64,000 bases of DNA from NCBI RefSeq assembly GCF_900116555.1, contig NZ_FPAT01000001.1, positions 310,001-374,000 of the forward strand. Direction: 5' to 3'. Shown here one piece after another: positions 1-64,000 of the stretch; the first letter of the stretch is position 1, and each line of letters begins with the position of its first letter. The DNA is from Actinopolyspora lacussalsi subsp. righensis (lineage in GTDB: Bacteria > Actinomycetota > Actinomycetes > Mycobacteriales > Pseudonocardiaceae). The position numbers and the translations under genes were made by a program. Under the pieces are notes generated by a model. It was not told the DNA's origin and did not search any database. It was given only the letters and a program-made list of their open reading frames with translations.

Positions 1-621
1 ACGAGCCTGGCGGAGCGCCTCGGAGCCTCCCGCACGCCGGTGCGGGAGGCGATTCGACAGCTCTCGCACGAGGGGCTGATCAGTTTCACCCCGGGTTCGG
101 GAGCGCGCGTCGCACCGATCTCGCTGCACGGTGTCCGGACGTTGTTCGAGTTCCGCATGATCCTGGAGCCCGCGGCCGTGCGGATGGTCACCGAGGACGG
201 ACGGAACCGCCCCGAGCTGCTCACCGAGTTCACCGAAATGGCCGCCGAACTCGACACCCTGGCCGAACGGATCGAAACGGCACCGCACGCCGAGCTGGCA
301 CCGCCCTTCCACCGGCTGACCGAACGGTTCGACCTGGCCATCACCGCCGCATGCCACAACGAGCAGCTCGCCCGGACGATCGCCCACCAGCGTGGCCAGT
401 CCGCACGGCTGCTCGAAGTCGCGCACTCGGCGACCCAGCGGCTGCCCGGATCCGCGCGCGAACACCGGCGGATGTGCCGTGCGGTGCTCGACGGCAACGC
501 CGAGGAGGCCGCGGCCACACTCACCGAGCACCTCTCCCGCACGCGGGAGGCGATCATCGAGCGGCTCACCACCGGGATCAACGCGGGCACCTTCGACGTC
601 GAGATCGGCCCGACCACGTGA
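1..621 (+). CDS. GntR family (FCD/FadR-type) transcriptional regulator, 5'-truncated
   Basis: This is the C-terminal part of a one-component DNA-binding repressor; its start lies left of the window and the frame is open from base 1. The first residues (SLAERLGASRTPVREAIRQL) are the recognition-helix half of a GntR winged helix, followed by the wing (HEGLISFTPGSGARVAPI). The rest is a helical FCD ligand-sensing domain with the usual LFEFRMILEPAAVRM entry helix. FCD regulators usually respond to small carboxylates, but nothing here identifies the ligand. The stop overlaps the start of the MFS gene (GTGA), so the regulator and transporter are one transcription unit and the regulator probably controls the export or uptake step. 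Confidence 0.9.
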   Translation, partial: TSLAERLGASRTPVREAIRQLSHEGLISFTPGSGARVAPISLHGVRTLFEFRMILEPAAVRMVTEDGRNRPELLTEFTEMAAELDTLAERIETAPHAELAPPFHRLTERFDLAITAACHNEQLARTIAHQRGQSARLLEVAHSATQRLPGSAREHRRMCRAVLDGNAEEAAATLTEHLSRTREAIIERLTTGINAGTFDVEIGPTT

Positions 622-1829
622 GCACGACGAGAACGAAGGGCGTCTCGCTCCCGAAGGGCCTCTCCCCGCGACTGGCACTGCTGCTGGTGTGCGTCGTCTG
701 CACCCAGACCACCCTCAACCTGGCCCGGCCACTGATCTCGTACCGCACCATCTCCCTCGGCGGTGGCGAGGTCGCGGTCGGACTCATCACGGCTGCCTAC
801 GCGATGCTGTCACTCGTGGTGGCGTTACCGCTGGGCCGCTACACCGACCGTCACGGCGGAACCGTGCCGGTGCTGCTCACCGGAACCTGTCTGCTCGTCG
901 CGGCGCCGCTGTGGTTGGCGAGTTCGAGCTCACTGCCGGGGGTGACCGTCGGTTCGGCCGTGCTCGGTCTGGGGCACATCGTGTTCATGATGGGTGGTCA
1001 GCGCTTCATCACCACGGTCTCCGCCGACGACGCGCTGGACCGTAACTTCGGCCTGTTCACCGCCGCCGTGTCCGTCGGACAGATGCTCGGCCCGTTGGGC
1101 TCGGGACTGCTGCTGGGGCAGGCCTCCGGAGATGCGTTGACCGGGGCGACGAGCGAGGCCTTCCTCGTCGGGGCGGTCACTGCCGCCGTCGGTCTGCTGC
1201 CCGCGCTGTTGCTGCGTCGCGGCACTTCCGGCACGCCCCGACCCCCTGAGTCCGGCGACCAGCGGGGGACACTCAGCCTGCTGCGCAGGCCGGGGATGGC
1301 CACCGGGTTGTTCACCAGCCTCGCGCTGCTCGGCGCGGTCGACCTGCTCACCGCCTATCTGCCGCTGATAGCCGAGAACCGCGGCATCGCTCCCGCCCTG
1401 GCCGGTGTGTTGCTGGCGGTGCGGTCGGCGGCCTCGATCCTCTCGCGACTGGGGTTGGGGTATCTGGCGGCGCGGTGGCAGCGACGCACTCTGATCGTCA
1501 CCAGCTGCCTCGGCGCCGGAACATGCCTGGTACTGGTCACAGCACCGGGGACAGGAGTGGTGGCGATGGCCGCCGCGCTCGTAGTCGGCGGATTCCTGCT
1601 GGGAATCGGCCAACCGCTGACCATGACCGCGGTGGTGCGCACGGCGGGCGCGGCCAACCGCGGTTCCGGGCTCGCGCTGCGGCTGTGGACCAACCGCGCC
1701 GGTCAGGTGGCGCTGCCCGCCTGCGCGAGCGCGGTGTCCGGTTCGCTGGGAGCGGCGAGCGCCCTGCTGTTCGCCGCGGTGGTGCTGTTGGCCACCGGCG
1801 GACTGGCCCGATTCGGCCCGGGCGAATGA
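618..1829 (+). CDS. MFS transporter
   Basis: A 403-residue, 12-helix major facilitator permease. The GTG start at 618 overlaps the GntR stop and sits just before the first hydrophobic segment (LALLLVCVVCTQTTLNLARP). The loop between helices 2 and 3 carries the MFS signature (PLGRYTDRHGG). A charged central loop (RRGTSGTPRPPESGDQRGTLSLLRRPG) separates the two six-helix halves. The substrate cannot be read from sequence; translational coupling to a GntR/FCD regulator suggests a small organic acid or a drug-like compound. An alternative reading frame starts upstream inside the regulator but would lack a ribosome binding site and membrane-compatible sequence. Confidence 0.88.
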   Translation: MSTTRTKGVSLPKGLSPRLALLLVCVVCTQTTLNLARPLISYRTISLGGGEVAVGLITAAYAMLSLVVALPLGRYTDRHGGTVPVLLTGTCLLVAAPLWLASSSSLPGVTVGSAVLGLGHIVFMMGGQRFITTVSADDALDRNFGLFTAAVSVGQMLGPLGSGLLLGQASGDALTGATSEAFLVGAVTAAVGLLPALLLRRGTSGTPRPPESGDQRGTLSLLRRPGMATGLFTSLALLGAVDLLTAYLPLIAENRGIAPALAGVLLAVRSAASILSRLGLGYLAARWQRRTLIVTSCLGAGTCLVLVTAPGTGVVAMAAALVVGGFLLGIGQPLTMTAVVRTAGAANRGSGLALRLWTNRAGQVALPACASAVSGSLGAASALLFAAVVLLATGGLARFGPGE

Positions 1830-2024
1830 CAGGGTCCGGCCGGACCGCGTTCGCCGCGGTACGGCGATGACAGCACGTTCGTCCCACAGGAGTGTGGCCG
1901 GTTTCGGCAGTGCGGAGGTATGCGATGCGTACACAACACGAGCGGGGCGGCCAGGGTGCGAAGGCCGTGCCACACCATCACGGGAACACGACCTCGCACA
2001 CCTGGTCCGGCGGTTCCGGCGAGA

Positions 2025-2477
2025 TCAGGAAGAGCCCGCGGGCTGTCGGGTGGCGACATTGATCCGGTTCCAGACGTTGATCGCCGCGATCGACAACAGC
2101 AGCGACGAGAGTTCCTCCTCGTCGTAGTGCTCGGCCGCCCTACCCCAAACCTTGTCCGGCACGGCCTCGGAACGGTCGGCGATGCGGGTCACGCACTCGG
2201 CGAGTTCCAGTGCCGTACGCTCCGCGTCACTGAAGTACGGCGACTCCCGCCACGCACCGACGCCCCAGATCCGCTCGTCCTTCTCACCGGACTCCTTGAA
2301 CTCTCTGGAGTGCATGTCGACGCACATGCCGCAACCGTTGATCTGGCTGACGCGGAGGTGGATCAATCTGTGGGTGGTTTCGGGTACGGTGCCCGACTGC
2401 GCGACCCTGCCGAGTTCGAGCAGTGCCCGCATGGCGTCGGGCAGCACCATCACGGGGTTGGTCATCCGAGCCTGCAT
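2025..2477 (-). CDS. Carboxymuconolactone decarboxylase/AhpD-like protein
   Basis: A 150-residue all-helical AhpD-fold protein. The redox motif C-x2-C followed by His is present (NGCGMCVDMHSREFKESGE), as in alkylhydroperoxidase D-type peroxidases. A strong ribosome binding site (GGGAGGA) lies 5 bases before the ATG. It is divergent from an ECF41-type sigma gene. Proteins of this family (COE: carboxymuconolactone decarboxylase, oxidoreductase or epimerase) are the usual conserved neighbours and targets of ECF41 sigma factors, so this gene is the likely regulon member of the sigma factor next door. The substrate is unknown; a role in peroxide or reactive-species handling is plausible. Confidence 0.85.
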   Translation of the reverse strand: MQARMTNPVMVLPDAMRALLELGRVAQSGTVPETTHRLIHLRVSQINGCGMCVDMHSREFKESGEKDERIWGVGAWRESPYFSDAERTALELAECVTRIADRSEAVPDKVWGRAAEHYDEEELSSLLLSIAAINVWNRINVATRQPAGSS

Positions 2478-2490
2478 AATGTCCTCCCGG

Positions 2491-2521
2491 TGTCACATCC
2501 GCCCCGTCGGAGCGGGTCACA
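2491..2521. promoter_or_regulatory. Divergent promoter region with GTCACA direct repeats
   Basis: The 70-bp gap between the AhpD-like gene and the sigma gene contains TGTCACA at 2491-2497 and GTCACA at 2516-2521, in direct orientation. As far as I recall, ECF41 promoters carry a TGTCACA-like -35 element with a CGTC-like -10 element. A CGTC occurs at 2505-2508, but its 7-base spacing from the first repeat is too short, so I see the half-elements and not a clean promoter. Confidence 0.35.
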
Positions 2522-2547
2522 GGGATGACCCATCGGAACGAGAGGTT

Positions 2548-3438
2548 GTGACAGTGCGGGACGAGGAATTCTGGGCCGCGAGGTTCGAGGAACACCGCCC
2601 ACGCCTGCGGGCGATGGCATACCGGATGCTGGGGTCGTTCACCGAGGCCGACGATGCGGTGCAGGAGACCTGGCTGCGAATCTCACGCGCGTCGGGCGAC
2701 GACGTGGACAACATCGGCGGCTGGTTCACGACTATCGTCTCCCGACAGTGTCTGAACATCCTGCGCGCACGGGCGAACCGACGAGAAGAACCGCTGGACG
2801 CACGGGTACCCGATCCGGTCGTTGAGTCCGGCGACACGGCCGACCCGGCCGAGCAGGCTGTCCTCGCCCACTCCGTCGGCCTGGCACTGCTGGTCGTGCT
2901 GGACACGCTGGAACCGGCGGAGCGGCTCGCGTTCGTACTGCACGACATGTTCGCCGTGCCCTTCGAGGAGATCGCCCCGATGGTGGACCGGACACCGGCG
3001 GCGGCTCGAAAGCTCGCCAGCCGAGCCAGGCAGCGGGTCCAGAGGTCGAACCCCACTGGGCAGCCCGACCGCGCACGCCAGCGCGAGATCATCGATGCGT
3101 GGCTCACGGCCGCACGTGGCGGTGACTTCGCCGGGCTGGTCACACTCCTGCACCCGGACGCCCTACTGCGCGTCGACACCGGAGGTGCCGGCTCGAAGCT
3201 CGTACGAGGCCCTGCCGAAATCGCCGAACAAGCGACGATGTACCGAGCGGCCGGACTGCACGCGCGCTTCGTGATGGTCAACGGCGATCCCGGCATCCTG
3301 GCCACCAGCAACGGACGACCGACAGCGGTACTGGCGTTCACGATCAGTGACGGGTGGATAGTCGAGATCGATATCCTGACCGATCCGCGACGCCTGACGA
3401 ACCTCACAGCACAAGGCCGCGACCGAAAACCGACCTGA
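2548..3438 (+). CDS. sigJ-like: ECF41-type RNA polymerase sigma factor with SnoaL-like C-terminal domain
   Basis: A 296-residue extracytoplasmic-function sigma factor. Region 2 is at about residues 10-75 (RAMAYRMLGSFTEADDAVQETWLRI), region 4 at about 110-170 (LEPAERLAFVLHDMFAVPFEEIAPMV), and a SnoaL/NTF2-like extension follows from about residue 180 (REIIDAWLTAARGGDFAGLV, ending near the DGWIVEID element). That extension is the ECF41 hallmark and replaces a classical anti-sigma factor by modulating activity in cis. The GTG at 2548 was chosen because it precedes the first conserved helix; a second GTG lies 6 bases later. It is divergent from an AhpD-like gene, the typical ECF41 partner. Confidence 0.9.
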   Translation: MTVRDEEFWAARFEEHRPRLRAMAYRMLGSFTEADDAVQETWLRISRASGDDVDNIGGWFTTIVSRQCLNILRARANRREEPLDARVPDPVVESGDTADPAEQAVLAHSVGLALLVVLDTLEPAERLAFVLHDMFAVPFEEIAPMVDRTPAAARKLASRARQRVQRSNPTGQPDRARQREIIDAWLTAARGGDFAGLVTLLHPDALLRVDTGGAGSKLVRGPAEIAEQATMYRAAGLHARFVMVNGDPGILATSNGRPTAVLAFTISDGWIVEIDILTDPRRLTNLTAQGRDRKPT

Positions 3439-3674
3439 ACGTTCTCGTTCCCGACGGACCGGAATCGCCGGAAGCGTGCTTCGCGGCGGTCCGGCCCCGT
3501 CGAGCTCTCGCACTCAAACGGCACGGCATGACCGGTTTCACCGCCAGAACTCACATTTCGCCGCTGTGTCCACACGCAGCGCGGAAACAGCGGAATCCGC
3601 CGTCCTTCCGGCATTGTCCGGGAACGCGCGGCTCCACCACCGCGCCGACACCCGCTGCCCGCCTGTCCAGTCGA

Positions 3675-4511
3675 TCACGCCGTCCGAGACCGGAGACGCC
3701 GTCGGACCGCCCGTAGCGTAGGGAAACCTCCCCGTCCGAGAGTGAAGAGCGCGCAGGCGCTGAGCACGATCGCGGGCCCGGAGGGCAGATCGAACGTGTA
3801 GGAGGCGCTCAACCCTCCGAGAGTGACGACCACGCCCACCAGGACGGTGGCTGTCATCATGGTCGCGAGCGTGCGGGTGAACAGTCCCGCCGTCGCGGCC
3901 GGGATGGTCAGCAGCGCGATGAGCAGGACCACACCGACCAGTTGGATGAGCACGACCACGGCCAGGGCGATGGCCGCCAGCAGCACCAGTTCCAGCGGGA
4001 AGACCGGCAGGTTACGGCTCAGTGCGAAGTCGCGGTCGAAGGAGTGGGCCAGCAGCGGCCGGTAGTACAGCACGACGAAACCGACGAGCACCAGCGCGAC
4101 CGCGCCGAGCAATGGGAGATCGCCACGGGGGATCGACAGCAGCGAGCCGAACAGGAAGCTGCGAGCGTTGGCGGTGTATCCCGGGGTGAGCTGGACGAAG
4201 ACGACTCCCAGCGACATACCGACGGCCCACAACATCCCGATCAGGGTGTCGTTGCGTTGCCGGACGTAACGCCGCAGCACACCCATGATCACAGCGGCGA
4301 GAACTCCGAAGAGCATGGCCGTCACGGACGGGTCGAGCCCGAGCAGGAAGCCCAGCCCAACTCCGCCGTAGGAGGCGTGCGCGATACCGCCGCCCACCAG
4401 GACCTCCCGGTTGACCACCACGAGAGAACCGACCACGCCGAGTACCACACTGGCCAGTACCGCCGCGATGACGGCGTTCTGCATGAACTCCAGGCGCAGC
4501 GCCTCGATCAC
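3675..4511 (-). CDS. znuB: Zinc/manganese ABC transporter permease
   Basis: A 278-residue integral membrane permease of the ABC-3 (ZnuB/MntB) family with about eight to nine hydrophobic segments. Typical family features are visible: the conserved GGGIAHASYGGVGLGFLLG stretch near residue 40 and the late LVGVVLLIALLTIPAATAGLF segment. It is the third gene of a leftward operon and its start codon overlaps the stop of the ATPase gene (ATGA at 4508-4511). With the binding protein and ATPase it would import Zn2+ (or Mn2+) across the cytoplasmic membrane. Metal choice is inferred from the Zur-like site upstream of the operon. Confidence 0.92.
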   Translation of the reverse strand: MIEALRLEFMQNAVIAAVLASVVLGVVGSLVVVNREVLVGGGIAHASYGGVGLGFLLGLDPSVTAMLFGVLAAVIMGVLRRYVRQRNDTLIGMLWAVGMSLGVVFVQLTPGYTANARSFLFGSLLSIPRGDLPLLGAVALVLVGFVVLYYRPLLAHSFDRDFALSRNLPVFPLELVLLAAIALAVVVLIQLVGVVLLIALLTIPAATAGLFTRTLATMMTATVLVGVVVTLGGLSASYTFDLPSGPAIVLSACALFTLGRGGFPTLRAVRRRLRSRTA

Positions 4512-5269
4512 ATCGAACCTCCGATCGGACCCGCGTGTTCCGGAACACGGTCACCGGCGTTCGACGGCGGATCCCCGCCTCGCCGCACCGATTCGTGCTG
4601 CTCCCCGTTGCCGGACCACGGCGTCAGGCCGTGATCGACCGTGACACCGCACGTCGCCAGGGAGGCGGTGCCTTCGATGTCGTGGGAGGCCACGACGACG
4701 GTCATGCTGCCGATCAGCGAGGACAACAGCTTTTGGAGCCGCTCGGCCGACTCGGCGTCGATGCCCGCTTCGGGCTCGTCCAGCACGAGCAGGTCCGGCT
4801 CGGTGGCCAGTGCTCTGGCGAGCAGGACACGTCTGCGCTGTCCGGTCGACAGGGCCGCCACGGGACGTGCGGCGAGCTCCGCGAGACCGACCCACCGCAG
4901 GAGCTCCGTTACCGCCGCGCGGTCGGCGGCACGCAATCGTTGTGGTAACCAGGTCGAACGGATACGCCCCATCGCGGTGAGGTCGCGGACCGTCATGGGG
5001 AACTCGAGGTCGAGCCGCGCTGCCTGGGGCAGGTAGCCGATACGCCCCCGAGCCCGGTGCGGCGACCGACCGTGGATCTCGACCTCCCCGGTGAACGGGC
5101 GCAGCAGACCGACGAGCAGTCCGAGCAGGGTGGACTTTCCCCCGCCGTTGGGACCGGTCACCGCGAGGAATTCGCCTGCCGCCAGCGTCAGGTTCACCTC
5201 GGACAGCACGGGGGTGGCACCGTATCCCGCACGGACCCCGGTCAGTGTCACGGCGTTCGTCGAACTCAT
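4508..5269 (-). CDS. znuC: Zinc/manganese ABC transporter ATP-binding protein
   Basis: A 253-residue ABC ATPase energising metal import. Walker A is GPNGGGKST, the signature motif is [15 protein letters not shown], Walker B is [12 protein letters not shown] and the switch His follows in VVASHD. The ATG at 5269 was chosen because it overlaps the stop of the binding-protein gene (ATGA) and places the first strand ([11 protein letters not shown]) at the normal distance; an upstream in-frame start would add 21 residues inside znuA. It overlaps znuB at the other end, so all three genes are translationally coupled. Low-GC-free, normal codon use. Confidence 0.93.
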
Positions 5270-6189
5270 CGGGAGCCGTCCCGCAACGCGTTCGCTAGTT
5301 CGGTCGCGACGTGACGCATGTTCTTCTCCCAATCACGTGCCAGCGGGTCCAGCGGTTTCACCGTCGCTCCCACCTGCTTGGCGATGGTGCGCGCGTCGTC
5401 CTTCGAGAACTGGGGCTGGACGAACACGGCTCGGATGTCACGGTTCTCGGCCCGCTCGACGATCTCGCGCAACCGCGCGGCGCTGGGCTCCTTGCCACCG
5501 GACTCGATGGGGAGCATCTTCAGGTCGTAATCGCCCGCGAAGTAGTTCCACGCCGGGTGGAACGACATGAAAGTACTTCCCGCGACGGGTTCGAGCTCGC
5601 GCGTGATGTCGGCGTCGACGGTGTCGACGCGCTCCTGGAACCGCCGCAGGTTGTTCCGGTAGTCCTCCTCATGGGCGGGGTCGACCTGGCTCAGTGCTGC
5701 CGCGATCGTCTCGGCCTGGGTCTTGACCCGCTGCGGGGAGAGCCAGATGTGCGGATCCGGCTCGCCACCCGCCAGTTGCCCGCGGTCGACGTTCTTCCAG
5801 GTCCGCACCCATCGCATGTCGTCACCACCGGCCGCCTTGATCCGGTCGGTCATGGAGCGCTCGAAGGGCACGTCCACGCCGAAGTAGACATCCGCCTCGG
5901 ACAGGGACCGCAGTTCGGACGGCTTGGGCTCGTACAGCGCGGGCGAGGCCGCGGGAGGCAGTAGCACGGTGGTGTCGACGTGCTCACCGCCGATGTGCTC
6001 CACGAAGTAGCGCTGCGGCGGGATGCTCACGAACGCCCGCAATGGCTCGGCGGCGTCTTCACCGGAGCTCTGATCACTTCCCCCGGTGCCGCAGGCACCG
6101 GCCAACACGCCGGACACCGCCAGCACGAGCGCCAGCGACTTCCGTGCGCCGCGGGGCTTTCGCCGTTGTTCGAACAAGTCTCGGTTCAC
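5266..6189 (-). CDS. znuA: Metal ABC transporter substrate-binding lipoprotein (ZnuA family)
   Basis: A cluster A-I solute-binding protein that captures Zn2+ or Mn2+ outside the membrane. The signal peptide ([17 protein letters not shown]) ends in a lipobox-like Cys. Likely metal ligands are visible in the family positions: DPHIWLSPQ (His), [10 protein letters not shown] (His) and the late Asp of VKPLDPL. The His-rich loop seen in many zinc-specific members is absent. The start is uncertain: GTG at 6189 gives 307 residues and a normal signal peptide, while upstream in-frame starts at 6204 or 6282 would give an unusually long N terminus. First gene of the znuA-znuC-znuB operon. Confidence 0.87.
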
Positions 6190-6247
6190 CTCGAATTTGA
6201 ACACGTTGGGTAATCGCTCGGGCGGGGACTCCCACCCTCCAGCGACT

Positions 6248-6265
6248 TGAAAATGAAAACCGTTA
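6248..6265 (-). promoter_or_regulatory. Candidate Zur operator upstream of znuACB
   Basis: The AT-rich block TGAAAATGAAAACCGTTA stands out in GC-rich surroundings and resembles the imperfect inverted repeat of actinobacterial Zur boxes (a TGAAAAT half followed by a degenerate CGTTTTCA-like half). It lies 59 bp upstream of the chosen znuA start. The second half-site is weak, so this is a candidate only. Confidence 0.5.
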
Positions 6266-6445
6266 CCAACAGGCCGTGTCAATCACCCAGCGAGACATAC
6301 GGGTGTGGAAAAGATCACCACCTCGGATGCTTGTGCGAACCGACATCGAAGGCAGTGGGACCCGTTCCCGGAAGACTTCCGGTCATCGAACCGGCCACCG
6401 GGTACGAACCGTGGCCGCCCGAAGATGTGTCCGGGCGAAACGGAC

Positions 6446-7114
6446 TCACTCTCCCTCGGAGCCCGGTGAGGCGGCCTCTTCATCCCGACGACTGGTCCGA
6501 CGCGGTGTGCTCGGCACGTAGAGGTTGAATCGCAGCCCCAGCATTCGGATGACGAAACAAACGGCCGCGGCGACCAGCGCGCTGGCCAGGCCGTAAATCC
6601 CCATCCGCTCGGCGAGCACGGTCACCGCAGCTCCGACCATCGCAGGCACGACGTAGAAATCACTGCTCAGCACCGTCGGAACGCGACGGATCAGCACGTC
6701 GCGCATCGTTCCGCCACCGACGGCGGTGATCGCACCGAGCAGAACCGCCTGCACCCCGTCCAGTCCGAACTCCAGGGCCTTGCTCGCACCGGTCACGCAG
6801 AAAACGCTGAGTCCGACCGCGTCGAAGACCGTGATCAGCGCGGAGAACCGTTCCAGCGGCAGGCTCAGGAAGAACGCGAGCAACGCACCGGCCGCGGCCA
6901 CTCCGAGATAGCTGAGGGCGTTGAAGGTGGCCGGTGGCAGTGAACCGATGAGAACGTCCCGAACGATACCGCCGCCCAACGCGGTGACTATTCCCAGCGT
7001 CAACACACCCACCAGATCCAGCCGCACCGCGCGTACCGCGGTAAGCGCGCCGTTGAGACCGAACGCGAATGTTCCGGTCAGGTCGAGGGCCAGCAGCAAC
7101 GGTGTCTGGGTCAT
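6446..7114 (-). CDS. TRIC/YicG family cation channel protein
   Basis: A 222-residue membrane protein made of two homologous three-helix repeats, the UPF0126 (YicG) fold that is the bacterial counterpart of trimeric intracellular cation channels. Each repeat holds the glycine-rich kink: ALGGGIVRDVLIG in the first and AVGGGTMRDVLIRRVP in the second. The C-terminal tail after about residue 200 is charged and disordered. The ATG at 7114 gives a start directly before the first helix (TPLLLALDLTGTFAFG). It is transcribed away from the FUSC gene across a 315-bp divergent region. A role in K+ or other cation permeation is inferred from the family. Confidence 0.9.
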   Translation of the reverse strand: MTQTPLLLALDLTGTFAFGLNGALTAVRAVRLDLVGVLTLGIVTALGGGIVRDVLIGSLPPATFNALSYLGVAAAGALLAFFLSLPLERFSALITVFDAVGLSVFCVTGASKALEFGLDGVQAVLLGAITAVGGGTMRDVLIRRVPTVLSSDFYVVPAMVGAAVTVLAERMGIYGLASALVAAAVCFVIRMLGLRFNLYVPSTPRRTSRRDEEAASPGSEGE

Positions 7115-7278
7115 CGCCCCAGTGTGCCGGGCACCTCGGGAGTTCCCGGTATCGCGGGCGAGGCGATTCCCGGAACGCGAGCGAGAATTCGCACTTTCCG
7201 GAATTCGACAACCGCGTTCACTCGCTCGCGGGAAACACCGAAAACCGCGCCGAAACACTCGACACACCGTTTTTACCG

Positions 7279-7295
7279 GACATTCACCGAATGTC
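7279..7295. promoter_or_regulatory. Inverted repeat in the 7115-7429 divergent region
   Basis: The 315-bp region between the TRIC and FUSC genes contains no convincing gene. It holds a perfect 7-bp inverted repeat, GACATTC-acc-GAATGTC, and 10 bases further a weaker CACAC/GTGTG dyad (7305-7320). Both could be operators for the divergent genes; no matching regulator gene is adjacent. Confidence 0.4.
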
Positions 7296-7429
7296 TCGGA
7301 GTGACACACGACAAGGTGTGATGTGCGTGGTGAACCGGACTTCGCGTGGGCGAATCGGGCAACAATGGGAGTGAACCACGAGACGCGACGGAAGTCCGAG
7401 CGGCGTACTCATGATCATCGGGAGGTGGA

Positions 7430-9427
7430 GTGTTCTCCGTCGGTGCGGTCACCCGACAACGGCCACGGTGGAGCGGATTACTGTATCTACTGCGAATCGT
7501 CGTGCCTTCCTGGCTGCGCAGACCTTCCTGGCTGCGCAGAATGCTGCGTCCGGCCCCGATACCGGTGGACTGGAGCCGGGTCGGTGTGGCCGCACTGGGA
7601 ATAGCCGGTCCGCAGGCGGTGGGGCTGGCGAGCGGGCGGATCGCCGAGACGATCCTGCTTTCGCTCGGAGCGCTGTGCATCAGCTTCTCCGACCTGACCA
7701 GCTCCTACCGGTACCGGCTGCGCCGGGTGGGGCTGACCGTGCTGCTGGGAGGTGTCGGCTTCGCACTCGGTATTCACGCACCCGGACCGTGGGCCGCCGC
7801 GGTCGTGGTGGTGACGGTTTCGGTGCTTTCGGTGCTGGCGAGCCGGATGGGCGACCTCTGGGCGGCGGCGGGCACCCAGATGCTGACGTTCTGCATCGTG
7901 GCCACCGGCCACCCCGCCGAGACGATGAGCGCTAACGGACAACTGTGGTGGTTCGTGGCGGGTGAGCTGATGGCGTTCGCGCTGATCGCCGCGACCTGGC
8001 CGTTCCGTCGCACGGCACCCGCACGGCAAGCGGTGGCGCGGGTCTTCGACACGACCGTTCGGATGCTCACCGCCGAGAGCCCCCGGACCCGCACCGACGC
8101 GCGGCAGGCCCTGACCGGAGCACTGGACGAGGCGCACGACACCCTGATCGCGGTCACGGCGGGAGCCACCGCGCGCAGTCGCGTGCACGATCGGCTCCAC
8201 ATGGTGCTCTCACAGGCCACACCGATGGTGGAGGCCTCCGTGGCCCTCGCGCACGCGGGCAGCAGGCCCCCGGAACGCACCCTGACCACGATGCGCACCC
8301 TGGCACGGTGCGTGCGCTCCGGCGCGACCCCGTCACCCTCCCGACCGACGACGCACGAGACCGCCACAGCCGTACGAGCACTGGAACAGTCCCTGGCGGG
8401 ATTGATCGACTCGCTGCGCACCGCGAAGCTCACCGACCCCACAGAGCTGGCCGACAGGCGGGACCGCCGCGCCCGGTTCCGGGCCTGGCGAGAGGGCCTG
8501 GCGGTGGGGCGCAGCGGCTGGCTGCTGGCATCACGGATGGCGCTGTGCCTGGCCGTGGCCGAGGTGGTGGGGCTGGCGCTGCCGCTCGAACAACCGTACT
8601 GGGTCGCCCTCACCGTGGCGCTGATCCTGAAACCCAATTCGGGATCGGTGTTCGCGCGCGCGATGTTGCGCGGTATCGGCAGCGTGCTCGGCGTGGTCAC
8701 CGCGGCCGCACTGCTGGCCCTCGTACCGCACGGCTGGTGGCTGCTGCCGTTCATGGTGCTGCTGGCCGCACTGGTGCCCGACTCGTTGAGCCGACACTAC
8801 GGCCTGTTCACCGGTGTGGTGACGTGCCTGGTACTGCTGAAGATGGTCCAGGTGGAGCCGACACCGGCACTGCCCGCGGTGCGATTGATCGACTCGCTGC
8901 TCGGCTGCGCCATTCTGCTGGTGGTCGGCCTCCTCTTCTCCCCGCTGCAGCGTCAGGCGCCACTGGCTCGACGGTTCGCCGCGACTGTGGAGACGGTTTC
9001 GGAATACGTGTCGCTGTCGCTGGCCGGATTCGAGCAGGGGCGGTCGACGGCACGCCGTCGTAGCTACCGGCAACTGTCCGAGCTGCGTGCCGCGCTGCGG
9101 CAACGCCTGGTGGAGCCCACCTCGGCGAGCACCGCGGAGAGGTGGTGGACCTCGATCATAGTGCTGGAACGACTCGTGGACGGTGCCACCGAACGCGCCA
9201 TTCACATCGAACGGGGCGAGGAGGCGTTCAGCCTGCAGCACACCCAGCGGATCGTGTCGAGTATGCGATCGACGGCACGCCAGTTGCGAGAGGTCGCCAG
9301 CACCGGGGCGGCAGAGCCCCCCGCCACCCTTCCCGACCGACTCGCCGAGCTCGGCGACGAGATCAACGAACGACAGCGGGAACTACCCGCCCGGCAACGG
9401 ACACGCGCCGAGGCCGCACACCGCTGA
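7430..9427 (+). CDS. FUSC family inner-membrane exporter
   Basis: A 665-residue membrane protein of the fusaric acid resistance (FUSC/YccS-like) family, usually acting as an aromatic-acid or hydrophobic-compound efflux component. It has two membrane blocks (about residues 50-190 and 365-515, each with five to six helices) alternating with cytosolic helical regions rich in Arg and Glu. A GGGAGG ribosome binding site precedes the GTG start at 7430. Residues 27-38 contain a tandem PSWLRR repeat produced by a short duplication of DNA (about 7504-7540). No membrane-fusion partner is adjacent. The next gene follows after 116 bp on the same strand. Confidence 0.88.
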   Translation: MFSVGAVTRQRPRWSGLLYLLRIVVPSWLRRPSWLRRMLRPAPIPVDWSRVGVAALGIAGPQAVGLASGRIAETILLSLGALCISFSDLTSSYRYRLRRVGLTVLLGGVGFALGIHAPGPWAAAVVVVTVSVLSVLASRMGDLWAAAGTQMLTFCIVATGHPAETMSANGQLWWFVAGELMAFALIAATWPFRRTAPARQAVARVFDTTVRMLTAESPRTRTDARQALTGALDEAHDTLIAVTAGATARSRVHDRLHMVLSQATPMVEASVALAHAGSRPPERTLTTMRTLARCVRSGATPSPSRPTTHETATAVRALEQSLAGLIDSLRTAKLTDPTELADRRDRRARFRAWREGLAVGRSGWLLASRMALCLAVAEVVGLALPLEQPYWVALTVALILKPNSGSVFARAMLRGIGSVLGVVTAAALLALVPHGWWLLPFMVLLAALVPDSLSRHYGLFTGVVTCLVLLKMVQVEPTPALPAVRLIDSLLGCAILLVVGLLFSPLQRQAPLARRFAATVETVSEYVSLSLAGFEQGRSTARRRSYRQLSELRAALRQRLVEPTSASTAERWWTSIIVLERLVDGATERAIHIERGEEAFSLQHTQRIVSSMRSTARQLREVASTGAAEPPATLPDRLAELGDEINERQRELPARQRTRAEAAHR

Positions 9428-9543
9428 TTCCCGCGCACCGCCGATCGGATGCCGGCCATGCGACGGCGTCCGGTCCGGTGCTCCGGATGGCGGCTTCGCG
9501 AACGACCAGCAAGGATGGGAGTGGAGTTTCCGGAGGTGATGGT

Positions 9544-10641
9544 GTGCACGATGCGCTCACACTGGGTGTGGAGGAGGAGTTCCACCTCGTCGACACCACC
9601 ACCGGGCGGTTGTCCGACGCCGGTCCCCGGCTCGCGGGAGAACGTTTGACGGGTGTGGCGCCGGGCCGGGTGGATCCGGAAATGCTGTCCTCGCAGATCG
9701 AGTTGTCCACCCCCGTGTGCACCGAACTGGGCGAACTCCACTCGGAACTGCTCCGTCTCCGTGGCGAGCTGGTAACCGCGGCGGACGAGCGGGAGAACAG
9801 CCTGATCGCCAGTGGTACGTACCCGGGAACCCAACGGGTAGCGGTGACCCCGAAAGCGCGCTACGAGGAAACGATGGCCAGGTTCGGCGTAGTGGCACGG
9901 CAGCAGCTGGTCTGCGGCTGTCACATCCACGTCGGAGTCGACGACCCCGAGGACGCCGTGGCGGTGATGAATCGTGTTCGTCCCTGGATGTCGGTGCTGC
10001 TGGCCCTTTCGGCGAACTCACCGTTCTGGCGCGGCGAGGACACCGACTACGCCAGCTACCGGGCGCAGATCTGGTGGCAGTGGCCGAGTGCCGGTATGCC
10101 GGGGCTGTTCGACTCCTACGCCGACTACGTGGCCGCGACGCAGCGGCTGGTCGACGTCGGGGTGCTGCGGGACCGCGAGATGCTCTACTGGGACGTGCGC
10201 CCCTCGGAGCACGTTTCCACAGTGGAATTCCGGGTGTGCGACGTGGATCCACGTCCGGAACAGACCGTGGTGCTGGCCGGCATCGCCCGAGCACTGACCG
10301 AGCGGTGTGTGGCAGAGCGGCGAGACCGAGTACCGCCGCGTGTCCCCAGACCGGAGCTGGAGCACGCGGCTCGCTGGCGGGCCGCCCGTTCCGGACTCTC
10401 CGGCGAGCTCGTCGACCCGATCTCGGCGCGTTCCAGGCCGGCCGAACAACAGGTACGACGCATGCTGGACTACTTGGAGGCGTCGTTGCGCGCCCACGGC
10501 GACAACGAGAGAGTTCGTGGTTGGATCTCCCGGCTGCTGAGCGGAAGTACGAGCGTGGCCGCGCAGCGAGACGCGTTCCGTAAGCGGGGCGACCTGGACG
10601 ACGTGCTCACTGCGATGACCGTTACCCACGGTGAGGGCTGA
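9544..10641 (+). CDS. Carboxylate-amine ligase, YbdK/GCS2 family (weak glutamate-cysteine ligase type)
   Basis: A 365-residue ATP-dependent ligase of the glutamate-cysteine ligase 2 family. The family opening LGVEEEFHLVD is followed by EIELSTP-like QIELSTPVC, the metal-binding HIHVGV in CGCHIHVGVDDP, the nucleotide-site stretch SANSPFW and the YWDVRPSEHVSTVEFRVCD block. These enzymes join an amino acid to a gamma-carboxylate; members in actinomycetes can have low gamma-glutamylcysteine synthetase activity, and some relatives (EgtA) serve ergothioneine synthesis, but no egt genes are nearby. The GTG at 9544 is preceded by GGAGGTGAT. Upstream in-frame codons lie within a different frame of the FUSC gene and are not used. 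Confidence 0.9.
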   Translation: MHDALTLGVEEEFHLVDTTTGRLSDAGPRLAGERLTGVAPGRVDPEMLSSQIELSTPVCTELGELHSELLRLRGELVTAADERENSLIASGTYPGTQRVAVTPKARYEETMARFGVVARQQLVCGCHIHVGVDDPEDAVAVMNRVRPWMSVLLALSANSPFWRGEDTDYASYRAQIWWQWPSAGMPGLFDSYADYVAATQRLVDVGVLRDREMLYWDVRPSEHVSTVEFRVCDVDPRPEQTVVLAGIARALTERCVAERRDRVPPRVPRPELEHAARWRAARSGLSGELVDPISARSRPAEQQVRRMLDYLEASLRAHGDNERVRGWISRLLSGSTSVAAQRDAFRKRGDLDDVLTAMTVTHGEG

Positions 10642-10858
10642 GCGAGCGCTACGGAACCGGTGCCGGAACGTGACGGCCGGAGCGCGAGGGGCCGGACGAA
10701 CTCCGGCACCCATCGGGACGCCCCACCGACCGGAACGGGATCACCGGGAACCACGAACAAAGCACCGGGTGTTGACGCGGGTTCGGCAGGTAACCGATCA
10801 TTCCGCCGGATTGATCACGATCGTCCGTAACAAGCCCACAAGGCACGGGAGGATCACC

Positions 10859-12118
10859 ATGAGTCCGGACGGAACGAACGGGACGGATCGGAACGCCGAG
10901 GGCGGACTCGGCCGACGGAACTTCCTGAAACTGGGTACCGCGGGAGCCGCGGGACTCGCGCTGGCGGGAACCACCGCGAGCACGGCGATGGCGTCTTCCC
11001 GGGCCGCGGCCGTACCCACCTCGGTGAACACCGCCGCGGCGGTGAACACGATGCCCGATCCCGCCCCGGTGGACCTGAAGCAAGGGGGAGGCGTGACCTA
11101 TCACGCCAGTCCCGGCGACACTCCTGAGTTCCACGTCAACGACTTCAACGGGCTCAAGAACGCGCTGGAGAACGCCGGTGACGGCGACATCATCCGCGTG
11201 GCCGACGACGCGGCGATCGACATGACAGGCGCGGAGAACACGCTACCGATCAGCACCGGTGTCATCATCTCCGGCGGCCGCGGCAACAACGGCAGCCTCG
11301 GCGGGCTGATCTACACCACCAGGGACCGGAACCCGGTGGCGGACAAGGCGCTGCCAATGTTCAAGACCTACGGGGACCGGGTGCGGTTCACCGGTCTGCG
11401 GATCCAGGGCCCTCGGCTGGCGAACTACTGGGACCCGGAGGGCTTCGACGGCGATCTCTCCGACCACACGGCCTACGAGAACTACCTCATCGGTGGTATC
11501 CACTTCCTGGGCGAGGACTGCCGGGTGGACAACTGCCAGCTGTACGGCTTCACCCACGCGGCCATCTCGGTCGGCGCCGGTGGCTACCAGGTTTCGTCCC
11601 GGATCGATCACAACAGTATCCACAACAACCCGATGGAGCACTTCGGCTACGGCGTGAACCTCTACAACGGCGAGTCCGTGATCGAGTGGAACTACTTCGA
11701 CTACAACCGGCACTCCATCGCCGGTTACGGCTACGCCACAAACGGCTACACGGCTCGTTACAACCTGGTCGGCGAGCACCCGATCAGTCACGCCTTCGAC
11801 ATGCACGGACGTGCCCAGAACGACGGCAGCGACACCGACGTGGCGGGTGGGACCATCAACATCCACCACAACACCTTCCGGTTCACCACCGACGTCTCCC
11901 CCGCCAACCGTGACCAGGAGGCCATCGCGATCCGCGGGGTGCCGGAGAACCGCTGCGACATCGACAACAACTGGTTCTACCACAGCTCGAAACCCGTGGA
12001 GGTCAACAAGCAGGGCAACGCTTACCGCCAGGAGAACGACCAGTGGATGCACATGTGGGCCTCCGGTAACCACTTCGGACGGAGCGAGCCTGCGGCCGAC
12101 ATCGGTCATCCCCGCTGA
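10859..12118 (+). CDS. Tat-exported right-handed parallel beta-helix protein, pectate-lyase-like
   Basis: A 419-residue secreted protein. The N terminus has a twin-arginine signal (GRRNFLKLGTAGAAGLALAG) ending in an Ala-rich cleavage region. The mature part has repeating strand-turn units typical of PL1/PL6-like beta-helices (GIHFLGEDCRVDNCQLYGF, RIDHNSIHNN, VIEWNYFDYNRHSIAGYG, NIHHNTFRFT, DIDNNWFYHSSKP), with many Asn-rich ladders. A polysaccharide-degrading or binding role outside the cell is likely; I cannot identify a complete catalytic Arg/Asp set, so lyase activity is unproven. A GGGAGGA site lies 6 bases before the ATG. The gene is monocistronic and followed by a strong terminator. Confidence 0.85.
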   Translation: MSPDGTNGTDRNAEGGLGRRNFLKLGTAGAAGLALAGTTASTAMASSRAAAVPTSVNTAAAVNTMPDPAPVDLKQGGGVTYHASPGDTPEFHVNDFNGLKNALENAGDGDIIRVADDAAIDMTGAENTLPISTGVIISGGRGNNGSLGGLIYTTRDRNPVADKALPMFKTYGDRVRFTGLRIQGPRLANYWDPEGFDGDLSDHTAYENYLIGGIHFLGEDCRVDNCQLYGFTHAAISVGAGGYQVSSRIDHNSIHNNPMEHFGYGVNLYNGESVIEWNYFDYNRHSIAGYGYATNGYTARYNLVGEHPISHAFDMHGRAQNDGSDTDVAGGTINIHHNTFRFTTDVSPANRDQEAIAIRGVPENRCDIDNNWFYHSSKPVEVNKQGNAYRQENDQWMHMWASGNHFGRSEPAADIGHPR

Positions 12119-12214
12119 TCGAAGTTTTCCGTTCGGGTTGTCGGGATACTCGCTCGGCGGAACCTCCCCGCCGGTTCTCGCGCCGGGTGCCCGACATCGG
12201 GTAGCGACCTGAAC

Positions 12215-12253
12215 GAGGTCCCGGTGCCGCGCACGCCGTGGCACCGGGACCTC
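12215..12253 (+). terminator. Hairpin terminator after the beta-helix gene
   Basis: A perfect 14-bp stem, GAGGTCCCGGTGCC pairing with GGCACCGGGACCTC, around an 11-base loop. There is no T-run, as is common for terminators in high-GC actinomycetes. It lies 97 bp after the beta-helix stop and 102 bp before the next start. Confidence 0.75.
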
Positions 12254-12354
12254 CGGACGGGTTTCGGAAGCGAAAGCCCACGTGGCCGGTGCCACAGGGA
12301 CGGAAACGGTCGACAGCCCACGTGCGACGAGAGGCGTTCAGTAGGATTTCACGG

Positions 12355-13077
12355 GTGACCGACGATCCTTCGCCGCTGAACCCCGAGCCACGACCCACCG
12401 GCCCCACCGTGGTGGCCGAACCGTCGTGGACGTACCCGGCGGTCGGAGTCGTGTTCACCGTGCTCGGGGCGGGGTTGGGTTGGTGCGTGCGGTTGCTCGC
12501 AGACTGGCTGGTGAGCCTGCCCTGGGCTCCGATGCGGGGCCCGGCGGAACTGGTGAACTCGTTGCCCGAACCGTGGGTGACTCTCGGTCTCGTCGCACTC
12601 GGGTCGTTGGGCGGGGCCACGCTCGCGTTGCACGCCTACCACGACAGTCTCACGGTGACGGTGGCCGCCGATCGGGTCGCGCTGCACCGACGGGGCAGCA
12701 CGCGGGAATGGCCCGGCGGGACCGTGGACGTCGCGTGCCGCGACGGCAAACAGCTCGTGCTGCTGGACGGCGACACGGCGGAACTGGCGCGGGAGGAGTT
12801 CGATCTCAAAACCGACAGGCTGGCCACCGCCTTCCGCTCCCACGGATACCGCTGGGCCGACGAGGACCCCTGTGCGGACGAGTTCCGTCGCTGGGTACCC
12901 GACACTCCCGGCATGCCGACGGGAGCGGACGCGCTGCTCAAGGCACGTGCGAAAGCCCTGCGTCACAGTGATTCCGGCGAGGACGCCCGCGAACTGCGGG
13001 ACGAACTCGCCCGGCTCGGCGTGGTGGTGCGGGACTCGGACAAGAAGCAGTACTGGCGACTGTCTCACGGCCGGTGA
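12355..13077 (+). CDS. YqeB-like membrane protein with CysRS-like C-terminal mini-domain
   Basis: A 240-residue protein with a disordered Pro-rich N terminus, two transmembrane helices (about residues 28-50 and 75-95), then a soluble strand-rich region (LTVTVAADRVALHRRG) of the YqeB type. The last 45 residues (RAKALRHSDSGEDARELRDEL, then LGVVVRDSD...YWRL) resemble the small C-terminal domain of cysteinyl-tRNA synthetases. That resemblance is known in YqeB-like actinobacterial proteins as far as I recall; the function is unknown. The GTG at 12355 starts just before the Pro-rich segment. No clear ribosome binding site is visible. Confidence 0.65.
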   Translation: MTDDPSPLNPEPRPTGPTVVAEPSWTYPAVGVVFTVLGAGLGWCVRLLADWLVSLPWAPMRGPAELVNSLPEPWVTLGLVALGSLGGATLALHAYHDSLTVTVAADRVALHRRGSTREWPGGTVDVACRDGKQLVLLDGDTAELAREEFDLKTDRLATAFRSHGYRWADEDPCADEFRRWVPDTPGMPTGADALLKARAKALRHSDSGEDARELRDELARLGVVVRDSDKKQYWRLSHGR

Positions 13078-13181
13078 CTCCCGTCCGGATCAGCCGGGCC
13101 ACCGAATTCCACCTCCGCCGAACCCCGGAAGGCGATCGACTTCCCGCTCCTGACCGCCGACTGCACCGGCGGAAAGTGCTG

Positions 13182-13406
13182 TCACCCGGATCGCGACCGA
13201 TCGGTTTCGTCGGTCGCCGTCGTGTCGAGACACCGCAGCTGCTGGTCGTAGTCACGCAGCAGCGCACGGAGCTCTTCCCGCGCCGAGTCGGGTACCTCCG
13301 CCGGATTCGCTTCCGCGACACAGCGCGCGGCCGTCATCAGCGTGGCCAGTTCGTGTGCGTGCAGCACCATCCGCAGCACCGTCGGGCGAATCCGTTCCAG
13401 ACGCAT
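13182..13406 (-). CDS. Small hypothetical protein
   Basis: A 74-residue mostly helical protein (ERIRPTVLRMVLHAHELATL...AREELRALLRDYDQQLRCLD) with a charged disordered tail. I do not recognise the family. It ends the leftward pair with the AhpD-like gene: its start is 4 bp downstream of that gene's stop, so the two are probably co-transcribed and this protein may act with the AhpD-like protein. Composition and codon use are normal for the neighbourhood. Confidence 0.55.
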   Translation of the reverse strand: MRLERIRPTVLRMVLHAHELATLMTAARCVAEANPAEVPDSAREELRALLRDYDQQLRCLDTTATDETDRSRSG

Positions 13407-13410
13407 GAGC

Positions 13411-13809
13411 TCAACCCCGAGAACCGAGGTACTCGCCGATACGGGCCAGTTCCGCTGCGAAGTTGTCGTAGTCCTCCCGAATACCGTTCAGGTAGGCGCT
13501 CCAACCCACACTGCTCTTGGCGTAGTGCACCGCCTCCTGGATCTCCTCGTCACTGGCGCCGAAGAGTTTCGCCGCCTCGGTGTGGAACAGGGTGCAGTAG
13601 TAGCACTTGGTCTCGGCGTGCAGCGCTACCCCGATCAGTTCCTTGTACTTGTTGGGAATCAGCGTCTGGTCGAGTTCCAGGCGCTTGAAGATCTCCCACT
13701 CCGGTGCCAGCAGCTCGTCCGGAATCCGGGAGAAGAACGTGGGCACCAGACCGAGGGTGTCCCTGATGTCGGCCTCCACCTCGGTCCGGGTCAGTGTGGT
13801 GGTAGTCAT
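13411..13809 (-). CDS. Carboxymuconolactone decarboxylase/AhpD-like protein
   Basis: A 132-residue AhpD-fold protein. The core motif C-x2-C-x3-H is intact (ETKCYYCTLFHTEAAKLFG), followed by the conserved EIQEAVHYA helix. This subgroup lacks signal or membrane segments and is cytosolic. The ATG at 13809 fits the family's normal N terminus; longer in-frame extensions upstream have no ribosome binding site. It is divergent from a type II NADH dehydrogenase gene, which suggests a link to redox balance or peroxide defence, but the direct substrate is unknown. It is a different subgroup from the AhpD-like protein at 2.0-2.5 kb (little sequence similarity beyond the motif). Confidence 0.85.
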   Translation of the reverse strand: MTTTTLTRTEVEADIRDTLGLVPTFFSRIPDELLAPEWEIFKRLELDQTLIPNKYKELIGVALHAETKCYYCTLFHTEAAKLFGASDEEIQEAVHYAKSSVGWSAYLNGIREDYDNFAAELARIGEYLGSRG

Positions 13810-14125
13810 GATTGCCGCACCTGCGCTTTCCGTCACGTGGGCGGACCACGAGCGAACCCCGCCGCGCGATGCCCGTGCCCCGTGAATGTCGCGGCACCGT
13901 AGTGGTGGTGAAAGCACTGGACATCGCGGAATACCGATCCGCTCGCTACCGCTTCGACCCTTCCAGCGTGCGACCGGTGCCACCGCCGACACTAGGGTCT
14001 TCGGTCTTTCGGTGCCGGACACGATGCTCCCGAAGAGCACCGCCGGTTCGGAGAGCATCACCGGTTTGATCGAGTCCTGTCCCGGGTAAGCGGGAACGGA
14101 GAGGAACCGACCAGTTGGGAACGCG
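13810..14125. other. Divergent intergenic region, no gene seen
   Basis: This 316-bp region separates the AhpD-like gene from the NADH dehydrogenase gene and must hold both promoters. I see no convincing coding frame, no strong dyad and no recognisable RNA. A GGAGAGGAAC stretch near 14096 could act as a distant ribosome binding site for the dehydrogenase. Confidence 0.5.
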
Positions 14126-15463
14126 ATGGGACACACTCGAGTAGTGATCGTCGGGGGCGGATTCGCCGGTTACCACGCGGCCGAACAGCTCGCCAAGAAC
14201 ACCGGCCCGGACGAAACCGAGATCATCCTCGTCAACCCCACCGACTATTTTCTGTACTTGCCGCTGCTGCCCGAGGTCGCCTCCGGGATCCTCGATCCGC
14301 GCGCGATCACGGTTTCGCTGGCGGGCACACTGCCCACCGTTCGGCTGGTACTGGGCGAGGTGGACCGGATCGACCCGGAAGCCCGCTACCTCACCTACAC
14401 CGATCCCGAGGACAACACGGGGTCGGTGAACTTCGACAGGTTGATCCTGGCCGCGGGCAGCGTCAACAAGCTTCTGCCGATCCCCGGGCTGGCCACGCAC
14501 GGACACGGCTTCCGGGGAGTGCCCGAAGCACTGTACTTCCGGGATCACGTCACCAGGCAGATCGAGCTCGCGGCCGCCACCAACGACCAGGCCGAGCGGG
14601 ACGCCCGCTGCACGTTCGTGGTGGTCGGAGCCGGCTACACCGGAACCGAGATCGCGGCGCAGGGTCCCGAGTTCACCCGCATCCTTGCGGAACGCCACCC
14701 GGAGCTGCGCGACCAGGAGATTCGGTGGAAGCTGCTCGACGTGGCCCCGCGGGTACTTCCCGGGCTCGATCGGCGGCTGTCCAACACCGCCACCGACGTA
14801 CTCCGGAAACGGGGGGTGGAGCTGCTTACCGAAACCTCGATCAGCGAAGCCACCGAGAACGGTGTCACCCTCGACAGCGGCCAACAGGTGGCGACGCGGT
14901 CACTGATCTGGTGCGTCGGTGTCCGTCCCGACCCACTGGTGCAGTCGCTGGGCCTGGATACCACGGAAGGCAGGGTCACGGTCGACGAGACGCTGACGGT
15001 GCCCGGGTATCCGCACATCTTCGCCTGCGGCGATGCCGCGGGTGTTCCCGACCGCGCCAACCCCGGCCGACTCACGGCCATGACCGCCCAGCACGCCACG
15101 CGGCAGGGCAAACTGGCGGGCAGCAACGTGCTCGCCTCGCTGCGGGGTGAACGGCTCAACGGCTACCACCACCGCGACCTCGGGTTCGTCGTGGACCTCG
15201 GGGCACGCGAGGCAGCCGCCAATCCGCTGCGCATCCCGCTCTCCGGTTTCACCGCCAAGGCGGTCACCAGGGGTTATCACCTCATGGCGATGCCGACGAA
15301 CCGGCTGCGGGTGGCCATCGACTGGCTGCTGGAGGCCACCACCAAACGACAGTGCGTGCAGCTGGGCATGGTCCGTTCCGGCACGGTGCCCCTGGACACC
15401 TCCTCACCCGAGCTGCCGAACCTGCGTGGCGAGCAGGAGGCACAGAGTTCGGTCCGTACCTGA
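14126..15463 (+). CDS. ndh: Type II NADH:quinone oxidoreductase (non-proton-pumping)
   Basis: A 445-residue FAD flavoprotein that passes electrons from NADH to menaquinone at the inner face of the membrane. The FAD-binding Rossmann motif is at residues 4-20 (RVVIVGGGFAGYHAAEQL) and the NADH-binding motif near 170 (FVVVGAGYTGTEIAAQ). The second FAD-contact region (HIFACGDAAGVPD) and the quinone-site-type stretch MTAQHATRQGKLAGSN follow. The C-terminal part (GYHLMAMPTNRLRVAIDWLLEA) is an amphipathic membrane anchor. Length and order match actinobacterial Ndh. It stands alone and is divergent from an AhpD-like gene. Confidence 0.93.
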   Translation: MGHTRVVIVGGGFAGYHAAEQLAKNTGPDETEIILVNPTDYFLYLPLLPEVASGILDPRAITVSLAGTLPTVRLVLGEVDRIDPEARYLTYTDPEDNTGSVNFDRLILAAGSVNKLLPIPGLATHGHGFRGVPEALYFRDHVTRQIELAAATNDQAERDARCTFVVVGAGYTGTEIAAQGPEFTRILAERHPELRDQEIRWKLLDVAPRVLPGLDRRLSNTATDVLRKRGVELLTETSISEATENGVTLDSGQQVATRSLIWCVGVRPDPLVQSLGLDTTEGRVTVDETLTVPGYPHIFACGDAAGVPDRANPGRLTAMTAQHATRQGKLAGSNVLASLRGERLNGYHHRDLGFVVDLGAREAAANPLRIPLSGFTAKAVTRGYHLMAMPTNRLRVAIDWLLEATTKRQCVQLGMVRSGTVPLDTSSPELPNLRGEQEAQSSVRT

Positions 15464-15495
15464 CCGGAGCCCGTCGACGGGGTTCGTCGAGACGC

Positions 15496-16242
15496 TCACT
15501 CGGCGAGGGTTTCCGCCTGCTCCCGCTCCGGACGGCCCGAACGAGGGAAAGCGCTGTCGAACAGCCAAGTGGCGACGAAGTACCCGACTCCGTAGGGCGC
15601 GCTGTAGTCCAGCAGCTCACCGATCGGTGAGCGTTCGGAAGCGGCCCCGGCGAGCACCTGCCAGGCCGGGCGTCCGCCCACCAGCAACCGCTCGGCGGTC
15701 TTCGGCCGCAACGCGGCGAGCGCGGTGGTGTCCCCGCAGCGCAGCGCCTCGGCCACGTGGTCGTCGTAGGTGACGGCGTCCGGATCCAGAAACCCAGGCG
15801 AGCGTTCCGTGCGACACGCCGAACCGTCCCCCAGCACCAGCAGTGCCACCCGTGCGGCACGGTCGGCGATCCGTTCCCCCAGCCGGAGACACTCGGTCGG
15901 GGTGGCGTTCCAGGCCACCGAGCGGAACTCGCGGGCCGCCCGATCGATGTGCGACTCGAGCAGCCAGCGTCCGATCGTCAGCGACAACGGCAGTCGGGCA
16001 CTTCCGTCGCCGAAGGTCTTGTCCAGTCCGTACGGGGCCAGCGTGCCCGTGACGTCCGAGCCGTGGCACGCGGTGCGATCGTCCCCGCCGAGCACCACGA
16101 CCAGATCGGGGTCGCTGTCGAACAGCCGGGTGACAGCCAGATCGCAGTTGGCTCGCATCCCGTCGAGATCCGCCGCCCGCTGCCCGGCCACCCCGGGAAC
16201 CAGCACCGGGGGGTGGGGTAATACTCCGGCCGCTACCAGCAT
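15496..16242 (-). CDS. LigB-like (class III extradiol dioxygenase fold) protein
   Basis: A 248-residue protein of the class III extradiol ring-cleavage dioxygenase/MEMO-like superfamily. The opening GVLPHPPVLVPGV keeps the His used as metal ligand, and later stretches (DDRTACHGSD, LVLGDGSACRTE) match the fold. Many actinobacterial members sit in housekeeping operons and probably do not cleave aromatics. Here it is the last gene of the leftward ribD-like/folP2-like/gpgS group, 73 bp after gpgS. The activity is unproven. Confidence 0.7.
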   Translation of the reverse strand: MLVAAGVLPHPPVLVPGVAGQRAADLDGMRANCDLAVTRLFDSDPDLVVVLGGDDRTACHGSDVTGTLAPYGLDKTFGDGSARLPLSLTIGRWLLESHIDRAAREFRSVAWNATPTECLRLGERIADRAARVALLVLGDGSACRTERSPGFLDPDAVTYDDHVAEALRCGDTTALAALRPKTAERLLVGGRPAWQVLAGAASERSPIGELLDYSAPYGVGYFVATWLFDSAFPRSGRPEREQAETLAE

Positions 16243-16315
16243 GTTCGCCTCGTCTCACTCGTGCCCATCACTCGTGCGCGTCACTCGTGCTCTGCGGAGA
16301 TCGTTGCCGTTTTCA

Positions 16316-17314
16316 TCACGTCGAGTTCCGCCGCAGGCTACGCAGCGGTGGACGCTCCGCCGTCGGAATCGGCTGATCGTGCGGCACCCACTCCGAGTCG
16401 GACTGGACGAACTGGGTGTAGGAAACCTCCTGGGAGCAGGAGACCTCATCGCGCGAATCGTCGAGAACTCCGTCCGGGAAGGAGCCCCCCTCCGTACGGG
16501 ACAGGGCGGCGGCCAGAATCTGCCGGGACATCACCCCGAGCTGTAGCAGTCCTCGATTGCGGTGCTTGCGAACTCCGAGATTGACCTGGGCCAGGCCGTC
16601 GAGGCCGTGGCGATCGTAGGCGTCGATGAGCAGTCCCGTCTCCACACCGTAGCCCGGGGCGAAGGGGACGGACTCCAGAAACTCGCGGCGGGCCGCGTAC
16701 TCGCCGCCCAGGGGCTGAACCACGCCCGCCAGGTCGGGGCGCACAGCGGAAAGCACGGGGCGAGCCAGCAGCTCGGTGACGCGCCCGCCTCCCTCGGCCT
16801 GCCGCACACCTTCCCGCGGCAACCGCAACGGTCGCCGGTAGAAACCCTTGACCAGTACCGGCTCGTCACCGGTGAGCAGGGGACCGAGCAATGCCGGAAC
16901 GAACCGGGCGTCGAAATCGACCAGGTCCGAGTCGAGGAACACGAGGAGATCGCCGGAAACGGCAGCCAACGAGCGCCACAGCACCTCTCCCTTGCCTGTT
17001 CGTGGCTCGAACTCGGGCAGCACGTCCTCGCGGGCCACCACACGGGCGCCGGCACGCAGGGCGAACTCGCGGGTGTGATCCGTGGAACCGGAGTCGAGCA
17101 CCACGATCTCGTCGACCAGGGCCTCTCCCGTCCCGTCCGGTTCCGCCAGCGGCAGGAGCTCGGCGATGATGGGTGCGATCGTCTCCTGCTCGTTCAACGC
17201 GGGCAGCACGACACTGACCCGACGAGTGCCTTTCAGGCGTGTCAGTTCCTCGACCGACCAGGACGGGTCCTGCCAGCTGCGAGCGGCGAACCACCGCTCG
17301 GCCTCGGGTGTCAT
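16316..17314 (-). CDS. gpgS: Glucosyl-3-phosphoglycerate synthase
   Basis: A 332-residue GT81 retaining glycosyltransferase that joins glucose (from UDP- or ADP-glucose) to 3-phosphoglycerate, the first step toward glucosylglycerate and the methylglucose lipopolysaccharides of actinobacteria. The nucleotide-sugar fold starts with RVSVVLPALNEQETI, the metal-binding DSD is in LVFLDSDLVDF, and the GTGKGE-like region (EPRTGKGEVLWRSL) and PLGGEYAARREFLESVPF acceptor region are conserved. It follows a folP2-like gene, the same order as folP2-gpgS in mycobacteria. Glucosylglycerate can also act as a compatible solute, which would fit a salt-adapted actinomycete, but that is speculation. Confidence 0.92.
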   Translation of the reverse strand: MTPEAERWFAARSWQDPSWSVEELTRLKGTRRVSVVLPALNEQETIAPIIAELLPLAEPDGTGEALVDEIVVLDSGSTDHTREFALRAGARVVAREDVLPEFEPRTGKGEVLWRSLAAVSGDLLVFLDSDLVDFDARFVPALLGPLLTGDEPVLVKGFYRRPLRLPREGVRQAEGGGRVTELLARPVLSAVRPDLAGVVQPLGGEYAARREFLESVPFAPGYGVETGLLIDAYDRHGLDGLAQVNLGVRKHRNRGLLQLGVMSRQILAAALSRTEGGSFPDGVLDDSRDEVSCSQEVSYTQFVQSDSEWVPHDQPIPTAERPPLRSLRRNST

Positions 17315-17394
17315 GTTTCTTGGTCACTGCTCCCAGCAGCTCGGATGCTTCCTGCCGTCCCGAACGCCTCGTCCGCGCGGGAACGGCACAGCGG

Positions 17395-18264
17395 TCAGGC
17401 CAGGCCGCGCACGGTCGATGCGGGTTCTCGCTCCCCTGCGATGCCCGCGACCATGTCCAGCACCTGGCGCGTCTGCCGTACTTCGTGCACCCGGAACGCG
17501 GTTGCTCCGTCACGGGCGGCCAGCGCGGTGGCCGCCAAGGTGCCCGTCACACGCTCGGACAGCTCGGTGCCGAGCGTCTCACCGACGAAATCCTTGTTCG
17601 AAAGTGCCATCAGCACCGGCCATCCGGTTGCCACCAGTTGATCGGTGTGCCGCAGCAGAGCCAGACTGTGCCTGGTGTTCTTGCCGAAATCGTGGGTCGG
17701 GTCGATGAGGATGCCGTCCTCGGGAACACCGATCTCGGCGGCGCGTTCCGCCTGCCGCGTGGTCTCGTCCACCACGGAACGCACCACGTCCTCGTAGCGC
17801 ACGCGGTGCGGACGGGTGCGCGGCACGGCACCGCCGGTGTGCGAACACACATAACCCGCCCGGAACTCGGCCGCGACCTCGACCAGCTTGGGATCGGCCC
17901 CGGCCCAGGTGTCGTTGAGCAGGTCGGCTCCCCGCGCGCACACCGCACGCCCCACCTCGTGTCTCCAGGTGTCCACGCTGATCACCAGGTCGGGGAAGTG
18001 CCGCCGCACCTCCGTCACGAACGGAGCGGTACGCTCGATCTCCTCGTCCACATCTACGAGAGTCCCGGGGCCGGCTTTCACGCCACCGATGTCGACGATG
18101 TCGGCACCGTCGGCCACGGCTTCGTCGACGGCGGACAACGCGGCGTCGAACTCGAAGGTCCTGCCCCTGTCGTAGAAGGAGTCCGGTGTGCGATTCACGA
18201 TCGCCATCACCAGTGGCCGCTGAGCACCGAGGTCACGTCCCCGGAAGCGCACGGTCGTCCGCAT
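17395..18264 (-). CDS. folP2: Dihydropteroate synthase paralogue (FolP2 type)
   Basis: A 289-residue TIM-barrel protein of the DHPS family. The landmark loops are present but altered: IVNRTPDSFYDRG replaces the usual NVTPDSFSDGG, the VDTWRHEVGRAVCARGADLLND segment carries a Trp after the conserved Asp-Thr, and the final FRVHEVRQTRQVLDM keeps the RVHDV-like end. These are the features of mycobacterial FolP2, which lacks classical DHPS activity and always accompanies gpgS. It probably acts in a glucosylglycerate/methylglucose-lipid-linked or other pteridine-like step. I chose ATG at 18264; GTG at 18270 is an alternative start. Confidence 0.88.
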   Translation of the reverse strand: MRTTVRFRGRDLGAQRPLVMAIVNRTPDSFYDRGRTFEFDAALSAVDEAVADGADIVDIGGVKAGPGTLVDVDEEIERTAPFVTEVRRHFPDLVISVDTWRHEVGRAVCARGADLLNDTWAGADPKLVEVAAEFRAGYVCSHTGGAVPRTRPHRVRYEDVVRSVVDETTRQAERAAEIGVPEDGILIDPTHDFGKNTRHSLALLRHTDQLVATGWPVLMALSNKDFVGETLGTELSERVTGTLAATALAARDGATAFRVHEVRQTRQVLDMVAGIAGEREPASTVRGLA

Positions 18265-18398
18265 ATCCACCAATCCGCTTCGTCGGGGCCATCACCCCGA
18301 CCAATGTGCCACATCGAACGGGCCGACCACGGTCTCGCTTGTCGTGCGCCACTCGAAACAGCGGCCCTGGTTACTTCTACACCGAGGCACTGACGTGA

Positions 18399-19169
18399 TC
18401 AACACACCTCGTCCAGTCTGCGGACCGCCTGTTGGGTGTAGTACCGCAGCAACAGCGCGTCCTCGGCGCGCACGACCGAGCACAGCCGGAGCCGCCTGTG
18501 GGTGTCCTCCGCGAGGTCGCTGACGATGCGCCCCGCACCGGAGCCCGCCAGCATGGGAGAAACGGTCAGGCACACCTCGTCGACGAGACCGTTGCGGACC
18601 ATTCCGCCGAAAAGCCCGGGTCCACCCTCACAGACGACGTGGCACCAGCCGCGTCTGCCGAACTCGGCGACGGTCCACGACAGGTCCACTTCCCACTCGC
18701 CTGCCACGAACACCTCGGCACCCGCCGCGCGGTAAGCCTGGATGCGTTCCCTGCCCGCCGTGGCACAGGTGACCACCACGGTTGGCACCTCGGTGTCGGT
18801 GAGCACCCCGGCGTCCGGCGGCAGAGCTCCGCGAGTGACCACGGCGAGCGGTGGCACATCGGAACGTCCCAGCGCACGTCGACGTCGCACACGTTCCGCG
18901 GTTCGGGATACACCGCTGTAGCCCTCCGCCACCGCGGTACCGGCACCGACGAGCACCACGTCGGCGAGATCCCGCACCAGTTCGAAGACGACCCCGTCGG
19001 CGGGATGCCCCAGTCCGCCACTGCGCCCCTCGACACTGGAAGCACCGTCGACGCTGGTCACGAAATTGACCCTCGTCCACGGGTGAGTCAACGACTCGGG
19101 ATAGGCATAGCTCGAAGCGAGTTCCTCGACTTCGAGGTCGCGACTGCGTTCCACGTCCCGCACGAACAT
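18399..19169 (-). CDS. RibD C-terminal-type pyrimidine/pterin reductase
   Basis: A 256-residue NADPH-dependent reductase of the RibD_C family (DHFR-like fold). The substrate-binding strand RVNFVTSVDGASSVEGRSG, the cofactor loop VLVGAGTAVAEGYS and the glycine-rich VCEGGPGLFGGMVRNGLVDEV are all visible. It lacks the deaminase domain of full RibD. Family members reduce the riboflavin intermediate, and a mycobacterial stand-alone homologue (Rv2671) can substitute for dihydrofolate reductase. The ATG at 19169 was chosen because AAAGGGG lies 5-7 bases upstream; in-frame GTG at 19205 and ATG at 19184 are alternatives. It heads a leftward operon with folP2-like and gpgS. Confidence 0.8.
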   Translation of the reverse strand: MFVRDVERSRDLEVEELASSYAYPESLTHPWTRVNFVTSVDGASSVEGRSGGLGHPADGVVFELVRDLADVVLVGAGTAVAEGYSGVSRTAERVRRRRALGRSDVPPLAVVTRGALPPDAGVLTDTEVPTVVVTCATAGRERIQAYRAAGAEVFVAGEWEVDLSWTVAEFGRRGWCHVVCEGGPGLFGGMVRNGLVDEVCLTVSPMLAGSGAGRIVSDLAEDTHRRLRLCSVVRAEDALLLRYYTQQAVRRLDEVC

Positions 19170-19311
19170 CGCGGCCCCTTTCATCGGCACGTCCGTGCCG
19201 TTCACACCGACACGATCCTACTCGGAGACCGAACGAAAGGGTTCGCTCGCTCGTGCGGTATTCGAGAAAGGGGCATCACCGATGACGATCCCGCTACGGG
19301 AAAAGGCCCGC

Positions 19312-19346
19312 CCGATCACACAGTGGAACCCGATCACACAGTGGAA
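19312..19346. repeat. Two tandem copies of a 17-bp repeat
   Basis: CCGATCACACAGTGGAA occurs at 19312-19328 and again at 19330-19346 (period 18). The 308-bp stretch 19206-19513 around it holds no gene that I can support, only this repeat and the terminator at 19448-19490. Confidence 0.8.
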
Positions 19347-19447
19347 TTCGCACAACACGATTCCCGAACCGATCACCTCTCGGACCGGCCCGGCGGAACG
19401 GCACCGGGAACCGCGGCGAACCCGAATCCGGGGGGTCGAACACGTAC

Positions 19448-19490
19448 AGCGGCGCCCACCGGAGGAGCGTGGTCTCCGGTGGGCGCCGCT
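19448..19490 (-). terminator. Strong hairpin terminator after the secreted-protein gene
   Basis: A perfect 17-bp stem, AGCGGCGCCCACCGGAG and its complement, closes a 9-base loop. It begins 24 bp beyond the stop of the leftward gene ending at 19514. No T-run follows, as expected in high-GC actinomycetes. It may also block rightward read-through. Confidence 0.8.
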
Positions 19491-19513
19491 CGATCGATCA
19501 CGCGGTCACCGCA

Positions 19514-19999
19514 TCAGTCGACCGAGACCTCGATCCGCTGCGTGTAGTGCGGGTAACCGCTGTAGGGAGTGATGTCGACATCGATGCGCTTCTTGTTGGT
19601 GTTCTTGACCACGTGGTAGCCCTTGGTCTCGCTGGTCTTGATCTTCACCCAGCCCACCTTGGCGAAGTTCACCTCGAACGAAGCGGAGCTCTTGGCGCAC
19701 TCGCCGCTGAGCTTCCGCTCGATGTACTGGCCCGGCCCGGACGTCGGGTAGCTTTCGTTGACTCCGTACCACCCCTCGAAAATGCTGACGTTGGAGCCCT
19801 GCTCTCCGTCGTCGTAGAGGCACTTGACGTTGTTGATATCGACGTACTTGGCGCTGTAGCTCTCGTTGTGAACGCTCATCAGCGCGGTGACTCCCCGCTG
19901 CGGGGAGGGCGGCCGCTCGGCGGCCTGCACGGCGGCCGGAGCGGTCAGCGTCAGCGCGGCCAGACTCAACGCGCTCAGAGTCTTGGTGGTGATGGACAC
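19514..19999 (-). CDS. Small secreted protein
   Basis: A 161-residue exported protein with a clear Sec signal peptide (KTLSALSLAALTLTAPAAVQA) and a mature domain of about 130 residues rich in Tyr, Ser, Lys and Gly (YSAKYVDINNVKCLYDD ... ECAKSSASFEVNFAKVGWVK). The two Cys could form a disulfide. I do not recognise the family. The GTG start at 19999 is fixed by an AGGAGG ribosome binding site 5 bases upstream. Its promoter region shares a motif with that of the second secreted protein at 43.1-43.7 kb, so the two may be co-regulated. Codon and base use differ: more Lys and Asn than neighbouring proteins. Confidence 0.75.
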   Translation of the reverse strand: MSITTKTLSALSLAALTLTAPAAVQAAERPPSPQRGVTALMSVHNESYSAKYVDINNVKCLYDDGEQGSNVSIFEGWYGVNESYPTSGPGQYIERKLSGECAKSSASFEVNFAKVGWVKIKTSETKGYHVVKNTNKKRIDVDITPYSGYPHYTQRIEVSVD

Positions 20000-20455
20000 G
20001 AAAACCTCCTGTTGTCCGACTCTTCCCGAGCCACTCACAGACAAACAGAATCCTTCTTTTCCCGCAGCGCGACCCCACATTCTACACACTTTTCGGGGAC
20101 AACAGGAAAAAACAATTCACTCCCCACCGAGCAGAACGACAAAAATTCGCACCCGTGATCACCCGGAATTCCCGACAACCAGAAAGACACTCGAAACCCA
20201 AGAATCTATACCAAACCGAAACACGACAAATCGACAAAATCTTCTCGCGACTCCGAGCGGGACTGAAAACAGTTCGTACGACAAAACGCGGAAACCTCCG
20301 ACGAACATCGAGCAGGAGCGATCGCCCCCTCGGCCCGGTTCGCACTCGGGGACTCGAGCCGGTCGATCCACCGAGCGGATCCCACAGTGCTGTACTCCTC
20401 GAAACCTCCCGGAACGGTTCGTCGAACGGCCAGGAGGTCGGGGACAATCGAACGC
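20000..20455. other. AT-rich divergent intergenic region
   Basis: This 456-bp stretch lies between the secreted-protein gene (leftward) and the S4 gene (rightward) and is much richer in A and T than its surroundings, especially 20040-20270. I see no gene in it. It holds the promoter motif described at 20079-20098. A short coding frame on the minus strand lacks a start signal and looks random. Confidence 0.6.
20079..20098 (-). promoter_or_regulatory. Candidate promoter of the secreted-protein gene
   Basis: Read on the minus strand the segment is CCCCGAAAAGTGTGTAGAAT. The TAGAAT end is a good -10-like hexamer 80 bp before the GTG start. The same CCGAAA(A)GTGTnTA pattern occurs upstream of the secreted protein gene at 43729 (43846-43862), so a shared sigma factor or activator may read both. 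Confidence 0.45.
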
Positions 20456-20668
20456 ATGGAGGACGTGGAGATCGGCGAGGGCACCATCCGGCTCGGGCAG
20501 CTGCTGAAGCTGGCGGGGCTGGTCGAGCACGGCGGCGAGGCGAAAAGCCTGATCCAGGACGGTGAGGTGCTGGTCAACGACGAGCCGGAGACACGACGTG
20601 GGCGGCAGTTGTCACCGGGTGACGAGGTCAGTGTCGGAGGGGAGACGGTGCGGGTCACCTCGGCCTGA
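20456..20668 (+). CDS. S4 RNA-binding domain protein (YaaA/RlbA-like)
   Basis: A 70-residue protein that is a single S4 RNA-binding domain: IRLGQLLKLAGLVEHGGEAKSLIQDGEVLVNDEPETRRGRQLSPGD is the full helix-turn-strand core with the conserved Gly and Arg. Such stand-alone S4 proteins bind structured RNA, often in ribosome assembly or quality control. It is monocistronic, with an AT-rich region upstream. There is no adjacent recF or dnaN gene, unlike classic yaaA. Confidence 0.85.
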   Translation: MEDVEIGEGTIRLGQLLKLAGLVEHGGEAKSLIQDGEVLVNDEPETRRGRQLSPGDEVSVGGETVRVTSA

Positions 20669-20809
20669 GTCGCGGTGTCGTGACGAAGACGGCGTTGTAA
20701 CGAAGGCGACATCCCGGAACAACCCGGCCCGCCACCGTGTTTCCGCCGCGAAAACCACCGTGTTTCCACTACGCGAGTCGTTGTCCAAGCGCACCGAGAG
20801 GTCGGGATT

Positions 20810-21898
20810 ATGCAGTTCGGAGTCTTCACCGTCGGCGACGTCACGCCGGACCCGACCACCAACCGAACGCCCACCGAGCACGAACGGATCAAGGCGATGG
20901 TGACCATCGCCCGCAAGGCCGAGGAGGTCGGGCTGGACGTGTTCGCCACCGGTGAGCACCACAACCCACCGTTCGTGCCCTCCTCCCCCACGACCATGCT
21001 GGGGTATGTCGCGGCACGGACCGAACGGCTGATCCTTTCGACCTCGACGACGCTGATCACCACGGACGATCCGGTCAAGATCGCCGAGGACTTCGCCATG
21101 CTGCAACACCTGGCCGACGGCCGGGTGGATCTCATGCTGGGGCGGGGCAATCAGGCACAGGTGTATCCGTGGTTCGGGCAGGACATCCGCCAGGGACTCC
21201 CGCTGGCGATCGAGAACTACCACCTGCTGCACCGGTTGTGGCACGAGGAGGTGGTGGACTGGCAGGGCGAGTTCCGCACCCCGCTGCAGGGTTTCACCGC
21301 CACGCCTCGACCGCTGGACGATCTACCGCCCTTCGTGTGGCACGGTTCCATCCGCAGCCCCGAGATCGCCGAGCAGGCCGCGTACTACGGCAACGGTTTC
21401 TTCCACAACCACATCTTCTGGCCACCGGAGCACACCAAGCAGATGGTCGAGCTGTACCGGCAACGGTTCGAGCACTACGGGCACGGCTCGGCCGACCAGG
21501 CGATCGTGGGGCTCGGCGGTCAGGTGTTCATGCGCCGCAACTCCCAGGACGCGGTGGCCGAGTTCCGGCCCTACTTCGACGACGCCCCGGTCTACGGCGG
21601 CGGGCCTTCGCTGGAGGAGTTCACGTCGCGGACGCCGCTGACGGTCGGCAGTCCGCAACAGGTCATCGACCGCACCCTGTCCTTCCGGGAGTACGTCGGT
21701 GACTACCAGCGTCAACTGTTCCTCATCGACCACGCGGGGTTGCCGCTCAAGACCGTGCTGGAGCAGCTGGACATGCTCGGCGAAGAAGTGATCCCGGTAC
21801 TGCGTAAGGAGTTCGACGCGCTCAAGCCCTCACACGTACCGGAGGCACCCACGCACGAGTCCAGGCTGCGTGCACGGAGCGGCGAGACGGCGCACTGA
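20810..21898 (+). CDS. LLM-class flavin-dependent oxidoreductase (luciferase-like monooxygenase)
   Basis: A 362-residue TIM-barrel flavin-dependent enzyme using FMN or F420. The opening MQFGVFTVGDVTPDP, the strand VFATGEHHNPPFVPSSPTTM and the cofactor-binding VDLMLGRGNQAQVYPWFG are hallmarks of the bacterial luciferase-like family. The GSPQQVIDRTL segment near the C terminus is the usual phosphate-binding loop. The substrate is unknown; nearest relatives act in oxidation of alkanesulfonates, alkanes or secondary metabolites. It is monocistronic; the TTATG start codon context is fixed by AGAGGTCGGGA upstream. Confidence 0.88.
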   Translation: MQFGVFTVGDVTPDPTTNRTPTEHERIKAMVTIARKAEEVGLDVFATGEHHNPPFVPSSPTTMLGYVAARTERLILSTSTTLITTDDPVKIAEDFAMLQHLADGRVDLMLGRGNQAQVYPWFGQDIRQGLPLAIENYHLLHRLWHEEVVDWQGEFRTPLQGFTATPRPLDDLPPFVWHGSIRSPEIAEQAAYYGNGFFHNHIFWPPEHTKQMVELYRQRFEHYGHGSADQAIVGLGGQVFMRRNSQDAVAEFRPYFDDAPVYGGGPSLEEFTSRTPLTVGSPQQVIDRTLSFREYVGDYQRQLFLIDHAGLPLKTVLEQLDMLGEEVIPVLRKEFDALKPSHVPEAPTHESRLRARSGETAH

Positions 21899-22032
21899 TT
21901 GCGCCGCCGGACGGGGAGGCATCCCGCCCTGGCAGGTCACGCGTGGCCGAGCGACCGATCGGAACGGCTGCCCGGTCACGCGGACCAACCGCGAGAACTC
22001 GGAGCACCCGGTCGGTTCAGCGCCTCGTCGGT

Positions 22033-22464
22033 TCAGGAGGCTCCGGTCAGTTTCGAACTCTCGATGTGTCCCAGCTGGGTGAGAATGCTCAGCTGGTCGT
22101 AGTAGACCTCGCCACCGATGACCCTGCCCTGCTGGTCGTAGCGCAGCGTCTCGCAGAAGGGAATGTCCATCTGCCGTCGCGTCGCGGGCAGTGACCCCAT
22201 CGGGCCGTCGTTCTCACCACGGCCGTGGAAGTAGGCCACGGAGACGTACTCGCCCTCGACGAACGACTCACCGAGCACACGAGCGTCGGAGAAGGCGGTG
22301 GACCACTCCCTCATCCAGTCCTTGAACTCGTCGAGCGAGTGCATGGTGATTCCCCGAGCGTGGTCGATATAGGCGTACTGCTCACCGACGTAGGCGTCCA
22401 TGTCGTCGAACCGACGCTCGTTGAACAGTTGGTGCATCTTCAGGTGCGTCTCGGCGTGTGTCAT
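22033..22464 (-). CDS. NTF2/SnoaL-like protein
   Basis: A 143-residue single-domain protein with the cone-shaped NTF2/SnoaL fold: helix 1 (HLKMHQLFNERRFDDMDAYV), the central strand YAYIDHARGITMHSLDEFKDWM and the late strands SVAYFHGRGENDGPMG and ETLRYDQQGRVIGGEVYYDQ. Such proteins are often cyclases, isomerases, hydratases or regulatory subunits; the active-site residues here are not diagnostic. A GGAGAAACCT ribosome binding site precedes the ATG. It stands between the LLM gene and the GntR-ABC operon with no clear partner. Confidence 0.75.
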   Translation of the reverse strand: MTHAETHLKMHQLFNERRFDDMDAYVGEQYAYIDHARGITMHSLDEFKDWMREWSTAFSDARVLGESFVEGEYVSVAYFHGRGENDGPMGSLPATRRQMDIPFCETLRYDQQGRVIGGEVYYDQLSILTQLGHIESSKLTGAS

Positions 22465-22717
22465 AGGTTTCTCCTGTTCCTGGTGCCCGGCACCGGAGTT
22501 CCGGTTCCGCTGTTCCCGCCTTGATTCACACGGTGTCGAAAGCGCCGGGCGCGTCGTCGACGACAGCCCAGGCAACCCCGCCTCCGACTCTGCTCCCCTC
22601 GGTCGTCCCCCGCCAGAGTCCAAAGACTCCCACCACTCCCCGTCTCGTCCCACGTGCTGTTCGCGCGGTGGCCTGTCCCGCGGCAGGAGCGGTTCGGGTT
22701 CCGTGGGTTGACTCTCA

Positions 22718-22770
22718 GGTAACCTAGTGACATGGTTACCCACATGACTAATGAACCAACCAACTGGTTC
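22718..22770. promoter_or_regulatory. Two dyads upstream of the GntR-ABC operon
   Basis: A perfect 7-bp inverted repeat GGTAACC-9-GGTTACC is at 22718-22740 and a second, GAACCA-6-TGGTTC, at 22753-22770. A TTGACT -35-like hexamer at 22708-22713 places the first dyad in the promoter spacer and -10 zone. This arrangement fits autorepression by the YtrA-type GntR protein encoded next. Confidence 0.65.
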
Positions 22771-22790
22771 GCACGACGGTGGTGGACGTG

Positions 22791-23150
22791 ATGGACGACG
22801 GTCGCCCGCTGTTCCTCCAGATAGCCGAGCAGATCGAGGGCTCGATCATCGACGGCTCACTGCCCGAGGAGACACGGGTTCCCTCCACCAACGAGCTCGC
22901 CGCGTTCCACCGGATCAACCCAGCGACCGCGGCGAACGGGATCAACCAGTTGGTCAGTGACGGGGTGCTCTACAAGCGAAGGGGGATCGGAATGTTCGTG
23001 GCCGGCGGGGCACGCGAGCAGTTGCTGGAACGACGCAGGCAGGACTTCGGGCGGAAGTTCATCGCACCGCTGCTCGGCGAGGCGCAGAAGCTGGGGATGG
23101 ACGCCGAGGATCTGAAGAAGATGATCGACGCCTGGAGGGAAGAGGCATGA
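22791..23150 (+). CDS. GntR family regulator, YtrA type
   Basis: A 119-residue short GntR protein. The winged-helix domain (LFLQIAEQIEGSIIDGSLPE, then VPSTNELAAFHRINPATAANGINQLV) is followed by only a brief helical dimerisation tail (RKFIAPLLGEAQKLG), which defines the YtrA subfamily. These repressors usually control adjacent ABC transporters and respond to cell-wall antibiotics or envelope stress. The ATG at 22791 was chosen; a GTG at 22779 in the same frame would add 4 residues and touches the second dyad. The stop overlaps the ATPase start (ATGA), so the three genes 22791-24744 form one coupled operon. Confidence 0.9.
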   Translation: MDDGRPLFLQIAEQIEGSIIDGSLPEETRVPSTNELAAFHRINPATAANGINQLVSDGVLYKRRGIGMFVAGGAREQLLERRRQDFGRKFIAPLLGEAQKLGMDAEDLKKMIDAWREEA

Positions 23151-24049
23151 CGGTAGCCGGCATGAGCGGGGCGAGCAAACGCTACGGTGACACCGTCGCG
23201 CTCGACGACGTGTCACTGGGATTCACCGAGAACCGGATTCACGGATTGCTCGGCCGCAACGGCGCGGGCAAAACGACAATCATGCAGATTCTCACCGGGC
23301 AGAATTTCGAGACCTCCGGAAATGTGGAGGTCTTCGGTGAACACCCCTACGAGAACGACAGAGTGCTGCGCGACGTCTGCTTCATCAAGGAATCGCAGAA
23401 GTATCCCGACATGTTCGCGGTCCACCACGCGCTGACCGCGGCGAGCCTGGTCTACGACAACTGGGACGCGGAACTCGCCGAGGAACTGGTCGAGGAGTTC
23501 GCGCTGCCGCTCAAACGACGCATCAGGAAACTCTCCCGCGGCCAGATGTCGACGGTGGGCATCATCATCGGACTGGCCTCACGTGCACCGCTGACCTTCT
23601 TCGACGAGCCGTACCTGGGGCTGGACGCGGTGGCGCGGCACCGGTTCTACGACCGCCTGCTCGCCGACTACGCCGAGCATCCGCGCACCATCGTGCTCTC
23701 CACGCACCTCATCGACGAGATCAGTGACCTGATAGAACACGTCACCCTCATGGACAAGGGCCGGGTACTGCTCGACGAGGACACGGACAAACTTCGTGCC
23801 AGCGCTGTCACGGTGACCGGACCGGCACGGGCAGTGGAGGAGTTCGCGGCGAACCACACCGAACTGCACCGGGAACAGCTCGGTGGTTTCCTGCGGGTCA
23901 CACTCAGCGGCGCACTCCCCGAGCGAATCCCGGAGGATCTGCACGTGGAGCCGGTCTCCCTGCAGCAACTCGTCGTACAGACCACCCGACAGGCGACCGG
24001 TGAGCAGACGTTCGTCGGTGCCGCGAACGACAAGGAAACCCGCTCATGA
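23147..24049 (+). CDS. ABC transporter ATP-binding protein of GntR-linked exporter
   Basis: A 300-residue ABC ATPase. Walker A is GRNGAGKTT, the signature is LSRGQMSTVGI, Walker B is LTFFDEPYLGLD and the switch region is VLSTHLIDEI. The signature LSRGQ deviates from the canonical LSGGQ and is seen in YtrB/BceA-like exporters. The C-terminal third (VTVTGPARAVEEF ... VEPVSLQQLVVQTTR) is an accessory domain. It overlaps the regulator and the permease gene (ATGA at 24046-24049). Together with the six-helix permease it forms a likely antibiotic- or lipid-handling exporter under control of the GntR protein. Confidence 0.9.
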   Translation: MTVAGMSGASKRYGDTVALDDVSLGFTENRIHGLLGRNGAGKTTIMQILTGQNFETSGNVEVFGEHPYENDRVLRDVCFIKESQKYPDMFAVHHALTAASLVYDNWDAELAEELVEEFALPLKRRIRKLSRGQMSTVGIIIGLASRAPLTFFDEPYLGLDAVARHRFYDRLLADYAEHPRTIVLSTHLIDEISDLIEHVTLMDKGRVLLDEDTDKLRASAVTVTGPARAVEEFAANHTELHREQLGGFLRVTLSGALPERIPEDLHVEPVSLQQLVVQTTRQATGEQTFVGAANDKETRS

Positions 24050-24744
24050 GACGCCTGCTCAACGTCAGCCGGATCCAACTGGTCAACGTTCCCGTCGTGT
24101 TCGGCCTGCCACTGCTGGTGCTCGGGTTGGCGTTCCTCGCCAATCTGGCGATCTTCGCGATGATCAGCGACTCGGCTCAGCAGGGCGAACCGGCCAGCGG
24201 GGCGATAATGTCGATCTATTTCGTCCTGCTGTCGGTGCACCTGCAGACCATGACCCAGTTCTTTCCGTTCGCCGCCGGTCTCAGCGTCACCCGCCGCACG
24301 TTCTTCGGTGCCACGACGCTGGTGGTGCTGGGACAGTCACTGCTCTACGGAATTCTGCTTACCCTGCTGAAGCTGGTCGAGTCCGGCACCGACGGTTGGG
24401 GAATGGGGCTGAGGTTCTTCGGGCTCCCCTTCCTCGTTCAGGACAATCCGCTGCTGCAGTTGTTGATCTACACCGCGCCGTTCCTGCTGCTGTCGTTCAT
24501 CGGCGTCTGGGTCGGCATCGTGTTCAAGCGGTGGGGCCAGCCGGGGGTCTACACGGTCGTGATCAGCGTCGGACTGCTGGCCGTGCTGTTCGCCTTCCTG
24601 GTTACCTGGCGGGAATGGTGGGCCTCGGTCGGAGCCTTCTTCGTCGAACAACCACCGCTGGCACTGCTGTTCGCCTACCCGCTGGGGCTGGCAGCGGTGT
24701 TCGCCGCTGCCGGATACCTGACGATCCGCCGCGCGATTCCGTAG
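24046..24744 (+). CDS. ABC transporter permease, GntR-linked
   Basis: A 232-residue membrane protein with about six hydrophobic helices and no recognisable soluble domain; typical opening NVPVVFGLPLLVLGLAFLAN and a late WASVGAFFVEQPPLALLFAYPLG. Its size and position directly after an ABC ATPase and a YtrA-type regulator indicate the membrane half of the exporter. Substrate specificity cannot be read. Third gene of the operon; a 157-bp gap with no obvious terminator separates it from the amidohydrolase. Confidence 0.85.
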   Translation: MRRLLNVSRIQLVNVPVVFGLPLLVLGLAFLANLAIFAMISDSAQQGEPASGAIMSIYFVLLSVHLQTMTQFFPFAAGLSVTRRTFFGATTLVVLGQSLLYGILLTLLKLVESGTDGWGMGLRFFGLPFLVQDNPLLQLLIYTAPFLLLSFIGVWVGIVFKRWGQPGVYTVVISVGLLAVLFAFLVTWREWWASVGAFFVEQPPLALLFAYPLGLAAVFAAAGYLTIRRAIP

Positions 24745-24901
24745 CGACCGCCGCGGCGGAGACGCACGGCGAAACCACCGGGGACACCCGGTCCCGACCG
24801 AACGAGCACGGAAAGACCGGGTGTCACTCGTCCGGAGTGCACGGCCGAACGGCTCGTGGCAGCTTGGCCGAAACCACACATCCGCCGAGGACGGTGACCG
24901 T

Positions 24902-26161
24902 ATGACAGCGCCGAACGGGATCAGCGCACGTTACGAGGGTGCGGTACTGATCGACGGCACCGGTGACGAGCCGGTCACCGACGCCGTGCTGCTCGTCGAC
25001 GAGCAGGGAGTGATCGGCTACGCCGGTGTGGCCGACACGGCCCCGCCACGGGACGCGACACCGGTGGTCGACCTGTCGGGACTCACGCTGCTGCCGGGGT
25101 TCTTCGACTGCCACGTGCACTTCGGGCTGGGCGGTGACATGATGTCGTCCCTGCGGGACATGGCGGTACCTCCGAGCCTGCGGAGTTTCGAGACCGCTCA
25201 CCGGATGCGGGAAACGCTGCACGCGGGGATAACCACCGCACGAGACCTCGGCGGTATCGACGCGGGATATCGACAGGCCCAGCAACGAGGGCTGCTCGAA
25301 GGACCACGGCTGCGTGTGGCGGGTCGTATGCTGGGCCCGACCGGTGGGCACTCCGATTTCACCCTCCCCGACGGCTCGTGCCCGGATCCGGGGCTGGGAA
25401 GTGTCGTGGACACACCGGAACAGGCCCGGCGGGAATCACGAACACTGCTCCGCGACGGGGTGGACTGGCTCAAGGTGTGCGCGACCGGCGGAATGACGAC
25501 CCCCTCGGACGACCCGGAGGACGTGGGACTGGACGAGGAAACCATCCGGATCGTGGTCGGCGAGGCCGCTGACCGCCGCCGGGACGGCGTGGCCGCGCAC
25601 TCGCAGGGAACCGTCGGGATCCACAACGCGCTGCGCGCGGGCGTGACCAGCCTCGAACACGGCTACGGGCTCGACCGGCAGGGCAACGAGCTGATGCTGC
25701 GCAACGGGACCGTGCTGGTGCCCACCCTGTCGGCGGCACTGCGGATGCCGGAACGCGGCACCGTGCCGGACTACCTGTGGCAGAAGAAGCACCGTTGGGC
25801 CGAGCACTGCAGGTCGAACATCGCCGGAGCCGTGGCGGCCGGTGTCCCGGTCGCGCTGGGAACCGATTCCGGGATCGGCCCGCACGCGAGCAACCTGGAC
25901 GAGTTGCGACTTCTCGTCGAGATCGGGCTGAGCCCGCTGGCGGCCATCACGGCCGGAACCGGGGAATCGGCACGACTACTGGGGTTGCGAGACCGGTTGG
26001 GAACGCTGTGTCCCGGTATGCTCGCGGACTTCGTGGTGACCGACGTCGACCCGCTGCGCGATATCGCGGGGCTGGCCGACCCCGCCGCCGTGGTCCTCGT
26101 CGCGCAGGCAGGCGAGATCCGCAAGAACACACTCAACAACAAGGCGGCTGCCACTTCGTAA
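24902..26161 (+). CDS. Metal-dependent amidohydrolase (imidazolonepropionase/prolidase-like)
   Basis: A 419-residue amidohydrolase-superfamily enzyme with a binuclear-metal TIM barrel. The HxH motif is in PGFFDCHVHFGL, the catalytic-site Lys is probably in DWLKVCATGG, further His ligands are in GVAAHSQG and SLEHGYGLD, and the final Asp in VALGTDSGIG. The small beta-sandwich caps the ends (YEGAVLIDGTGDEPV and DFVVTDVDPLRDI). Such enzymes hydrolyse C-N bonds in cyclic amides, dipeptides or mycotoxin-like substrates. The ATG at 24902 follows a GGACGGTGACC region. It is a separate unit from the upstream ABC operon. Confidence 0.87.
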   Translation: MTAPNGISARYEGAVLIDGTGDEPVTDAVLLVDEQGVIGYAGVADTAPPRDATPVVDLSGLTLLPGFFDCHVHFGLGGDMMSSLRDMAVPPSLRSFETAHRMRETLHAGITTARDLGGIDAGYRQAQQRGLLEGPRLRVAGRMLGPTGGHSDFTLPDGSCPDPGLGSVVDTPEQARRESRTLLRDGVDWLKVCATGGMTTPSDDPEDVGLDEETIRIVVGEAADRRRDGVAAHSQGTVGIHNALRAGVTSLEHGYGLDRQGNELMLRNGTVLVPTLSAALRMPERGTVPDYLWQKKHRWAEHCRSNIAGAVAAGVPVALGTDSGIGPHASNLDELRLLVEIGLSPLAAITAGTGESARLLGLRDRLGTLCPGMLADFVVTDVDPLRDIAGLADPAAVVLVAQAGEIRKNTLNNKAAATS

Positions 26162-26259
26162 CGAGCGGCGGAGGCGACGCCGAGCGGGGATTCCGGCCAG
26201 TTCGGTCGAGTCGTCCGGCCCTGGAATCGCCGCTACCGAAACCATCGAGGACGTACAGC

Positions 26260-26832
26260 GTGTGGCGAACGAGTTCTTCGGCGGAAAGGGCGGCCTGGCA
26301 CGAGCTGCGCGCCCGTTGTGACCGCCGGGTGGAAAGCCTGTTGCGCTCGGTCGAGCTGCCGGATCCGTGGAACATCGACGAGTTCATCGACGGGTTGGAG
26401 AGACATCGTGGCCGCGATGTCGACCTGTGCGCGGTGTCCTGGCACTTGGGCGACAGCACCGGTGCCTGGCAACGCAACGACGATCACGATGTCATCGCCT
26501 ACCCGGACAACACCAGCACGATGCACCAGGATTACATCATCCTGCACGAGATCGGGCACATGATCTCCGGCCACCACGGGCAATGTGTACTGTCCGTCCA
26601 GGAAGCACAGCGCAGGGCCCCGGATCTCTCCCCGACCGCCTTAGCCCACCTGCTGCACCGGGGCGACGTCACCACCGAGGAGCACGAGGCCGAAACCATA
26701 GCCACGTTGATCTTCGCCCGGATCACGCGTCGCACGGGGAGACGTCGTAGCCGCAGGAGGACAGGGGCAGCACCGGACGATCGGACAGCCGCTACGCTTA
26801 CCAGGTTGACCTCGGCGTTCGATCAACTCTGA
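26260..26832 (+). CDS. ImmA/IrrE-type zinc metallo-endopeptidase
   Basis: A 190-residue protein with the gluzincin HEXXH motif at residues 96-100 (DYIILHEIGHMISGHH) and a downstream Glu-rich helix (TTEEHEAETIATLIFARI) that supplies the third zinc ligand. This is the ImmA/IrrE (DUF955) family, whose founding members cleave phage-type or stress repressors; others act as toxins next to XRE antitoxins. No XRE partner is adjacent here. The GTG at 26260 is preceded by CGAGGA. The stop is 7 bp before the next gene's ATG, so the pair is one transcription unit with the large membrane protein. The C terminus is Arg-rich and disordered. Confidence 0.85.
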   Translation: MWRTSSSAERAAWHELRARCDRRVESLLRSVELPDPWNIDEFIDGLERHRGRDVDLCAVSWHLGDSTGAWQRNDDHDVIAYPDNTSTMHQDYIILHEIGHMISGHHGQCVLSVQEAQRRAPDLSPTALAHLLHRGDVTTEEHEAETIATLIFARITRRTGRRRSRRRTGAAPDDRTAATLTRLTSAFDQL

Positions 26833-26839
26833 CGGGAAC

Positions 26840-28615
26840 ATGTTGTCCAGCCTGCTGATGTACGGCGTCGGGACGACCGCGTTGCTGGCCGCGGCGTACC
26901 GGTTCCGGAACGCTCGCGGGGCGCGCACTCCCGGGGTGGTCCACCTGTGTGGCGCCATTGCCGGTGTGGGGTTGTCCGCCGTGCTCTCGGCACCGAGCAC
27001 ACTGGCAGTGGCGGCACCGATCGAGCCGATACCCAACGTCACACGGTTGTTGGCCAACGATCTCGCGATGGTGGCGGCGTGGTGCGTACAGGGACTGCTG
27101 CTGCATCTGGTGCTGCCGCCCGAACGTGCCTCCGCCGCACTCCGCCGTCAAACCGTGGTGCTGGTCATCGGTATCGGCACCATGAGCGCGCTGTTGACAG
27201 TGGATCCGGTCCCCTTCGATCCGGACTTCGTGGCCACCTATGCGGACGTTCCCGCGGTACTGGGCTACATCGTGGTTTTCTGCGGCTACATCGGTTGGAG
27301 TCAGCTGAATTTCATCCGGTTGATCCGCCGTTACATTCGGCTCAGCGACCGGCCGTGGCTGCGTGCCGGACTGACCGTGATCCAGCTCGGTTGTGCCAGC
27401 GCGTTGGGCTGGGCGCTCAGCAAGAGTGCGGCCTCGGTGTTGGTGTTCGCGCGCCACGGCGACTCGACAGGTATCGAGGCGAGCCTGTCCACGCTCTTTT
27501 CGGCGACGTGCGTGGGACTGGTCGCGTTCGGGGCCACCATGCCCGGCTGGGGACCGCTGCTCACTGGTTCGCTGTGCCGGATACGACAGCATCACACGCA
27601 CCGTGCGCTCGCACCGCTGTGGTCCGCGCTGCGTCCGGTGGTCGCCGAGGCGGATAGCTCGTCGAGCAGCTCTCCCGTCCCCGGGTCGCGAAGGATCGAG
27701 TGGCGCCTGACCCGACGGGTCGTCGACATTCGCGACGCGCTGTTGTTCCTCGCTCCGTACCGTCCGGCACAAAACGAGGTCACCGGAGATCTCCTAGCTC
27801 ACCCCGCGGACCCGGAAGCCTCAGCAGAAGCCGTCGGCATCGTCCGAGCCCTGCGCAAATGGCACTCCGGCGAATCCCCGATGGTCCGGGCGCCGCGAGT
27901 GCCGGAGCCGACGGAAATCGACGACCTCGACACCGAGATCGCCTGGTTGAAACGAGTGGCCCGTAGTCTTCCGACCGTGCACACGTCCGAACCGGAGGCC
28001 CCGGTGAAACCAGTCAGAGTCCAGTCGAGGACGGCCACGATCACCACGACATGCGCTCACCTGTTGACCGAGGTGCTCGCACCGTGGGTGCTGGTTCTAC
28101 TACTTCCGCTCATGGTTGCCTGGCGAGCCACCGACTCACTGACCGCCACGCTGCTGTGGGGGTTACTCGTGGCACTGACCAGCAGCCTCTTACCGATGGG
28201 GGTCATCGTCTGGGGCGCCCGGACCGGTCGCTGGGACGGTCACCACGTCCGGGACCGCGCTGGGAGGCTGATTCCCTTCCTGGTACTGCTCGGCTCCAGC
28301 GGGCTGGGGCTCGGGCTGCTGATCGTGTTGCGCAGTCCCTGGCTGCTCATCGCGCTCGACATCACGATGGTACTGACTCTACTGGTCACCGGAATGATCA
28401 CCATTCGATGGAAAATCTCCATGCACACCGCGGTGGCCGCCGGGGCGGTGGTCATCCTCGCCGTCACGCTCGGCCCCGGCTGGTGGGCCTCCGCCCCGCT
28501 GCTCGCCGCGATCGGATGGTCGCGGGTCGCCGTGAACGACCACACGACGGCCCAGGTCACGGCGGGAACGATCGCCGGTCTGCTGGCCGGTGGTGGCTAC
28601 GCGCTGCTCGTGTGA
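26840..28615 (+). CDS. Membrane protein: MAB_1171c-like N-terminal region fused to PAP2-like C-terminal domain
   Basis: A 591-residue polytopic protein. The first half has seven hydrophobic helices (residues 1-245) of the MAB_1171c putative-transporter/DUF6545 type and a linker ending RRVVDIRDALLFLAPYRP. From about residue 405 a second set of helices ends in a PAP2-like signature: RAGRLIPFLVLL, then MHTAVAAG in place of PSGH, then SRVAVNDHTTAQ, where the canonical SRX5HX3D has Gln instead of Asp. Substitution of the last Asp could mean a lost or altered lipid phosphatase. It is co-transcribed with the ImmA/IrrE protease, an association I recall for MAB_1171c-type proteins. Function unknown. 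Confidence 0.72.
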   Translation: MLSSLLMYGVGTTALLAAAYRFRNARGARTPGVVHLCGAIAGVGLSAVLSAPSTLAVAAPIEPIPNVTRLLANDLAMVAAWCVQGLLLHLVLPPERASAALRRQTVVLVIGIGTMSALLTVDPVPFDPDFVATYADVPAVLGYIVVFCGYIGWSQLNFIRLIRRYIRLSDRPWLRAGLTVIQLGCASALGWALSKSAASVLVFARHGDSTGIEASLSTLFSATCVGLVAFGATMPGWGPLLTGSLCRIRQHHTHRALAPLWSALRPVVAEADSSSSSSPVPGSRRIEWRLTRRVVDIRDALLFLAPYRPAQNEVTGDLLAHPADPEASAEAVGIVRALRKWHSGESPMVRAPRVPEPTEIDDLDTEIAWLKRVARSLPTVHTSEPEAPVKPVRVQSRTATITTTCAHLLTEVLAPWVLVLLLPLMVAWRATDSLTATLLWGLLVALTSSLLPMGVIVWGARTGRWDGHHVRDRAGRLIPFLVLLGSSGLGLGLLIVLRSPWLLIALDITMVLTLLVTGMITIRWKISMHTAVAAGAVVILAVTLGPGWWASAPLLAAIGWSRVAVNDHTTAQVTAGTIAGLLAGGGYALLV

Positions 28616-28722
28616 CGCCTTGACTTCCCACAACGGCACAGCTCCAGAAACCGCTGGTCTCGACACCGGAAGAACCGGGGGTCACACCGAACGGACTGTC
28701 GAGGGCCTGATTCGGGAACACT

Positions 28723-29280
28723 TCAGGCTTGCGCGGTCGCTCCCTCGCTCAGTCGAGCGATCGCGGCGGAGAGTTGCTCGGCGACCTCGGGATCGTCGAC
28801 CGGATGGGTCTCGGCGAACCGCGTCAGTGATCCCGGCACGGAAAGCCTGACGTCGTCGACTACGGTTCCCCCCGCGATACCCGCGGCCCTGCGGGCCTCG
28901 TCCTGGGCCCAAACCCCGCCGTACTGGCCGAAGGCGGTACCGACCACGGCGACGGACTTGCCGGTGAGCGCACCCGCACCGAACGGACGGGAGAGCCAGT
29001 CGATCGCGTTCTTGAGCACCGCCGGCATGGTCCCGTTGTACTCAGGAGAGATCAACAGGAACCCGTCGGCCTGTCCGGCCGAGTGACGCAGCCGGGCCGC
29101 GGCATCGGGCACCTCGCCGTCGAGGTCTATGTCCTCGTTGTAGAAGGGCAGGGCGTCCAGCCCCTCGTGGATCGTGATGGTGGCCCCCTCCGGGGCGAGC
29201 TTGACAGCGGCTTCGCCGAACTGACGGTTGTGTGAGCCGGCACGCAGGCTACCGACCAGAACGAGGATGTTGGCAGACAC
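28723..29280 (-). CDS. NADPH-dependent FMN reductase (flavodoxin-like)
   Basis: A 185-residue flavodoxin-fold reductase. The FMN phosphate loop is at the start (ILVLVGSLRAGSHNRQFGEAA), the isoalloxazine-contact segment is LLISPEYNGTMPAVLKNAIDWLSRP and the third loop is VAVVGTAFGQYGG. Such enzymes reduce FMN, quinones or azo compounds and supply reduced flavin to monooxygenases. The GTG start at 29280 is preceded by GGAG at -10. It is divergent from a TetR gene with a complex double operator between them, so quinone- or electrophile-induced derepression is likely. Confidence 0.88.
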   Translation of the reverse strand: MSANILVLVGSLRAGSHNRQFGEAAVKLAPEGATITIHEGLDALPFYNEDIDLDGEVPDAAARLRHSAGQADGFLLISPEYNGTMPAVLKNAIDWLSRPFGAGALTGKSVAVVGTAFGQYGGVWAQDEARRAAGIAGGTVVDDVRLSVPGSLTRFAETHPVDDPEVAEQLSAAIARLSEGATAQA

Positions 29281-29314
29281 GTCTTGCTCCAGGGTGTAGT
29301 ACTTCCGATATAAA

Positions 29315-29364
29315 CGGACCGTGGTCCGATTACTGGTTTACCAGTATAATCGGACCACGGTCCA
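29315..29364. promoter_or_regulatory. Double TetR operator with overlapping divergent promoters
   Basis: Two copies of the near-palindrome CGGACC-rn-GGTCC lie at 29315-29328 and 29351-29364. They are arranged as the arms of a larger perfect 17-bp inverted repeat (29316-29332 and 29347-29363) around a third dyad CTGGT-TT-ACCAG (29333-29344). A perfect TATAAT at 29345-29350 (rightward) and TATACT on the other strand (29344-29349) sit inside, so one bound TetR dimer pair would block both promoters. Confidence 0.85.
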
Positions 29365-29393
29365 CTTAAAGTGACGGAGGCTACGCTGACGCC

Positions 29394-30062
29394 ATGAGTA
29401 CCGACATCCCGCTACTCCCGGACCCCGAGTCGGAGACCTCCTCGAACGGCCGGGTTACGCTGCCGCTGACCGCCACCGATGAGAGCTCCACTCCACGCGC
29501 CGACGCACTCCGCAACCGAACCCGATTGTTGGAGGCGGCCACGCGACTGGTGGCGGAGCACGGTGCCTCGAACCTGACCATGGAAGGCGTCGCCCAGGCG
29601 GCCTCGGTGGGCAAGGGAACGGTCTTCCGCCGTTTCGGAGACCGAAACGGCCTGCTTCTCGCGCTGCTCGACCACCAGGAGAAGCAGTTGCAGACGGCTT
29701 TCCTCACCGGCCCCCCACCAGTGGGTCCCGGAGCTTCCGCAGTGGAACGGCTACGCGCCTTCGGTCCAGCGGTACTGCGCCACGAGGACGCGCACCGCGA
29801 TCTCTACCTCGCGGCCGAACCCGCGGCCGAACGCCGTTTCACCGTGCCCGCCCGACGGGTTCGACTCACCCACGTGGCCACCCTGCTGCGCGAGGCCGGC
29901 ACGGACGGCGACGTCGAACTCCTCGCGCACACACTGCTGGGCTATCTGGACACGGCACTGACGCAGTACCTGCTCGATCAGCTCGAGATGCCCTCGGAGC
30001 GGCTCGAGTCCGGCTGGCAGGACCTCGTGGCACGCTTCGTCGCCCGCAGCTCCGACGGATGA
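29394..30062 (+). CDS. TetR family regulator
   Basis: A 222-residue repressor. After a disordered 40-residue N terminus, the helix-turn-helix domain reads RNRTRLLEAATRLVAEHGAS, then MEGVAQAASVGKGTVFRRFG with the recognition helix and the conserved GTVFRRFGDRNGLLLALL. The C-terminal helical ligand domain is unremarkable (LRHEDAHRDLYLAAEPAAERR). It is divergent from the FMN reductase and is flanked by matched palindromes, so it most likely represses both genes and is released by an electrophile, quinone or flavin-related ligand. Confidence 0.88.
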   Translation: MSTDIPLLPDPESETSSNGRVTLPLTATDESSTPRADALRNRTRLLEAATRLVAEHGASNLTMEGVAQAASVGKGTVFRRFGDRNGLLLALLDHQEKQLQTAFLTGPPPVGPGASAVERLRAFGPAVLRHEDAHRDLYLAAEPAAERRFTVPARRVRLTHVATLLREAGTDGDVELLAHTLLGYLDTALTQYLLDQLEMPSERLESGWQDLVARFVARSSDG

Positions 30063-30132
30063 CTCTTCCGGCCCGCGCCAAGCCACCGGCCGAGGGACAT
30101 ATCGTCTCGCATGGCTTCTCCCGAGGGACGTC

Positions 30133-30172
30133 GTCTTCTCCGCCGATGAATCCCCATCCGTGGCGAGAAGAC
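30133..30172. terminator. Bidirectional terminator between convergent TetR and MFS genes
   Basis: GTCTTCTC at 30133-30140 pairs with GAGAAGAC at 30165-30172; adding GCC/GGC on the inside gives an 11-bp stem with one bulged C around a loop of about 17 bases. It lies between two genes that end facing each other. Confidence 0.6.
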
Positions 30173-30202
30173 AACGTCCGATCGAACACGCATGCCGCCC
30201 GT

Positions 30203-31444
30203 TCAGGACGTTTCGGCGTACTGGGGTTCCTCCACCACCGACTCACCGGAACGTGAGCTGTTCGAGGTGAGCCCGGAAAGAAGTGGAAGCGCGAGAAACC
30301 CCGCCGCGGTAACCAGTCCCACCACGAGCACGACCGACCACAGTGTGGTGAACCCGTACGACTGCCCCAACGCCAGTCCCAGCGGCCCACCCACTACGAA
30401 CGCCGCGTTCCAGGCCAGAAAGTACGAGCCCTGATACGTGGCCACCCGGCCCGCCGGGGCGCGACCAGCGATGAAGGCCGCGGACATCGGCGCCCACACC
30501 ACCTCACCCAACGTCCATACCACAGTGGCCGCCACGAACATCCCCGTACCCGAGGCGAACCCGTTGAGGCCGAACCCCACCGCTACCAGCACGGCGGCCA
30601 GCACCAGCGGAGTGTGCTCCCGCCACCCGCCGAGCACGCGCGGCACGACTCCCACCAGCACGATCGCCAGCACGGCGTTGACAGCCAATATCGCCCCGAT
30701 ACGCGTGGGGTCCAGACCGCTGGCGCGCATGTCCACGGGCAGGGAGGAATTCATCTGCAGGTAGACACACCCCAGCAAAAAGGTCAGCACCAGGAAAAGC
30801 ACCAGGGCGGGACGCCGAAACGGCTCGACGAGTCCGACCAACGCGGCATACCCCTTCGAGGAACCGGCAGTGCCGGTGGGTTCGTCAGCGGGCAACCACC
30901 ACACCAAACCCGCATAGATCAGTGCACAACCCGCCCAAACGCCGAACAGCAGCGGCGGCCAGAACGCCAATACGAATCCCGCCACCACAGGCCCCACCGA
31001 CATGCCCACGTTGAATCCGACCATGTGGATTCCGTATGCCCTGGCGAAACGCTCCGCGGGCACCAACCGTGCGATCGCGCCGGCCGAAGCGGGGCGGTCG
31101 ATCATCGAGACGAAACCGGCCAACAGCGCCAGCCCACACACCATCCACCCCCGCTGCGCCAGCACGAATCCGACGGCAGTGATCATCGCCACCGGTTGCG
31201 CACCGAGGATTACCCGCCGGTTCCCCAACACGTCGGCCAACACGCCGCCCACCACACTCGAGACCAGCACCCCGCCCCCGAACAGCCCCACCATCACCGG
31301 GATCACCGACGGTGAGACGACCCCCTCCTGGCGCACGTACAGCACCACGAAGGCCGGAACCAACATCCCGAGCCGATTGACCACCTGGCCCCACCACAAC
31401 AGCCAGAACGCACCGGGAATCCCCAACCGAGCGGAGAGCCCCAT
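30203..31444 (-). CDS. MFS transporter (multidrug-efflux type)
   Basis: A 413-residue, 12-helix MFS protein. The loop 2-3 motif is GGVLADVLGNRRVI and the motif C-like antiporter region follows (FNVGMSVGPVVAGFVLAFWPP). Charged central loop PADEPTGTAGSSKGYAAL separates the halves. The ribosome binding site GGAGGTGTGACTG is 5-9 bases before ATG. It is the second gene of a leftward unit whose first gene may be a 53-residue peptide 56 bp upstream (31501-31662). The substrate is unknown. Confidence 0.87.
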   Translation of the reverse strand: MGLSARLGIPGAFWLLWWGQVVNRLGMLVPAFVVLYVRQEGVVSPSVIPVMVGLFGGGVLVSSVVGGVLADVLGNRRVILGAQPVAMITAVGFVLAQRGWMVCGLALLAGFVSMIDRPASAGAIARLVPAERFARAYGIHMVGFNVGMSVGPVVAGFVLAFWPPLLFGVWAGCALIYAGLVWWLPADEPTGTAGSSKGYAALVGLVEPFRRPALVLFLVLTFLLGCVYLQMNSSLPVDMRASGLDPTRIGAILAVNAVLAIVLVGVVPRVLGGWREHTPLVLAAVLVAVGFGLNGFASGTGMFVAATVVWTLGEVVWAPMSAAFIAGRAPAGRVATYQGSYFLAWNAAFVVGGPLGLALGQSYGFTTLWSVVLVVGLVTAAGFLALPLLSGLTSNSSRSGESVVEEPQYAETS

Positions 31445-31500
31445 CAGTCACACCTCCAGCAGTCCCGCGTTCATAGATGCCGCACGAATTCCCGGCGATG

Positions 31501-31662
31501 TCACTTGACTACATCGGCACGCCAGCGCCCGATCTCGGCGAACCAGGAACGTGGCTTCCACGTGGAATCGACCCCGGTGACTGCCGGCTCGGCAACCTCG
31601 GCTTCTTCTCGTGCTCGGAACTCGGAAGTAATCGTCTCGTTCTGAACGTCCTGCTCGTGCAT
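31501..31662 (-). CDS. Candidate 53-residue peptide upstream of the MFS gene
   Basis: An ATG-initiated frame of 53 residues. The first 30 residues are acidic (MHEQDVQNETITSEFRAREE), and the last 20 are Trp-, Arg- and Lys-rich (WKPRSWFAEIGRWRADVVK). This leader/core-like polarity suggests a peptide precursor or a small regulatory open frame for the exporter downstream. There is no maturation enzyme nearby, so a ribosomally made, modified peptide is only a possibility. AT-rich sequence at 31770-31830 contains promoter-like hexamers (TTGAAG, TAGAAA) on the same strand. Ribosome binding site is weak (GGTGAGA). Could be spurious. Confidence 0.4.
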   Translation of the reverse strand: MHEQDVQNETITSEFRAREEAEVAEPAVTGVDSTWKPRSWFAEIGRWRADVVK

Positions 31663-33737
31663 CGTCGTCTCACCGCTCTCGGTTCGGTCGCCGCGACCGT
31701 CGGATCCCGGCAGAGGTCCGACGGTCACAGCTCGTTGTCCCCTTCAACGATGCGGACGAGATCGCAGTAGAACAAGTGAATATTTCTACAAAACATTTTA
31801 GCAAAACTTCAATTTTGATTTCGTGCTGGTCACGCCATAGATACGGACGGACCACCAGTGGCGGGATTCGCCCGGTCGGAGTGCTCGGATGACACGACTC
31901 CTGGCTCGCCCACCCGAGCCGGATGCCTCACGAGAGATCGTCCCGGTGCTTCGCACGGGATGCGTCCAGCAACCACGGCACCCCCGAAAACACATGGCGA
32001 GAGTGGGAGTCCGAGCGGTAACCGATGCGCGGAGGAATTCGGTTGCGGAATGCGACGGCGCGGATTCGCGACTCCGCTGCCACGACTCCGAGTACCCGGA
32101 CAGCTGTAGGATTTTCGGTTCAAACACAACCGACAGGAGTAACGATTCAATACCGAAAATATCGTTGCCGGTCTACTGCCCGAGGACCATCACACTGGTC
32201 GACACTGCGTTTTCGGGGCGATGCTCAGCTACCTCATTGGCGAGAACGAACCCCGCACCCATTCGTGGAGTACCCGCACCGCACTTGGCGGTATCGAAAC
32301 CGGTAAACAGCCTCACAGACGAGGTCTCACGACGAGATAAGCAACACTTCCGAGCCCGGAACCACCGAGGACTCCTGTCCCCACCCTCGTATTTTGTCAA
32401 CTCCTGCGGTGGAGCACCGCTGCGTATCGTCCGACAGTACGCGCGGAACCAATGGCGCCCTACTTAAAACGGCGCCCTACTTAACCTGTCCGACCACGGA
32501 CACACCTGATCGGCTCACTCCGGCCCGAAGGCCGGAGCTTGCGCCGATTGCCGGTCACGTGCCCAGCACCTCTACGATGCATCACGACTCACGCACCGGA
32601 ACCACTCGACCGGATCAGGATGAACACGCGAGCCAACACAGTGCCCTCGAAGAGCCTTTGCTCCTGAAAGGAACCCAAGGTGGATGTTCGGCACTTCCGG
32701 CACAGGAAGCGCCACGCCAGTCGGCTACACGACGAAAAACATCAGCAGAAAAGAAACGACCGGTGATCGTCATCGCACGCGCCCCCACGCCTGATCCTGA
32801 CCGATGATGCGCGGTGTCCATCCTGGCGGGAAAGCTTTTCCCTGTAACCAGCGATGCTATAAACCGTGCAACATATGTTCACACCCCCCTTCGCGGAATC
32901 ACGCTGTTCCATCGCGCCCTCCGGTCAGTCATGCCCCCGCCAACGCCCGTTCCGCCCGAAACGAGGTCGATCCGGCGGCACCAGTCCCGACGGACACTAC
33001 GGAAAGCTTGCATCGCACTCGGTGATCAAAAGCTTATACACCGAATGTGGACACCGACAAACGCTCACTCCGTGAAACACACGAACGAGGTAATAACACC
33101 GCGACGAAGATTTCGAGAACCACCGCCGGGACAACACTCACGAAATTAGTTCACGATACTGCCGAACGCCTTCCCCGTCTCGCAACCGGGCCGAGTGTCC
33201 ACCTCACGGGTCAGACCGGACTCCGAATCAGCACCGCCGACCACGTGCGGAACGGGTCTTTCCCGGTAACCCGAGTCGGGAGGTCATCGGTGTGCCCGGG
33301 CCATACCTGGCCGAGGGATGCGGGGTTGAACCCACAGCCACGTCGCCCCGGGGATAGCAGGGGGTGTTCCCGTTCGAACCAGCAGCGGGACACCCTTCCT
33401 TCACGGCGGTCCGCCACGACGAGTCCCGGTCACTGCCCAACACCTCCTTCCACGACACACCTCGAGAGAACTTCGCGGCCGAACCGGGTGAGTCGGGTCA
33501 TGGCCGCCCCGGTGACATGTGCCCCACCGGAGCGGTTACTGCTATGGTGGGAAGAGGTTGAGCAGTCAGCCGGACCACATCCGGGCTTGGATCACATCCG
33601 AGCACGGTGTCGTTGATCCAGGCTCGCAGGACTGCCTTCACGACCGGGCACGGCTTCAGACCTCCTTTCGACCGGTTCCGCATCGGGCTCCCAGCCTGGG
33701 TCGACGACACACGTCGATGCAGCTGGAGGAGAACCCC
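31663..33737. other. Gene-poor, lower-GC region of about 2 kb
   Basis: I found no gene here that I would defend. Open frames exist on both strands (for example about 31889-32467 and 33047-33616 rightward, 32173-32400 leftward), but their proteins are Arg/Pro/Ser-rich and lack recognisable folds or start signals. Notable structures are the AT-rich promoter-like zone at 31770-31830, a direct repeat at 32454-32484, a TATAAA preceded by TTTTCC near 32838-32864 and a bulged 10-bp hairpin at 33362-33395. The composition suggests decayed foreign DNA or a long regulatory region. Confidence 0.6.
32454..32484. repeat. Direct repeat of a 14-bp motif
   Basis: GGCGCCCTACTTAA occurs at 32454-32467 and 32471-32484, spaced by 3 bp. 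The period of 17 bp is not a whole number of helical turns. Could be a small duplication or a paired operator; no adjacent gene is convincing. Confidence 0.75.
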
Positions 33738-34259
33738 ATGACAACGAAACCGTTCGAACGAGACACCGTTTCCCCCGACGCGGACCACCGAACACCTTCG
33801 GCCCCCGAACCCGCCTGGCAAGAGCCGCTCGAGGAGTCCGAAAGGCTGCGGCTGCGAATCGCACGACCGGGACCGAACATCATTCTGCTCACCGCCGCCG
33901 GCGAGGTGGACTCCACCACCGTGACACGGTTCCGGGACGTGCTCCTTCCTCGGCTGTCGGCCACGGCCCGACTCCTGGTGATCGATCTCGGCGCCGTGGA
34001 GTTCCTGAACGTTTCCAGCCTGGAACTATTGCGCTACGCTCACGCCCAGGCCTTCAACCGGGGTATGCTGTTGCGACTGGTCGTGAACACGCACGCGGTT
34101 CGGCGAGCGGTGTGGCAAGCGGGTCTGGATGCCGTGGTGGAGAGGCATCCGACGGTGACATCGGCGTTGGGAACCGTCCCGGCCGCACGCGTGCCCGAAG
34201 GAGTCGGTTCCACGGGTGCCGCCGATTCCGCCGGAATCCTGTCGAACGGCGAACGGTAG
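33738..34259 (+). CDS. STAS-domain anti-sigma factor antagonist-like protein
   Basis: A 173-residue protein with a STAS fold between disordered ends. The core is seen as IILLTAAGEVDSTTVTRFRD, then LLVIDLGAVEFLNVSSLELLRYAH; the Ser pair at the helix start replaces the usual DSSG phospho-acceptor site, so phosphorylation by an anti-sigma kinase is possible but not certain. Such proteins release sigma factors in the SigB/SigF-type partner-switching network. A TGGAGGAGA ribosome binding site precedes the ATG. The next gene is a GAF-ANTAR protein on the same strand, a pairing common in actinomycete signalling loci. Confidence 0.8.
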   Translation: MTTKPFERDTVSPDADHRTPSAPEPAWQEPLEESERLRLRIARPGPNIILLTAAGEVDSTTVTRFRDVLLPRLSATARLLVIDLGAVEFLNVSSLELLRYAHAQAFNRGMLLRLVVNTHAVRRAVWQAGLDAVVERHPTVTSALGTVPAARVPEGVGSTGAADSAGILSNGER

Positions 34260-34418
34260 CGGGAACCGCGACCGTGTGACCGGCCGCCGGTTCCGCTGCC
34301 ACGGAACTCCCGCGTCCGCGTGGAACGTCGTGTGCCGAGAGCACGCGGTTCGCCCGGGGAGCATCATGGCCGCGCGAGTAGGATCTCCTTCGGTTGGCTC
34401 ACGGTAAGGAAGGCCCGA

Positions 34419-35174
34419 ATGCAGCAGTATCCGACGCAGGACACGGAGTGGCAGGCCCAGCTGGAGGAGATCACCGGGGCCCTGGAAACCGTGACCGACT
34501 CCATGGAACGCGAGGAGAAACTCGAGGAACTGCTGAATCGGGTGTGCCGGCAGGTGTTGCGAGCCGTACCGGATGTGGACATGGCCGGAGTCACACTGCA
34601 CCGGGAGGACGGGCCGGAAACCTTCGTCTGCACCGACGAGACTGTGATCGAGGTCGACGCCGAGCAGTACCGGGTGGGCAACGGACCTTCGCTGCACTCC
34701 GCCGAAACCGGGAAAATCGTCCGGGTCGAGCTCACGGAGGCGAAGCAGCGCTGGCCGGAGTTCACCAGCGCGGCCACCGACGCGGGACTCGGCAGCTACC
34801 TGTCCGCGCCGCTGTTCATAGACCACGAGTACCAGGGGGCGATGAACCTCTACTCGCGACGGGACCACGGATACAGCGAGTTGGACGCGACCGTGCTGGA
34901 CCTCTACACCACCGCGATCGAGGGCTATCTGCGCACCTGGCAGCGTTACCTCGCCACTCGAAAACTCACCGAGCAGTTACGGACCGCCCTGGAGTCACGT
35001 CCGATGATCGAACAGGCCAAGGGCATTCTCATGGTGCTGCACAACTACAGCGCGGAGAAGGCATTCGCCACCCTGGTCGACTATTCCCAGCACAGCAACA
35101 CCAAACTGCACGAAGTCGCCGAGCGTATGATCAGTGAGGCGGTCGGTCCCGCGAGCACCGACACGACGAGGTGA
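34419..35174 (+). CDS. GAF-ANTAR RNA-binding antiterminator
   Basis: A 251-residue sensor-effector. The GAF domain occupies about residues 30-170 (LLNRVCRQVLRAVPDVDMAGVTLHRED ... GLGSYLSAPLFIDHEYQGAMNLYS) and the ANTAR three-helix domain residues 180-240 (ALESRPMIEQAKGILMVLHNYSAEKAFATLVDYSQHSNTKLHEVAERM). ANTAR proteins bind paired hairpins in nascent RNA and block termination; the GAF domain would sense a small ligand. A GGTAAGGAAGG site precedes the ATG. It follows a STAS protein, which points to a stress-response module. No obvious hairpin target is in the gene itself. Confidence 0.9.
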   Translation: MQQYPTQDTEWQAQLEEITGALETVTDSMEREEKLEELLNRVCRQVLRAVPDVDMAGVTLHREDGPETFVCTDETVIEVDAEQYRVGNGPSLHSAETGKIVRVELTEAKQRWPEFTSAATDAGLGSYLSAPLFIDHEYQGAMNLYSRRDHGYSELDATVLDLYTTAIEGYLRTWQRYLATRKLTEQLRTALESRPMIEQAKGILMVLHNYSAEKAFATLVDYSQHSNTKLHEVAERMISEAVGPASTDTTR

Positions 35175-35286
35175 ACCGCACGCTCGCGCCTTCACGGGCG
35201 CTTCGGGTGTGAGGGCCACTCGTCCGTGAGGTGTCGAAGGGTACCGACAGGCCGTGACCGGTTGACGACGATCGAAAGCGACGACG

Positions 35287-36126
35287 ATGAGGGTGCTGCT
35301 CGCCGGATGTGGTGATCTGGGCACGGAGGCCGGCCTGCGTTTCGCGGCCGCCGGACACCACGTGCTCGGTCTACGACGCACTCCGGACCTGCTTCCCGAG
35401 AACATCGAAGGGCAGGCCGTGGATCTCACCCGAGAGCGTCCAGCCGTGCCCGGCGACACCGACATCGTCGTCATCGTGCTCACCGCCGATCGGCGCACGG
35501 CCGCGGGCTACCGTTCGACGTATCTCGACGGTCTGACCAACGTTCTCGACGCGATCGACGAGAAGGGAATCCGGCCACGGATCCTGTTCGTGTCGTCGAC
35601 GGCGGTCTACGGCGACATCGACGGTGTGGTCGACGAGAACACCCCGACCGCCCCGGCCTCGGCGACGGCCGAGATGCTCGTGGCCGCCGAGGAGAGGCTG
35701 CACAGCAGATTTCCCGAGGCGATAGCCCTGCGGCTGGCGGGTATCTACGGTCCCGGCCGTACCTCACTGATCGACCGGGTACGAGACGGCACCGCCACTG
35801 TCGATCCCGGCCCGAAGTACACCAATCGCATCCACCGCGACGACGCGGCCTCGGCCATCGTGCATCTCACGACAGCGGTGGAGAGCCCGGCACCGGTCTA
35901 CATGGGCGTGGACCACGAGCCGGTCGACCGCGCCCGAATACTGCGCTTCCTCGCCGAGGAGCTCGGCACGGCCCCTCCCGCCGTACGTGACTCAGCGGAG
36001 CCGGGCGGAGCGGGCAAGCGCTGCCGCAACGGCCGACTCCTCGAATCGGGGTTCCGGTTCACCTATCCCGACTACCGTGCGGGTTACCGGGCTGTGCTGA
36101 CCGAGCGGGGCGCACGGCACCGTTGA
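35287..36126 (+). CDS. Extended-type SDR/NAD-dependent epimerase-dehydratase
   Basis: A 279-residue Rossmann-fold protein. The dinucleotide loop is VLLAGCGDLGTEAGLRFAAAGH (a GxGxxG-like CGDLG variant) and the catalytic-type region is FVSSTAVYGDID with Ser-Thr and Tyr, but a clean YxxxK is not evident; the Lys is missing, so catalysis may be altered. The pattern ends with HRDDAASAIVHL as in extended SDRs. Resembles YeeZ-like proteins. Substrate unknown. It stands alone, 112 bp after the GAF-ANTAR gene. Confidence 0.78.
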   Translation: MRVLLAGCGDLGTEAGLRFAAAGHHVLGLRRTPDLLPENIEGQAVDLTRERPAVPGDTDIVVIVLTADRRTAAGYRSTYLDGLTNVLDAIDEKGIRPRILFVSSTAVYGDIDGVVDENTPTAPASATAEMLVAAEERLHSRFPEAIALRLAGIYGPGRTSLIDRVRDGTATVDPGPKYTNRIHRDDAASAIVHLTTAVESPAPVYMGVDHEPVDRARILRFLAEELGTAPPAVRDSAEPGGAGKRCRNGRLLESGFRFTYPDYRAGYRAVLTERGARHR

Positions 36127-36133
36127 AGCGGGC

Positions 36134-36607
36134 TCACAGCTCGCGCTCGTAGTACAGCAGCCGCGTCTCCGGACGGCCTTCGCGTTCGAGATTGGTAAAG
36201 CCGTACTTCTCGTACAGGTTTCGTGCCGCCGTGTCGTTCTGTGCCGTGCCCAGCTCCATCGTGGCCGCACCACGCTGCCGGGCGAGACGGATCGCATCAC
36301 CCAGCACCGCGGCTCCGTAACCCCTCCCGCGATATTCGGGCACCACGTAGAACTCTTCGAGCAGACACACCGGCTTCGCGGTGAACAGGTGATCGCGGAA
36401 CCGGAGTTGAGCCATCCCCACGTGACGTGGCTCGGCGAGCACGAAAACACTGATCTCCGAGGCGACATGAGCACGGATCCGCTCGGCGAGGGGGCCCGTT
36501 CCCGGGGTGTACTCGTCGAACTCGCGCTGAAAGCGATCTAGCAGTCCGGCTATCTCATCGGCCTCGGCATCACCACCGAGTCGGCAACCCGTCTCCGAAG
36601 GGATCAT
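36134..36607 (-). CDS. GNAT family N-acetyltransferase
   Basis: A 157-residue acetyltransferase. Motif A, which binds acetyl-CoA, is VPEYRGRGYGAAVLGDAI, followed by motif B (MELGTAQNDTAARNLYEKYGFTNLEREG). The acceptor cannot be inferred. The ATG at 36607 gives a normal length; upstream in-frame codons would add about 80 residues and have no motif. It converges on the SDR gene with a 7-bp gap and could share its terminator. Confidence 0.88.
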   Translation of the reverse strand: MIPSETGCRLGGDAEADEIAGLLDRFQREFDEYTPGTGPLAERIRAHVASEISVFVLAEPRHVGMAQLRFRDHLFTAKPVCLLEEFYVVPEYRGRGYGAAVLGDAIRLARQRGAATMELGTAQNDTAARNLYEKYGFTNLEREGRPETRLLYYEREL

Positions 36608-36765
36608 TCGGTCAGGATACGCGCCGACGAACCGATCCGGGACGCTTGAAACGGACGATTCGGACCACCCCACTGACGAAGCCACGTGCGTCTCGCACGG
36701 CACTCGTAGGACGCCCGCCCCCGCGGCAGGGTTGGGCGACCTCCGTGCCCGACGGAACCGAGTGA

Positions 36766-37752
36766 TCAGTAGTTCGGGAACAGATTCTCCACGCACTCCG
36801 CGATCGGTCGGCGCGGCGTGGGCGGCGCGGGGAACCGCTCGGTGATCGGCCACCCCAGCCGCAACACGAACCTGGGAATTCCCGTACCGCCGAGCACCTG
36901 GTCGCGTACGAACTCTCGAGCGGAGAACACCTCACCGAACTGACTCAGCACGCAGCTGGCCAGCCCCTCACGGGCCACGGACAGTGTCACTTCGCCCAAC
37001 ACCTCACCCGAAAGCAACTCGCTTTCGAGGGTGTCCTCCAGCGTGTACAACAACGCCAGTTCCGCACCGTCGTCGAGCACCGGGATCGACAGCTCACCGG
37101 CGCCGAAATCCCGTTCGAAGGCACTCGGCGCGTGAGCCTCGGGGATGTCGCGAGCGGGCATCCCATCCGAACTCACATGACGTGTCGACCACTTCGCGAG
37201 CTCGTGGCGGTACTCCGGATCGTCCTCACGTGCCCTGCCCGCCTGGCGAATCGCGTAGGACAGCTGCTGTCTGGCCGGCTCCGACAGCACGAAATCGAGC
37301 ACGCAATCCTGGGCTGCCGCGGCCTCCCGCAACTCCCGCAACAACTCCGGGGGAACGGGCTCGGGTAGGAAAGGTCTGCGGTCCGTGCGACGTCGAGCGG
37401 CCAGCCCCGCCAGCACCACGGCCTCGGAGTCGATGTCGGCGAGTCTGCTGAACTCGATCGAAGCCAGGTGGTCGGGCTGGTCCGGATTGGGCAGGCGATG
37501 TACCAGTGCTTTCCACCCCTCGGCGGCGAAACCGATACGAGCCTGGTAAAGCGCCGCACCGCAACCGATCACCGATTGCTCCCCGGTTGGATCGAGCACG
37601 GGTGAGACACGGGAACGATCCAGATACAGGTGAACCGAACGGGGCCCGATCACCCAGCGCCAGGGCTGGATGTTGTGCAACGAAGGTGCTCGGCAGGCCA
37701 CGACCAGCGCGGAACGCATCGTGGCTATCGCGGGCTCACTCTTACCGGTCAT
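36766..37752 (-). CDS. Acg-type nitroreductase-like flavoprotein
   Basis: A 328-residue protein of the Acg (Rv2032) subgroup of FMN nitroreductases. The N-terminal signature ACRAPSLHNIQPWRWVI is the conserved SxHNxQPWxW block; the second half repeats the fold (VTLSVAREGLASCVLSQFGEV ... PRFVLRLGWPITERFPAPPTPRRP). Acg-like proteins bind FMN but often lack classical nitroreductase activity, and in mycobacteria they are dormancy-induced. It is transcribed divergently from a universal stress protein that is followed by a second family member at 38831, so the three genes form a likely hypoxia/stress module. The ATG at 37752 is chosen by the family start. Confidence 0.86.
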   Translation of the reverse strand: MTGKSEPAIATMRSALVVACRAPSLHNIQPWRWVIGPRSVHLYLDRSRVSPVLDPTGEQSVIGCGAALYQARIGFAAEGWKALVHRLPNPDQPDHLASIEFSRLADIDSEAVVLAGLAARRRTDRRPFLPEPVPPELLRELREAAAAQDCVLDFVLSEPARQQLSYAIRQAGRAREDDPEYRHELAKWSTRHVSSDGMPARDIPEAHAPSAFERDFGAGELSIPVLDDGAELALLYTLEDTLESELLSGEVLGEVTLSVAREGLASCVLSQFGEVFSAREFVRDQVLGGTGIPRFVLRLGWPITERFPAPPTPRRPIAECVENLFPNY

Positions 37753-37959
37753 ACGGCACCCCACCCACACTCTACGGCCCGTGTTGTCCGTCGAACAGCG
37801 CTGCGCCATACGCATAGGAAAGAGCCGAAAGCACTCGCGGGTCGGAGGCGACAGCGTCGGGCCCCGGACGCGGCTTCGGCACTGCGATCTGCACGACCGA
37901 AGGGCAATCTGGAACAGATGAAGCGTCGACAATCCTGATCCTCGGACAAGGTGCTTGCC

Positions 37960-38790
37960 ATGGACACCTCGCGATACGACATCGTCGTCGGGGTGGACGG
38001 CTCGGATTCCGCACGACGGGCAGCCGACTGGGCCACAGCGGAGGCTCAGCGGCGCACCGGGGCCTCCCTGACTCTCGTGCTGATCAACGATGATCCGGCT
38101 CGGGAGAGCTACGTCCGAGAGGCCGTCGCCGACATCGCCGGGAGGTGCGGCGAGGCGCGGCCCTCGCTGGAGGTGAGCCACGAGGTCGCCGAGGGACACC
38201 CGATCGAGGAACTGGTACGACGTTCCTCGACAGCTGATCTCCTGGTGCTCGGTTCGCGTGGGTACGGCCCGGTGGCGGACGCGCTGCTCGGTTCGGTCAG
38301 CGTGGGGGTGGCGCGACGAACCAGGTGCCCGATCGTGGTGGTCCGGGGTGACGAGAGCGAACACCGCGACGAGGTCGTGGTGGGGGTCGACGACTCGGCG
38401 CGGAGCGAGGCCGCGTTGGAGTTCGGCTTCACCAGCGCGCGGAATCGGGACTCGGAGCTGCTGGTGATGCGAGCGATGTCCCGGAGCTCGCGGACCCGGC
38501 AGCCGACGTCGCGGCGGGAGTCCCCCTCCGAACGAGTCGAGCACGACCTCGCGAAACGACTGGAGCGCTGGGGCGCGTGGTTTCCGGAGGTGACGGCGCG
38601 CCGCATCGACGTGGACAAGCATCCGGTGACCGCCCTGCTCGAACTCTCCAAAGGTGCGGGCCTGGTCGTGGTGGGCCGTCGCGGGGGCGGCGGCTTCAGC
38701 GGGCTCATGCTGGGCTCGGTGGCCCGTGGCGTGCTGCACCGGGCCTCCTGCCCCGTGGCGATGGTTCCCGAGGCGGGTGAGCAGGAGTGA
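37960..38790 (+). CDS. Tandem universal stress protein (UspA domains)
   Basis: A 276-residue protein with two Usp domains. The first spans residues 1-130 (YDIVVGVDGSDSARRAADWA ... LVLGSRGYGPVADALLGSVSVGVARRTRCPIVVV) and the second 140-270 (VVVGVDDSARSEAALEFGF ... VVVGRRGGGGFSGLMLGSVARGVLHRASCPVAMV). Both keep the G-x2-G-x9-G(S/T) ATP-binding pattern, so ATP binding is likely. Mycobacterial counterparts respond to hypoxia and accompany Acg-type nitroreductases, as here. The ATG at 37960 is preceded by an AAGGTG-like site. Confidence 0.9.
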   Translation: MDTSRYDIVVGVDGSDSARRAADWATAEAQRRTGASLTLVLINDDPARESYVREAVADIAGRCGEARPSLEVSHEVAEGHPIEELVRRSSTADLLVLGSRGYGPVADALLGSVSVGVARRTRCPIVVVRGDESEHRDEVVVGVDDSARSEAALEFGFTSARNRDSELLVMRAMSRSSRTRQPTSRRESPSERVEHDLAKRLERWGAWFPEVTARRIDVDKHPVTALLELSKGAGLVVVGRRGGGGFSGLMLGSVARGVLHRASCPVAMVPEAGEQE

Positions 38791-38830
38791 GGCGACGGAA
38801 GCGGTCCACCCGCCGGGAGGTGTGACGGAG

Positions 38831-39811
38831 ATGGCGGAGTTCACACCGACGCTGGGACTGTCCGCCGAACGGGCCGAGGAAGTGGTTCGGATAGCGGGCG
38901 AGGCGCCCTCGCTGCACAACCGACAACCGTGGCGATTCCGGCTGCTACCCCGTTCGATCGAACTGCACTACGATCCGGGAGCGCGGCTGCCCGCCACCGA
39001 TCCGCGGGAACGGGAACTGCGGATCGGCTGTGGCGCGGCGCTGCTGAACCTGCGGCTCGCCCTGGAGCACGAGGGGATCAGCCCGCTCGTGACCCTGCTG
39101 CCCAGCACCGGTGCGGAATCGGCCCTGGCCGAGATACGCGGCGAGGGCTCGTCGAACATGTCACCGCAGCAACGGGTGCTGTATCGGGCGATCGCCGATC
39201 GGCACACGAACAGACGTCCCTTCCGGGAAACCCCGGTACCCGTGGAGCAACGGAGCTCGCTGCTCGAATCGGTGGAGCGGGAGGGGTGCTGGCCGCACAT
39301 CGTGGAACGCGGCGAGCTGGGACGACTGGAGGGCATGGTCCACCGCGCGCACCGGGCACAGCTGGCCGATCCGCGATTCCGGGAGGAGCTGGCCGAATGG
39401 ACCGGACACGCCGCCGAGGTCGGTGAGGGAGTGCCCGCCTCGGCGGCGGGGCCCGAACGGGAACCACAGGACCAGTGGGTGCTGCGGGACTACTCGGCGG
39501 GCAAGGCGAAACCGCGCGTGCCCGGCAAGGACTTCGAGTACGATCCGCTGCTGCTGGTGGTCTGTTCCTACCACGAGGGTCGAGCGGCGGAGCTGCGCGC
39601 GGGACAGGCACTGCAACGAATGCTGCTGACAGCCACTGCCAACGGCCTGGTGGCCTCCCTGATGTCGCAGGTGATCGAGATCGACGAGACCAGGGAGGAA
39701 CTGCGGCGGATGCTCGGGGGAAGCCTGCGCCCCCAGGTGTTGCTCCGGGTCGGCCACGGTTCGCGGACCGCACCGACACCGCGGCACGAGCCACGCGAGC
39801 TGTTGCTGTAG
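38831..39811 (+). CDS. Acg-type nitroreductase-like flavoprotein
   Basis: A 326-residue paralogue of the protein at 36766-37752. It carries the same AGEAPSLHNRQPWRFRLL block, GCGAALLNLRLALEHEG and the second half LLTATANGLVASLMSQVIEIDETREELRRMLGG; the C terminus (QVLLRVGHGSRTAPTPRHEPREL) matches the Acg pattern. It follows the Usp gene by 40 bp on the same strand and is probably co-transcribed. The alternate GTG at 38822 is also in frame. Having two divergent Acg paralogues around one Usp is unusual and suggests a stress-specific pair. Confidence 0.85.
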   Translation: MAEFTPTLGLSAERAEEVVRIAGEAPSLHNRQPWRFRLLPRSIELHYDPGARLPATDPRERELRIGCGAALLNLRLALEHEGISPLVTLLPSTGAESALAEIRGEGSSNMSPQQRVLYRAIADRHTNRRPFRETPVPVEQRSSLLESVEREGCWPHIVERGELGRLEGMVHRAHRAQLADPRFREELAEWTGHAAEVGEGVPASAAGPEREPQDQWVLRDYSAGKAKPRVPGKDFEYDPLLLVVCSYHEGRAAELRAGQALQRMLLTATANGLVASLMSQVIEIDETREELRRMLGGSLRPQVLLRVGHGSRTAPTPRHEPRELLL

Positions 39812-40036
39812 CACTCAGGGGCCACTACCTCCCCCGGCGAGACTGTCACCGGGACGAGCACGCCCCCCGTCCCGGACGTTGACCGGTGGTCACTTCCTCG
39901 CACGCGGCCGGATCCCGACCGGGTGGGAACCGATGCCCGCCGACCCACGAGGATGCTCCGTGGGGACACGATCGTCGCTTCCGACCGGACGCGCAGCACG
40001 GGAACAACCGCCCCGCCGACGAGGAATGAGCAGCAG

Positions 40037-43000
40037 GTGCACCACGACAGGAAACTGACCGAGGAACGGATCGACCGGATGCTGCGCGACCGCGTCCGGC
40101 CCGCTCTCCGACCGGAGGCCACGCCGGTCACGCTCGACACCTGGCACGGCACGAGCGCGCCGGTACCGGTCGCGAACAGCGGTTCGTCCGGGGAGTACCG
40201 CGGCGCGGAGGTGGGCGACCGCTGGGGCCCGCCGTGGAGCACCACCTGGTTCCGGCTGCGCGGGGAGGTCCCCACCGAATGGGCCGGACGTGCCGTGGAG
40301 CTCGTGTTCGACCCGGGGTTCGACCACCGACGGCCGGGTTTCCAGTGCGAAGGACTGGTGTACCGACCGGACGGTTCGATCGTGAAGGGGCTGAACCCAC
40401 GCAACGAGTGGGTACGCGTGAGCGAGGCCGCCACTGGTGGTGAACCGGTGGAGTTCCACGTGGAAGCGGCGGCGAATCCGGTGATCCTCGGCGTTCACTC
40501 GTTCACCCCCACCGAACTGGGCGATCCGGACACCGCGGGCACGGAGCCGCTGTACCGCGTCGAACGTGCCGAGCTGACCGTCTTCGACCACCGCGTCGAG
40601 CGGCTGGTCCACGACATCGAAGTACTCGACCAGCTCATGCGGCAGCTCAGCACGGACGATCCGCGGCGTTGGGAGATACTGCGCTCCCTCGACCGCTGCA
40701 TGGACGCGCTGGACCCGCGCGACGTGAGCGGTAGCGCGGACCGTGCGCGCGAGGTACTGGACCCGGCATTGCGGAAACCGGCGCACGCCAGCGCGCATCG
40801 CGTGTCGGCGATCGGCCACGCGCACATCGACTCGGCGTGGCTGTGGCCGTTCCGCGAGACCGTGCGCAAGGTGGCCAGGACGGTGTCGAACGTGCTCGGG
40901 TTGCTGGAGGAGCATCCGGAGTTCGTCTTCGCCATGTCCCAGGCGCAGCAGTTCGCCTGGCTCGAGCGGCACTATCCACAACTCCACCGACGGGTTCGGT
41001 CCGAGGTGGCCGCGGGGAGGTTCGTCCCCGTCGGCGGCATGTGGGTCGAGGCCGACACGAACATGCCCGGCGGTGAGGCGATGGCGCGGCAGCTGGTGCA
41101 CGGCAAGCGGTTCTTCCTGGACGAGTTCGGCGTGGAGACCGACGAGGTGTGGCTGCCCGACTCGTTCGGTTACAGCGCGGCACTGCCGCAGCTGATCGCC
41201 CTGTCCGGTTCGAGCTGGTTCCTGGGCCAGAAGGTCGCCTGGAACCAGACGAACGAGTTCCCGCATCACACCTTCCACTGGGAGGGGATCGACGGCACCA
41301 GAATCCTCACCCACCTGCCGCCGGTGGATGTCTACGACTCCGAGCTGTCCGCGGCCGAACTGGCGCACGCCTCGGCCAACTTCGCCGAGAAGGGCGGGGC
41401 CAATCGCTCGCTGGTCCCGTTCGGCTGGGGTGACGGGGGCGGCGGTCCCACCCGCGAGATGCTGGAACGCGCCGGACGACTGTCCGATCTGGAAGGTTCA
41501 CCACGAGTCACCGTCGAGTCCCCCGCCGAGTTCGTCCGCGAGGCTCGTGCGGAGTACACGGCGCCACCGGTATGGGTCGGGGAGCTGTACCTGGAGTTCC
41601 ACCGCGGCACCTACACCAGCCAGGCGGGCACCAAACGGGGGAACCGGCGCAACGAGCACCTGCTGCGCGAGGCCGAGCTGTGGGCGGCGACGGCGAACGT
41701 GTACCGCGGTCTCCCCTACCCGCACGAGCGACTGGACCGGCTCTGGAAAGCCGTGCTGCGCAACCAGTTCCACGATGTCCTGCCCGGATCGTCCATCGCC
41801 CGGGTGCACCACGAGGCGGAGCGGGAGCACGAACTCGTCCACGGCGAACTGGAGGAGGTCATCGATCGGGCCCAGCGAGAATTGGCCGGATCGGGCTCGA
41901 CACCGCTGGTGTTCAACGGCGCTCCGCACGAGCGCGACGGGGTTCCGGCTGGCGGCGCGGCGTCCTCGGCCCTACCGGCCGCGTTCGTGGAACTCTCCGA
42001 AACGGACGACGGATTCGTGCTGCGCGACGAATCGCTGCGAGTCACGATCGACCGACGGGGCACCGTCACATCGCTGTACGACCTGACAGCCGACCGCGAG
42101 CTCATCCCGGAAGGTTCGGCGGGCAACGTGCCGCGGGCGCATCCGGACCTGCCGAACCGGTGGGACGCCTGGGACATCGACGCCTTCTACCGCAACAACG
42201 TCACCGAACTGCTGGATGCCGAGGAAGTGGCGGTACTGGAGAACGCTGCGGATCATGTCACGGTGCGCGTGGTGCGTTCCTTCTCCGACTCGCGGATCAC
42301 CCAGGAGTTGACGCTGCGGGGCGGCGCCGCGCGGCTGGAGATCGACACCGAGGTGGACTGGCACGAGTCCGAGACGCTGCTCAAACTCGCTTTCCCGGTG
42401 GACGTGCACACCGATCGCATGGCGGCCGAGACCCAGTTCGGACACCTGTACCGGCCGATTCACGAGAACACCAGCTGGGACGCGGCCAAGTTCGAGACGT
42501 GTGCCCACCGCTGGGTCCACGTGGGTGAGGCGGGCTACGGCGTAGCCCTTGCCAACGACACCACCTACGGCCACGACGTGACCCGCTGGGCCAAGAACAG
42601 TGGCGGTACCGCGACGACGGTGCGTGCCTCGCTGCTGCGTGCTCCCCGGTTTCCCGATCCGGACGCCGACCGGGGGACGCACCGTTTCCGGCACGTCCTC
42701 ATCCCGGGAGCCGAGATCGGTGACGCGGTTCGGGAGGGCTACCGGCTCAATCTGCCCTCCCGAACCGTGCGGGGCGAGTCACCGGTGGAACCGCTGGTCA
42801 CCAGTGACAACCCCGCCGTGGTCCTCGAAGCGGTGAAGTTGGCCGAGGACGGCTCCGGAGACGTGGTGATGCGACTGTACGAATCCTCGGGTGGCCGCGC
42901 CACGAGCCGGGTCACCACCGGTTTCGCCCCGGTGAGTGTGCGGGCGACCGATCTGCTGGAACGACCGTGGGCCGATGGGGCGCTCGAACACGACCCAACG

Positions 43001-43060
43001 GGGTTCCGGCTGACGCTGCGCCCGTTCGAGATCCGCACGCTGCGGCTGGAGCGGGCGTGA
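40037..43060 (+). CDS. Alpha-mannosidase, glycoside hydrolase family 38
   Basis: A 1007-residue GH38 enzyme. The zinc site begins with GHAHIDSAWLWPFRETVRK (about residue 261; His and Asp), the catalytic nucleophile Asp is in WLPDSFGYSAALPQ (about residue 375), and FGWGDGGGGPTREMLERA supplies the last ligands. An N-terminal beta domain (about residues 1-220) and a large C-terminal beta-sandwich (from about 640) complete the family architecture. No signal peptide is visible, so it acts in the cytosol or on imported mannosides. The GTG at 40037 fits the family start; an in-frame upstream stretch would add an unlikely 38 residues. It is monocistronic and convergent with the secreted DUF4360-like gene. 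Confidence 0.9.
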   Translation: MHHDRKLTEERIDRMLRDRVRPALRPEATPVTLDTWHGTSAPVPVANSGSSGEYRGAEVGDRWGPPWSTTWFRLRGEVPTEWAGRAVELVFDPGFDHRRPGFQCEGLVYRPDGSIVKGLNPRNEWVRVSEAATGGEPVEFHVEAAANPVILGVHSFTPTELGDPDTAGTEPLYRVERAELTVFDHRVERLVHDIEVLDQLMRQLSTDDPRRWEILRSLDRCMDALDPRDVSGSADRAREVLDPALRKPAHASAHRVSAIGHAHIDSAWLWPFRETVRKVARTVSNVLGLLEEHPEFVFAMSQAQQFAWLERHYPQLHRRVRSEVAAGRFVPVGGMWVEADTNMPGGEAMARQLVHGKRFFLDEFGVETDEVWLPDSFGYSAALPQLIALSGSSWFLGQKVAWNQTNEFPHHTFHWEGIDGTRILTHLPPVDVYDSELSAAELAHASANFAEKGGANRSLVPFGWGDGGGGPTREMLERAGRLSDLEGSPRVTVESPAEFVREARAEYTAPPVWVGELYLEFHRGTYTSQAGTKRGNRRNEHLLREAELWAATANVYRGLPYPHERLDRLWKAVLRNQFHDVLPGSSIARVHHEAEREHELVHGELEEVIDRAQRELAGSGSTPLVFNGAPHERDGVPAGGAASSALPAAFVELSETDDGFVLRDESLRVTIDRRGTVTSLYDLTADRELIPEGSAGNVPRAHPDLPNRWDAWDIDAFYRNNVTELLDAEEVAVLENAADHVTVRVVRSFSDSRITQELTLRGGAARLEIDTEVDWHESETLLKLAFPVDVHTDRMAAETQFGHLYRPIHENTSWDAAKFETCAHRWVHVGEAGYGVALANDTTYGHDVTRWAKNSGGTATTVRASLLRAPRFPDPDADRGTHRFRHVLIPGAEIGDAVREGYRLNLPSRTVRGESPVEPLVTSDNPAVVLEAVKLAEDGSGDVVMRLYESSGGRATSRVTTGFAPVSVRATDLLERPWADGALEHDPTGFRLTLRPFEIRTLRLERA

Positions 43061-43096
43061 CCGTATCCGAAAGCTCGGCCGCTCGGCGACCTCGAG

Positions 43097-43729
43097 TCAG
43101 GAAGCGCACTCCTTCCAGGCGAAGTGGTAGGTGGTCTCGATACTTCCGTCGGTCGAGTCCATCGTCATGAAGCTGGTCTCGCCGGAGTCCGAGTCCCCCG
43201 CGTCCACCCGCAGTTCGGTGTTGATGTTGAAGTTGCGCTGTACACCGCAGGGCTTGTAAACGATGTCGGCGATCTCGGTCTCGTCGGTGACCTGCCAGTT
43301 GTCGCTGTAGGATCCCTCGAACGTCTTGCTGGAATGCGTGGTCCGGGAATCCCCCTGGAAGTAGTAGCTGGCTTGCTGGGTACCGGTGGCTCCTTCCGCG
43401 AGGTGGGCGAATCCGCGGTAGTCGGCCCGGGCTATCCCGTAGGTGAGCCCCTGAGGAACGTGCACGACCAGATTGAGCTGACAGTTCTTCCGGAAGGCCG
43501 TGGGATCCGTGTCGGGCCCCACCTCTGCCAGATAGTCGCTGTAGGTGACGGTGAAGGCCTTGTTGTCGGGCGATACGGCCACGTCCGCCGTGCCTTCGGG
43601 ACATCCGGAACCGTTCACGGTGGCGACGTCGATGACGATCTCGTCCGAAGGCGGGGAGTCGAACGGGCCCGAGGTCGGCGCGAGAAGAGTGGACAGCGCC
43701 ATTCCGGACGCGATCAAACCGTTGAGCAT
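43097..43729 (-). CDS. Secreted DUF4360-like protein
   Basis: A 210-residue exported protein with a short hydrophobic leader (NGLIASGMALSTLLAPTSG) and a mature beta-rich domain: IDVATVNGSGCPEGTADVAVSPDNKAFT is followed by the LNLVVHVPQGLTYGIARADYRGF strand and QASYYFQG. Gly-Cys-Pro and the position of the two Cys pairs match DUF4360 proteins of fungi and actinomycetes; function unknown. The ribosome binding site is AGGAG before ATG at 43729. The upstream promoter resembles that of the secreted protein at 19.5 kb. Confidence 0.8.
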   Translation of the reverse strand: MLNGLIASGMALSTLLAPTSGPFDSPPSDEIVIDVATVNGSGCPEGTADVAVSPDNKAFTVTYSDYLAEVGPDTDPTAFRKNCQLNLVVHVPQGLTYGIARADYRGFAHLAEGATGTQQASYYFQGDSRTTHSSKTFEGSYSDNWQVTDETEIADIVYKPCGVQRNFNINTELRVDAGDSDSGETSFMTMDSTDGSIETTYHFAWKECAS

Positions 43730-44050
43730 CCTGTTTCTCCTGTTCGGGTGGAAAACCACACTGCTGTTCGTTTCCGTTGTTCGGACAACTGGCCGATCCA
43801 TTTCGAGAAACGACCGGCAACGAGTTTATGGGAGCGCTCCCGAAAACTATAGACACTTTCGGAGCAATTTCCGAACAACCAGGAGTAACGGCCACACGGC
43901 AGGGCCAATGATGGGATGAACCGAATTTTCGGACTCACTTTCGAAGCTAAATCGTGTGGAATATTCCCTCCCGAAACCTGTTCACTCGAACGATTTCGAG
44001 CTTCTCGACGCCGCAACGAAGTCTCGCCACCCCGGGGGTGTCGCCGGACA
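43730..44050. promoter_or_regulatory. AT-rich region with promoter of the secreted DUF4360 gene
   Basis: This 321-bp stretch has no gene that I can support. It contains a perfect 12-bp palindrome GGGAGCGCTCCC (43830-43841) and the dyad CCGAAA/TTTCGG (43840-43845, 43857-43862). Read leftward, TCCGAAAGTGTCTATAGT resembles the CCGAAAAGTGTGTAGAAT promoter of the other secreted protein. The TATAGT -10-like element is 117 bp before the start, so a long leader that includes the palindrome is possible. Confidence 0.45.
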
Positions 44051-45055
44051 TCAGGAACGCCACCGAATCCAGGCACCGTGCGAATCGGTCGTGGCCAGCG
44101 TCTCGTGCCCGTCCCGCGCCAGAACGAACGAGTTCTCCGGCCCCGCGGATACTTCCGCCGGGCCGATCACCCCGGCGGTTTCATTGGAGAGCCAGACCGC
44201 ACCGAGCTCCCGCACGGCGGTAGCGAACTCGCGGCGAACGGATTCGGGGACGTAGGCCAGCACCGCCGAGTGATACACCACCAGGGTGGCCCCGCTCGGT
44301 GCGCTCGCGGCGATCCGCCCGAGATCGTCGAGGAGGTCACCCCGGTGGACCACCGGACGATGCCGCGCCGCGACGCGCAGCGCCGCGCGCAGCCGGTCAC
44401 GCCGCTCGGTCTCCCCCGGCCACAGCAGGCATTCCAGCCAGTTCGCGTGCTCGTCCTCCGTCGCGTCGAGCGGGGAGGTGTCGAGACCCGCGCGCCACGC
44501 GACGTTCGGAACCCTGCCGGGTAGCGGAACCGGCCCGATAGGACGACAGCGCAACGTCGGTGCTTCGGGATCGGTACCGGTCACGTGGTGCCCGGCGAAA
44601 TCGTACGAGTAGAGATCGGGAAGCAGGTTCAGCCCGGCCGAAGCACCGACCTCCAGCAACGCCAGCGGTTCCGGGAGCCGAGCCAGCGCGGGAAGCAGTG
44701 TGGCGCACCGCCCCGCCTCGTTGGTCTGGGTGCGCCTGGCCAGCAGTACCGAGATCAGTTCCGCGGTACGCTCCCGCACCAGTTCACGCAGCGTCTCGGG
44801 ATCGGCGGGGCGACCGAGCAGGTACCGGGCGGCGGCGAACAGCAGGTTCGGTTGGCGTTTCTCGCTCGGCAGCGTCTCCAACAGGCCCAGGATCTCCGCG
44901 TCGGAGGCGACCGCCTCGGCGAGCGCGCCGTACTGCGGGGACTTCTCGGCCACCGCCACGCCGAACCTCCGGTAGTTCTCGGCGGTGCTCACTCCCGATT
45001 CGATCCCGGCCATGCCCCGTTCGCCCGGTTCACTGCCCTTACTTCCGTCGATCAT
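44051..45055 (-). CDS. DUF2332 family protein (methyltransferase-like)
   Basis: A 334-residue protein of the DUF2332 family, common in actinobacteria. The ALLEVGASAGLNLLPDLYSYDF stretch resembles a degenerate SAM-binding GxGxxG strand, and VVYHSAVLAYVPESVRREF the motif IV-VI region, so it may be a class I methyltransferase or a catalytically silent relative. The ATG at 45055 gives the longest start; ATG at 45013 is an alternative. It is divergent from a DUF4185 gene. Substrate unknown. Confidence 0.8.
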   Translation of the reverse strand: MIDGSKGSEPGERGMAGIESGVSTAENYRRFGVAVAEKSPQYGALAEAVASDAEILGLLETLPSEKRQPNLLFAAARYLLGRPADPETLRELVRERTAELISVLLARRTQTNEAGRCATLLPALARLPEPLALLEVGASAGLNLLPDLYSYDFAGHHVTGTDPEAPTLRCRPIGPVPLPGRVPNVAWRAGLDTSPLDATEDEHANWLECLLWPGETERRDRLRAALRVAARHRPVVHRGDLLDDLGRIAASAPSGATLVVYHSAVLAYVPESVRREFATAVRELGAVWLSNETAGVIGPAEVSAGPENSFVLARDGHETLATTDSHGAWIRWRS

Positions 45056-45154
45056 GCCGAAAGTATGCCCGAGAACGGCGAGAACGACGATGACCGATTT
45101 CCGTCGCCCGCGGCACCGGAGCAGGATCGGAGGGCGGCGAGCGGAGGAACAGCG

Positions 45155-46144
45155 GTGCGCAAGATACGAAACCTCACCGGCCCCGGCGTGACCGACGAGT
45201 TCGGGATCGGCGGCACCGATCTGGGAGTGATGACCACCGCGCCGGACGGCCGGTTGGTGGCGGTCTTCGGTGACACCTTCGAGCGCGCCGGTGTGGGTGG
45301 CAGCGGCTGGCGTTCACCGGTGGTGCTCTTCGGGGATCCGGCCACGGTGCGCACCGGGATCGTCTGGACCGGTTCGACGGGCCGAGGTCGCTACGCCGAG
45401 CAGGCGCTGCCCTACCGGCACGACTCGATCATTCGCGGCAGGCGGGTCGGCACCGTGATTCCCACCGACGTCATCACGATCGGCGGAACGATGTATCTGC
45501 ACGTGATGGTCTGCGCCGGTATCGGCAGGGTGCACTGGACCGAGATACACCGCTCCACCGACAACGGGGAGAGCTGGACCCGCACCGGGGCGAACTGGCC
45601 GGGCGATCACCACGGCGGCTTGTTCCAGATGCTGACCTGGGAGCCGGGGGACGACGGCTACGTCTACTGCTTCTCCACCGGTTTCCAGCGTGACAAGGGA
45701 CTGTTGCTGCACCGCGTTCCGGCCGAGCTGATCACCGAGCCCGGCGCGTGGCGGGGATGGGGTTTTCGGCGGGGCGCGTGGGCCTGGGGCAATCCGCCCA
45801 CGGTCGCGTTGACCGGGGCTTACGGTGAGCTGTGTCTGCGTCGCGTCGAGAACCGGTGGTTGCTGTGCCTGTTCGACGCGGGCGATTACCGCGTCGACGT
45901 GTTGTCGCTCGCCCACCCCACCTCGAATCTCTACGAGGTGCCGCGCACCACGGTGCTGCGTGGCACGGCCTGGCACGAGGAGAACCACGCGACCGGGCGA
46001 GTCGCCCAGCTATACGGCTCCTACATCGTCCCGGGATCCACGTTGGACGACCTTCATCTGGTGATAAGCCAGTGGAACACCGGGCGGAACTGGCCCTACC
46101 GGGCGATGCAGTTCGCGGGGGCGCTGCCCCGCGAAGCCAGGTAG
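45155..46144 (+). CDS. DUF4185 domain protein (beta-propeller)
   Basis: A 329-residue five-bladed beta-propeller-like DUF4185 protein. Repeating blade elements are visible: LVAVFGDTFERAG, YLHVMVCAGIGRVHWTEIHRS and WGNPPTVALTGAYGELCLRR. It is related to glycosidase/sialidase-like folds, but no signal peptide is seen and no catalytic set is identifiable. The GTG at 45155 is preceded by GGAGGAAC (8 bases away); an ATG at 45065 in the same frame has a weaker site and would add 30 residues of disordered sequence. Confidence 0.75.
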   Translation: MRKIRNLTGPGVTDEFGIGGTDLGVMTTAPDGRLVAVFGDTFERAGVGGSGWRSPVVLFGDPATVRTGIVWTGSTGRGRYAEQALPYRHDSIIRGRRVGTVIPTDVITIGGTMYLHVMVCAGIGRVHWTEIHRSTDNGESWTRTGANWPGDHHGGLFQMLTWEPGDDGYVYCFSTGFQRDKGLLLHRVPAELITEPGAWRGWGFRRGAWAWGNPPTVALTGAYGELCLRRVENRWLLCLFDAGDYRVDVLSLAHPTSNLYEVPRTTVLRGTAWHEENHATGRVAQLYGSYIVPGSTLDDLHLVISQWNTGRNWPYRAMQFAGALPREAR

Positions 46145-46177
46145 GGCTTCGGAAGTCGGACGGGACCGAGCCGCCGA

Positions 46178-47395
46178 TCAGGACGCGGGCGCGGCGTGCT
46201 CGCTGTCCCGCTGCGCGAGCAGTTTTCGGATCGGTCCGAGTGCGGTGTTCACCCCGACCAGCGCGGTGGCGAAATCCCGGGCGCGGGAGGTCAACCTGCC
46301 GCGACGCAGCATCAGGGCCGCCAATTGGCGTGAGTTGCGCTGTGCCGATTCGACTCGGGGCCGTTGGGCACGTTCGTAGTCCCGCAGTGCCCGGGGCACC
46401 GTGCTCCTGTCGGCCGGGGCGAGGCGCCGTGCCAGTGCACCCGCGGATTCGATCGCCATGGCCGCGCCCACTCCTGCCGTCGGCAGGAAACCGGCCGCCG
46501 CGTCGCCGAGCAACGCGAAGCGACCCGTGGTCCAACCGTCGCACCGCACGTCGGACAGACTCCAGTAGTGGCTCTCGGGGGTGTTCGCCAGCTCGGTCAG
46601 CGCGCAGGAGGAGCGGGGGTCGAGGTTGTGCAGCCTGTCGCGGACGAGCCGGGCGAACGCCGCTGGGCCGCGGGTGGTGTCGGTACGGGGCCCGCCGACG
46701 AAGACGCCGATCCTGCCGGGAACGGGGTACAGCCCCACGAAGCACCCCGGGCCCCAGGTTTCCTGGTAGGTGTCGGGCCACTCGTCGGGATCGGACCACG
46801 TCACCCAACCACCCCAGGTGGTGTCGTGGGTATGCACCCGTTGCGGGTCGAGCACCAGGTCGCGGGTTGTGGAGTGAATCCCGTCCGCGGCGATCACGGC
46901 GTCGAACTCCGCCCGTAACTCCGTCCCGTTCTCGGTCAGGTCGACGCGAACCGTCTCCCCGGTCGGTTCGACCGCGTGCGGAGCGGTTCGGAAGGTCACC
47001 GGTGCCCCGCCGGTGGCCAGCAGTTCCAGTAACCGGCCCCGTTCGATCCCCCGGTAGTGGCCGAACTCCCCCAGCGCGGTATCCACAGAATAGTTCCGCA
47101 GCGCCGCGCCGGTGGCGGAGCACAGCCGGTAGTGACGCACCGCCACGCTCTGCTCGAGGTAGTGTCGTTCGAGACCGAGTTCGGCCAGCACCGGGTCGAC
47201 GAACGGCATGAGACCCAGCATGTACCCGGAGTCCTGCCGCTGTCCCGCACGCTCGACCAGTACCGGGTGCAGCCCCTTGGCACGCAGCGACCGCGCCAGG
47301 GTCAGACCGGCCACCCCGGCGCCGACGATCAGCACTCTCGGTTCGTGCTCACCGACTGCGGCGAGCTGCTCGGTCACGGCCGTTGGGACGAACAT
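46178..47395 (-). CDS. FAD-dependent aromatic-type monooxygenase
   Basis: A 405-residue flavoprotein monooxygenase of the PHBH/TetX-like group. The FAD motif is RVLIVGAGVAGLTLARSLRAKG, the DG motif is VIAADGIHSTTRDLVL and the GD motif is RFALLGDAAAGFLPTAGVGAAMAIES. Substrates of relatives include aromatics, tetracyclines and polyketides. It is divergent from a TetR gene, with near-perfect palindromes between, which suggests an inducible resistance or catabolic function: the TetR senses the substrate and derepresses the oxygenase. The start ATG is at 47395. Confidence 0.88.
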   Translation of the reverse strand: MFVPTAVTEQLAAVGEHEPRVLIVGAGVAGLTLARSLRAKGLHPVLVERAGQRQDSGYMLGLMPFVDPVLAELGLERHYLEQSVAVRHYRLCSATGAALRNYSVDTALGEFGHYRGIERGRLLELLATGGAPVTFRTAPHAVEPTGETVRVDLTENGTELRAEFDAVIAADGIHSTTRDLVLDPQRVHTHDTTWGGWVTWSDPDEWPDTYQETWGPGCFVGLYPVPGRIGVFVGGPRTDTTRGPAAFARLVRDRLHNLDPRSSCALTELANTPESHYWSLSDVRCDGWTTGRFALLGDAAAGFLPTAGVGAAMAIESAGALARRLAPADRSTVPRALRDYERAQRPRVESAQRNSRQLAALMLRRGRLTSRARDFATALVGVNTALGPIRKLLAQRDSEHAAPAS

Positions 47396-47414
47396 TCCCG
47401 CTTACCTCCGGATC

Positions 47415-47471
47415 ACGAGTGGACCAGCTGGTCCACTCGTAACGGTAACACCCTGTGGACCGGCTGGTCCA
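47415..47471. promoter_or_regulatory. Two TetR operator palindromes
   Basis: Operator 1 (47415-47440) is a perfect 26-bp palindrome whose half is ACGAGTGGACCAG. Operator 2 (47456-47471) reads TGGACCGGCTGGTCCA, palindromic except at the central pair. Both share the GGACC-n4-GGTCC core and their centres are 36 bp apart. Operator 2 is 18 bp before the TetR start and operator 1 is 19 bp before the oxygenase start, so one repressor controls both genes. Confidence 0.88.
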
Positions 47472-47489
47472 ATGATTTAGGGTGCGGTT

Positions 47490-48152
47490 ATGGCACTGCA
47501 CGACCTCGACGAGGAACGGCGTACGCGCGTGCTGGAGACGGCGACCGGCGAGTTCGTCCGGCGGGGATACGAACACGCCTCGCTGAACTCGATCATCCGG
47601 ACGTGCGGGATGAGCAAGAGCTCGTTCTACCACTACTTCGACTCGAAGTCGGAGCTGTTCGACACCGTCGTGACCGAAGCGATGCGCGCGCTGGGCAGTG
47701 AGCTGGCCGTGCCGGATCCGCGCGAACTGGCGGGGCCCGAGTTCTGGGAGCGAATCACGCGGCTGGCCACCCAGCTGCTGGAACTCGCGGAGCGGGGAAC
47801 CTGGGCCGCCGAGGCCGGAAAACTGTTCTACGTCTCCGACACGCCGATCGAGCACAGTCCAGCACTGCGTGACGCGATCGCGGCCGTGCGGGACTGGCTC
47901 GCTCGGGCGCTCGAAACCGGCCGCGAATGCGGGGCGGTACGGGACGACCTGCCGAGTTCGCTGCAGGCATCGCTGGTGTTCGCGGTGCTGCGGTCCCTGG
48001 ACGACTGGTCACTGCACCAGCTGCGGGAGTACTCGGCACCGGAACGCGAGCGGCTCGCCCGGGCGCAGCTGCGGACGCTGCACCGGATGCTGGCCCCCGA
48101 CTCCGTGCTGGCCGGCGACCCCGTGCCGGCCCGTGGTTCGGAGAGCGGGTAG
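47490..48152 (+). CDS. TetR family regulator
   Basis: A 220-residue TetR repressor. The helix-turn-helix is RRTRVLETATGEFVRRGYEHASLNSIIRTCGMSKSSFYHYF, with the conserved SxSxxYHYF recognition region. The C-terminal ligand pocket is helical (AIAAVRDWLARALETGRECGAV). It is divergent from the FAD monooxygenase over paired palindromic operators, so it almost certainly represses that gene and itself. The ligand is probably the oxygenase substrate. Confidence 0.9.
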   Translation: MALHDLDEERRTRVLETATGEFVRRGYEHASLNSIIRTCGMSKSSFYHYFDSKSELFDTVVTEAMRALGSELAVPDPRELAGPEFWERITRLATQLLELAERGTWAAEAGKLFYVSDTPIEHSPALRDAIAAVRDWLARALETGRECGAVRDDLPSSLQASLVFAVLRSLDDWSLHQLREYSAPERERLARAQLRTLHRMLAPDSVLAGDPVPARGSESG

Positions 48153-48198
48153 GCCCGCGCCGGCTCATCCCGGCGACGGTACCCACCCGCCGAAAGCG

Positions 48199-49902
48199 CT
48201 ACCCGATGCTGCCGACCTTGTCGGCGAGTTTCGCACGCAGCCGCGCCAACGGTCCGTCCGAACCGGACTCCCGGGTGCTCGGCTCCGGCAGCCGACCCGC
48301 CACCGCGTCGTCCAGCAGGGTTCCGACCGTCTCCTTGGCACAGCTGCGGTTGGCTCCGATCCCGCCGGAGGGACCACGCTTGATCCAGCCCACCACGTAG
48401 GTCCCGGGCCGGTCGGTGACCCGCCCACCGGAGTTCGGCACGGTCGCGGTTCCCTCGTCGAAGGGCAGGCCGGGCAACGGCGCTCCCCGGTAACCAACCG
48501 CGCGCACCACCAGTCCGGCGGGGATCTCGACGTCGTCGGCGCTGGCATCGCCGACGCGGATGCCCCGAACCGCGTTCTCTCCCATCAGCTCCAGCGGGGA
48601 AGAGTGGAACCGGAACACGACGCGACTCCGCCCGTTCACCGCGGCCTCCCCGGCCGGAGCGGACCAGTCGACGGCTTGCCGGGAGACGTCCCGCAGCAGC
48701 CCCGCCTTGTCATCGTCCCCGGCGGCGTCGATGGTGGGCTCGATTCGCGGATCGTGCGTGTCCACCACGAGTTCGATGTCCTCGCGCTGGGTGAGTTCGA
48801 GCAGTTCGGGCCTGGTGAAGGCCGCGTGCTCGGGACCACGGCGCCCCAGCAGCACCACTTCACGGACCCTGCTGGAACGAAGCAGGTCCAACGCTCGCGG
48901 CGAGATCGAGGTGTCGGCGAGCCGTTCGGGGTCGGTGCTGAGTATGCGTGCCGCGTCCAGCGCGACGTTGCCGTTGCCCACCACGACCACCCGCTCTGCG
49001 GACAGATCGACTGTCTCGGCGACGGCGTCGGGATGGCCGTTGTACCAGGAAACCAGGGTGGTGGCGCTGACGCTGCCCGCCAGCTCCTCCCCCGGAACAC
49101 CGATGTCGCGGGCCGAGGAGGCCCCGACCGCGTAGATCACGGCGTCGTGCCGAGCGCCCAACTGCTCGACGGAAACGTCCTTGCCGACCTCCACGCCGAG
49201 TCGCATCCGCAGCCGGGGGTGGGTGTGGAACCGCGCGAAGGTCTCCCCGATCCGCTTCGTCGAGGGGTGATCGGGCGCCACGCCGTATCGCACGAGACCA
49301 CCCGCCACGGGCAGCCGGTCCAGCAGGGTTACCCGGCAGTTGGTGTGCAGCAGCAGGTCCTCGACGGCGTACATCCCGGCAGGCCCGGTGCCCACGACCG
49401 CGATGTCCAGCGGCGCGAGATCACTGGGGATCGAGTGGTCGAACACCGGCGGTCCCCAGGAGTGGAAGTTGGGCGAGGCCCCGGTGGTGCTCGTCTCCGA
49501 TGCGCTGTTGGACTCCGCGCCGTTCGGCCCTGCCCCTTTCGATGCCGCGCTCTTCGATTCCGCACCGTTCGACTCCGGCAGGCCGTCGGATTCCGAAGTG
49601 AGGGCGGGTTCCGAAGCGCCGCTGGACTCCGGTTCGACGGCCGCGTCACGGTCGGCGTAGTACGCGGCGTTGATGTCGGCGTAGGCCCGGAGCGACCCGG
49701 TCAGCCGGTCCACCGGGAATATCGCGTCGACCGGGCAGGCGTCGGCACACGCTCCGCAGTCGATGCAGGTGCTCGGATCGACGTAGAGCATCTCGGTGGT
49801 GCCGAAGTCCGGCTCGTTCGGGGTGGGATGGATGCAGTTGACCGGGCACGCCGCGATGCAGGAAGCATCGGTGCAGCAGGTCTGGGTGATCGCGTAGGCC
49901 AT
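48199..49902 (-). CDS. fprB: Ferredoxin fused to ferredoxin-NADP+ reductase (FprB type)
   Basis: A 567-residue electron-transfer protein. The N-terminal ferredoxin (residues 1-70) has two clusters: TDASCIAACPVNCIHP and TCIDCGACADACPVDAI. A Ser/Glu/Asn-rich linker (about residues 85-150) joins it to an adrenodoxin-reductase-like FAD/NADPH module: DIAVVGTGPAGMYAVEDLL binds FAD and VVVGNGNVALDAARIL binds NADPH. It takes electrons from NADPH to its own ferredoxin. The gene starts 4 bp after the stop of an AurF-type diiron oxygenase, so it is most likely the dedicated electron donor of that oxygenase. The linker is longer and more repetitive than I expect for the family. Confidence 0.9.
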   Translation of the reverse strand: MAYAITQTCCTDASCIAACPVNCIHPTPNEPDFGTTEMLYVDPSTCIDCGACADACPVDAIFPVDRLTGSLRAYADINAAYYADRDAAVEPESSGASEPALTSESDGLPESNGAESKSAASKGAGPNGAESNSASETSTTGASPNFHSWGPPVFDHSIPSDLAPLDIAVVGTGPAGMYAVEDLLLHTNCRVTLLDRLPVAGGLVRYGVAPDHPSTKRIGETFARFHTHPRLRMRLGVEVGKDVSVEQLGARHDAVIYAVGASSARDIGVPGEELAGSVSATTLVSWYNGHPDAVAETVDLSAERVVVVGNGNVALDAARILSTDPERLADTSISPRALDLLRSSRVREVVLLGRRGPEHAAFTRPELLELTQREDIELVVDTHDPRIEPTIDAAGDDDKAGLLRDVSRQAVDWSAPAGEAAVNGRSRVVFRFHSSPLELMGENAVRGIRVGDASADDVEIPAGLVVRAVGYRGAPLPGLPFDEGTATVPNSGGRVTDRPGTYVVGWIKRGPSGGIGANRSCAKETVGTLLDDAVAGRLPEPSTRESGSDGPLARLRAKLADKVGSIG

Positions 49903-49905
49903 GGC

Positions 49906-50823
49906 TCAGATCAGGTTCGCTCGCTTGTAGAACCACATGGCGGGCTTGGTGAGCAGTCCGGCCGAGTCGAGGAACTCCATCAGCCCGGCGCAGCTGGAAC
50001 GCACCAGCGACTTGTAGTGCTGGTTCGCCTTGGCCTCGCGGACGGCTCGGTCCACGTCCAGTCCCGCGTTCTCGTAGACCTTCTTGTTGACCATGCTGGT
50101 GACGATGAAGTACGAGGCGGCGGCGACCACCACGGATTGGATCTGCTTGCGCACCGGCCCCACGCCGCGGAGACGCTCCTTGGTCTCCTGTCGGGCGAAC
50201 TTCATGTGCCGGGACTCCTCGACCACGTGGATGTTGTTGATGGTGCGGACGAAGGGGGCGACCCGTTCGTCGCGCATCCAGTCCCGCTGCATGACGTCGA
50301 GGACCTCCTCGGCGACCAGGATCGCGGCGTATGCCGCCTCGCCGAAGGCGAGCGTCTTGAACGCGCGGCCGAGTTCGATCACCGGGCGGGGCGGACGATA
50401 AGCGGGTGCGCGCAGCTTCGCGGCGCCGCGACCGAACATGATGGAGTGTCGGCACTCGTCGGCGATCTCGGTCAGCGCCCACTGGAAAGCGGGGTCGGCC
50501 GGATCCTTGGCGTAGAAGTCCCGCAGCACCATCTGCTGCAGGATCATCTCGAACCAGATGCCGGTGCTGGCCACGCAGGCCGCTTCCTGCCTGGTGAGCT
50601 CGCGTTGCTGCTCCGGACTCATCTCGGACCAGTAGGCGGTGCCGTAGAGCGTGCTCCACTCCGGACTCGCACCGTGGTGGTCGGTGTCGAGCGGTGTCTC
50701 CCAGTCGACCTCCTGGGCCGGGTCGTAGGACAGCGTCTCCGAGGAGTCCAGCAACCTGCGGGCGACGTCCTCACGCTCGGACGCCGCCGCGGTGGCGTCG
50801 GATCCGGTGATACTGCTGGTCAT
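49906..50823 (-). CDS. AurF-type diiron oxygenase
   Basis: A 305-residue non-haem diiron oxygenase of the AurF (p-aminobenzoate N-oxygenase) family. Diiron ligands are visible as paired Glu/His motifs: ADECRHSIMF, FKTLAFGEAAYAAILVAEEVLDV and VVEESRHMKFARQE. Members oxidise amines or hydrocarbons. The ATG at 50823 follows TAGGGAG. It forms an operon with the FprB-type reductase. Upstream, a TGTTAC/GTAACA dyad (50873-50889) may be the operator; no regulator is adjacent. Substrate unknown; fatty acid or amine oxidation are both possible. Confidence 0.85.
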   Translation of the reverse strand: MTSSITGSDATAAASEREDVARRLLDSSETLSYDPAQEVDWETPLDTDHHGASPEWSTLYGTAYWSEMSPEQQRELTRQEAACVASTGIWFEMILQQMVLRDFYAKDPADPAFQWALTEIADECRHSIMFGRGAAKLRAPAYRPPRPVIELGRAFKTLAFGEAAYAAILVAEEVLDVMQRDWMRDERVAPFVRTINNIHVVEESRHMKFARQETKERLRGVGPVRKQIQSVVVAAASYFIVTSMVNKKVYENAGLDVDRAVREAKANQHYKSLVRSSCAGLMEFLDSAGLLTKPAMWFYKRANLI

Positions 50824-50872
50824 GGGCACTCCCTACCGAAATGACGACGATATCTCGGTGCCGCCGAAATAG

Positions 50873-50889
50873 TGTTACTGAAGGTAACA
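50873..50889. promoter_or_regulatory. Operator-like dyad upstream of the AurF-fprB operon
   Basis: TGTTAC-tgaag-GTAACA, a perfect 6-bp inverted repeat with a 5-base spacer, 50 bp before the AurF start. TetR-type repressors often read such sites. The 443-bp stretch 50824-51266 around it contains no gene I can support, only the promoters of the two flanking units. Confidence 0.6.
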
Positions 50890-51266
50890 GCTACTTGCGG
50901 GTAGCCGCGAGGGTGCGACATACGCTACATCTGTGACTTACACCACAACAGAGAACGCATCGCGCTGTACACAGGAACGCGTCTCTCGTGCCCAACGAGC
51001 GAGAACGCCGAAACGAAACTCCCGGCCGAAAGTCCGGACACCTCCGGCACCGAAGCGTCACGCGCTGCGCTAGGTCGAGAACGTGGCGGAAAGGGTGATC
51101 ACAGCGGAAAACCACCGGCCAGCACACTCCTCAGCCCGACCGGTGGACGTTCCGGAAAGCTCGGCCCGGAGCAATACCGGCGCACCGAGTTTCGGGCTCT
51201 CGCCCCGACGGTGCAGAGTGGGGTGGGACCGAGGCGCCACGGCTATCACGCGGAGGCGGAAAAGCC

Positions 51267-52013
51267 ATGCACAGCGACGAGGAGATCCGAGTCGAGACCT
51301 CCGGCAAACGGGTGCGCGCGATGCTCGGCGGGCACGTGGTGGCCGACACCAGGCGGCCGGTGCTGGTCTGGGAACACCCCTACTACCCCACCTACTACGT
51401 TCCCGAGGCCGACGTGCGGGCCGAGCTGGGCAACACCGGCGAGATGCGGCACTCGCGGCGGCTAGGCGAGGGCACGATCCACGACGTGGTCACCGACTCG
51501 ACCACGGCCCCGGCGGCCGCGATCGGCTACCGGAACTCCCCGGTCGCGGAACTGCGGGACCTGGTCCGGCTGGACTGGAACTCGATGGACGAGTGGTTCG
51601 AGGAGGACGAGCCGGTCTACGTCCACCCGCGCGACCCGTACAAGCGGGTGGACATCCTGGAAAGCTCGCGGCACGTGCAGGTGCGGCTCGACGGCGTCAC
51701 CGTGGCCGACTCGCACCACCCGCGAATCCTGTTCGAGACCGGCCTGCCGCCCCGCTACTACCTGCCGCTGCCCGACGTGCGGATGGACCTGCTGCGGCCC
51801 AGCGACCACGAGACCCAATGCCCGTACAAGGGGACCGCGGGCTACTGGCACGTGCACACCGGTGAGGCCGAGCACCCCGACACCGTGTGGACCTACCGCA
51901 CCCCGCTGCCGGAGAGCCACAAGATCGCCGGGCTGGCCTGCTTCTACGACGAACGCGTGGACATCCTCCTGGACGGCGAGCCGCAGCGGCGACCGGAGAC
52001 TCCGTTCTCCTGA
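51267..52013 (+). CDS. Tandem DUF427 protein
   Basis: A 248-residue protein with two DUF427 domains. The first (residues 14-120) reads KRVRAMLGGHVVADTRRPVLVWEHPYYPTYYVPEADVRAEL, the second (about 125-240) RHVQVRLDGVTVADSHHPRILFETGLPPRYYLPLPDVRMDL, and CPYKGTAGYWHV marks its conserved loop. The fold is a small beta-roll with conserved Arg, His and Tyr; function unknown. It is monocistronic. The GTG-like start context includes a weak AGGCGGAAAAGCC site. Confidence 0.83.
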   Translation: MHSDEEIRVETSGKRVRAMLGGHVVADTRRPVLVWEHPYYPTYYVPEADVRAELGNTGEMRHSRRLGEGTIHDVVTDSTTAPAAAIGYRNSPVAELRDLVRLDWNSMDEWFEEDEPVYVHPRDPYKRVDILESSRHVQVRLDGVTVADSHHPRILFETGLPPRYYLPLPDVRMDLLRPSDHETQCPYKGTAGYWHVHTGEAEHPDTVWTYRTPLPESHKIAGLACFYDERVDILLDGEPQRRPETPFS

Positions 52014-52148
52014 CGGACGACCCACCACAGTGGCCGGGTGAGGGCGGGGGCGTGCGGCTCTCGGCCAGAGTGGTGCGAAAGCGGGAACGAGCCGAGCTTT
52101 CCCGACGAAACCCAGGACATGCCACCGGGTCCGTGGTGTGATCGGGAT

Positions 52149-52316
52149 ATGCGACGAGGACGCAACGGGCACCCGTGCGAACCGGACACTTCACGAATGG
52201 GATTGTGGCGCTGCGAGGAGTGCGGGCAGCAGTGGGAGATTCACGGCGTGGAAGGTAATCCCCAAGTCCGCAGGGTCAGCCGCGTCGGGTGGTTCATCGC
52301 CAAGCTCTTCGGCTGA
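52149..52316 (+). CDS. Small zinc-ribbon-like protein
   Basis: A 55-residue protein: HPCEPDTSRMGLWRCEECGQQW holds three Cys and a His that could bind one zinc (Cys at HPC, CEEC). The rest is basic (RRVSRVGWFIAKLF). Too short for a family call. Start ATG at 52149 lacks a strong ribosome binding site. The codon pattern is GC-rich like neighbouring genes. Confidence 0.5.
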   Translation: MRRGRNGHPCEPDTSRMGLWRCEECGQQWEIHGVEGNPQVRRVSRVGWFIAKLFG

Positions 52317-52430
52317 ACCACCGTCGGACGCTGTTCAGCCGAACCTCGGAGGCTTTGCTTCGAGTTCGCAGCGCACCGGCTCCCCGTGGGCTCCAGAGAC
52401 CTCCCAGGGATCGGGGCTGTTTCCGGTCTC

Positions 52431-52482
52431 GGACCGCGGCCCCCGACAGCCTCACCCGACCCCGGAACCAGGCCGCCGTCCG
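52431..52482. repeat. Left copy of a 52-bp dispersed repeat
   Basis: A block ending CGGAACCAGGCCGCCGTCCG recurs at 56600-56651 with roughly 85% identity by eye. The two copies flank the HTH-rich segment of the island. Origin unknown. Confidence 0.65.
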
Positions 52483-52548
52483 TTTTTCTGTTGAGCCGGA
52501 GGCGATGCCGGGGCTCGGGTCCCGCGTGGACCCGTAAGGCTGCGAGTC

Positions 52549-52680
52549 CCCCCTCGATCTCGGGTGTGTCGTGAATTGGACACAGTTTTCCCGAGATCGA
52601 GGGGGAGGTGAAGCTTCTCGGTATACCGGAATTGTGACTTCGGAGCTTCACCCCGCGCGGGGTGTTACACCCGCGCCGAG
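52549..52680. repeat. Three consecutive inverted repeats (structured noncoding stretch)
   Basis: First, CCCCCTCGATCTCGGG (52549-52564) pairs perfectly with 52590-52605; inside its 25-base loop TGTGTC pairs with GACACA. Second, GGTGAAGCT (52607-52615) pairs with AGCTTCACC (52644-52652). Third, near 52654-52676, GCGCGGGGTG is nearly complementary to CACCCGCGC. Either a terminator array, a structured RNA or transposon-end remnants. Within the gene-free stretch 52317-53074. Confidence 0.7.
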
Positions 52681-52949
52681 CCGGGGGTTACGCGCAGTGC
52701 CGGGATGATGGCCGGGCTGCGCGAGCATGAGCGCCAGGGCTTACCAAGGACACGGCCGGGTTCGCCTAGATCGTGCGTTGCCTGACGCGCGGACTTCACG
52801 CCCTCTGACGGCGGTCCGCACGGCTGTGAACCGTGGCCAGGACTTGTAACCCTACCCACACGCTGCCTGGGGTGCGCGTGGCGGGAAGTCTATTCCGTGC
52901 TAGACTCAGCACTGTTGTTTTGTCTTCTTGGCGGATACAAAATAACACG

Positions 52950-52982
52950 GAGTCCCCTGGTCACGATCAGGGGACTCTTTTT
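52950..52982 (+). terminator. Rightward intrinsic terminator
   Basis: GAGTCCCCTG (52950-52959) pairs with CAGGGGACTC (52968-52977), followed by a run of five T. This is a classical factor-independent terminator reading left to right. The stem is GC-rich, loop 8 bases. Confidence 0.8.
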
Positions 52983-53007
52983 CGTCCGTGACCGAGCGTG
53001 CACACAT

Positions 53008-53039
53008 AAAAAGCACCCTCGGAGCGAATCCGAGGGTGC
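53008..53039 (-). terminator. Leftward intrinsic terminator after the TPR-HTH gene
   Basis: GCACCCTCGGA (53013-53023) pairs with TCCGAGGGTGC (53029-53039) around a 5-base loop; read leftward it is followed by five T (53008-53012). It ends the transcript of the gene stopping at 53075. Confidence 0.85.
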
Positions 53040-53074
53040 GAAACTGTTCGGCTGAGGATCAGTCGAACCGGGGT

Positions 53075-54121
53075 TCAGTCGAGTTCGCGAATCCGCTGTG
53101 TGGCAGCGTCACCCTCCCATCCGGCGAGGGCACGGTGGTCCGCCGCCCACTCGGCGCGGGTCCAGGCTTCCGGCATTGCTTCCAGAGATTCTCGTGCGGT
53201 CTGGCAGGCTTGCTCGGTATCTCCGAGGGCGTGGAGCACGAACCCTTTGTGCCCGTTGAGGACAGGCGGTATGTGCCAGTACGAACCGTCCGGTAGTTCT
53301 TGGGGATCGGGAGCGTTCTCGATCAGGCGATCGGCTTGGGTGAGCATCCGCGTGGCGGTATGGGCATCCCCGTCGTAGGCCGCGATCTCGGCACCCTGCA
53401 AGTGCCCATATGCGCGTAGTCCCGGATCGACCCGGCTGTCACGCATCGCCGCTCGGTTGAGGTTGGCCGCCTGGCCGTAGTTACCGAGCAGCAGCGCGCG
53501 ATACGCGGCGAAGCTCAGCGCGGTGGCGAGCCGTTGCGGGTCGTCGGCTTCCAGCGCCAGCCGCGCCGCACGGTCCAGGTGGGCTTGCGCGTCGCCGTAC
53601 TCGTCCCGTGCGATCTTGAGCCAGCCGAGGTACTGGCTGATCTCCGAGACCAGTCCCGCCGCCTCGGTCGTGTGCTTGGACTCGTCGGCCAGGTGGTTCA
53701 CGAGTCCGGCGTGAGCCGCGACGCTGGGAAGTACGGCGCTCGCGGACGTTTCGTCTTCGAGCCTGCGCACGGCCGAGAGCATGTCGGCTGCTTGGGACAG
53801 GGCCGTGGTGTCGGCCCTGCGGGGATGCTGTGCGGCCGGGCGAAGCCGCTCGGTGCGTGGGTCGGGTGCGAACCCGAGGTCGCGGTCGGATGCTCCGAGA
53901 ACCGCGCGGAAGGCCGCCCGGTAGTCCCGTCCCGGCCGTTGGACCTGCCCGCGCTCAAGCTTGCCGAGGTAGTGCCGGTCCAGCGCCCCCGGCCTGCCGG
54001 TGTTGTCGAGTAGCCACGCGTTGACCCGTTCGGCCAACTCGGCACGGCTCATGTGCTCACCGGGCACGCGAGCAGATTCCGCCGCGTGCCGTGCGGCCTT
54101 GAGGTGATCGTTGCCGACCAT
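53075..54121 (-). CDS. HTH regulator with C-terminal TPR-like repeats
   Basis: A 348-residue regulator. The N-terminal helix-turn-helix is about residues 1-90 (HMSRAELAERVNAWLLDNTG, then ALDRHYLGKLERGQVQRPGRDYRAAF), and residues 110-340 are helical repeat pairs of TPR type (AQAHLDRAARLALEADDPQRLATALSFAAYRALLLGNYGQAANLNRAAMRD). Such proteins are found in the Streptomyces AfsK/NB-ARC and quorum-linked regulatory groups and often respond to a peptide or protein partner. The ATG at 54121 fits the first domain; longer in-frame extension upstream is unlikely. It sits inside a duplicated block with terminators on both sides. Confidence 0.8.
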   Translation of the reverse strand: MVGNDHLKAARHAAESARVPGEHMSRAELAERVNAWLLDNTGRPGALDRHYLGKLERGQVQRPGRDYRAAFRAVLGASDRDLGFAPDPRTERLRPAAQHPRRADTTALSQAADMLSAVRRLEDETSASAVLPSVAAHAGLVNHLADESKHTTEAAGLVSEISQYLGWLKIARDEYGDAQAHLDRAARLALEADDPQRLATALSFAAYRALLLGNYGQAANLNRAAMRDSRVDPGLRAYGHLQGAEIAAYDGDAHTATRMLTQADRLIENAPDPQELPDGSYWHIPPVLNGHKGFVLHALGDTEQACQTARESLEAMPEAWTRAEWAADHRALAGWEGDAATQRIRELD

Positions 54122-54139
54122 GCTCGCCAGTCTGCCACC

Positions 54140-54280
54140 GAGCTGGAGAAGGTGAACGAGTGTGGAACCCGTCGAACGAGAGCACTGCTGGCTGCCCGTA
54201 CCGGAACGGACTGGTTTCAAACCTTCGCTTGCTCGGACTGCACCGAATTCCGGATCACCGAGTATTCGGGCACCAGCAGC
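54140..54280 (+). pseudogene. Decayed copy of the Cys-rich small gene (55972-56292)
   Basis: Reading from GTG at 54162, the protein begins EPVEREHCWLPVPERTG, matching ETTERQHYWLPVPDRTG of the intact gene, and in another frame it continues DWFQTFACSDCTEFRITE, matching DWFQAPTCPGCTELLITE. The segment between is missing: about 98 bases have been lost at a short matching stretch (GACTGGTTTCAAA overlaps both ends), shifting the frame. The same ribosome binding region (GAGCTGGAGAAGGTGAACGAG) is also conserved upstream. A relic, not a working gene. Confidence 0.82.
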
Positions 54281-54347
54281 GCTGCGGGAAGCGATGACGA
54301 AAGCACCACAACTCGCAGCGACCACGCGGGGCTTCCCCGCGTCACTG

Positions 54348-54514
54348 GACTCAGCACTGCCGCTGCGAATCTCGCCGGATACGAGGTAGCGCGAGTCCCC
54401 TGGTCACGATCAGGAGGCTCTTCCTTGTTCGTTACCGAGTGGGCACGCATGAAAAGCACCCCCGGAGCGAATCCGAGGGTGCGAAGCTGTTCGGCTGGGG
54501 ATCAGTCGAACCGG
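54348..54514. repeat. Right copy of the duplicated terminator block
   Basis: Second copy of the block at 52903-53071. Its rightward hairpin has decayed (CAGGAGGCTC in place of CAGGGGACTC), while the leftward hairpin (54456-54466 with 54472-54482, then four T on the leftward strand) still terminates the DUF397 transcript. Together with the rest of 54122-54501 it contains no intact gene. Confidence 0.8.
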
Positions 54515-54696
54515 CTGGTCTTCACAGCATCAAGGAAGGCCGACCACTGCGAGCCGGTAGCGGTGAAGTAACCGGCAGCACGGTCCTTCGTGTCGCGCAC
54601 GCCGATGGTGTTGGTGGTCACCGCGACTTCGACGCAGTTGTCCGCGCCCTGCGAGCGGCTGGACTTCCGCCAGGTCACGCCGGTCAGATCAGCCAT
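54502..54696 (-). CDS. DUF397 small protein
   Basis: A 64-residue DUF397 protein: VTWRKSSRSQGADNCVEVAV, then VRDTKDRAAGYFTATGSQWSAFLDAVK is the full domain. These proteins partner with the HTH-DUF5753 regulator encoded next in actinomycetes (WhiJ/AbaA-type systems controlling development or secondary metabolism) and some act as antitoxin- or toxin-like modules. It ends 10 bases before a hairpin terminator (54456-54482). Its own gene pair follows 6 bp upstream. Confidence 0.9.
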   Translation of the reverse strand: MADLTGVTWRKSSRSQGADNCVEVAVTTNTIGVRDTKDRAAGYFTATGSQWSAFLDAVKTSRFD

Positions 54697-54702
54697 GTTT
54701 AC

Positions 54703-55557
54703 CTACTCCGTGGTCTGGTGTCGCAGCTCCTTGATTCGGCGGTCCAGCATCGTCGCGGTCTCGCGCTCGGACGCCGCCGCCGCGCGCAGCCTATCGAATG
54801 CCTGCTTATAGGCGTCCGTGTGGGCGGGACGGTCGATATAATCGGCTGACGTAAGCGCTTCCGTGTACACGTAGGTAGCTTCGGGCTCTTCCAGCGTGAA
54901 CAGCTTCCACCCGCTGCCGAGCGCGACATGCTCGCCGGTCGTGAACGGGATGATCTGGATCGTGACGTTGGAGCGCTTCGCCATCTTACGCAGGTGCTGC
55001 AGCTGGTCACGCAACACCTGGTAGTCACCGATCTGCCGGTACAACACGGCTTCACCGAGAACCACCCAGACCCGTGGGCCTTCGTCGTGAAGCGCGCGGT
55101 CGGCACGCATCATTCGCTCAGCCACGCCCGGTTCGGGGTCCACGGACTCGTCCAGCGGGTTGGACAGCACCGCCCGCGCGTAGTGCTCGGTCTGCAAGAT
55201 CGCGGGAATGACTTCGGGATCATAAACTTTGATCTCCGCTGAAGCACCTTCCAGAGCGACACTGGTTGCTGCCCAATCGGTAACCTTGGCCGGTTGATCG
55301 CGTCGCCGGGCTTCCTTGCCGAGTGCCCGTAGCCGTTCGGCTTGCTCCTGATCGTCCGCCACGCCGTACATCTCAAGCATGACCTCGATCTCGGCCGCGC
55401 TGGCGGTGAGATCGCCGCGCTCCACTTTGGTCAGCTTGCCCGAATACCAGTCGAGCCGTTCGGAAATCTTGGGTGGCGACACCCCTGCCGCGTTGCGCAG
55501 GTTTCGCAAGATCAAGCCAACTTGGACACGGCGCACTGCGGGTGGCGTATTGCTCAT
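54703..55557 (-). CDS. XRE-type regulator with DUF5753 domain
   Basis: A 284-residue regulator. The helix-turn-helix is at residues 10-65 (VGLILRNLRNAAGVSPPKISERLDWYSGKLTKVERGD) and the DUF5753 (Scr1-associated) domain follows (VIPAILQTEHYARAVLSNPLDESVDPEPGVAERMMRADRA ... VVLGEAVLYRQIGDYQVLRDQLQHLRKMAKRSNVTIQIIPF). Paired with the DUF397 gene 6 bp downstream on the same strand. A palindrome (55592-55611) lies between this gene and the divergent 55648 gene, so it may autoregulate both. Confidence 0.9.
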   Translation of the reverse strand: MSNTPPAVRRVQVGLILRNLRNAAGVSPPKISERLDWYSGKLTKVERGDLTASAAEIEVMLEMYGVADDQEQAERLRALGKEARRRDQPAKVTDWAATSVALEGASAEIKVYDPEVIPAILQTEHYARAVLSNPLDESVDPEPGVAERMMRADRALHDEGPRVWVVLGEAVLYRQIGDYQVLRDQLQHLRKMAKRSNVTIQIIPFTTGEHVALGSGWKLFTLEEPEATYVYTEALTSADYIDRPAHTDAYKQAFDRLRAAAASERETATMLDRRIKELRHQTTE

Positions 55558-55591
55558 GCGAGGAAGACTATCGCGAAAGTTCGTCAGACAA

Positions 55592-55611
55592 GATCCCCTG
55601 ATTGAGGGATC
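55592..55611. promoter_or_regulatory. Operator-like dyad between divergent genes
   Basis: GATCCC-8-GGGATC, a perfect 6-bp inverted repeat, in the 90-bp gap between the DUF5753 regulator and the small gene at 55648. A short AATTGCAATTGC repeat lies just beside it (55614-55626). This is a plausible site for autorepression by the regulator. Confidence 0.55.
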
Positions 55612-55647
55612 GTCAATTGCAATTGCAGTTGGATATGTTTCTAGTTG

Positions 55648-55965
55648 ATGAGCGCGCTAAGCAGCTTGCAGGCAGGCCGCGATCTGGGTCGGGCTGCCGT
55701 GGAACGGGGGAGCTCTGTGGAGATCAGTGCGGAGACGGAGCGCATCGCGGTGTACTGGTTCACCCCGGAAGGAGATCGCTACCAGCACGCCACGGTGGAC
55801 GCGTTGCCGACCGAGGGCGGTGGGGTGAGCACGCTCGGCGGGCACGACTACGCCGAAGCTCCCCCGGCCGAAGACCGGCGCATGAACCATATTCGGCCGT
55901 GCTGCGAGGACTGCTTCAACGAATACCCGCGGCTGGACCGTGGACAACCGAGCTGGAAAAGGTGA
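55648..55965 (+). CDS. Small hypothetical protein, divergent from DUF5753 regulator
   Basis: A 105-residue soluble protein. A short central strand set (SVEISAETERIAVYWFTPEGDRYQHATVDAL) is followed by a Cys-containing tail (IRPCCEDCFNEYP), which could bind metal. I do not recognise the family; similar small genes are common beside DUF397 regulators. The ATG at 55648 lacks a good ribosome binding site. It overlaps no other gene and is 6 bp before the next gene's start, so the two are probably one unit. Confidence 0.55.
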   Translation: MSALSSLQAGRDLGRAAVERGSSVEISAETERIAVYWFTPEGDRYQHATVDALPTEGGGVSTLGGHDYAEAPPAEDRRMNHIRPCCEDCFNEYPRLDRGQPSWKR

Positions 55966-55971
55966 ACGAGC

Positions 55972-56292
55972 GTGGAAACCACCGAGCGACAGCACTACTG
56001 GCTACCCGTGCCGGACAGGACAGGGTTCAAATGGCACCGGCACGCCTTCCGGGGCAAACACTGGGACGGCCGAGCCTCCGACACCTCGGTGTGCGGCAAG
56101 CCCTGCGCGATGGCCAAACCCAGCGAACTCGACTGGTTCCAAGCCCCCACCTGCCCGGGCTGCACCGAACTCCTGATCACCGAACAGGCAGGCACCGGCA
56201 GTACCGAACAGCCGGACACCGCGCATGCGGAACAGCCGGACACCGGCAGCGCCGAACAACCGGACACCGGCAGCGCCGAGGGGGAACACTGA
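55972..56292 (+). CDS. Cys-rich small protein with repetitive acidic tail
   Basis: A 106-residue protein. The first 75 residues (ETTERQHYWLPVPDRTGFKW ... SVCGKPCAMAKPSELDWFQA, TCPGCTELLITE) include two Cys pairs (CGKPC, CPGC) that could bind zinc. The last 30 residues consist of repeats of EQPDTGSA. It starts at GTG 55972, preceded by AAAGGTG. A truncated relic of the same gene exists at 54140-54280, so this locus was duplicated. Function unknown. Confidence 0.6.
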   Translation: METTERQHYWLPVPDRTGFKWHRHAFRGKHWDGRASDTSVCGKPCAMAKPSELDWFQAPTCPGCTELLITEQAGTGSTEQPDTAHAEQPDTGSAEQPDTGSAEGEH

Positions 56293-56529
56293 CCGGGCGA
56301 GACCCCGATCCGCATCGACCACGCGGCTACGTCCCCGCCTTCTCCGGCGAGCTGCACGAACCACCGAGAAAACGAACCACGGTGCCGCACTCGATCCTCG
56401 AACGTGTACTCGACGGGCTCCACAAACTCTGAGAACGCCCGCCAGGGAAACGAGCACGCGACAAGCGAGCGTCCTCGTCACCCTGGACACAGCGGCCAAC
56501 CCAGCGGGTAAGGCACCGTCTTACCCGCT

Positions 56530-56799
56530 GTGAAACAGCTGTCGGCCATCGCGGTTTTCCAATGGTTCCCACGTGGTGCCGACTCGGTGCTCTGGGCCCG
56601 GACCACGATCCCAGACAGCCTTACTCGGCCCCGGAACCAGGCCGCCGTCCGGGACGGTTCTCCACCGCCGACGCGCTGGCCCAACACCCTCAAGCTGCCC
56701 GTGCCCCACGACGATGACGCCAACGCCGAGAACTACATCCGCGCGTTCGACAAAATCCGGACCCACCGTCACGAATCGAAAGAAGGCATTCTCGCATGA
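56530..56799 (+). CDS. Possible small protein overlapping the dispersed repeat
   Basis: An 89-residue GTG-initiated frame whose stop overlaps the NUDIX start (ATGA). The first half lies on the 52-bp repeat and looks noncoding, while the last 35 residues (PVPHDDDANAENYIRAFDKIR) look like a helical fragment. It might be the rest of a truncated gene that was translationally coupled to the NUDIX gene. I do not recognise it. The 503-bp stretch 56293-56795 contains nothing else I can support. Confidence 0.3.
   Translation: MKQLSAIAVFQWFPRGADSVLWARTTIPDSLTRPRNQAAVRDGSPPPTRWPNTLKLPVPHDDDANAENYIRAFDKIRTHRHESKEGILA
56600..56651. repeat. Right copy of the 52-bp dispersed repeat
   Basis: Counterpart of 52431-52482 in direct orientation; both end CGGAACCAGGCCGCCGTCCG. 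The pair encloses the HTH regulators, DUF397 gene and relic. Confidence 0.65.
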
Positions 56800-57284
56800 A
56801 CACACCCGACTCGGACGAACTCACCAGCGCCGACGCCGTCGACGGCGTCGACCAACACGTCGTCGGCGCCGTCATCGACCACGGCGGCACGCTCCTCCTG
56901 CTCAAACGCCCCGCCGACGACTTCCGCGGCGGTACCTGGGAACTGCCCTCCGGCAAAGTCGAACCCACTGATACCGACCTGTACGCCGCGCTGCACCGCG
57001 AGGTCACCGAAGAAACCGGCCTGACCATCTCGTCCATCACCGGCTACCTGGGCGCGTTCGACTACACCTCCGGCTCCGGCAAGCACACCCGTCAACACAC
57101 CTGGACCGTCACCGTGGCCGACCCCGCCGAGGTACGCCTCAGCGAACACGACGAGTCCGCCTGGGTGGTCACCACCGAGCAGCATCCGGTCAGCGCCGAA
57201 ATACAACAACTCATCGACGCCCACCTCGCCAGCCACGCACACCACCTACACACACTGAACAACCCCGCGAGCACCTACAGCTAG
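56796..57284 (+). CDS. NUDIX hydrolase
   Basis: A 162-residue NUDIX protein that cleaves nucleoside-diphosphate-type linkages. The Nudix box follows GX5EX7REUXEEXGU: WELPSGKVEPTDTDLYAALHREVTEETGL. The strand before it (HVVGAVIDHGGTLLLLKRPADDF) fits. The C terminus (NPASTYS) is short. Stop at 57284 directly abuts a Tn3 transposase fragment. In islands, lone NUDIX genes often modulate nucleotide pools or detoxify; no specific substrate can be named. Confidence 0.88.
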   Translation: MNTPDSDELTSADAVDGVDQHVVGAVIDHGGTLLLLKRPADDFRGGTWELPSGKVEPTDTDLYAALHREVTEETGLTISSITGYLGAFDYTSGSGKHTRQHTWTVTVADPAEVRLSEHDESAWVVTTEQHPVSAEIQQLIDAHLASHAHHLHTLNNPASTYS

Positions 57285-57442
57285 GGTTTGCTCTGCGGTT
57301 GGGTACGGTGCGCTATTCGGACACGTTTCCGGCGGATCCGTTGGAGGTTCCCACTGCGGTGGTGGACCTTCTGGCAGGACAGTTGAAGATTGCTGATCCG
57401 TCGTGTGTGAAGTCCTACGGGCAGCGTCACGATGCACACTGA
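57285..57442 (+). pseudogene. tnpA: Tn3-family transposase (tnpA) N-terminal fragment
   Basis: The frame encodes FALRLGTVRYSDTFPADPLEV, then PTAVVDLLAGQLKIADPSCVKSYGQRH, a close match to the DUF4158 region found near the N terminus of Tn3-family transposases (pattern ALQLGTVRFLGTFLTDPLDV). It has no start codon and ends at a stop after 51 codons, so it is a relic. It begins directly at the NUDIX stop. No terminal inverted repeats were found. Confidence 0.85.
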
Positions 57443-57459
57443 ACCTCGACACCTACACC

Positions 57460-57709
57460 ATGCTGAGTGAGGCGCCGCAACGCTACACCGAGGAGGAACG
57501 CCAGGACCTGGCCGAGTTGGCCGGCGGCCTGCGCGAGCGTATCGACCAGGCGGAGTAATATCCGTCCGCACATCGCCGACGAGTTGAACGACGCCGCTCT
57601 GGGCGGCAGACACGAACCCCTTCCCGACCGGGAAAACCCGGAAAGGAAGGGATCGTTTCTGCTGTTCACAGAGCCAGAGATGCTGAGTGTCGCTTTGCGG
57701 GCAGCGTAG
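57460..57709 (+). pseudogene. Two short frame-shifted coding relics
   Basis: A 32-residue frame from ATG 57460 (LSEAPQRYTEEERQDLAELA, then GGLRERIDQAE) and a second frame about 57550-57709 (RPHIADELNDAALGGRHEPL ... TEPEMLSVALRAA) look protein-like but are interrupted. They may belong to one broken gene. I do not recognise it. The remaining bases to 57839 hold nothing I can support. Confidence 0.35.
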
Positions 57710-57839
57710 AACGATCCGGACTGTTTGGGTTCCGGCGCGTGTTCCCGTGAGTGCGGGCTGGCCTAGCCGGTCCCACTGTCCCTTTCGGACGTATCTTGTC
57801 TGCACCCGGCTCAGGTCAGTCTTGGGAACACAAGGCCAA

Positions 57840-58253
57840 CTACTGCTGTTGGGACTGGATGCCGTGGTTCTGACGGGGCAGGGATACCCGCAGGAGCAAG
57901 GTCGCGGTCACTATACCGATAACTCCGCTGAGCCCGGACCAGACATTCTGTTCAGCGAAGGTGAATATGCCGGTAGCGCCGAACGCGAACAGGACGATCA
58001 GCCCACCCAGCCCCGCCAGGCCAACACGCAGCGCATCACTCCCACCCGAGCGGCTCGCGACCCACCCTGTCACGAGGATCGCCTCCACGCCGGTGAATAC
58101 AGCGGCACACACGAACGCCGACACCCCGGCCCAGCCCAGCGCAATCACCGCGGCCAGTGCCAAAACGACAGCGATCCCCGTGGTGGCCAGGCGTGGCCCG
58201 CCGAAGAAGTCCTCGAACTTCGTAGCCACACTCCGGTGTTGTGTATCAGACAT
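57840..58253 (-). CDS. Small four-helix membrane protein
   Basis: A 137-residue protein with four hydrophobic helices (RLATTGIAVVLALAAVIALGW, AGVSAFVCAAVFTGVEAILVTGW, VGLAGLGGLIVLFAFGATG and VWSGLSGVIGIVTATLLLRVSL) and a charged N terminus (DTQHRSVATKFEDFFGG). Unknown family. The ATG at 58253 is followed by the normal start; the ribosome binding site is weak. It sits in the accessory segment beside the Imm1-like gene. Confidence 0.6.
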   Translation of the reverse strand: MSDTQHRSVATKFEDFFGGPRLATTGIAVVLALAAVIALGWAGVSAFVCAAVFTGVEAILVTGWVASRSGGSDALRVGLAGLGGLIVLFAFGATGIFTFAEQNVWSGLSGVIGIVTATLLLRVSLPRQNHGIQSQQQ

Positions 58254-58426
58254 ATTTCCAGATGATACAACCAGCACAACTCACTGCACCAATAACGCCA
58301 AATCGACGTACCAGGAACTTCGTAGCCTTCTGCCATGTGGCGAATTGTTCGACCATAGCCCCTAAGAACTGAGCGCAGCGACAGAAACGCCGAGGCACCC
58401 AGCGACGACCTTCTTAATCTCGTGCT

Positions 58427-58747
58427 TCACCCCCCCATAGGATGGACATCTGATTCTTCAGCAGTCCCATCGTGCCCGTGTCGTGTCTGCGTTGCCCCAT
58501 CGGAAAGATGGACAATTACAGATACATCCGTACGAAACTCCAGATTCGTGGCATCTTCCGGAAGTGGGTCGTTACCGGCGTCGACCAATTGCTCGTTAAA
58601 TTTCTCGATTTTTTCCGAATCGAGCTCTTCGACGTACCGGGTTTCCTGCGGCTTTTCGGGATTATCCGCTGCGTACGCAACCTCCTTCCTCTGCGTACCC
58701 GCAACACAGATGTGTTCTTGCGTAGCGGGTCGGTCGGTCACGGCCAT
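58427..58747 (-). CDS. Small hypothetical protein
   Basis: A 106-residue acidic protein (PATQEHICVAGTQRKEVAYA ... EELDSEKIEKFNEQLVDAGNDPLPED). The composition is lower in GC than neighbours, hinting at recent transfer. Family unknown. The start ATG at 58747 is assigned by coding statistics seen by eye; a TTG upstream at 58822 would be less likely and would overlap the divergent gene. It is divergent from the Imm1-like gene. Confidence 0.45.
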   Translation of the reverse strand: MAVTDRPATQEHICVAGTQRKEVAYAADNPEKPQETRYVEELDSEKIEKFNEQLVDAGNDPLPEDATNLEFRTDVSVIVHLSDGATQTRHGHDGTAEESDVHPMGG

Positions 58748-58821
58748 CCTGAAGGAGGGGGCTTCACTGACTGTCTGATCCGCCCAAGCTGGGGCAAGAT
58801 ACGAGCTGAAGGGAGCCCGCA

Positions 58822-59331
58822 ATGGTGATCAGCGCACTCGTTCATGACCAGTTCCACCACGTGGAGCGCTGGGACGACGTTGACCGTGTGATCGATGCGG
58901 CCATCGATCGCTCCCTGTCTGGATCGGCGGAGGCTCCGCTTCCACCCGGTGAGGTGGCCCAGTTCTACTGCGCCACCCAGCCCTGGACCGATGAGATCCT
59001 TGAATGGGCGCCGGACAACTTCCTCCAGCTCGCCAGCGACCCATCCGCCGGCTATGCCGCGCTGACCTGGGTAGGTTTCCGCGGAGAAGCCACGATGGAA
59101 ACGTTCGTCTCCTTCGGCACGGACGCTCCGTTGCGCACCCCACCCCGCCTGGTCATCGATCCTGGCTACCCGCACGACCATGACCCACACAGCGCGCTCC
59201 CCCTCGAACAGGCCCGCATCGCCGTCCGAGAGTTCTGCCGCACAGGCGGCGCACGACCGCAGTCGGGGACCTGGGTACGCGGCGATTTCACCGGTGCCAT
59301 CCTGCAACCGTTGCCGGACGTCGTCGCCTAG
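58822..59331 (+). CDS. Imm1-like immunity protein (orphan)
   Basis: A 169-residue protein whose middle matches the Imm1 immunity fold: DNFLQLASDPSAGYAALTWVGF, then RLVIDPGYPHDHDPHSALPLEQARIAVREFCRTGGARP. Imm1 proteins neutralise DddA-like deaminase and related polymorphic toxins. No toxin gene is adjacent, so it may be a defence or competition orphan. AAGGGAG precedes the ATG at 58822. Nothing nearby is a polymorphic-toxin C terminus, although 59332-60173 holds degraded sequence. Confidence 0.75.
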   Translation: MVISALVHDQFHHVERWDDVDRVIDAAIDRSLSGSAEAPLPPGEVAQFYCATQPWTDEILEWAPDNFLQLASDPSAGYAALTWVGFRGEATMETFVSFGTDAPLRTPPRLVIDPGYPHDHDPHSALPLEQARIAVREFCRTGGARPQSGTWVRGDFTGAILQPLPDVVA

Positions 59332-60173
59332 GTGTGTCGAGTGGTGCTGGTGGTCAGTGTTCGGAGGAGTTCGCGAGCGGTGTAGCGCTTGCGGAGACGG
59401 CGGATTCTCTCGTGCGGCTCTCGCGCGGAAGGCCCGACGTCACGGTAGCTACCCGATGTCGGAGCAATCACAGCGAGACGAGCCGTGAGGTTCCACCACC
59501 CGACTCCCGCGCGGCGTCAATTTCTCGCGAAATCGCCGCGCCATTCGGATGTAGTCGTCCCGCGCCTCCTGGTCGTCCAGGAACTTCCGCAGGAACTTGG
59601 TGTTGTCCTCGCCGCGTTCGATCACCTTGTACGGCGAGGCAGGTGCCGACCTGGATTTCTGGCTGCAGGGATGTACACGGCGTCGACGCACGCTGGGCAT
59701 CTGCCCCAGGGTGCGCACGACAGAACCGGAGCCCGAGGTGCGCGAGCTGATCGGGCTGGTCGAACGCGCAGGCCACCACGGCTGACTACCGCGATCCGGC
59801 AGGGGCAGGGCTCGGCTGCCATTCCGACGACGGAAACAGCGGCCTCCACCCGGACAACCCGAGGCGACAACCCGGTAACGGGCGGCCGAACCCTACGGCG
59901 GCTGCCCGTTCCGCTCGCTCACCCCGGGGCACCCGCCCCGCCCGGAACACCGACAACCCACCTGCCCTGCCGGAACCCGAACGGCGGGTGCTAGAACAGC
60001 GGCGGAACACGATACGCCGGAAATCGACGGCTCCCCGTTCGAAAGCCCAGTTCGAAAGCCCAGTTCGAAAGCCCAGTTCGAAAGCACTGTCGTCCCGAGC
60101 ATCGACGACGCAGCCGCGCGACAGTACGTCGCCCACCCCTTCCGACGACGCGAACCCCGCGAGGAGAACAACT
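59332..60173. other. Degraded region with short relics
   Basis: No intact gene. A leftward frame at about 59480-59650 encodes KVIERGEDNTKFLRKFLDDQ, then EARDDYIRMARRFREKL, and a rightward one near 59650-59785 ends EVRELIGLVERAGHHG; both look protein-like but lack proper starts. The right part (59990-60173) is an open but low-complexity lead into the helicase gene and includes the tandem repeat at 60037-60085. Confidence 0.4.
60037..60085. repeat. Four tandem copies of a 13-bp repeat
   Basis: GTTCGAAAGCCCA occurs at 60037-60049, 60050-60062 and 60063-60075 with a partial fourth copy to 60085. The 13-bp period is not a multiple of three. It lies 89 bp upstream of the helicase start. Could be strand-slippage sequence or a binding array. 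Confidence 0.85.
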
Positions 60174-63100
60174 TTGACAATCGGCAGGGAGCAAGCGAAC
60201 TCCGACTCCCCCGACCAACCGGACACCGAGGAACCGATCATCGAGGGCTCGAACTTCGAGAGCTCGGGAACCGAAGCCCCGAAAACCACGGAACCGAACA
60301 CCGAAGACGGAGCGCAACCGCCGGTCCGGGAAAACGACCCGCTGGCCGACCGCGCGCGGCGGCTGTTCCAGTTCCTCGGCGAGGCCCAGCGGCTACGCAC
60401 CACCCCGATCCACACCGTCGAGAAGTACCAGTCGGTTCGCTGGACGAGTGAGATCCCCGAGCACCCGGCTGTCTCGCTCGCGGGACGCGACAGCGACCCC
60501 GCCGAGAGCGAGCACGTGCTCAGCGTCGAACGGCTGCCCAAACAGGACCCGCCCCAGCCGTCGACGCGGCTGGCCGAGTGGCTCGACGGCTCGGTCGACG
60601 ACCCGGCGGAAACGCCCCGATTGCGGGACACGGTTCCGACCACCACCGCACCGACCACCGAACGCGGCAACGACGAGCGCGGTGCGGAACGGCTGCGGCG
60701 CGAGGACCACCCGGAGATCGACGAGGATCACGAGGACTGGCTCGCGGACTGGCACTCCTGGGCCGAGCGGGAACTGGCCGACCGACCGGTGCGGGAGCTC
60801 TACAACGAGCTGTTCGGCACCTACACCGAGATCGGCAACAACCCGGAGTCGCTGGAACTGGTGCTGGGAATAGGCTGCCTGAGCTGGCAACCCGACAGCC
60901 GCACCCGGATCAAACGGCACCTGCTGACCACCGCCGCCGGTATCCACCTCGACGACGACTCCGGCACGCTCAGCGTCGTCCGTTCCGAGGAGGGCGCGGA
61001 CGAGTTCACCCTCGAACGGGACATGCTCGCACCCGAGCTGCTCACCGACACCGAGAAGCTCAACGAACTGGCCGCCGAGGCCGCCTCGCTGGACGCGCAC
61101 CCACTCGATCGGGAACAGCTGGCCGGAGTGATCCGCCGGTTCGTGCACACCCTCGACGCCGACGGCCAGTACCGGGACGAGGACGAACCCGCCCGGGCCC
61201 AGTCCCACCCCGTCGCCACCTTCGCCCCGGCGATCATCACCCGGAAGCGCTCGCAGCGCGGGATCGTGCGGATCTTCGAGTCCATCGCCGAGCAGCTCGC
61301 CGAGGGCGGCGTCGTCCCCTCGGGAGTGCGTCCGCTGGTCGATCCCGATCAGCAGCCCGTCGGCTCCGAGAACCCCGGCTCCGGCGGGTGGGAGAACGTC
61401 GACGAGGAGACCTTCCTCCCGCTGCCGGTCAACGAGAAGCAGCTGCGGGTGGTGCGGCACGTCGACTCGAAACCGCAGACCCTGGTGCAGGGCCCGCCCG
61501 GCACCGGCAAGACCCACACCACGGCCGCGCTGCTGGCACACCTGCTGGCGCAGGGCAAGCGCGTACTCGTCACCGCGCACACCGATCGCGCGCTGCAGGA
61601 GGTGCGCGACAAGCTCCCCGAGGAGATCAAACCGCTGTCGGTGGCGGTGGTGGGAAACTCGCGGCAGGACATGTCGGACCTGCGGGTCGCCGTGGACACG
61701 ATCGCCGACAACACCGAGGAGTACGACGACGAGCGCGCCACCGAGCTCGTCGCGGAGTGCTCCAACCGGATCGAGGAGGCGCGGCGGGAACGCGCGCGAC
61801 TGCACCACGAACTGGTCGAGGCCAGGCAGCACGAGACCAGGGAACACTCCGTGGGCGGCTATCAGGGCACGCTGTCGACGATCGCCCAGCGGCACGCCGC
61901 CGACGCGGAACGCTACGAGTGGCTGGCCGGGTTCGCCTCGGTCTCGGCCGACAGCGCGCCGCCGCTGGACAACGCCGAGATCAACGAGTGGCGCGGTGCG
62001 CTGTACGACAGGGAGATGTCGGCGGAGGAACCGTGGGCACGGCAACGGCTGGCCGACCCGGACGATCTCCCCGCACCGGAGAGTTTCGCCGATCTGGTGA
62101 CCGGCGAGTCGAAGGCACGCGAGGAGGAACAGCGGCACGAGGAGCTCAAGGAGCACCCCGCGTTCGACGCGGTGAGCGCGCTGGACCAGGGGACGCGGGA
62201 ATCGCTGCGGCAGCGGCTGCGGAGCCTGGCCGACACCGCCGACGAACTCGCGGGAGGTTCGGAGGCGTGGCTGAGCACCGCCCTGGACGACGTGCTGTCG
62301 GGCCGTGGTGAGGTCTGGCGTTCCCGCGCGAGTCGGATCGACGAACTCGCCGAACGCTGCGAAACCGCGTTGCAACAGCTGGACCCGCTGGTCGAGGTGC
62401 AGGTCGCGGGCGACATCCCCACGCTGACGAGCCTGGCCACGGGAGCACTCGAACAGCTGAACAACGGTGGGAGGATCAAGACCCGGTCCGACGGCAGCGT
62501 CAAGCTCGGGATGTTCACCGCCAAGTGGATCAAGCACGCCGAACCGCTCTTCCGGCAGGTTCGGCTCAACGGCCGCTCCCCCACCACGGTCGAACAACTG
62601 CGGGCGTTCCTGCACTGGACGGAGTCCTACCGAGCGCTGATCGCGCTGGACAAAGCATGGCCCGAGGACATGGCGATCACCGCCGAGGACACGTTCCGCG
62701 AACGGCTGGACTGGCACGTCGCCCAAGCCAACCAGCTGAAGCGGGTACTGCGCCTCGGAGACGAACTGGCCACCGAGGAACAGCACCTGTCCCGGAAGGG
62801 ACTGCCGAAACCGGACTGGAGCGACCTCGCGTCGGTGCGGCGCTACGCCACGCTGGTCGATGCCGCGGCAGCGGTGGAAACCACGGCGGCGACGAGCGCA
62901 CCGCTGCGGGAACTCGAGAACCAACTGGTGAGCGAGACGCGCTGGTCCGACACCGGTGAATGCGTGCACGCGCTGCTGGAGGCCGTGCGGGCACGCGACA
63001 TCGACAACTACGCCGCGCACCACCGCGGGCTGCTGCACCTGCTGGAGGTAAGGCGACGTGTCCGGCGGCGCGACGAGCTGGAACAGCGGCTGACCGAATC

Positions 63101-64000
63101 CCTGCCGGAGCTGCGGGCGGAGGTCGAGGCCGCCGATTCCGCGACGGATCTCTGGACCGAGCGGCTGGCGGACTTCGAGGCGGCCTGGCGGTGGCTGGCC
63201 GTGCGGGACTGGGTGCTGCGGCAGCACACGGTCGACGAGAACGAACTGCAGGCCAGGATCAACGGGCTGGAGAACGTGATCCGGGAGCAGAGCGAGCGGC
63301 TGTGCGCCACGCGGGCGTGGAGCCACGCGGTCGCCCCGGAACGGCTCGGGGGCAGCGCCCGGGCCGACCTGCGGAACTACTCCAACCTGGTCCGGCGGCT
63401 GGGCAAGGGCACCGGTACGCACGCCGAGCGGCGACGTTCGGAGATCCGCGAGGCCATGATGCGCTGCAGGCCGTCCGTGCCGGTGTGGATCATGCCGATC
63501 TACCGGATCGCCGAGCAGTTCCGGATCCAGCCGGACATGTTCGACGTGGTCGTGGTGGACGAGGCCTCGCAGGCCGGGCTGGAGGCGGTGTTCCTGCAGT
63601 ACCTGGCGCCGAAGATGGTCGTCATCGGCGACGACAAGCAGGTATCGCCGATGGGCGTGGGCCTGGATCAGGAGGACCTGCGCAAGCTCGCGGGGCAGTA
63701 CATCGCCGACGATCGCTACCGCAACGCCTGGCAGGACCCGCTGCACAGCCTGTTCGACGACGCCAAGATGCGCTACGGCGGCCAGATCACGCTGACCGAG
63801 CACCGGCGGTGCGTGCCGGAGATCATCGAGTTCTCCAACCGGATCGCCTACCGGCCGGACAACATCACGCTGAGCCCGGTGCGCCAGTACGACGCCGACA
63901 GGCTCGAACCGTTCCGGGCCCGCCACGTCGTCGAGGGCCACCGGAAGGGCGACCTGAACGAGCCCGAGGCCGAGTCACTGGTCGAGGAGATCGTGCGCTG
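60174..64000 (+). CDS. Giant SF1 DNA2/NAM7-like helicase, 3'-truncated
   Basis: At least 1275 residues, still open at the window end. Walker A is QGPPGTGKTHTT (residues 439-450), motif Ia-like KRVLVTAHTDRAL follows, Walker B is VVVVDEASQAG (near 1125-1135), motif III is MVVIGDDKQVSPMGVG, and LTEHRRCVPEIIEFSN is motif IV-like, all typical of UPF1/DNA2/NAM7 helicases. Between motifs I and II lies an insertion of about 680 residues, largely helical with coiled-coil-like charged heptads. The N-terminal 400 residues are acidic and unknown. TTG at 60174 is chosen because GAGGAG lies 7 bases upstream; GTG at 59988 is in frame too. Likely a DNA- or RNA-processing or defence enzyme. Confidence 0.85.
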   Translation, partial: MTIGREQANSDSPDQPDTEEPIIEGSNFESSGTEAPKTTEPNTEDGAQPPVRENDPLADRARRLFQFLGEAQRLRTTPIHTVEKYQSVRWTSEIPEHPAVSLAGRDSDPAESEHVLSVERLPKQDPPQPSTRLAEWLDGSVDDPAETPRLRDTVPTTTAPTTERGNDERGAERLRREDHPEIDEDHEDWLADWHSWAERELADRPVRELYNELFGTYTEIGNNPESLELVLGIGCLSWQPDSRTRIKRHLLTTAAGIHLDDDSGTLSVVRSEEGADEFTLERDMLAPELLTDTEKLNELAAEAASLDAHPLDREQLAGVIRRFVHTLDADGQYRDEDEPARAQSHPVATFAPAIITRKRSQRGIVRIFESIAEQLAEGGVVPSGVRPLVDPDQQPVGSENPGSGGWENVDEETFLPLPVNEKQLRVVRHVDSKPQTLVQGPPGTGKTHTTAALLAHLLAQGKRVLVTAHTDRALQEVRDKLPEEIKPLSVAVVGNSRQDMSDLRVAVDTIADNTEEYDDERATELVAECSNRIEEARRERARLHHELVEARQHETREHSVGGYQGTLSTIAQRHAADAERYEWLAGFASVSADSAPPLDNAEINEWRGALYDREMSAEEPWARQRLADPDDLPAPESFADLVTGESKAREEEQRHEELKEHPAFDAVSALDQGTRESLRQRLRSLADTADELAGGSEAWLSTALDDVLSGRGEVWRSRASRIDELAERCETALQQLDPLVEVQVAGDIPTLTSLATGALEQLNNGGRIKTRSDGSVKLGMFTAKWIKHAEPLFRQVRLNGRSPTTVEQLRAFLHWTESYRALIALDKAWPEDMAITAEDTFRERLDWHVAQANQLKRVLRLGDELATEEQHLSRKGLPKPDWSDLASVRRYATLVDAAAAVETTAATSAPLRELENQLVSETRWSDTGECVHALLEAVRARDIDNYAAHHRGLLHLLEVRRRVRRRDELEQRLTESLPELRAEVEAADSATDLWTERLADFEAAWRWLAVRDWVLRQHTVDENELQARINGLENVIREQSERLCATRAWSHAVAPERLGGSARADLRNYSNLVRRLGKGTGTHAERRRSEIREAMMRCRPSVPVWIMPIYRIAEQFRIQPDMFDVVVVDEASQAGLEAVFLQYLAPKMVVIGDDKQVSPMGVGLDQEDLRKLAGQYIADDRYRNAWQDPLHSLFDDAKMRYGGQITLTEHRRCVPEIIEFSNRIAYRPDNITLSPVRQYDADRLEPFRARHVVEGHRKGDLNEPEAESLVEEIVR

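Follow-up and report, generated by a model that had tools for sequence, protein, structure and literature searches.

The window analyzed here is a 64,000-nucleotide stretch of DNA from Actinopolyspora lacussalsi subsp. righensis, which belongs to a 4.9-Mb draft assembly of 22 contigs. Two adjacent genes in the window encode an M78 (ImmA/IrrE-type) metalloprotease and a membrane protein in which an MAB_1171c part is joined to a PAP2-like part. The stop codon of the M78 gene lies at 26830-26832, and the fusion gene begins with an ATG at 26840 and ends with a stop codon at 28613-28615; these coordinates confirmed the two open reading frames and the 7-bp intergenic gap described in the first-pass annotation. 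The features of the locus are as follows:

26260..26832, + strand: M78 (ImmA/IrrE-type) metalloprotease gene, 190 aa (PF06114; GTG start, start codon uncertain)
26545..26559, + strand: HEIGH zinc-binding motif of the M78 protease (sequence)
26840..28615, + strand: MAB_1171c::PAP2 fusion gene, 591 aa (ORF, profiles, AlphaFold2)
26840..27574, + strand: 7TM receptor-like unit of the fusion, residues ~1-245
27584..27970, + strand: DUF6545 domain of the fusion, residues 249-377, presumed cytosolic (PF20182, 76.1 bits)
27971..28036, + strand: linker of the fusion, with pLDDT <50 at residues 383-398; located where unfused relatives have their gene boundary
28037..28612, + strand: PAP2-like membrane domain of the fusion, residues 400-591
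28241..28276, + strand: degenerate C1-like motif HHVRDRAGRLIP in the PAP2 unit (assigned by eye)
28412..28426, + strand: C2-like motif KISMH in the PAP2 unit (subfamily alignment, hhalign)
28520..28555, + strand: C3 motif SRVAVNDHTTAQ in the PAP2 unit (subfamily alignment)

The window M78 protein passed the PF06114 profile marginally (22.1 bits; curated cut-off, 22) and was 72% identical to its copy in Actinopolyspora xinjiangensis (genome G038). Its HEIGH motif was intact, as had been claimed, and HExxH was present in 49 of 49 seed M78 proteins (43 by script pattern and 6 by eye). Directly 5' of the M78 gene, positions 22779-26161 encode a GntR-like regulator (assigned by eye), an ABC ATPase, a membrane protein, and an amidohydrolase, the last of which (24902-26161, + strand) ends 98 bp before the M78 ORF. 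A conserved operon of this amidohydrolase with the M78-fusion pair was ruled out, since G038 has no amidohydrolase gene at that place. At another locus (L212), an amidohydrolase gene was found 3' of MAB.

Residues 13-376 of the fusion matched the NCBIfam MAB_1171c family (NF042915) at 202.5 bits (cut-off, 100), and residues 249-377 matched DUF6545 (PF20182); the fusion differs from this family by its attached PAP2 unit. Conserved residues W261, D299, E330, and E366 lie in the DUF6545 part. The AlphaFold2 model of the fusion (mean pLDDT, 87.6; pTM, 0.62) comprised a 7TM-like helix set, a helical DUF6545 part with pLDDT mostly >80, the low-confidence linker, and seven more helices. The predicted fold of residues 1-241 resembled a receptor/rhodopsin-like (GPCR-like) 7TM bundle, which is also compatible with transport, and a PDB sequence search with the MAB part gave weak matches only (E 0.07 and up), two of which were GPCR constructs. 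In the literature searched, we found no established function for the MAB_1171c/DUF6545 family, and its label of putative transporter is a name only. According to PMC8707978, a Mycobacterium abscessus MAB_1171c mutant had about half the biofilm mass, and the gene was called a transporter; this result does not decide between receptor and transporter. Both the family name and the mutant would agree with a transporter whose transported lipid is processed by PAP2, but the receptor-like bundle predicted for residues 1-241 counts against it, and we consider a transporter very unlikely.

The fusion is a single open frame that is kept in A. xinjiangensis with 77% identity. Between these two species, dN/dS was 0.25 for M78, 0.19 for the 7TM unit, 0.36 for DUF6545, and 0.17 for PAP2, indicating purifying selection on the pair. 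Fused MAB::PAP2 genes occurred in Actinopolyspora (two genomes) and in Gandjariella, where the start of the frame was unclear, the N-terminus of MAB was short, and no M78 was recognised. A sequencing or assembly artefact is unlikely, since A. xinjiangensis has the same fusion and Gandjariella another. MAB and PAP2 overlap by 4 bp at three loci (L216, L244, and L248), and a single stop codon separates the two frames at two others (L038 and L039), so that fusion would be a small step. In the PAP2 tree, the fused Actinopolyspora PAP2 grouped with the XRE-linked Actinopolyspora copies (support, 98.1/98); the deeper nodes (A. mortivallis, Gandjariella) were poorly supported, and the tree is therefore compatible with two separate fusions as well as with one fusion and a later split.

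The PAP2-like unit

Residues 526-585 of the fusion matched PAP2 (PF01569) at 20.6 bits, below the gathering score of 27.2; the PAP2 unit alone scored 18.8 and 18.0 bits, and the genome search gave 26.2 bits, all below this value. The standalone PAP2 paralogue of the same genome scored 28.5 bits, just above the cut-off, and gp101 of Streptomyces phage Gilgamesh also exceeded it with 28.5 bits. Accordingly, the window unit is treated as a divergent relative of a subfamily in which the other members exceed the cut-off, and not as a standard one. Re-examination of the Foldseek matches supported a PAP2 fold for the C-terminal unit. When the subfamily was compared by hhalign with three canonical PAP2 proteins encoded in this genome, the result was moderate (E 1.3e-4; probability, 54%), in which the C2-like Ser and His aligned with the canonical PSGH, and the best match of the PAP2 part in a PDB sequence search was G6PC1 (E 0.083). 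The PAP2 identity given to the C-terminal part in the first-pass annotation was thus supported by sequence, hhalign, and fold; the part did score against the PAP2 profile, although below its cut-off.

In the subfamily alignment, H78, H79, V80, R81, R83, R86, and P89 of the C1-like motif were invariant in 23 of 23 sequences. The motif reads HHVRDRxGRLxP and departs from the C1 consensus Kx6RP, with His at the Lys position. At C2, KxSxH stands in place of PSGH; the Ser and His are retained, the Pro and Gly are not, and K, S, and H were invariant (23/23). At C3, SRVAVNDHTTAQ follows the pattern SRx5Hx3D/Q, and S, R, H, and Q were likewise invariant in all 23. Human G6PC1 shows the same C3 pattern, SRIYLAAHFPHQ. 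PMC12264158 gives the Q form of C3 as a signature, places Gln at the last C3 position of active G6PC1, and reports that the K76R or K76N change abolishes G6PC1 activity. The first-pass annotation had noted Gln in place of the last catalytic Asp, hinting at a loss; as judged from the alignment, Gln is the normal residue of this PAP2 subfamily, with no loss in the fusion, and its use as the mark of a dead enzyme was ruled out. Among members of the PAP2 superfamily (PgpB, LpxE, and G6PC1), G6PC1 shares the C3 Gln with the window unit, which differs from them by its degenerate C1 and C2, its fusion to a 7TM unit, and its linkage to a regulator and a protease.

The degenerate C1, the KxSxH form of C2, and the recurrent coupling of PAP2 to a regulator, a protease, and a receptor-like protein would suit a catalytically dead sensor that binds polyprenyl or phospholipid phosphate and signals to the 7TM/DUF6545 part. 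Such a sensor deserves some weight, but we think it rather unlikely: two residues of C2 (Ser, His) and two of C3 (Arg, His) were invariant in 23 of 23 sequences, an active enzyme carries Gln at the last position, and PAP2 stood without the other cassette genes at 42 of the 65 loci of the family survey described below.

A recurring actinobacterial cassette

The window pair is a rearranged form of a four-gene cassette that recurs in actinobacteria, encoding an EspR-like XRE regulator, M78, MAB_1171c, and PAP2, which occurs in the family of the window, in five further families of the class, on plasmids, and in Streptomyces phage Gilgamesh. This four-gene cassette was not found in a literature search of open-access titles and abstract openings. 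M78 lay just 5' of MAB at 32 of 35 named MAB loci by tblastn, and additionally at L106 by HMM, which bears out the statement in the first-pass annotation that the two genes often neighbour each other; when checked in related genomes, the pair was found to be kept together. One XRE cluster was present in 50 of 61 MAB neighbourhoods, which are related loci and a non-random sample, and in 49 of them the gene shared the strand of the first cassette gene and lay directly 5' of it. A profile of ten cluster XREs matched the PDB chains of EspR, an XRE-type protein with solved structures, at 1.8e-34. Unlike EspR, the cassette XREs share an operon with M78, although none adjoins the M78 gene of the window.

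The family survey covered 150 genomes, and its top matches gave 65 PAP2 loci; this count omits two places in G079 and one in G021, matches weaker than approximately E 2e-42, as well as L113-L115, which were weak matches with nothing linked. XRE, M78, and MAB all lay within 3 kb of PAP2 at 14 loci, M78 and MAB at 2 (the two Actinopolyspora fusions), and XRE and MAB at 1 (the fused Gandjariella locus); XRE alone was present at 6, and MAB was linked at 17. The remaining 42 loci had no MAB, M78, or XRE match >40 bits within 3 kb, indicating that PAP2 is also used outside the cassette. Solo PAP2 genes at L126, L131, L137, L142, L143, L145, and L149 had another conserved setting, in which PAP2 comes after a gene resembling response regulators and one further conserved gene. 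Of the 246 genomes in the class survey, 37 gave a match, and 30 places were examined with 1.5-kb flanks; at 10 of the 29 besides that of our own genome, MAB was directly 5' of PAP2, in five families beyond that of the window. Longer stretches of nine of these ten loci contained XRE in eight cases. One of these (L248, genome G364) is a tandem double cassette, MAB-PAP2 followed by XRE-M78-MAB-PAP2. At Saccharopolyspora-type loci, PAP2 and the operon are arranged convergently. We judged a chance adjacency of PAP2 and MAB to be unlikely, by judgement rather than by a formal statistic.

Many MAB loci had no PAP2, and some carried another enzyme. The third gene, 3' of MAB, encoded PAP2, an MpaB/Lcp oxygenase, P450s, or FAD oxidoreductases, with an amidohydrolase and an amidase as single cases. 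One third-gene cluster covered 12 loci, mostly of Micromonospora and Salinispora, and its one tested member was an MpaB/Lcp oxygenase (loci L090-L092, L094, L095, L097-L099, L101, L102, and L104). P450s followed MAB at L068, L071, L105, and L107 by membership of a cluster of which a single member was tested, at another place in L067, and on plasmid pSGZL by annotation. L261 belongs with the P450 loci, and FAD oxidoreductases followed MAB at L108, L110, L226, and L236; the enzyme assignments are partly by cluster membership only. From this variety of genes, XRE-M78-MAB appears to be a core to which different enzymes can be added, PAP2 being one optional choice that others can replace.

In our own genome, no XRE gene lies directly 5' of the window M78, and no cluster XRE was found beside either M78-MAB pair (window and L005). 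The second pair (L005:7132-8882; G000:C13) has neither XRE nor PAP2 and lies 3' of a gene for a 929-aa protein; similar pairs occur in G117 (L048) and G134 (L051). The only EspR-like XRE found in the draft genome with E up to 0.01 (C12:84823-85254) lies 68 bp 5' of the standalone PAP2, on a different contig from the window. An XRE-PAP2 pair was also present in three other Actinopolyspora genomes (G038, G117, and G134), G072 had PAP2 without an adjoining XRE, and A. mortivallis (G097) had all four genes in one operon (L041). In G134 and G117, XRE-PAP2 persists, and no linked M78-MAB of the window kind was found. In G134, which is ~94% identical in the flanks, a deletion of ~1.66 kb removed M78 and most of MAB and left the PAP2 frame:

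L040:7881-8700: natural deletion in G134

L117 has only a short MAB-like tail before PAP2; judged from how large its genes are and how they are ordered, it seems to occupy the site that carries the full cassette in L120 and L128 and XRE-PAP2 in L130. Decay of the cassette in Actinopolyspora goes on, as in the G134 deletion, and in the simplest history the operon would have been duplicated and the two copies would then have lost complementary genes, which left XRE-PAP2 at one place and M78-MAB::PAP2 at the other. It might then be asked whether the M78-MAB pair is itself a decaying, non-functional leftover in its own genome, given that no cluster XRE was found beside M78 in the window, L037, L005, L048, or L051, and that the near relative G134 has lost M78 and most of MAB. 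The intact frames in two species with dN/dS of 0.17-0.36, the intact HEIGH motif, and the EspR-like XRE retained elsewhere in the genome make this very unlikely.

Copies in a phage and on plasmids

A tblastn search with the fusion matched 35 plasmid records and two phage records, both of a single phage, Gilgamesh, among 50,697 phage records. All four genes were recognised by HMM in 8 of the 10 plasmid or phage records that we read with a PAP2 relative: Amycolatopsis AA4 and pAmyja1; Streptomyces MBT27, NBC_01220, anulatus, zaomyceticus, and alboflavus; and phage Gilgamesh (gp98-101). On two Rhodococcus plasmids, XRE was 3' and on the opposite strand, and in one of these MAB was not recognised. 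A gene for a cis-prenyltransferase (prenyl diphosphate synthase) came next in 4 of the 10 records, one phage and three plasmids, followed by ParA; this neighbour was seen in none of the other loci examined. Gilgamesh gp102 matched PF01255 at E 8e-48; two of the four cis-prenyltransferases were tested with Pfam, and two were alike by tblastn and annotated uppS. The phage copy is arranged as follows:

L258:1533-5255: Gilgamesh gp98-gp102, XRE-M78-MAB-PAP2 followed by the cis-prenyltransferase, then ParA

Three circular plasmids of Streptomyces, 125-130 kb in size (L262, L263, and L265), repeat the Gilgamesh gene order. In a comparison bearing on whether CP108533, CP107934, and CP109288 might be phage-plasmids like Gilgamesh, a phage stretch of 7.5 kb gave matches over 26% for CP108533 and over 23% for CP107934, with further plasmids matching as well; the best 15 of 30 matches did not include CP109288. 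The prenyl diphosphate synthase gene beside PAP2 suggests polyprenyl phosphate metabolism as a common theme, and it is mainly from this neighbour that a polyprenyl substrate is proposed.

The first-pass annotation had also raised an anti-phage role. PADLOC gave weak matches of the cassette XRE to capH (0.00076) and RmrA (0.0016), of M78 to capP only (0.0076), and of the standalone PAP2 to KwaA only (0.042), and none of its models matched the fusion; PHROGs had no match for the fusion or P0006. Assignment to a known defence system was therefore rejected. The whole cassette in Gilgamesh and on plasmids, together with these matches, would also fit an element-borne immunity or lysogeny switch of ImmR-ImmA type adopted by chromosomes, with MAB and PAP2 as envelope-acting accessories for superinfection exclusion or anti-phage defence. 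We regard such a switch as unlikely: one phage only (two records) was matched among all phage records, and the fusion matched no PADLOC model, which is weak evidence either way, as defence genes were sought among the cassette proteins only.

Proposed receptor-gated proteolysis

ImmR-ImmA is another pair of an XRE regulator and an M78 protease. As in ImmR-ImmA, DdrO-IrrE/PprI, and CapH-CapP, an XRE-type regulator gene in window-type cassettes adjoins the gene of an HExxH M78 protease, and the cassette proteins weakly match the capP and capH profiles. The cassette operon differs from these systems in that it adds a 7TM DUF6545 protein and PAP2 or another enzyme, its XRE is EspR-like, no XRE adjoins the window M78, and cleavage of XRE is putative here. 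According to PMC10904395, the M78 protease cleaves the XRE regulator in DdrO-PprI and CapH-CapP, and both systems are switched by single-stranded DNA. In the cassette, M78 has as its conserved neighbour a membrane protein for which a cytosolic domain is presumed, which favours a membrane signal over single-stranded DNA.

We propose that the 7TM MAB_1171c part would act as a receptor in the membrane and that its DUF6545 domain would hold or gate M78. Upon a stimulus, M78 would cleave the EspR-like XRE regulator, by analogy with DdrO-PprI and CapH-CapP, and the cleavage would alter how the cassette and its partner enzyme are transcribed. In the cassette version with PAP2, this membrane enzyme would bind and probably hydrolyse a lipid phosphate, for which a polyprenyl (di)phosphate is the likeliest candidate, and might make or end the signal or be the regulated output; the fusion would place the lipid site beside the receptor. 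In our own genome, the XRE and one PAP2 would be supplied from C12 and M78 with MAB::PAP2 from the window, and with the operon divided over two loci, the regulator would need to work in trans. Several points count against this proposal: the 42 PAP2 loci outside the cassette, the MAB loci with another enzyme or no PAP2, the prenyl synthase neighbour in one phage and three plasmids only, the loss of M78 and most of MAB in G134, the unrecognised M78 and short MAB of Gandjariella, the XRE-PAP2 pairs of G134 and G117 and the G072 PAP2 described above, the window M78 that has no adjoining XRE, and the degenerate C1, with His at the Lys position (compare the K76 changes in G6PC1). Taken as a whole, cassette membership together with receptor-gated proteolysis and a PAP2 lipid-phosphate enzyme has, in our estimate, a probability of about one half.

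The first-pass annotation thus held as an observation and in part as an interpretation: the M78/MAB pairing and the PAP2 identity stood, the loss of a catalytic residue did not, and membrane-tethered protease signalling was a reasonable guess. The EspR-like XRE partner, the tandem operon that gave rise to the fusion, the split over two loci in this genome, and the plasmid and phage copies were additions to it. A wider scheme is speculative, and we doubt that all of it will hold. In it, the 7TM receptor-like protein would control destruction of the EspR-like regulator by M78, and a built-in PAP2 enzyme would read and reset the pool of polyprenyl-phosphate carriers, to which the phage adds a prenyl diphosphate synthase; chromosomes might sense the state of the envelope in this way, and phage and plasmids might tie lysis, lysogeny, or maintenance to the cell-wall lipid cycle of the host.

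The XRE/M78 regulatory pair was already known; new are the receptor-like and lipid-phosphatase partners, the fusion, and the phage copy with a prenyl synthase, which we think would surprise a specialist. In this cassette the protease gene goes together with a receptor-like protein of the membrane and, in one version that recurs, with a lipid phosphatase as well; in two genera the latter two are one fused protein. The proposed mechanism would give a concrete route by which a membrane lipid controls proteolysis of a transcription factor, as well as a candidate role for MAB_1171c/DUF6545, and Gilgamesh, a phage of Streptomyces lividans, would offer a tractable system.
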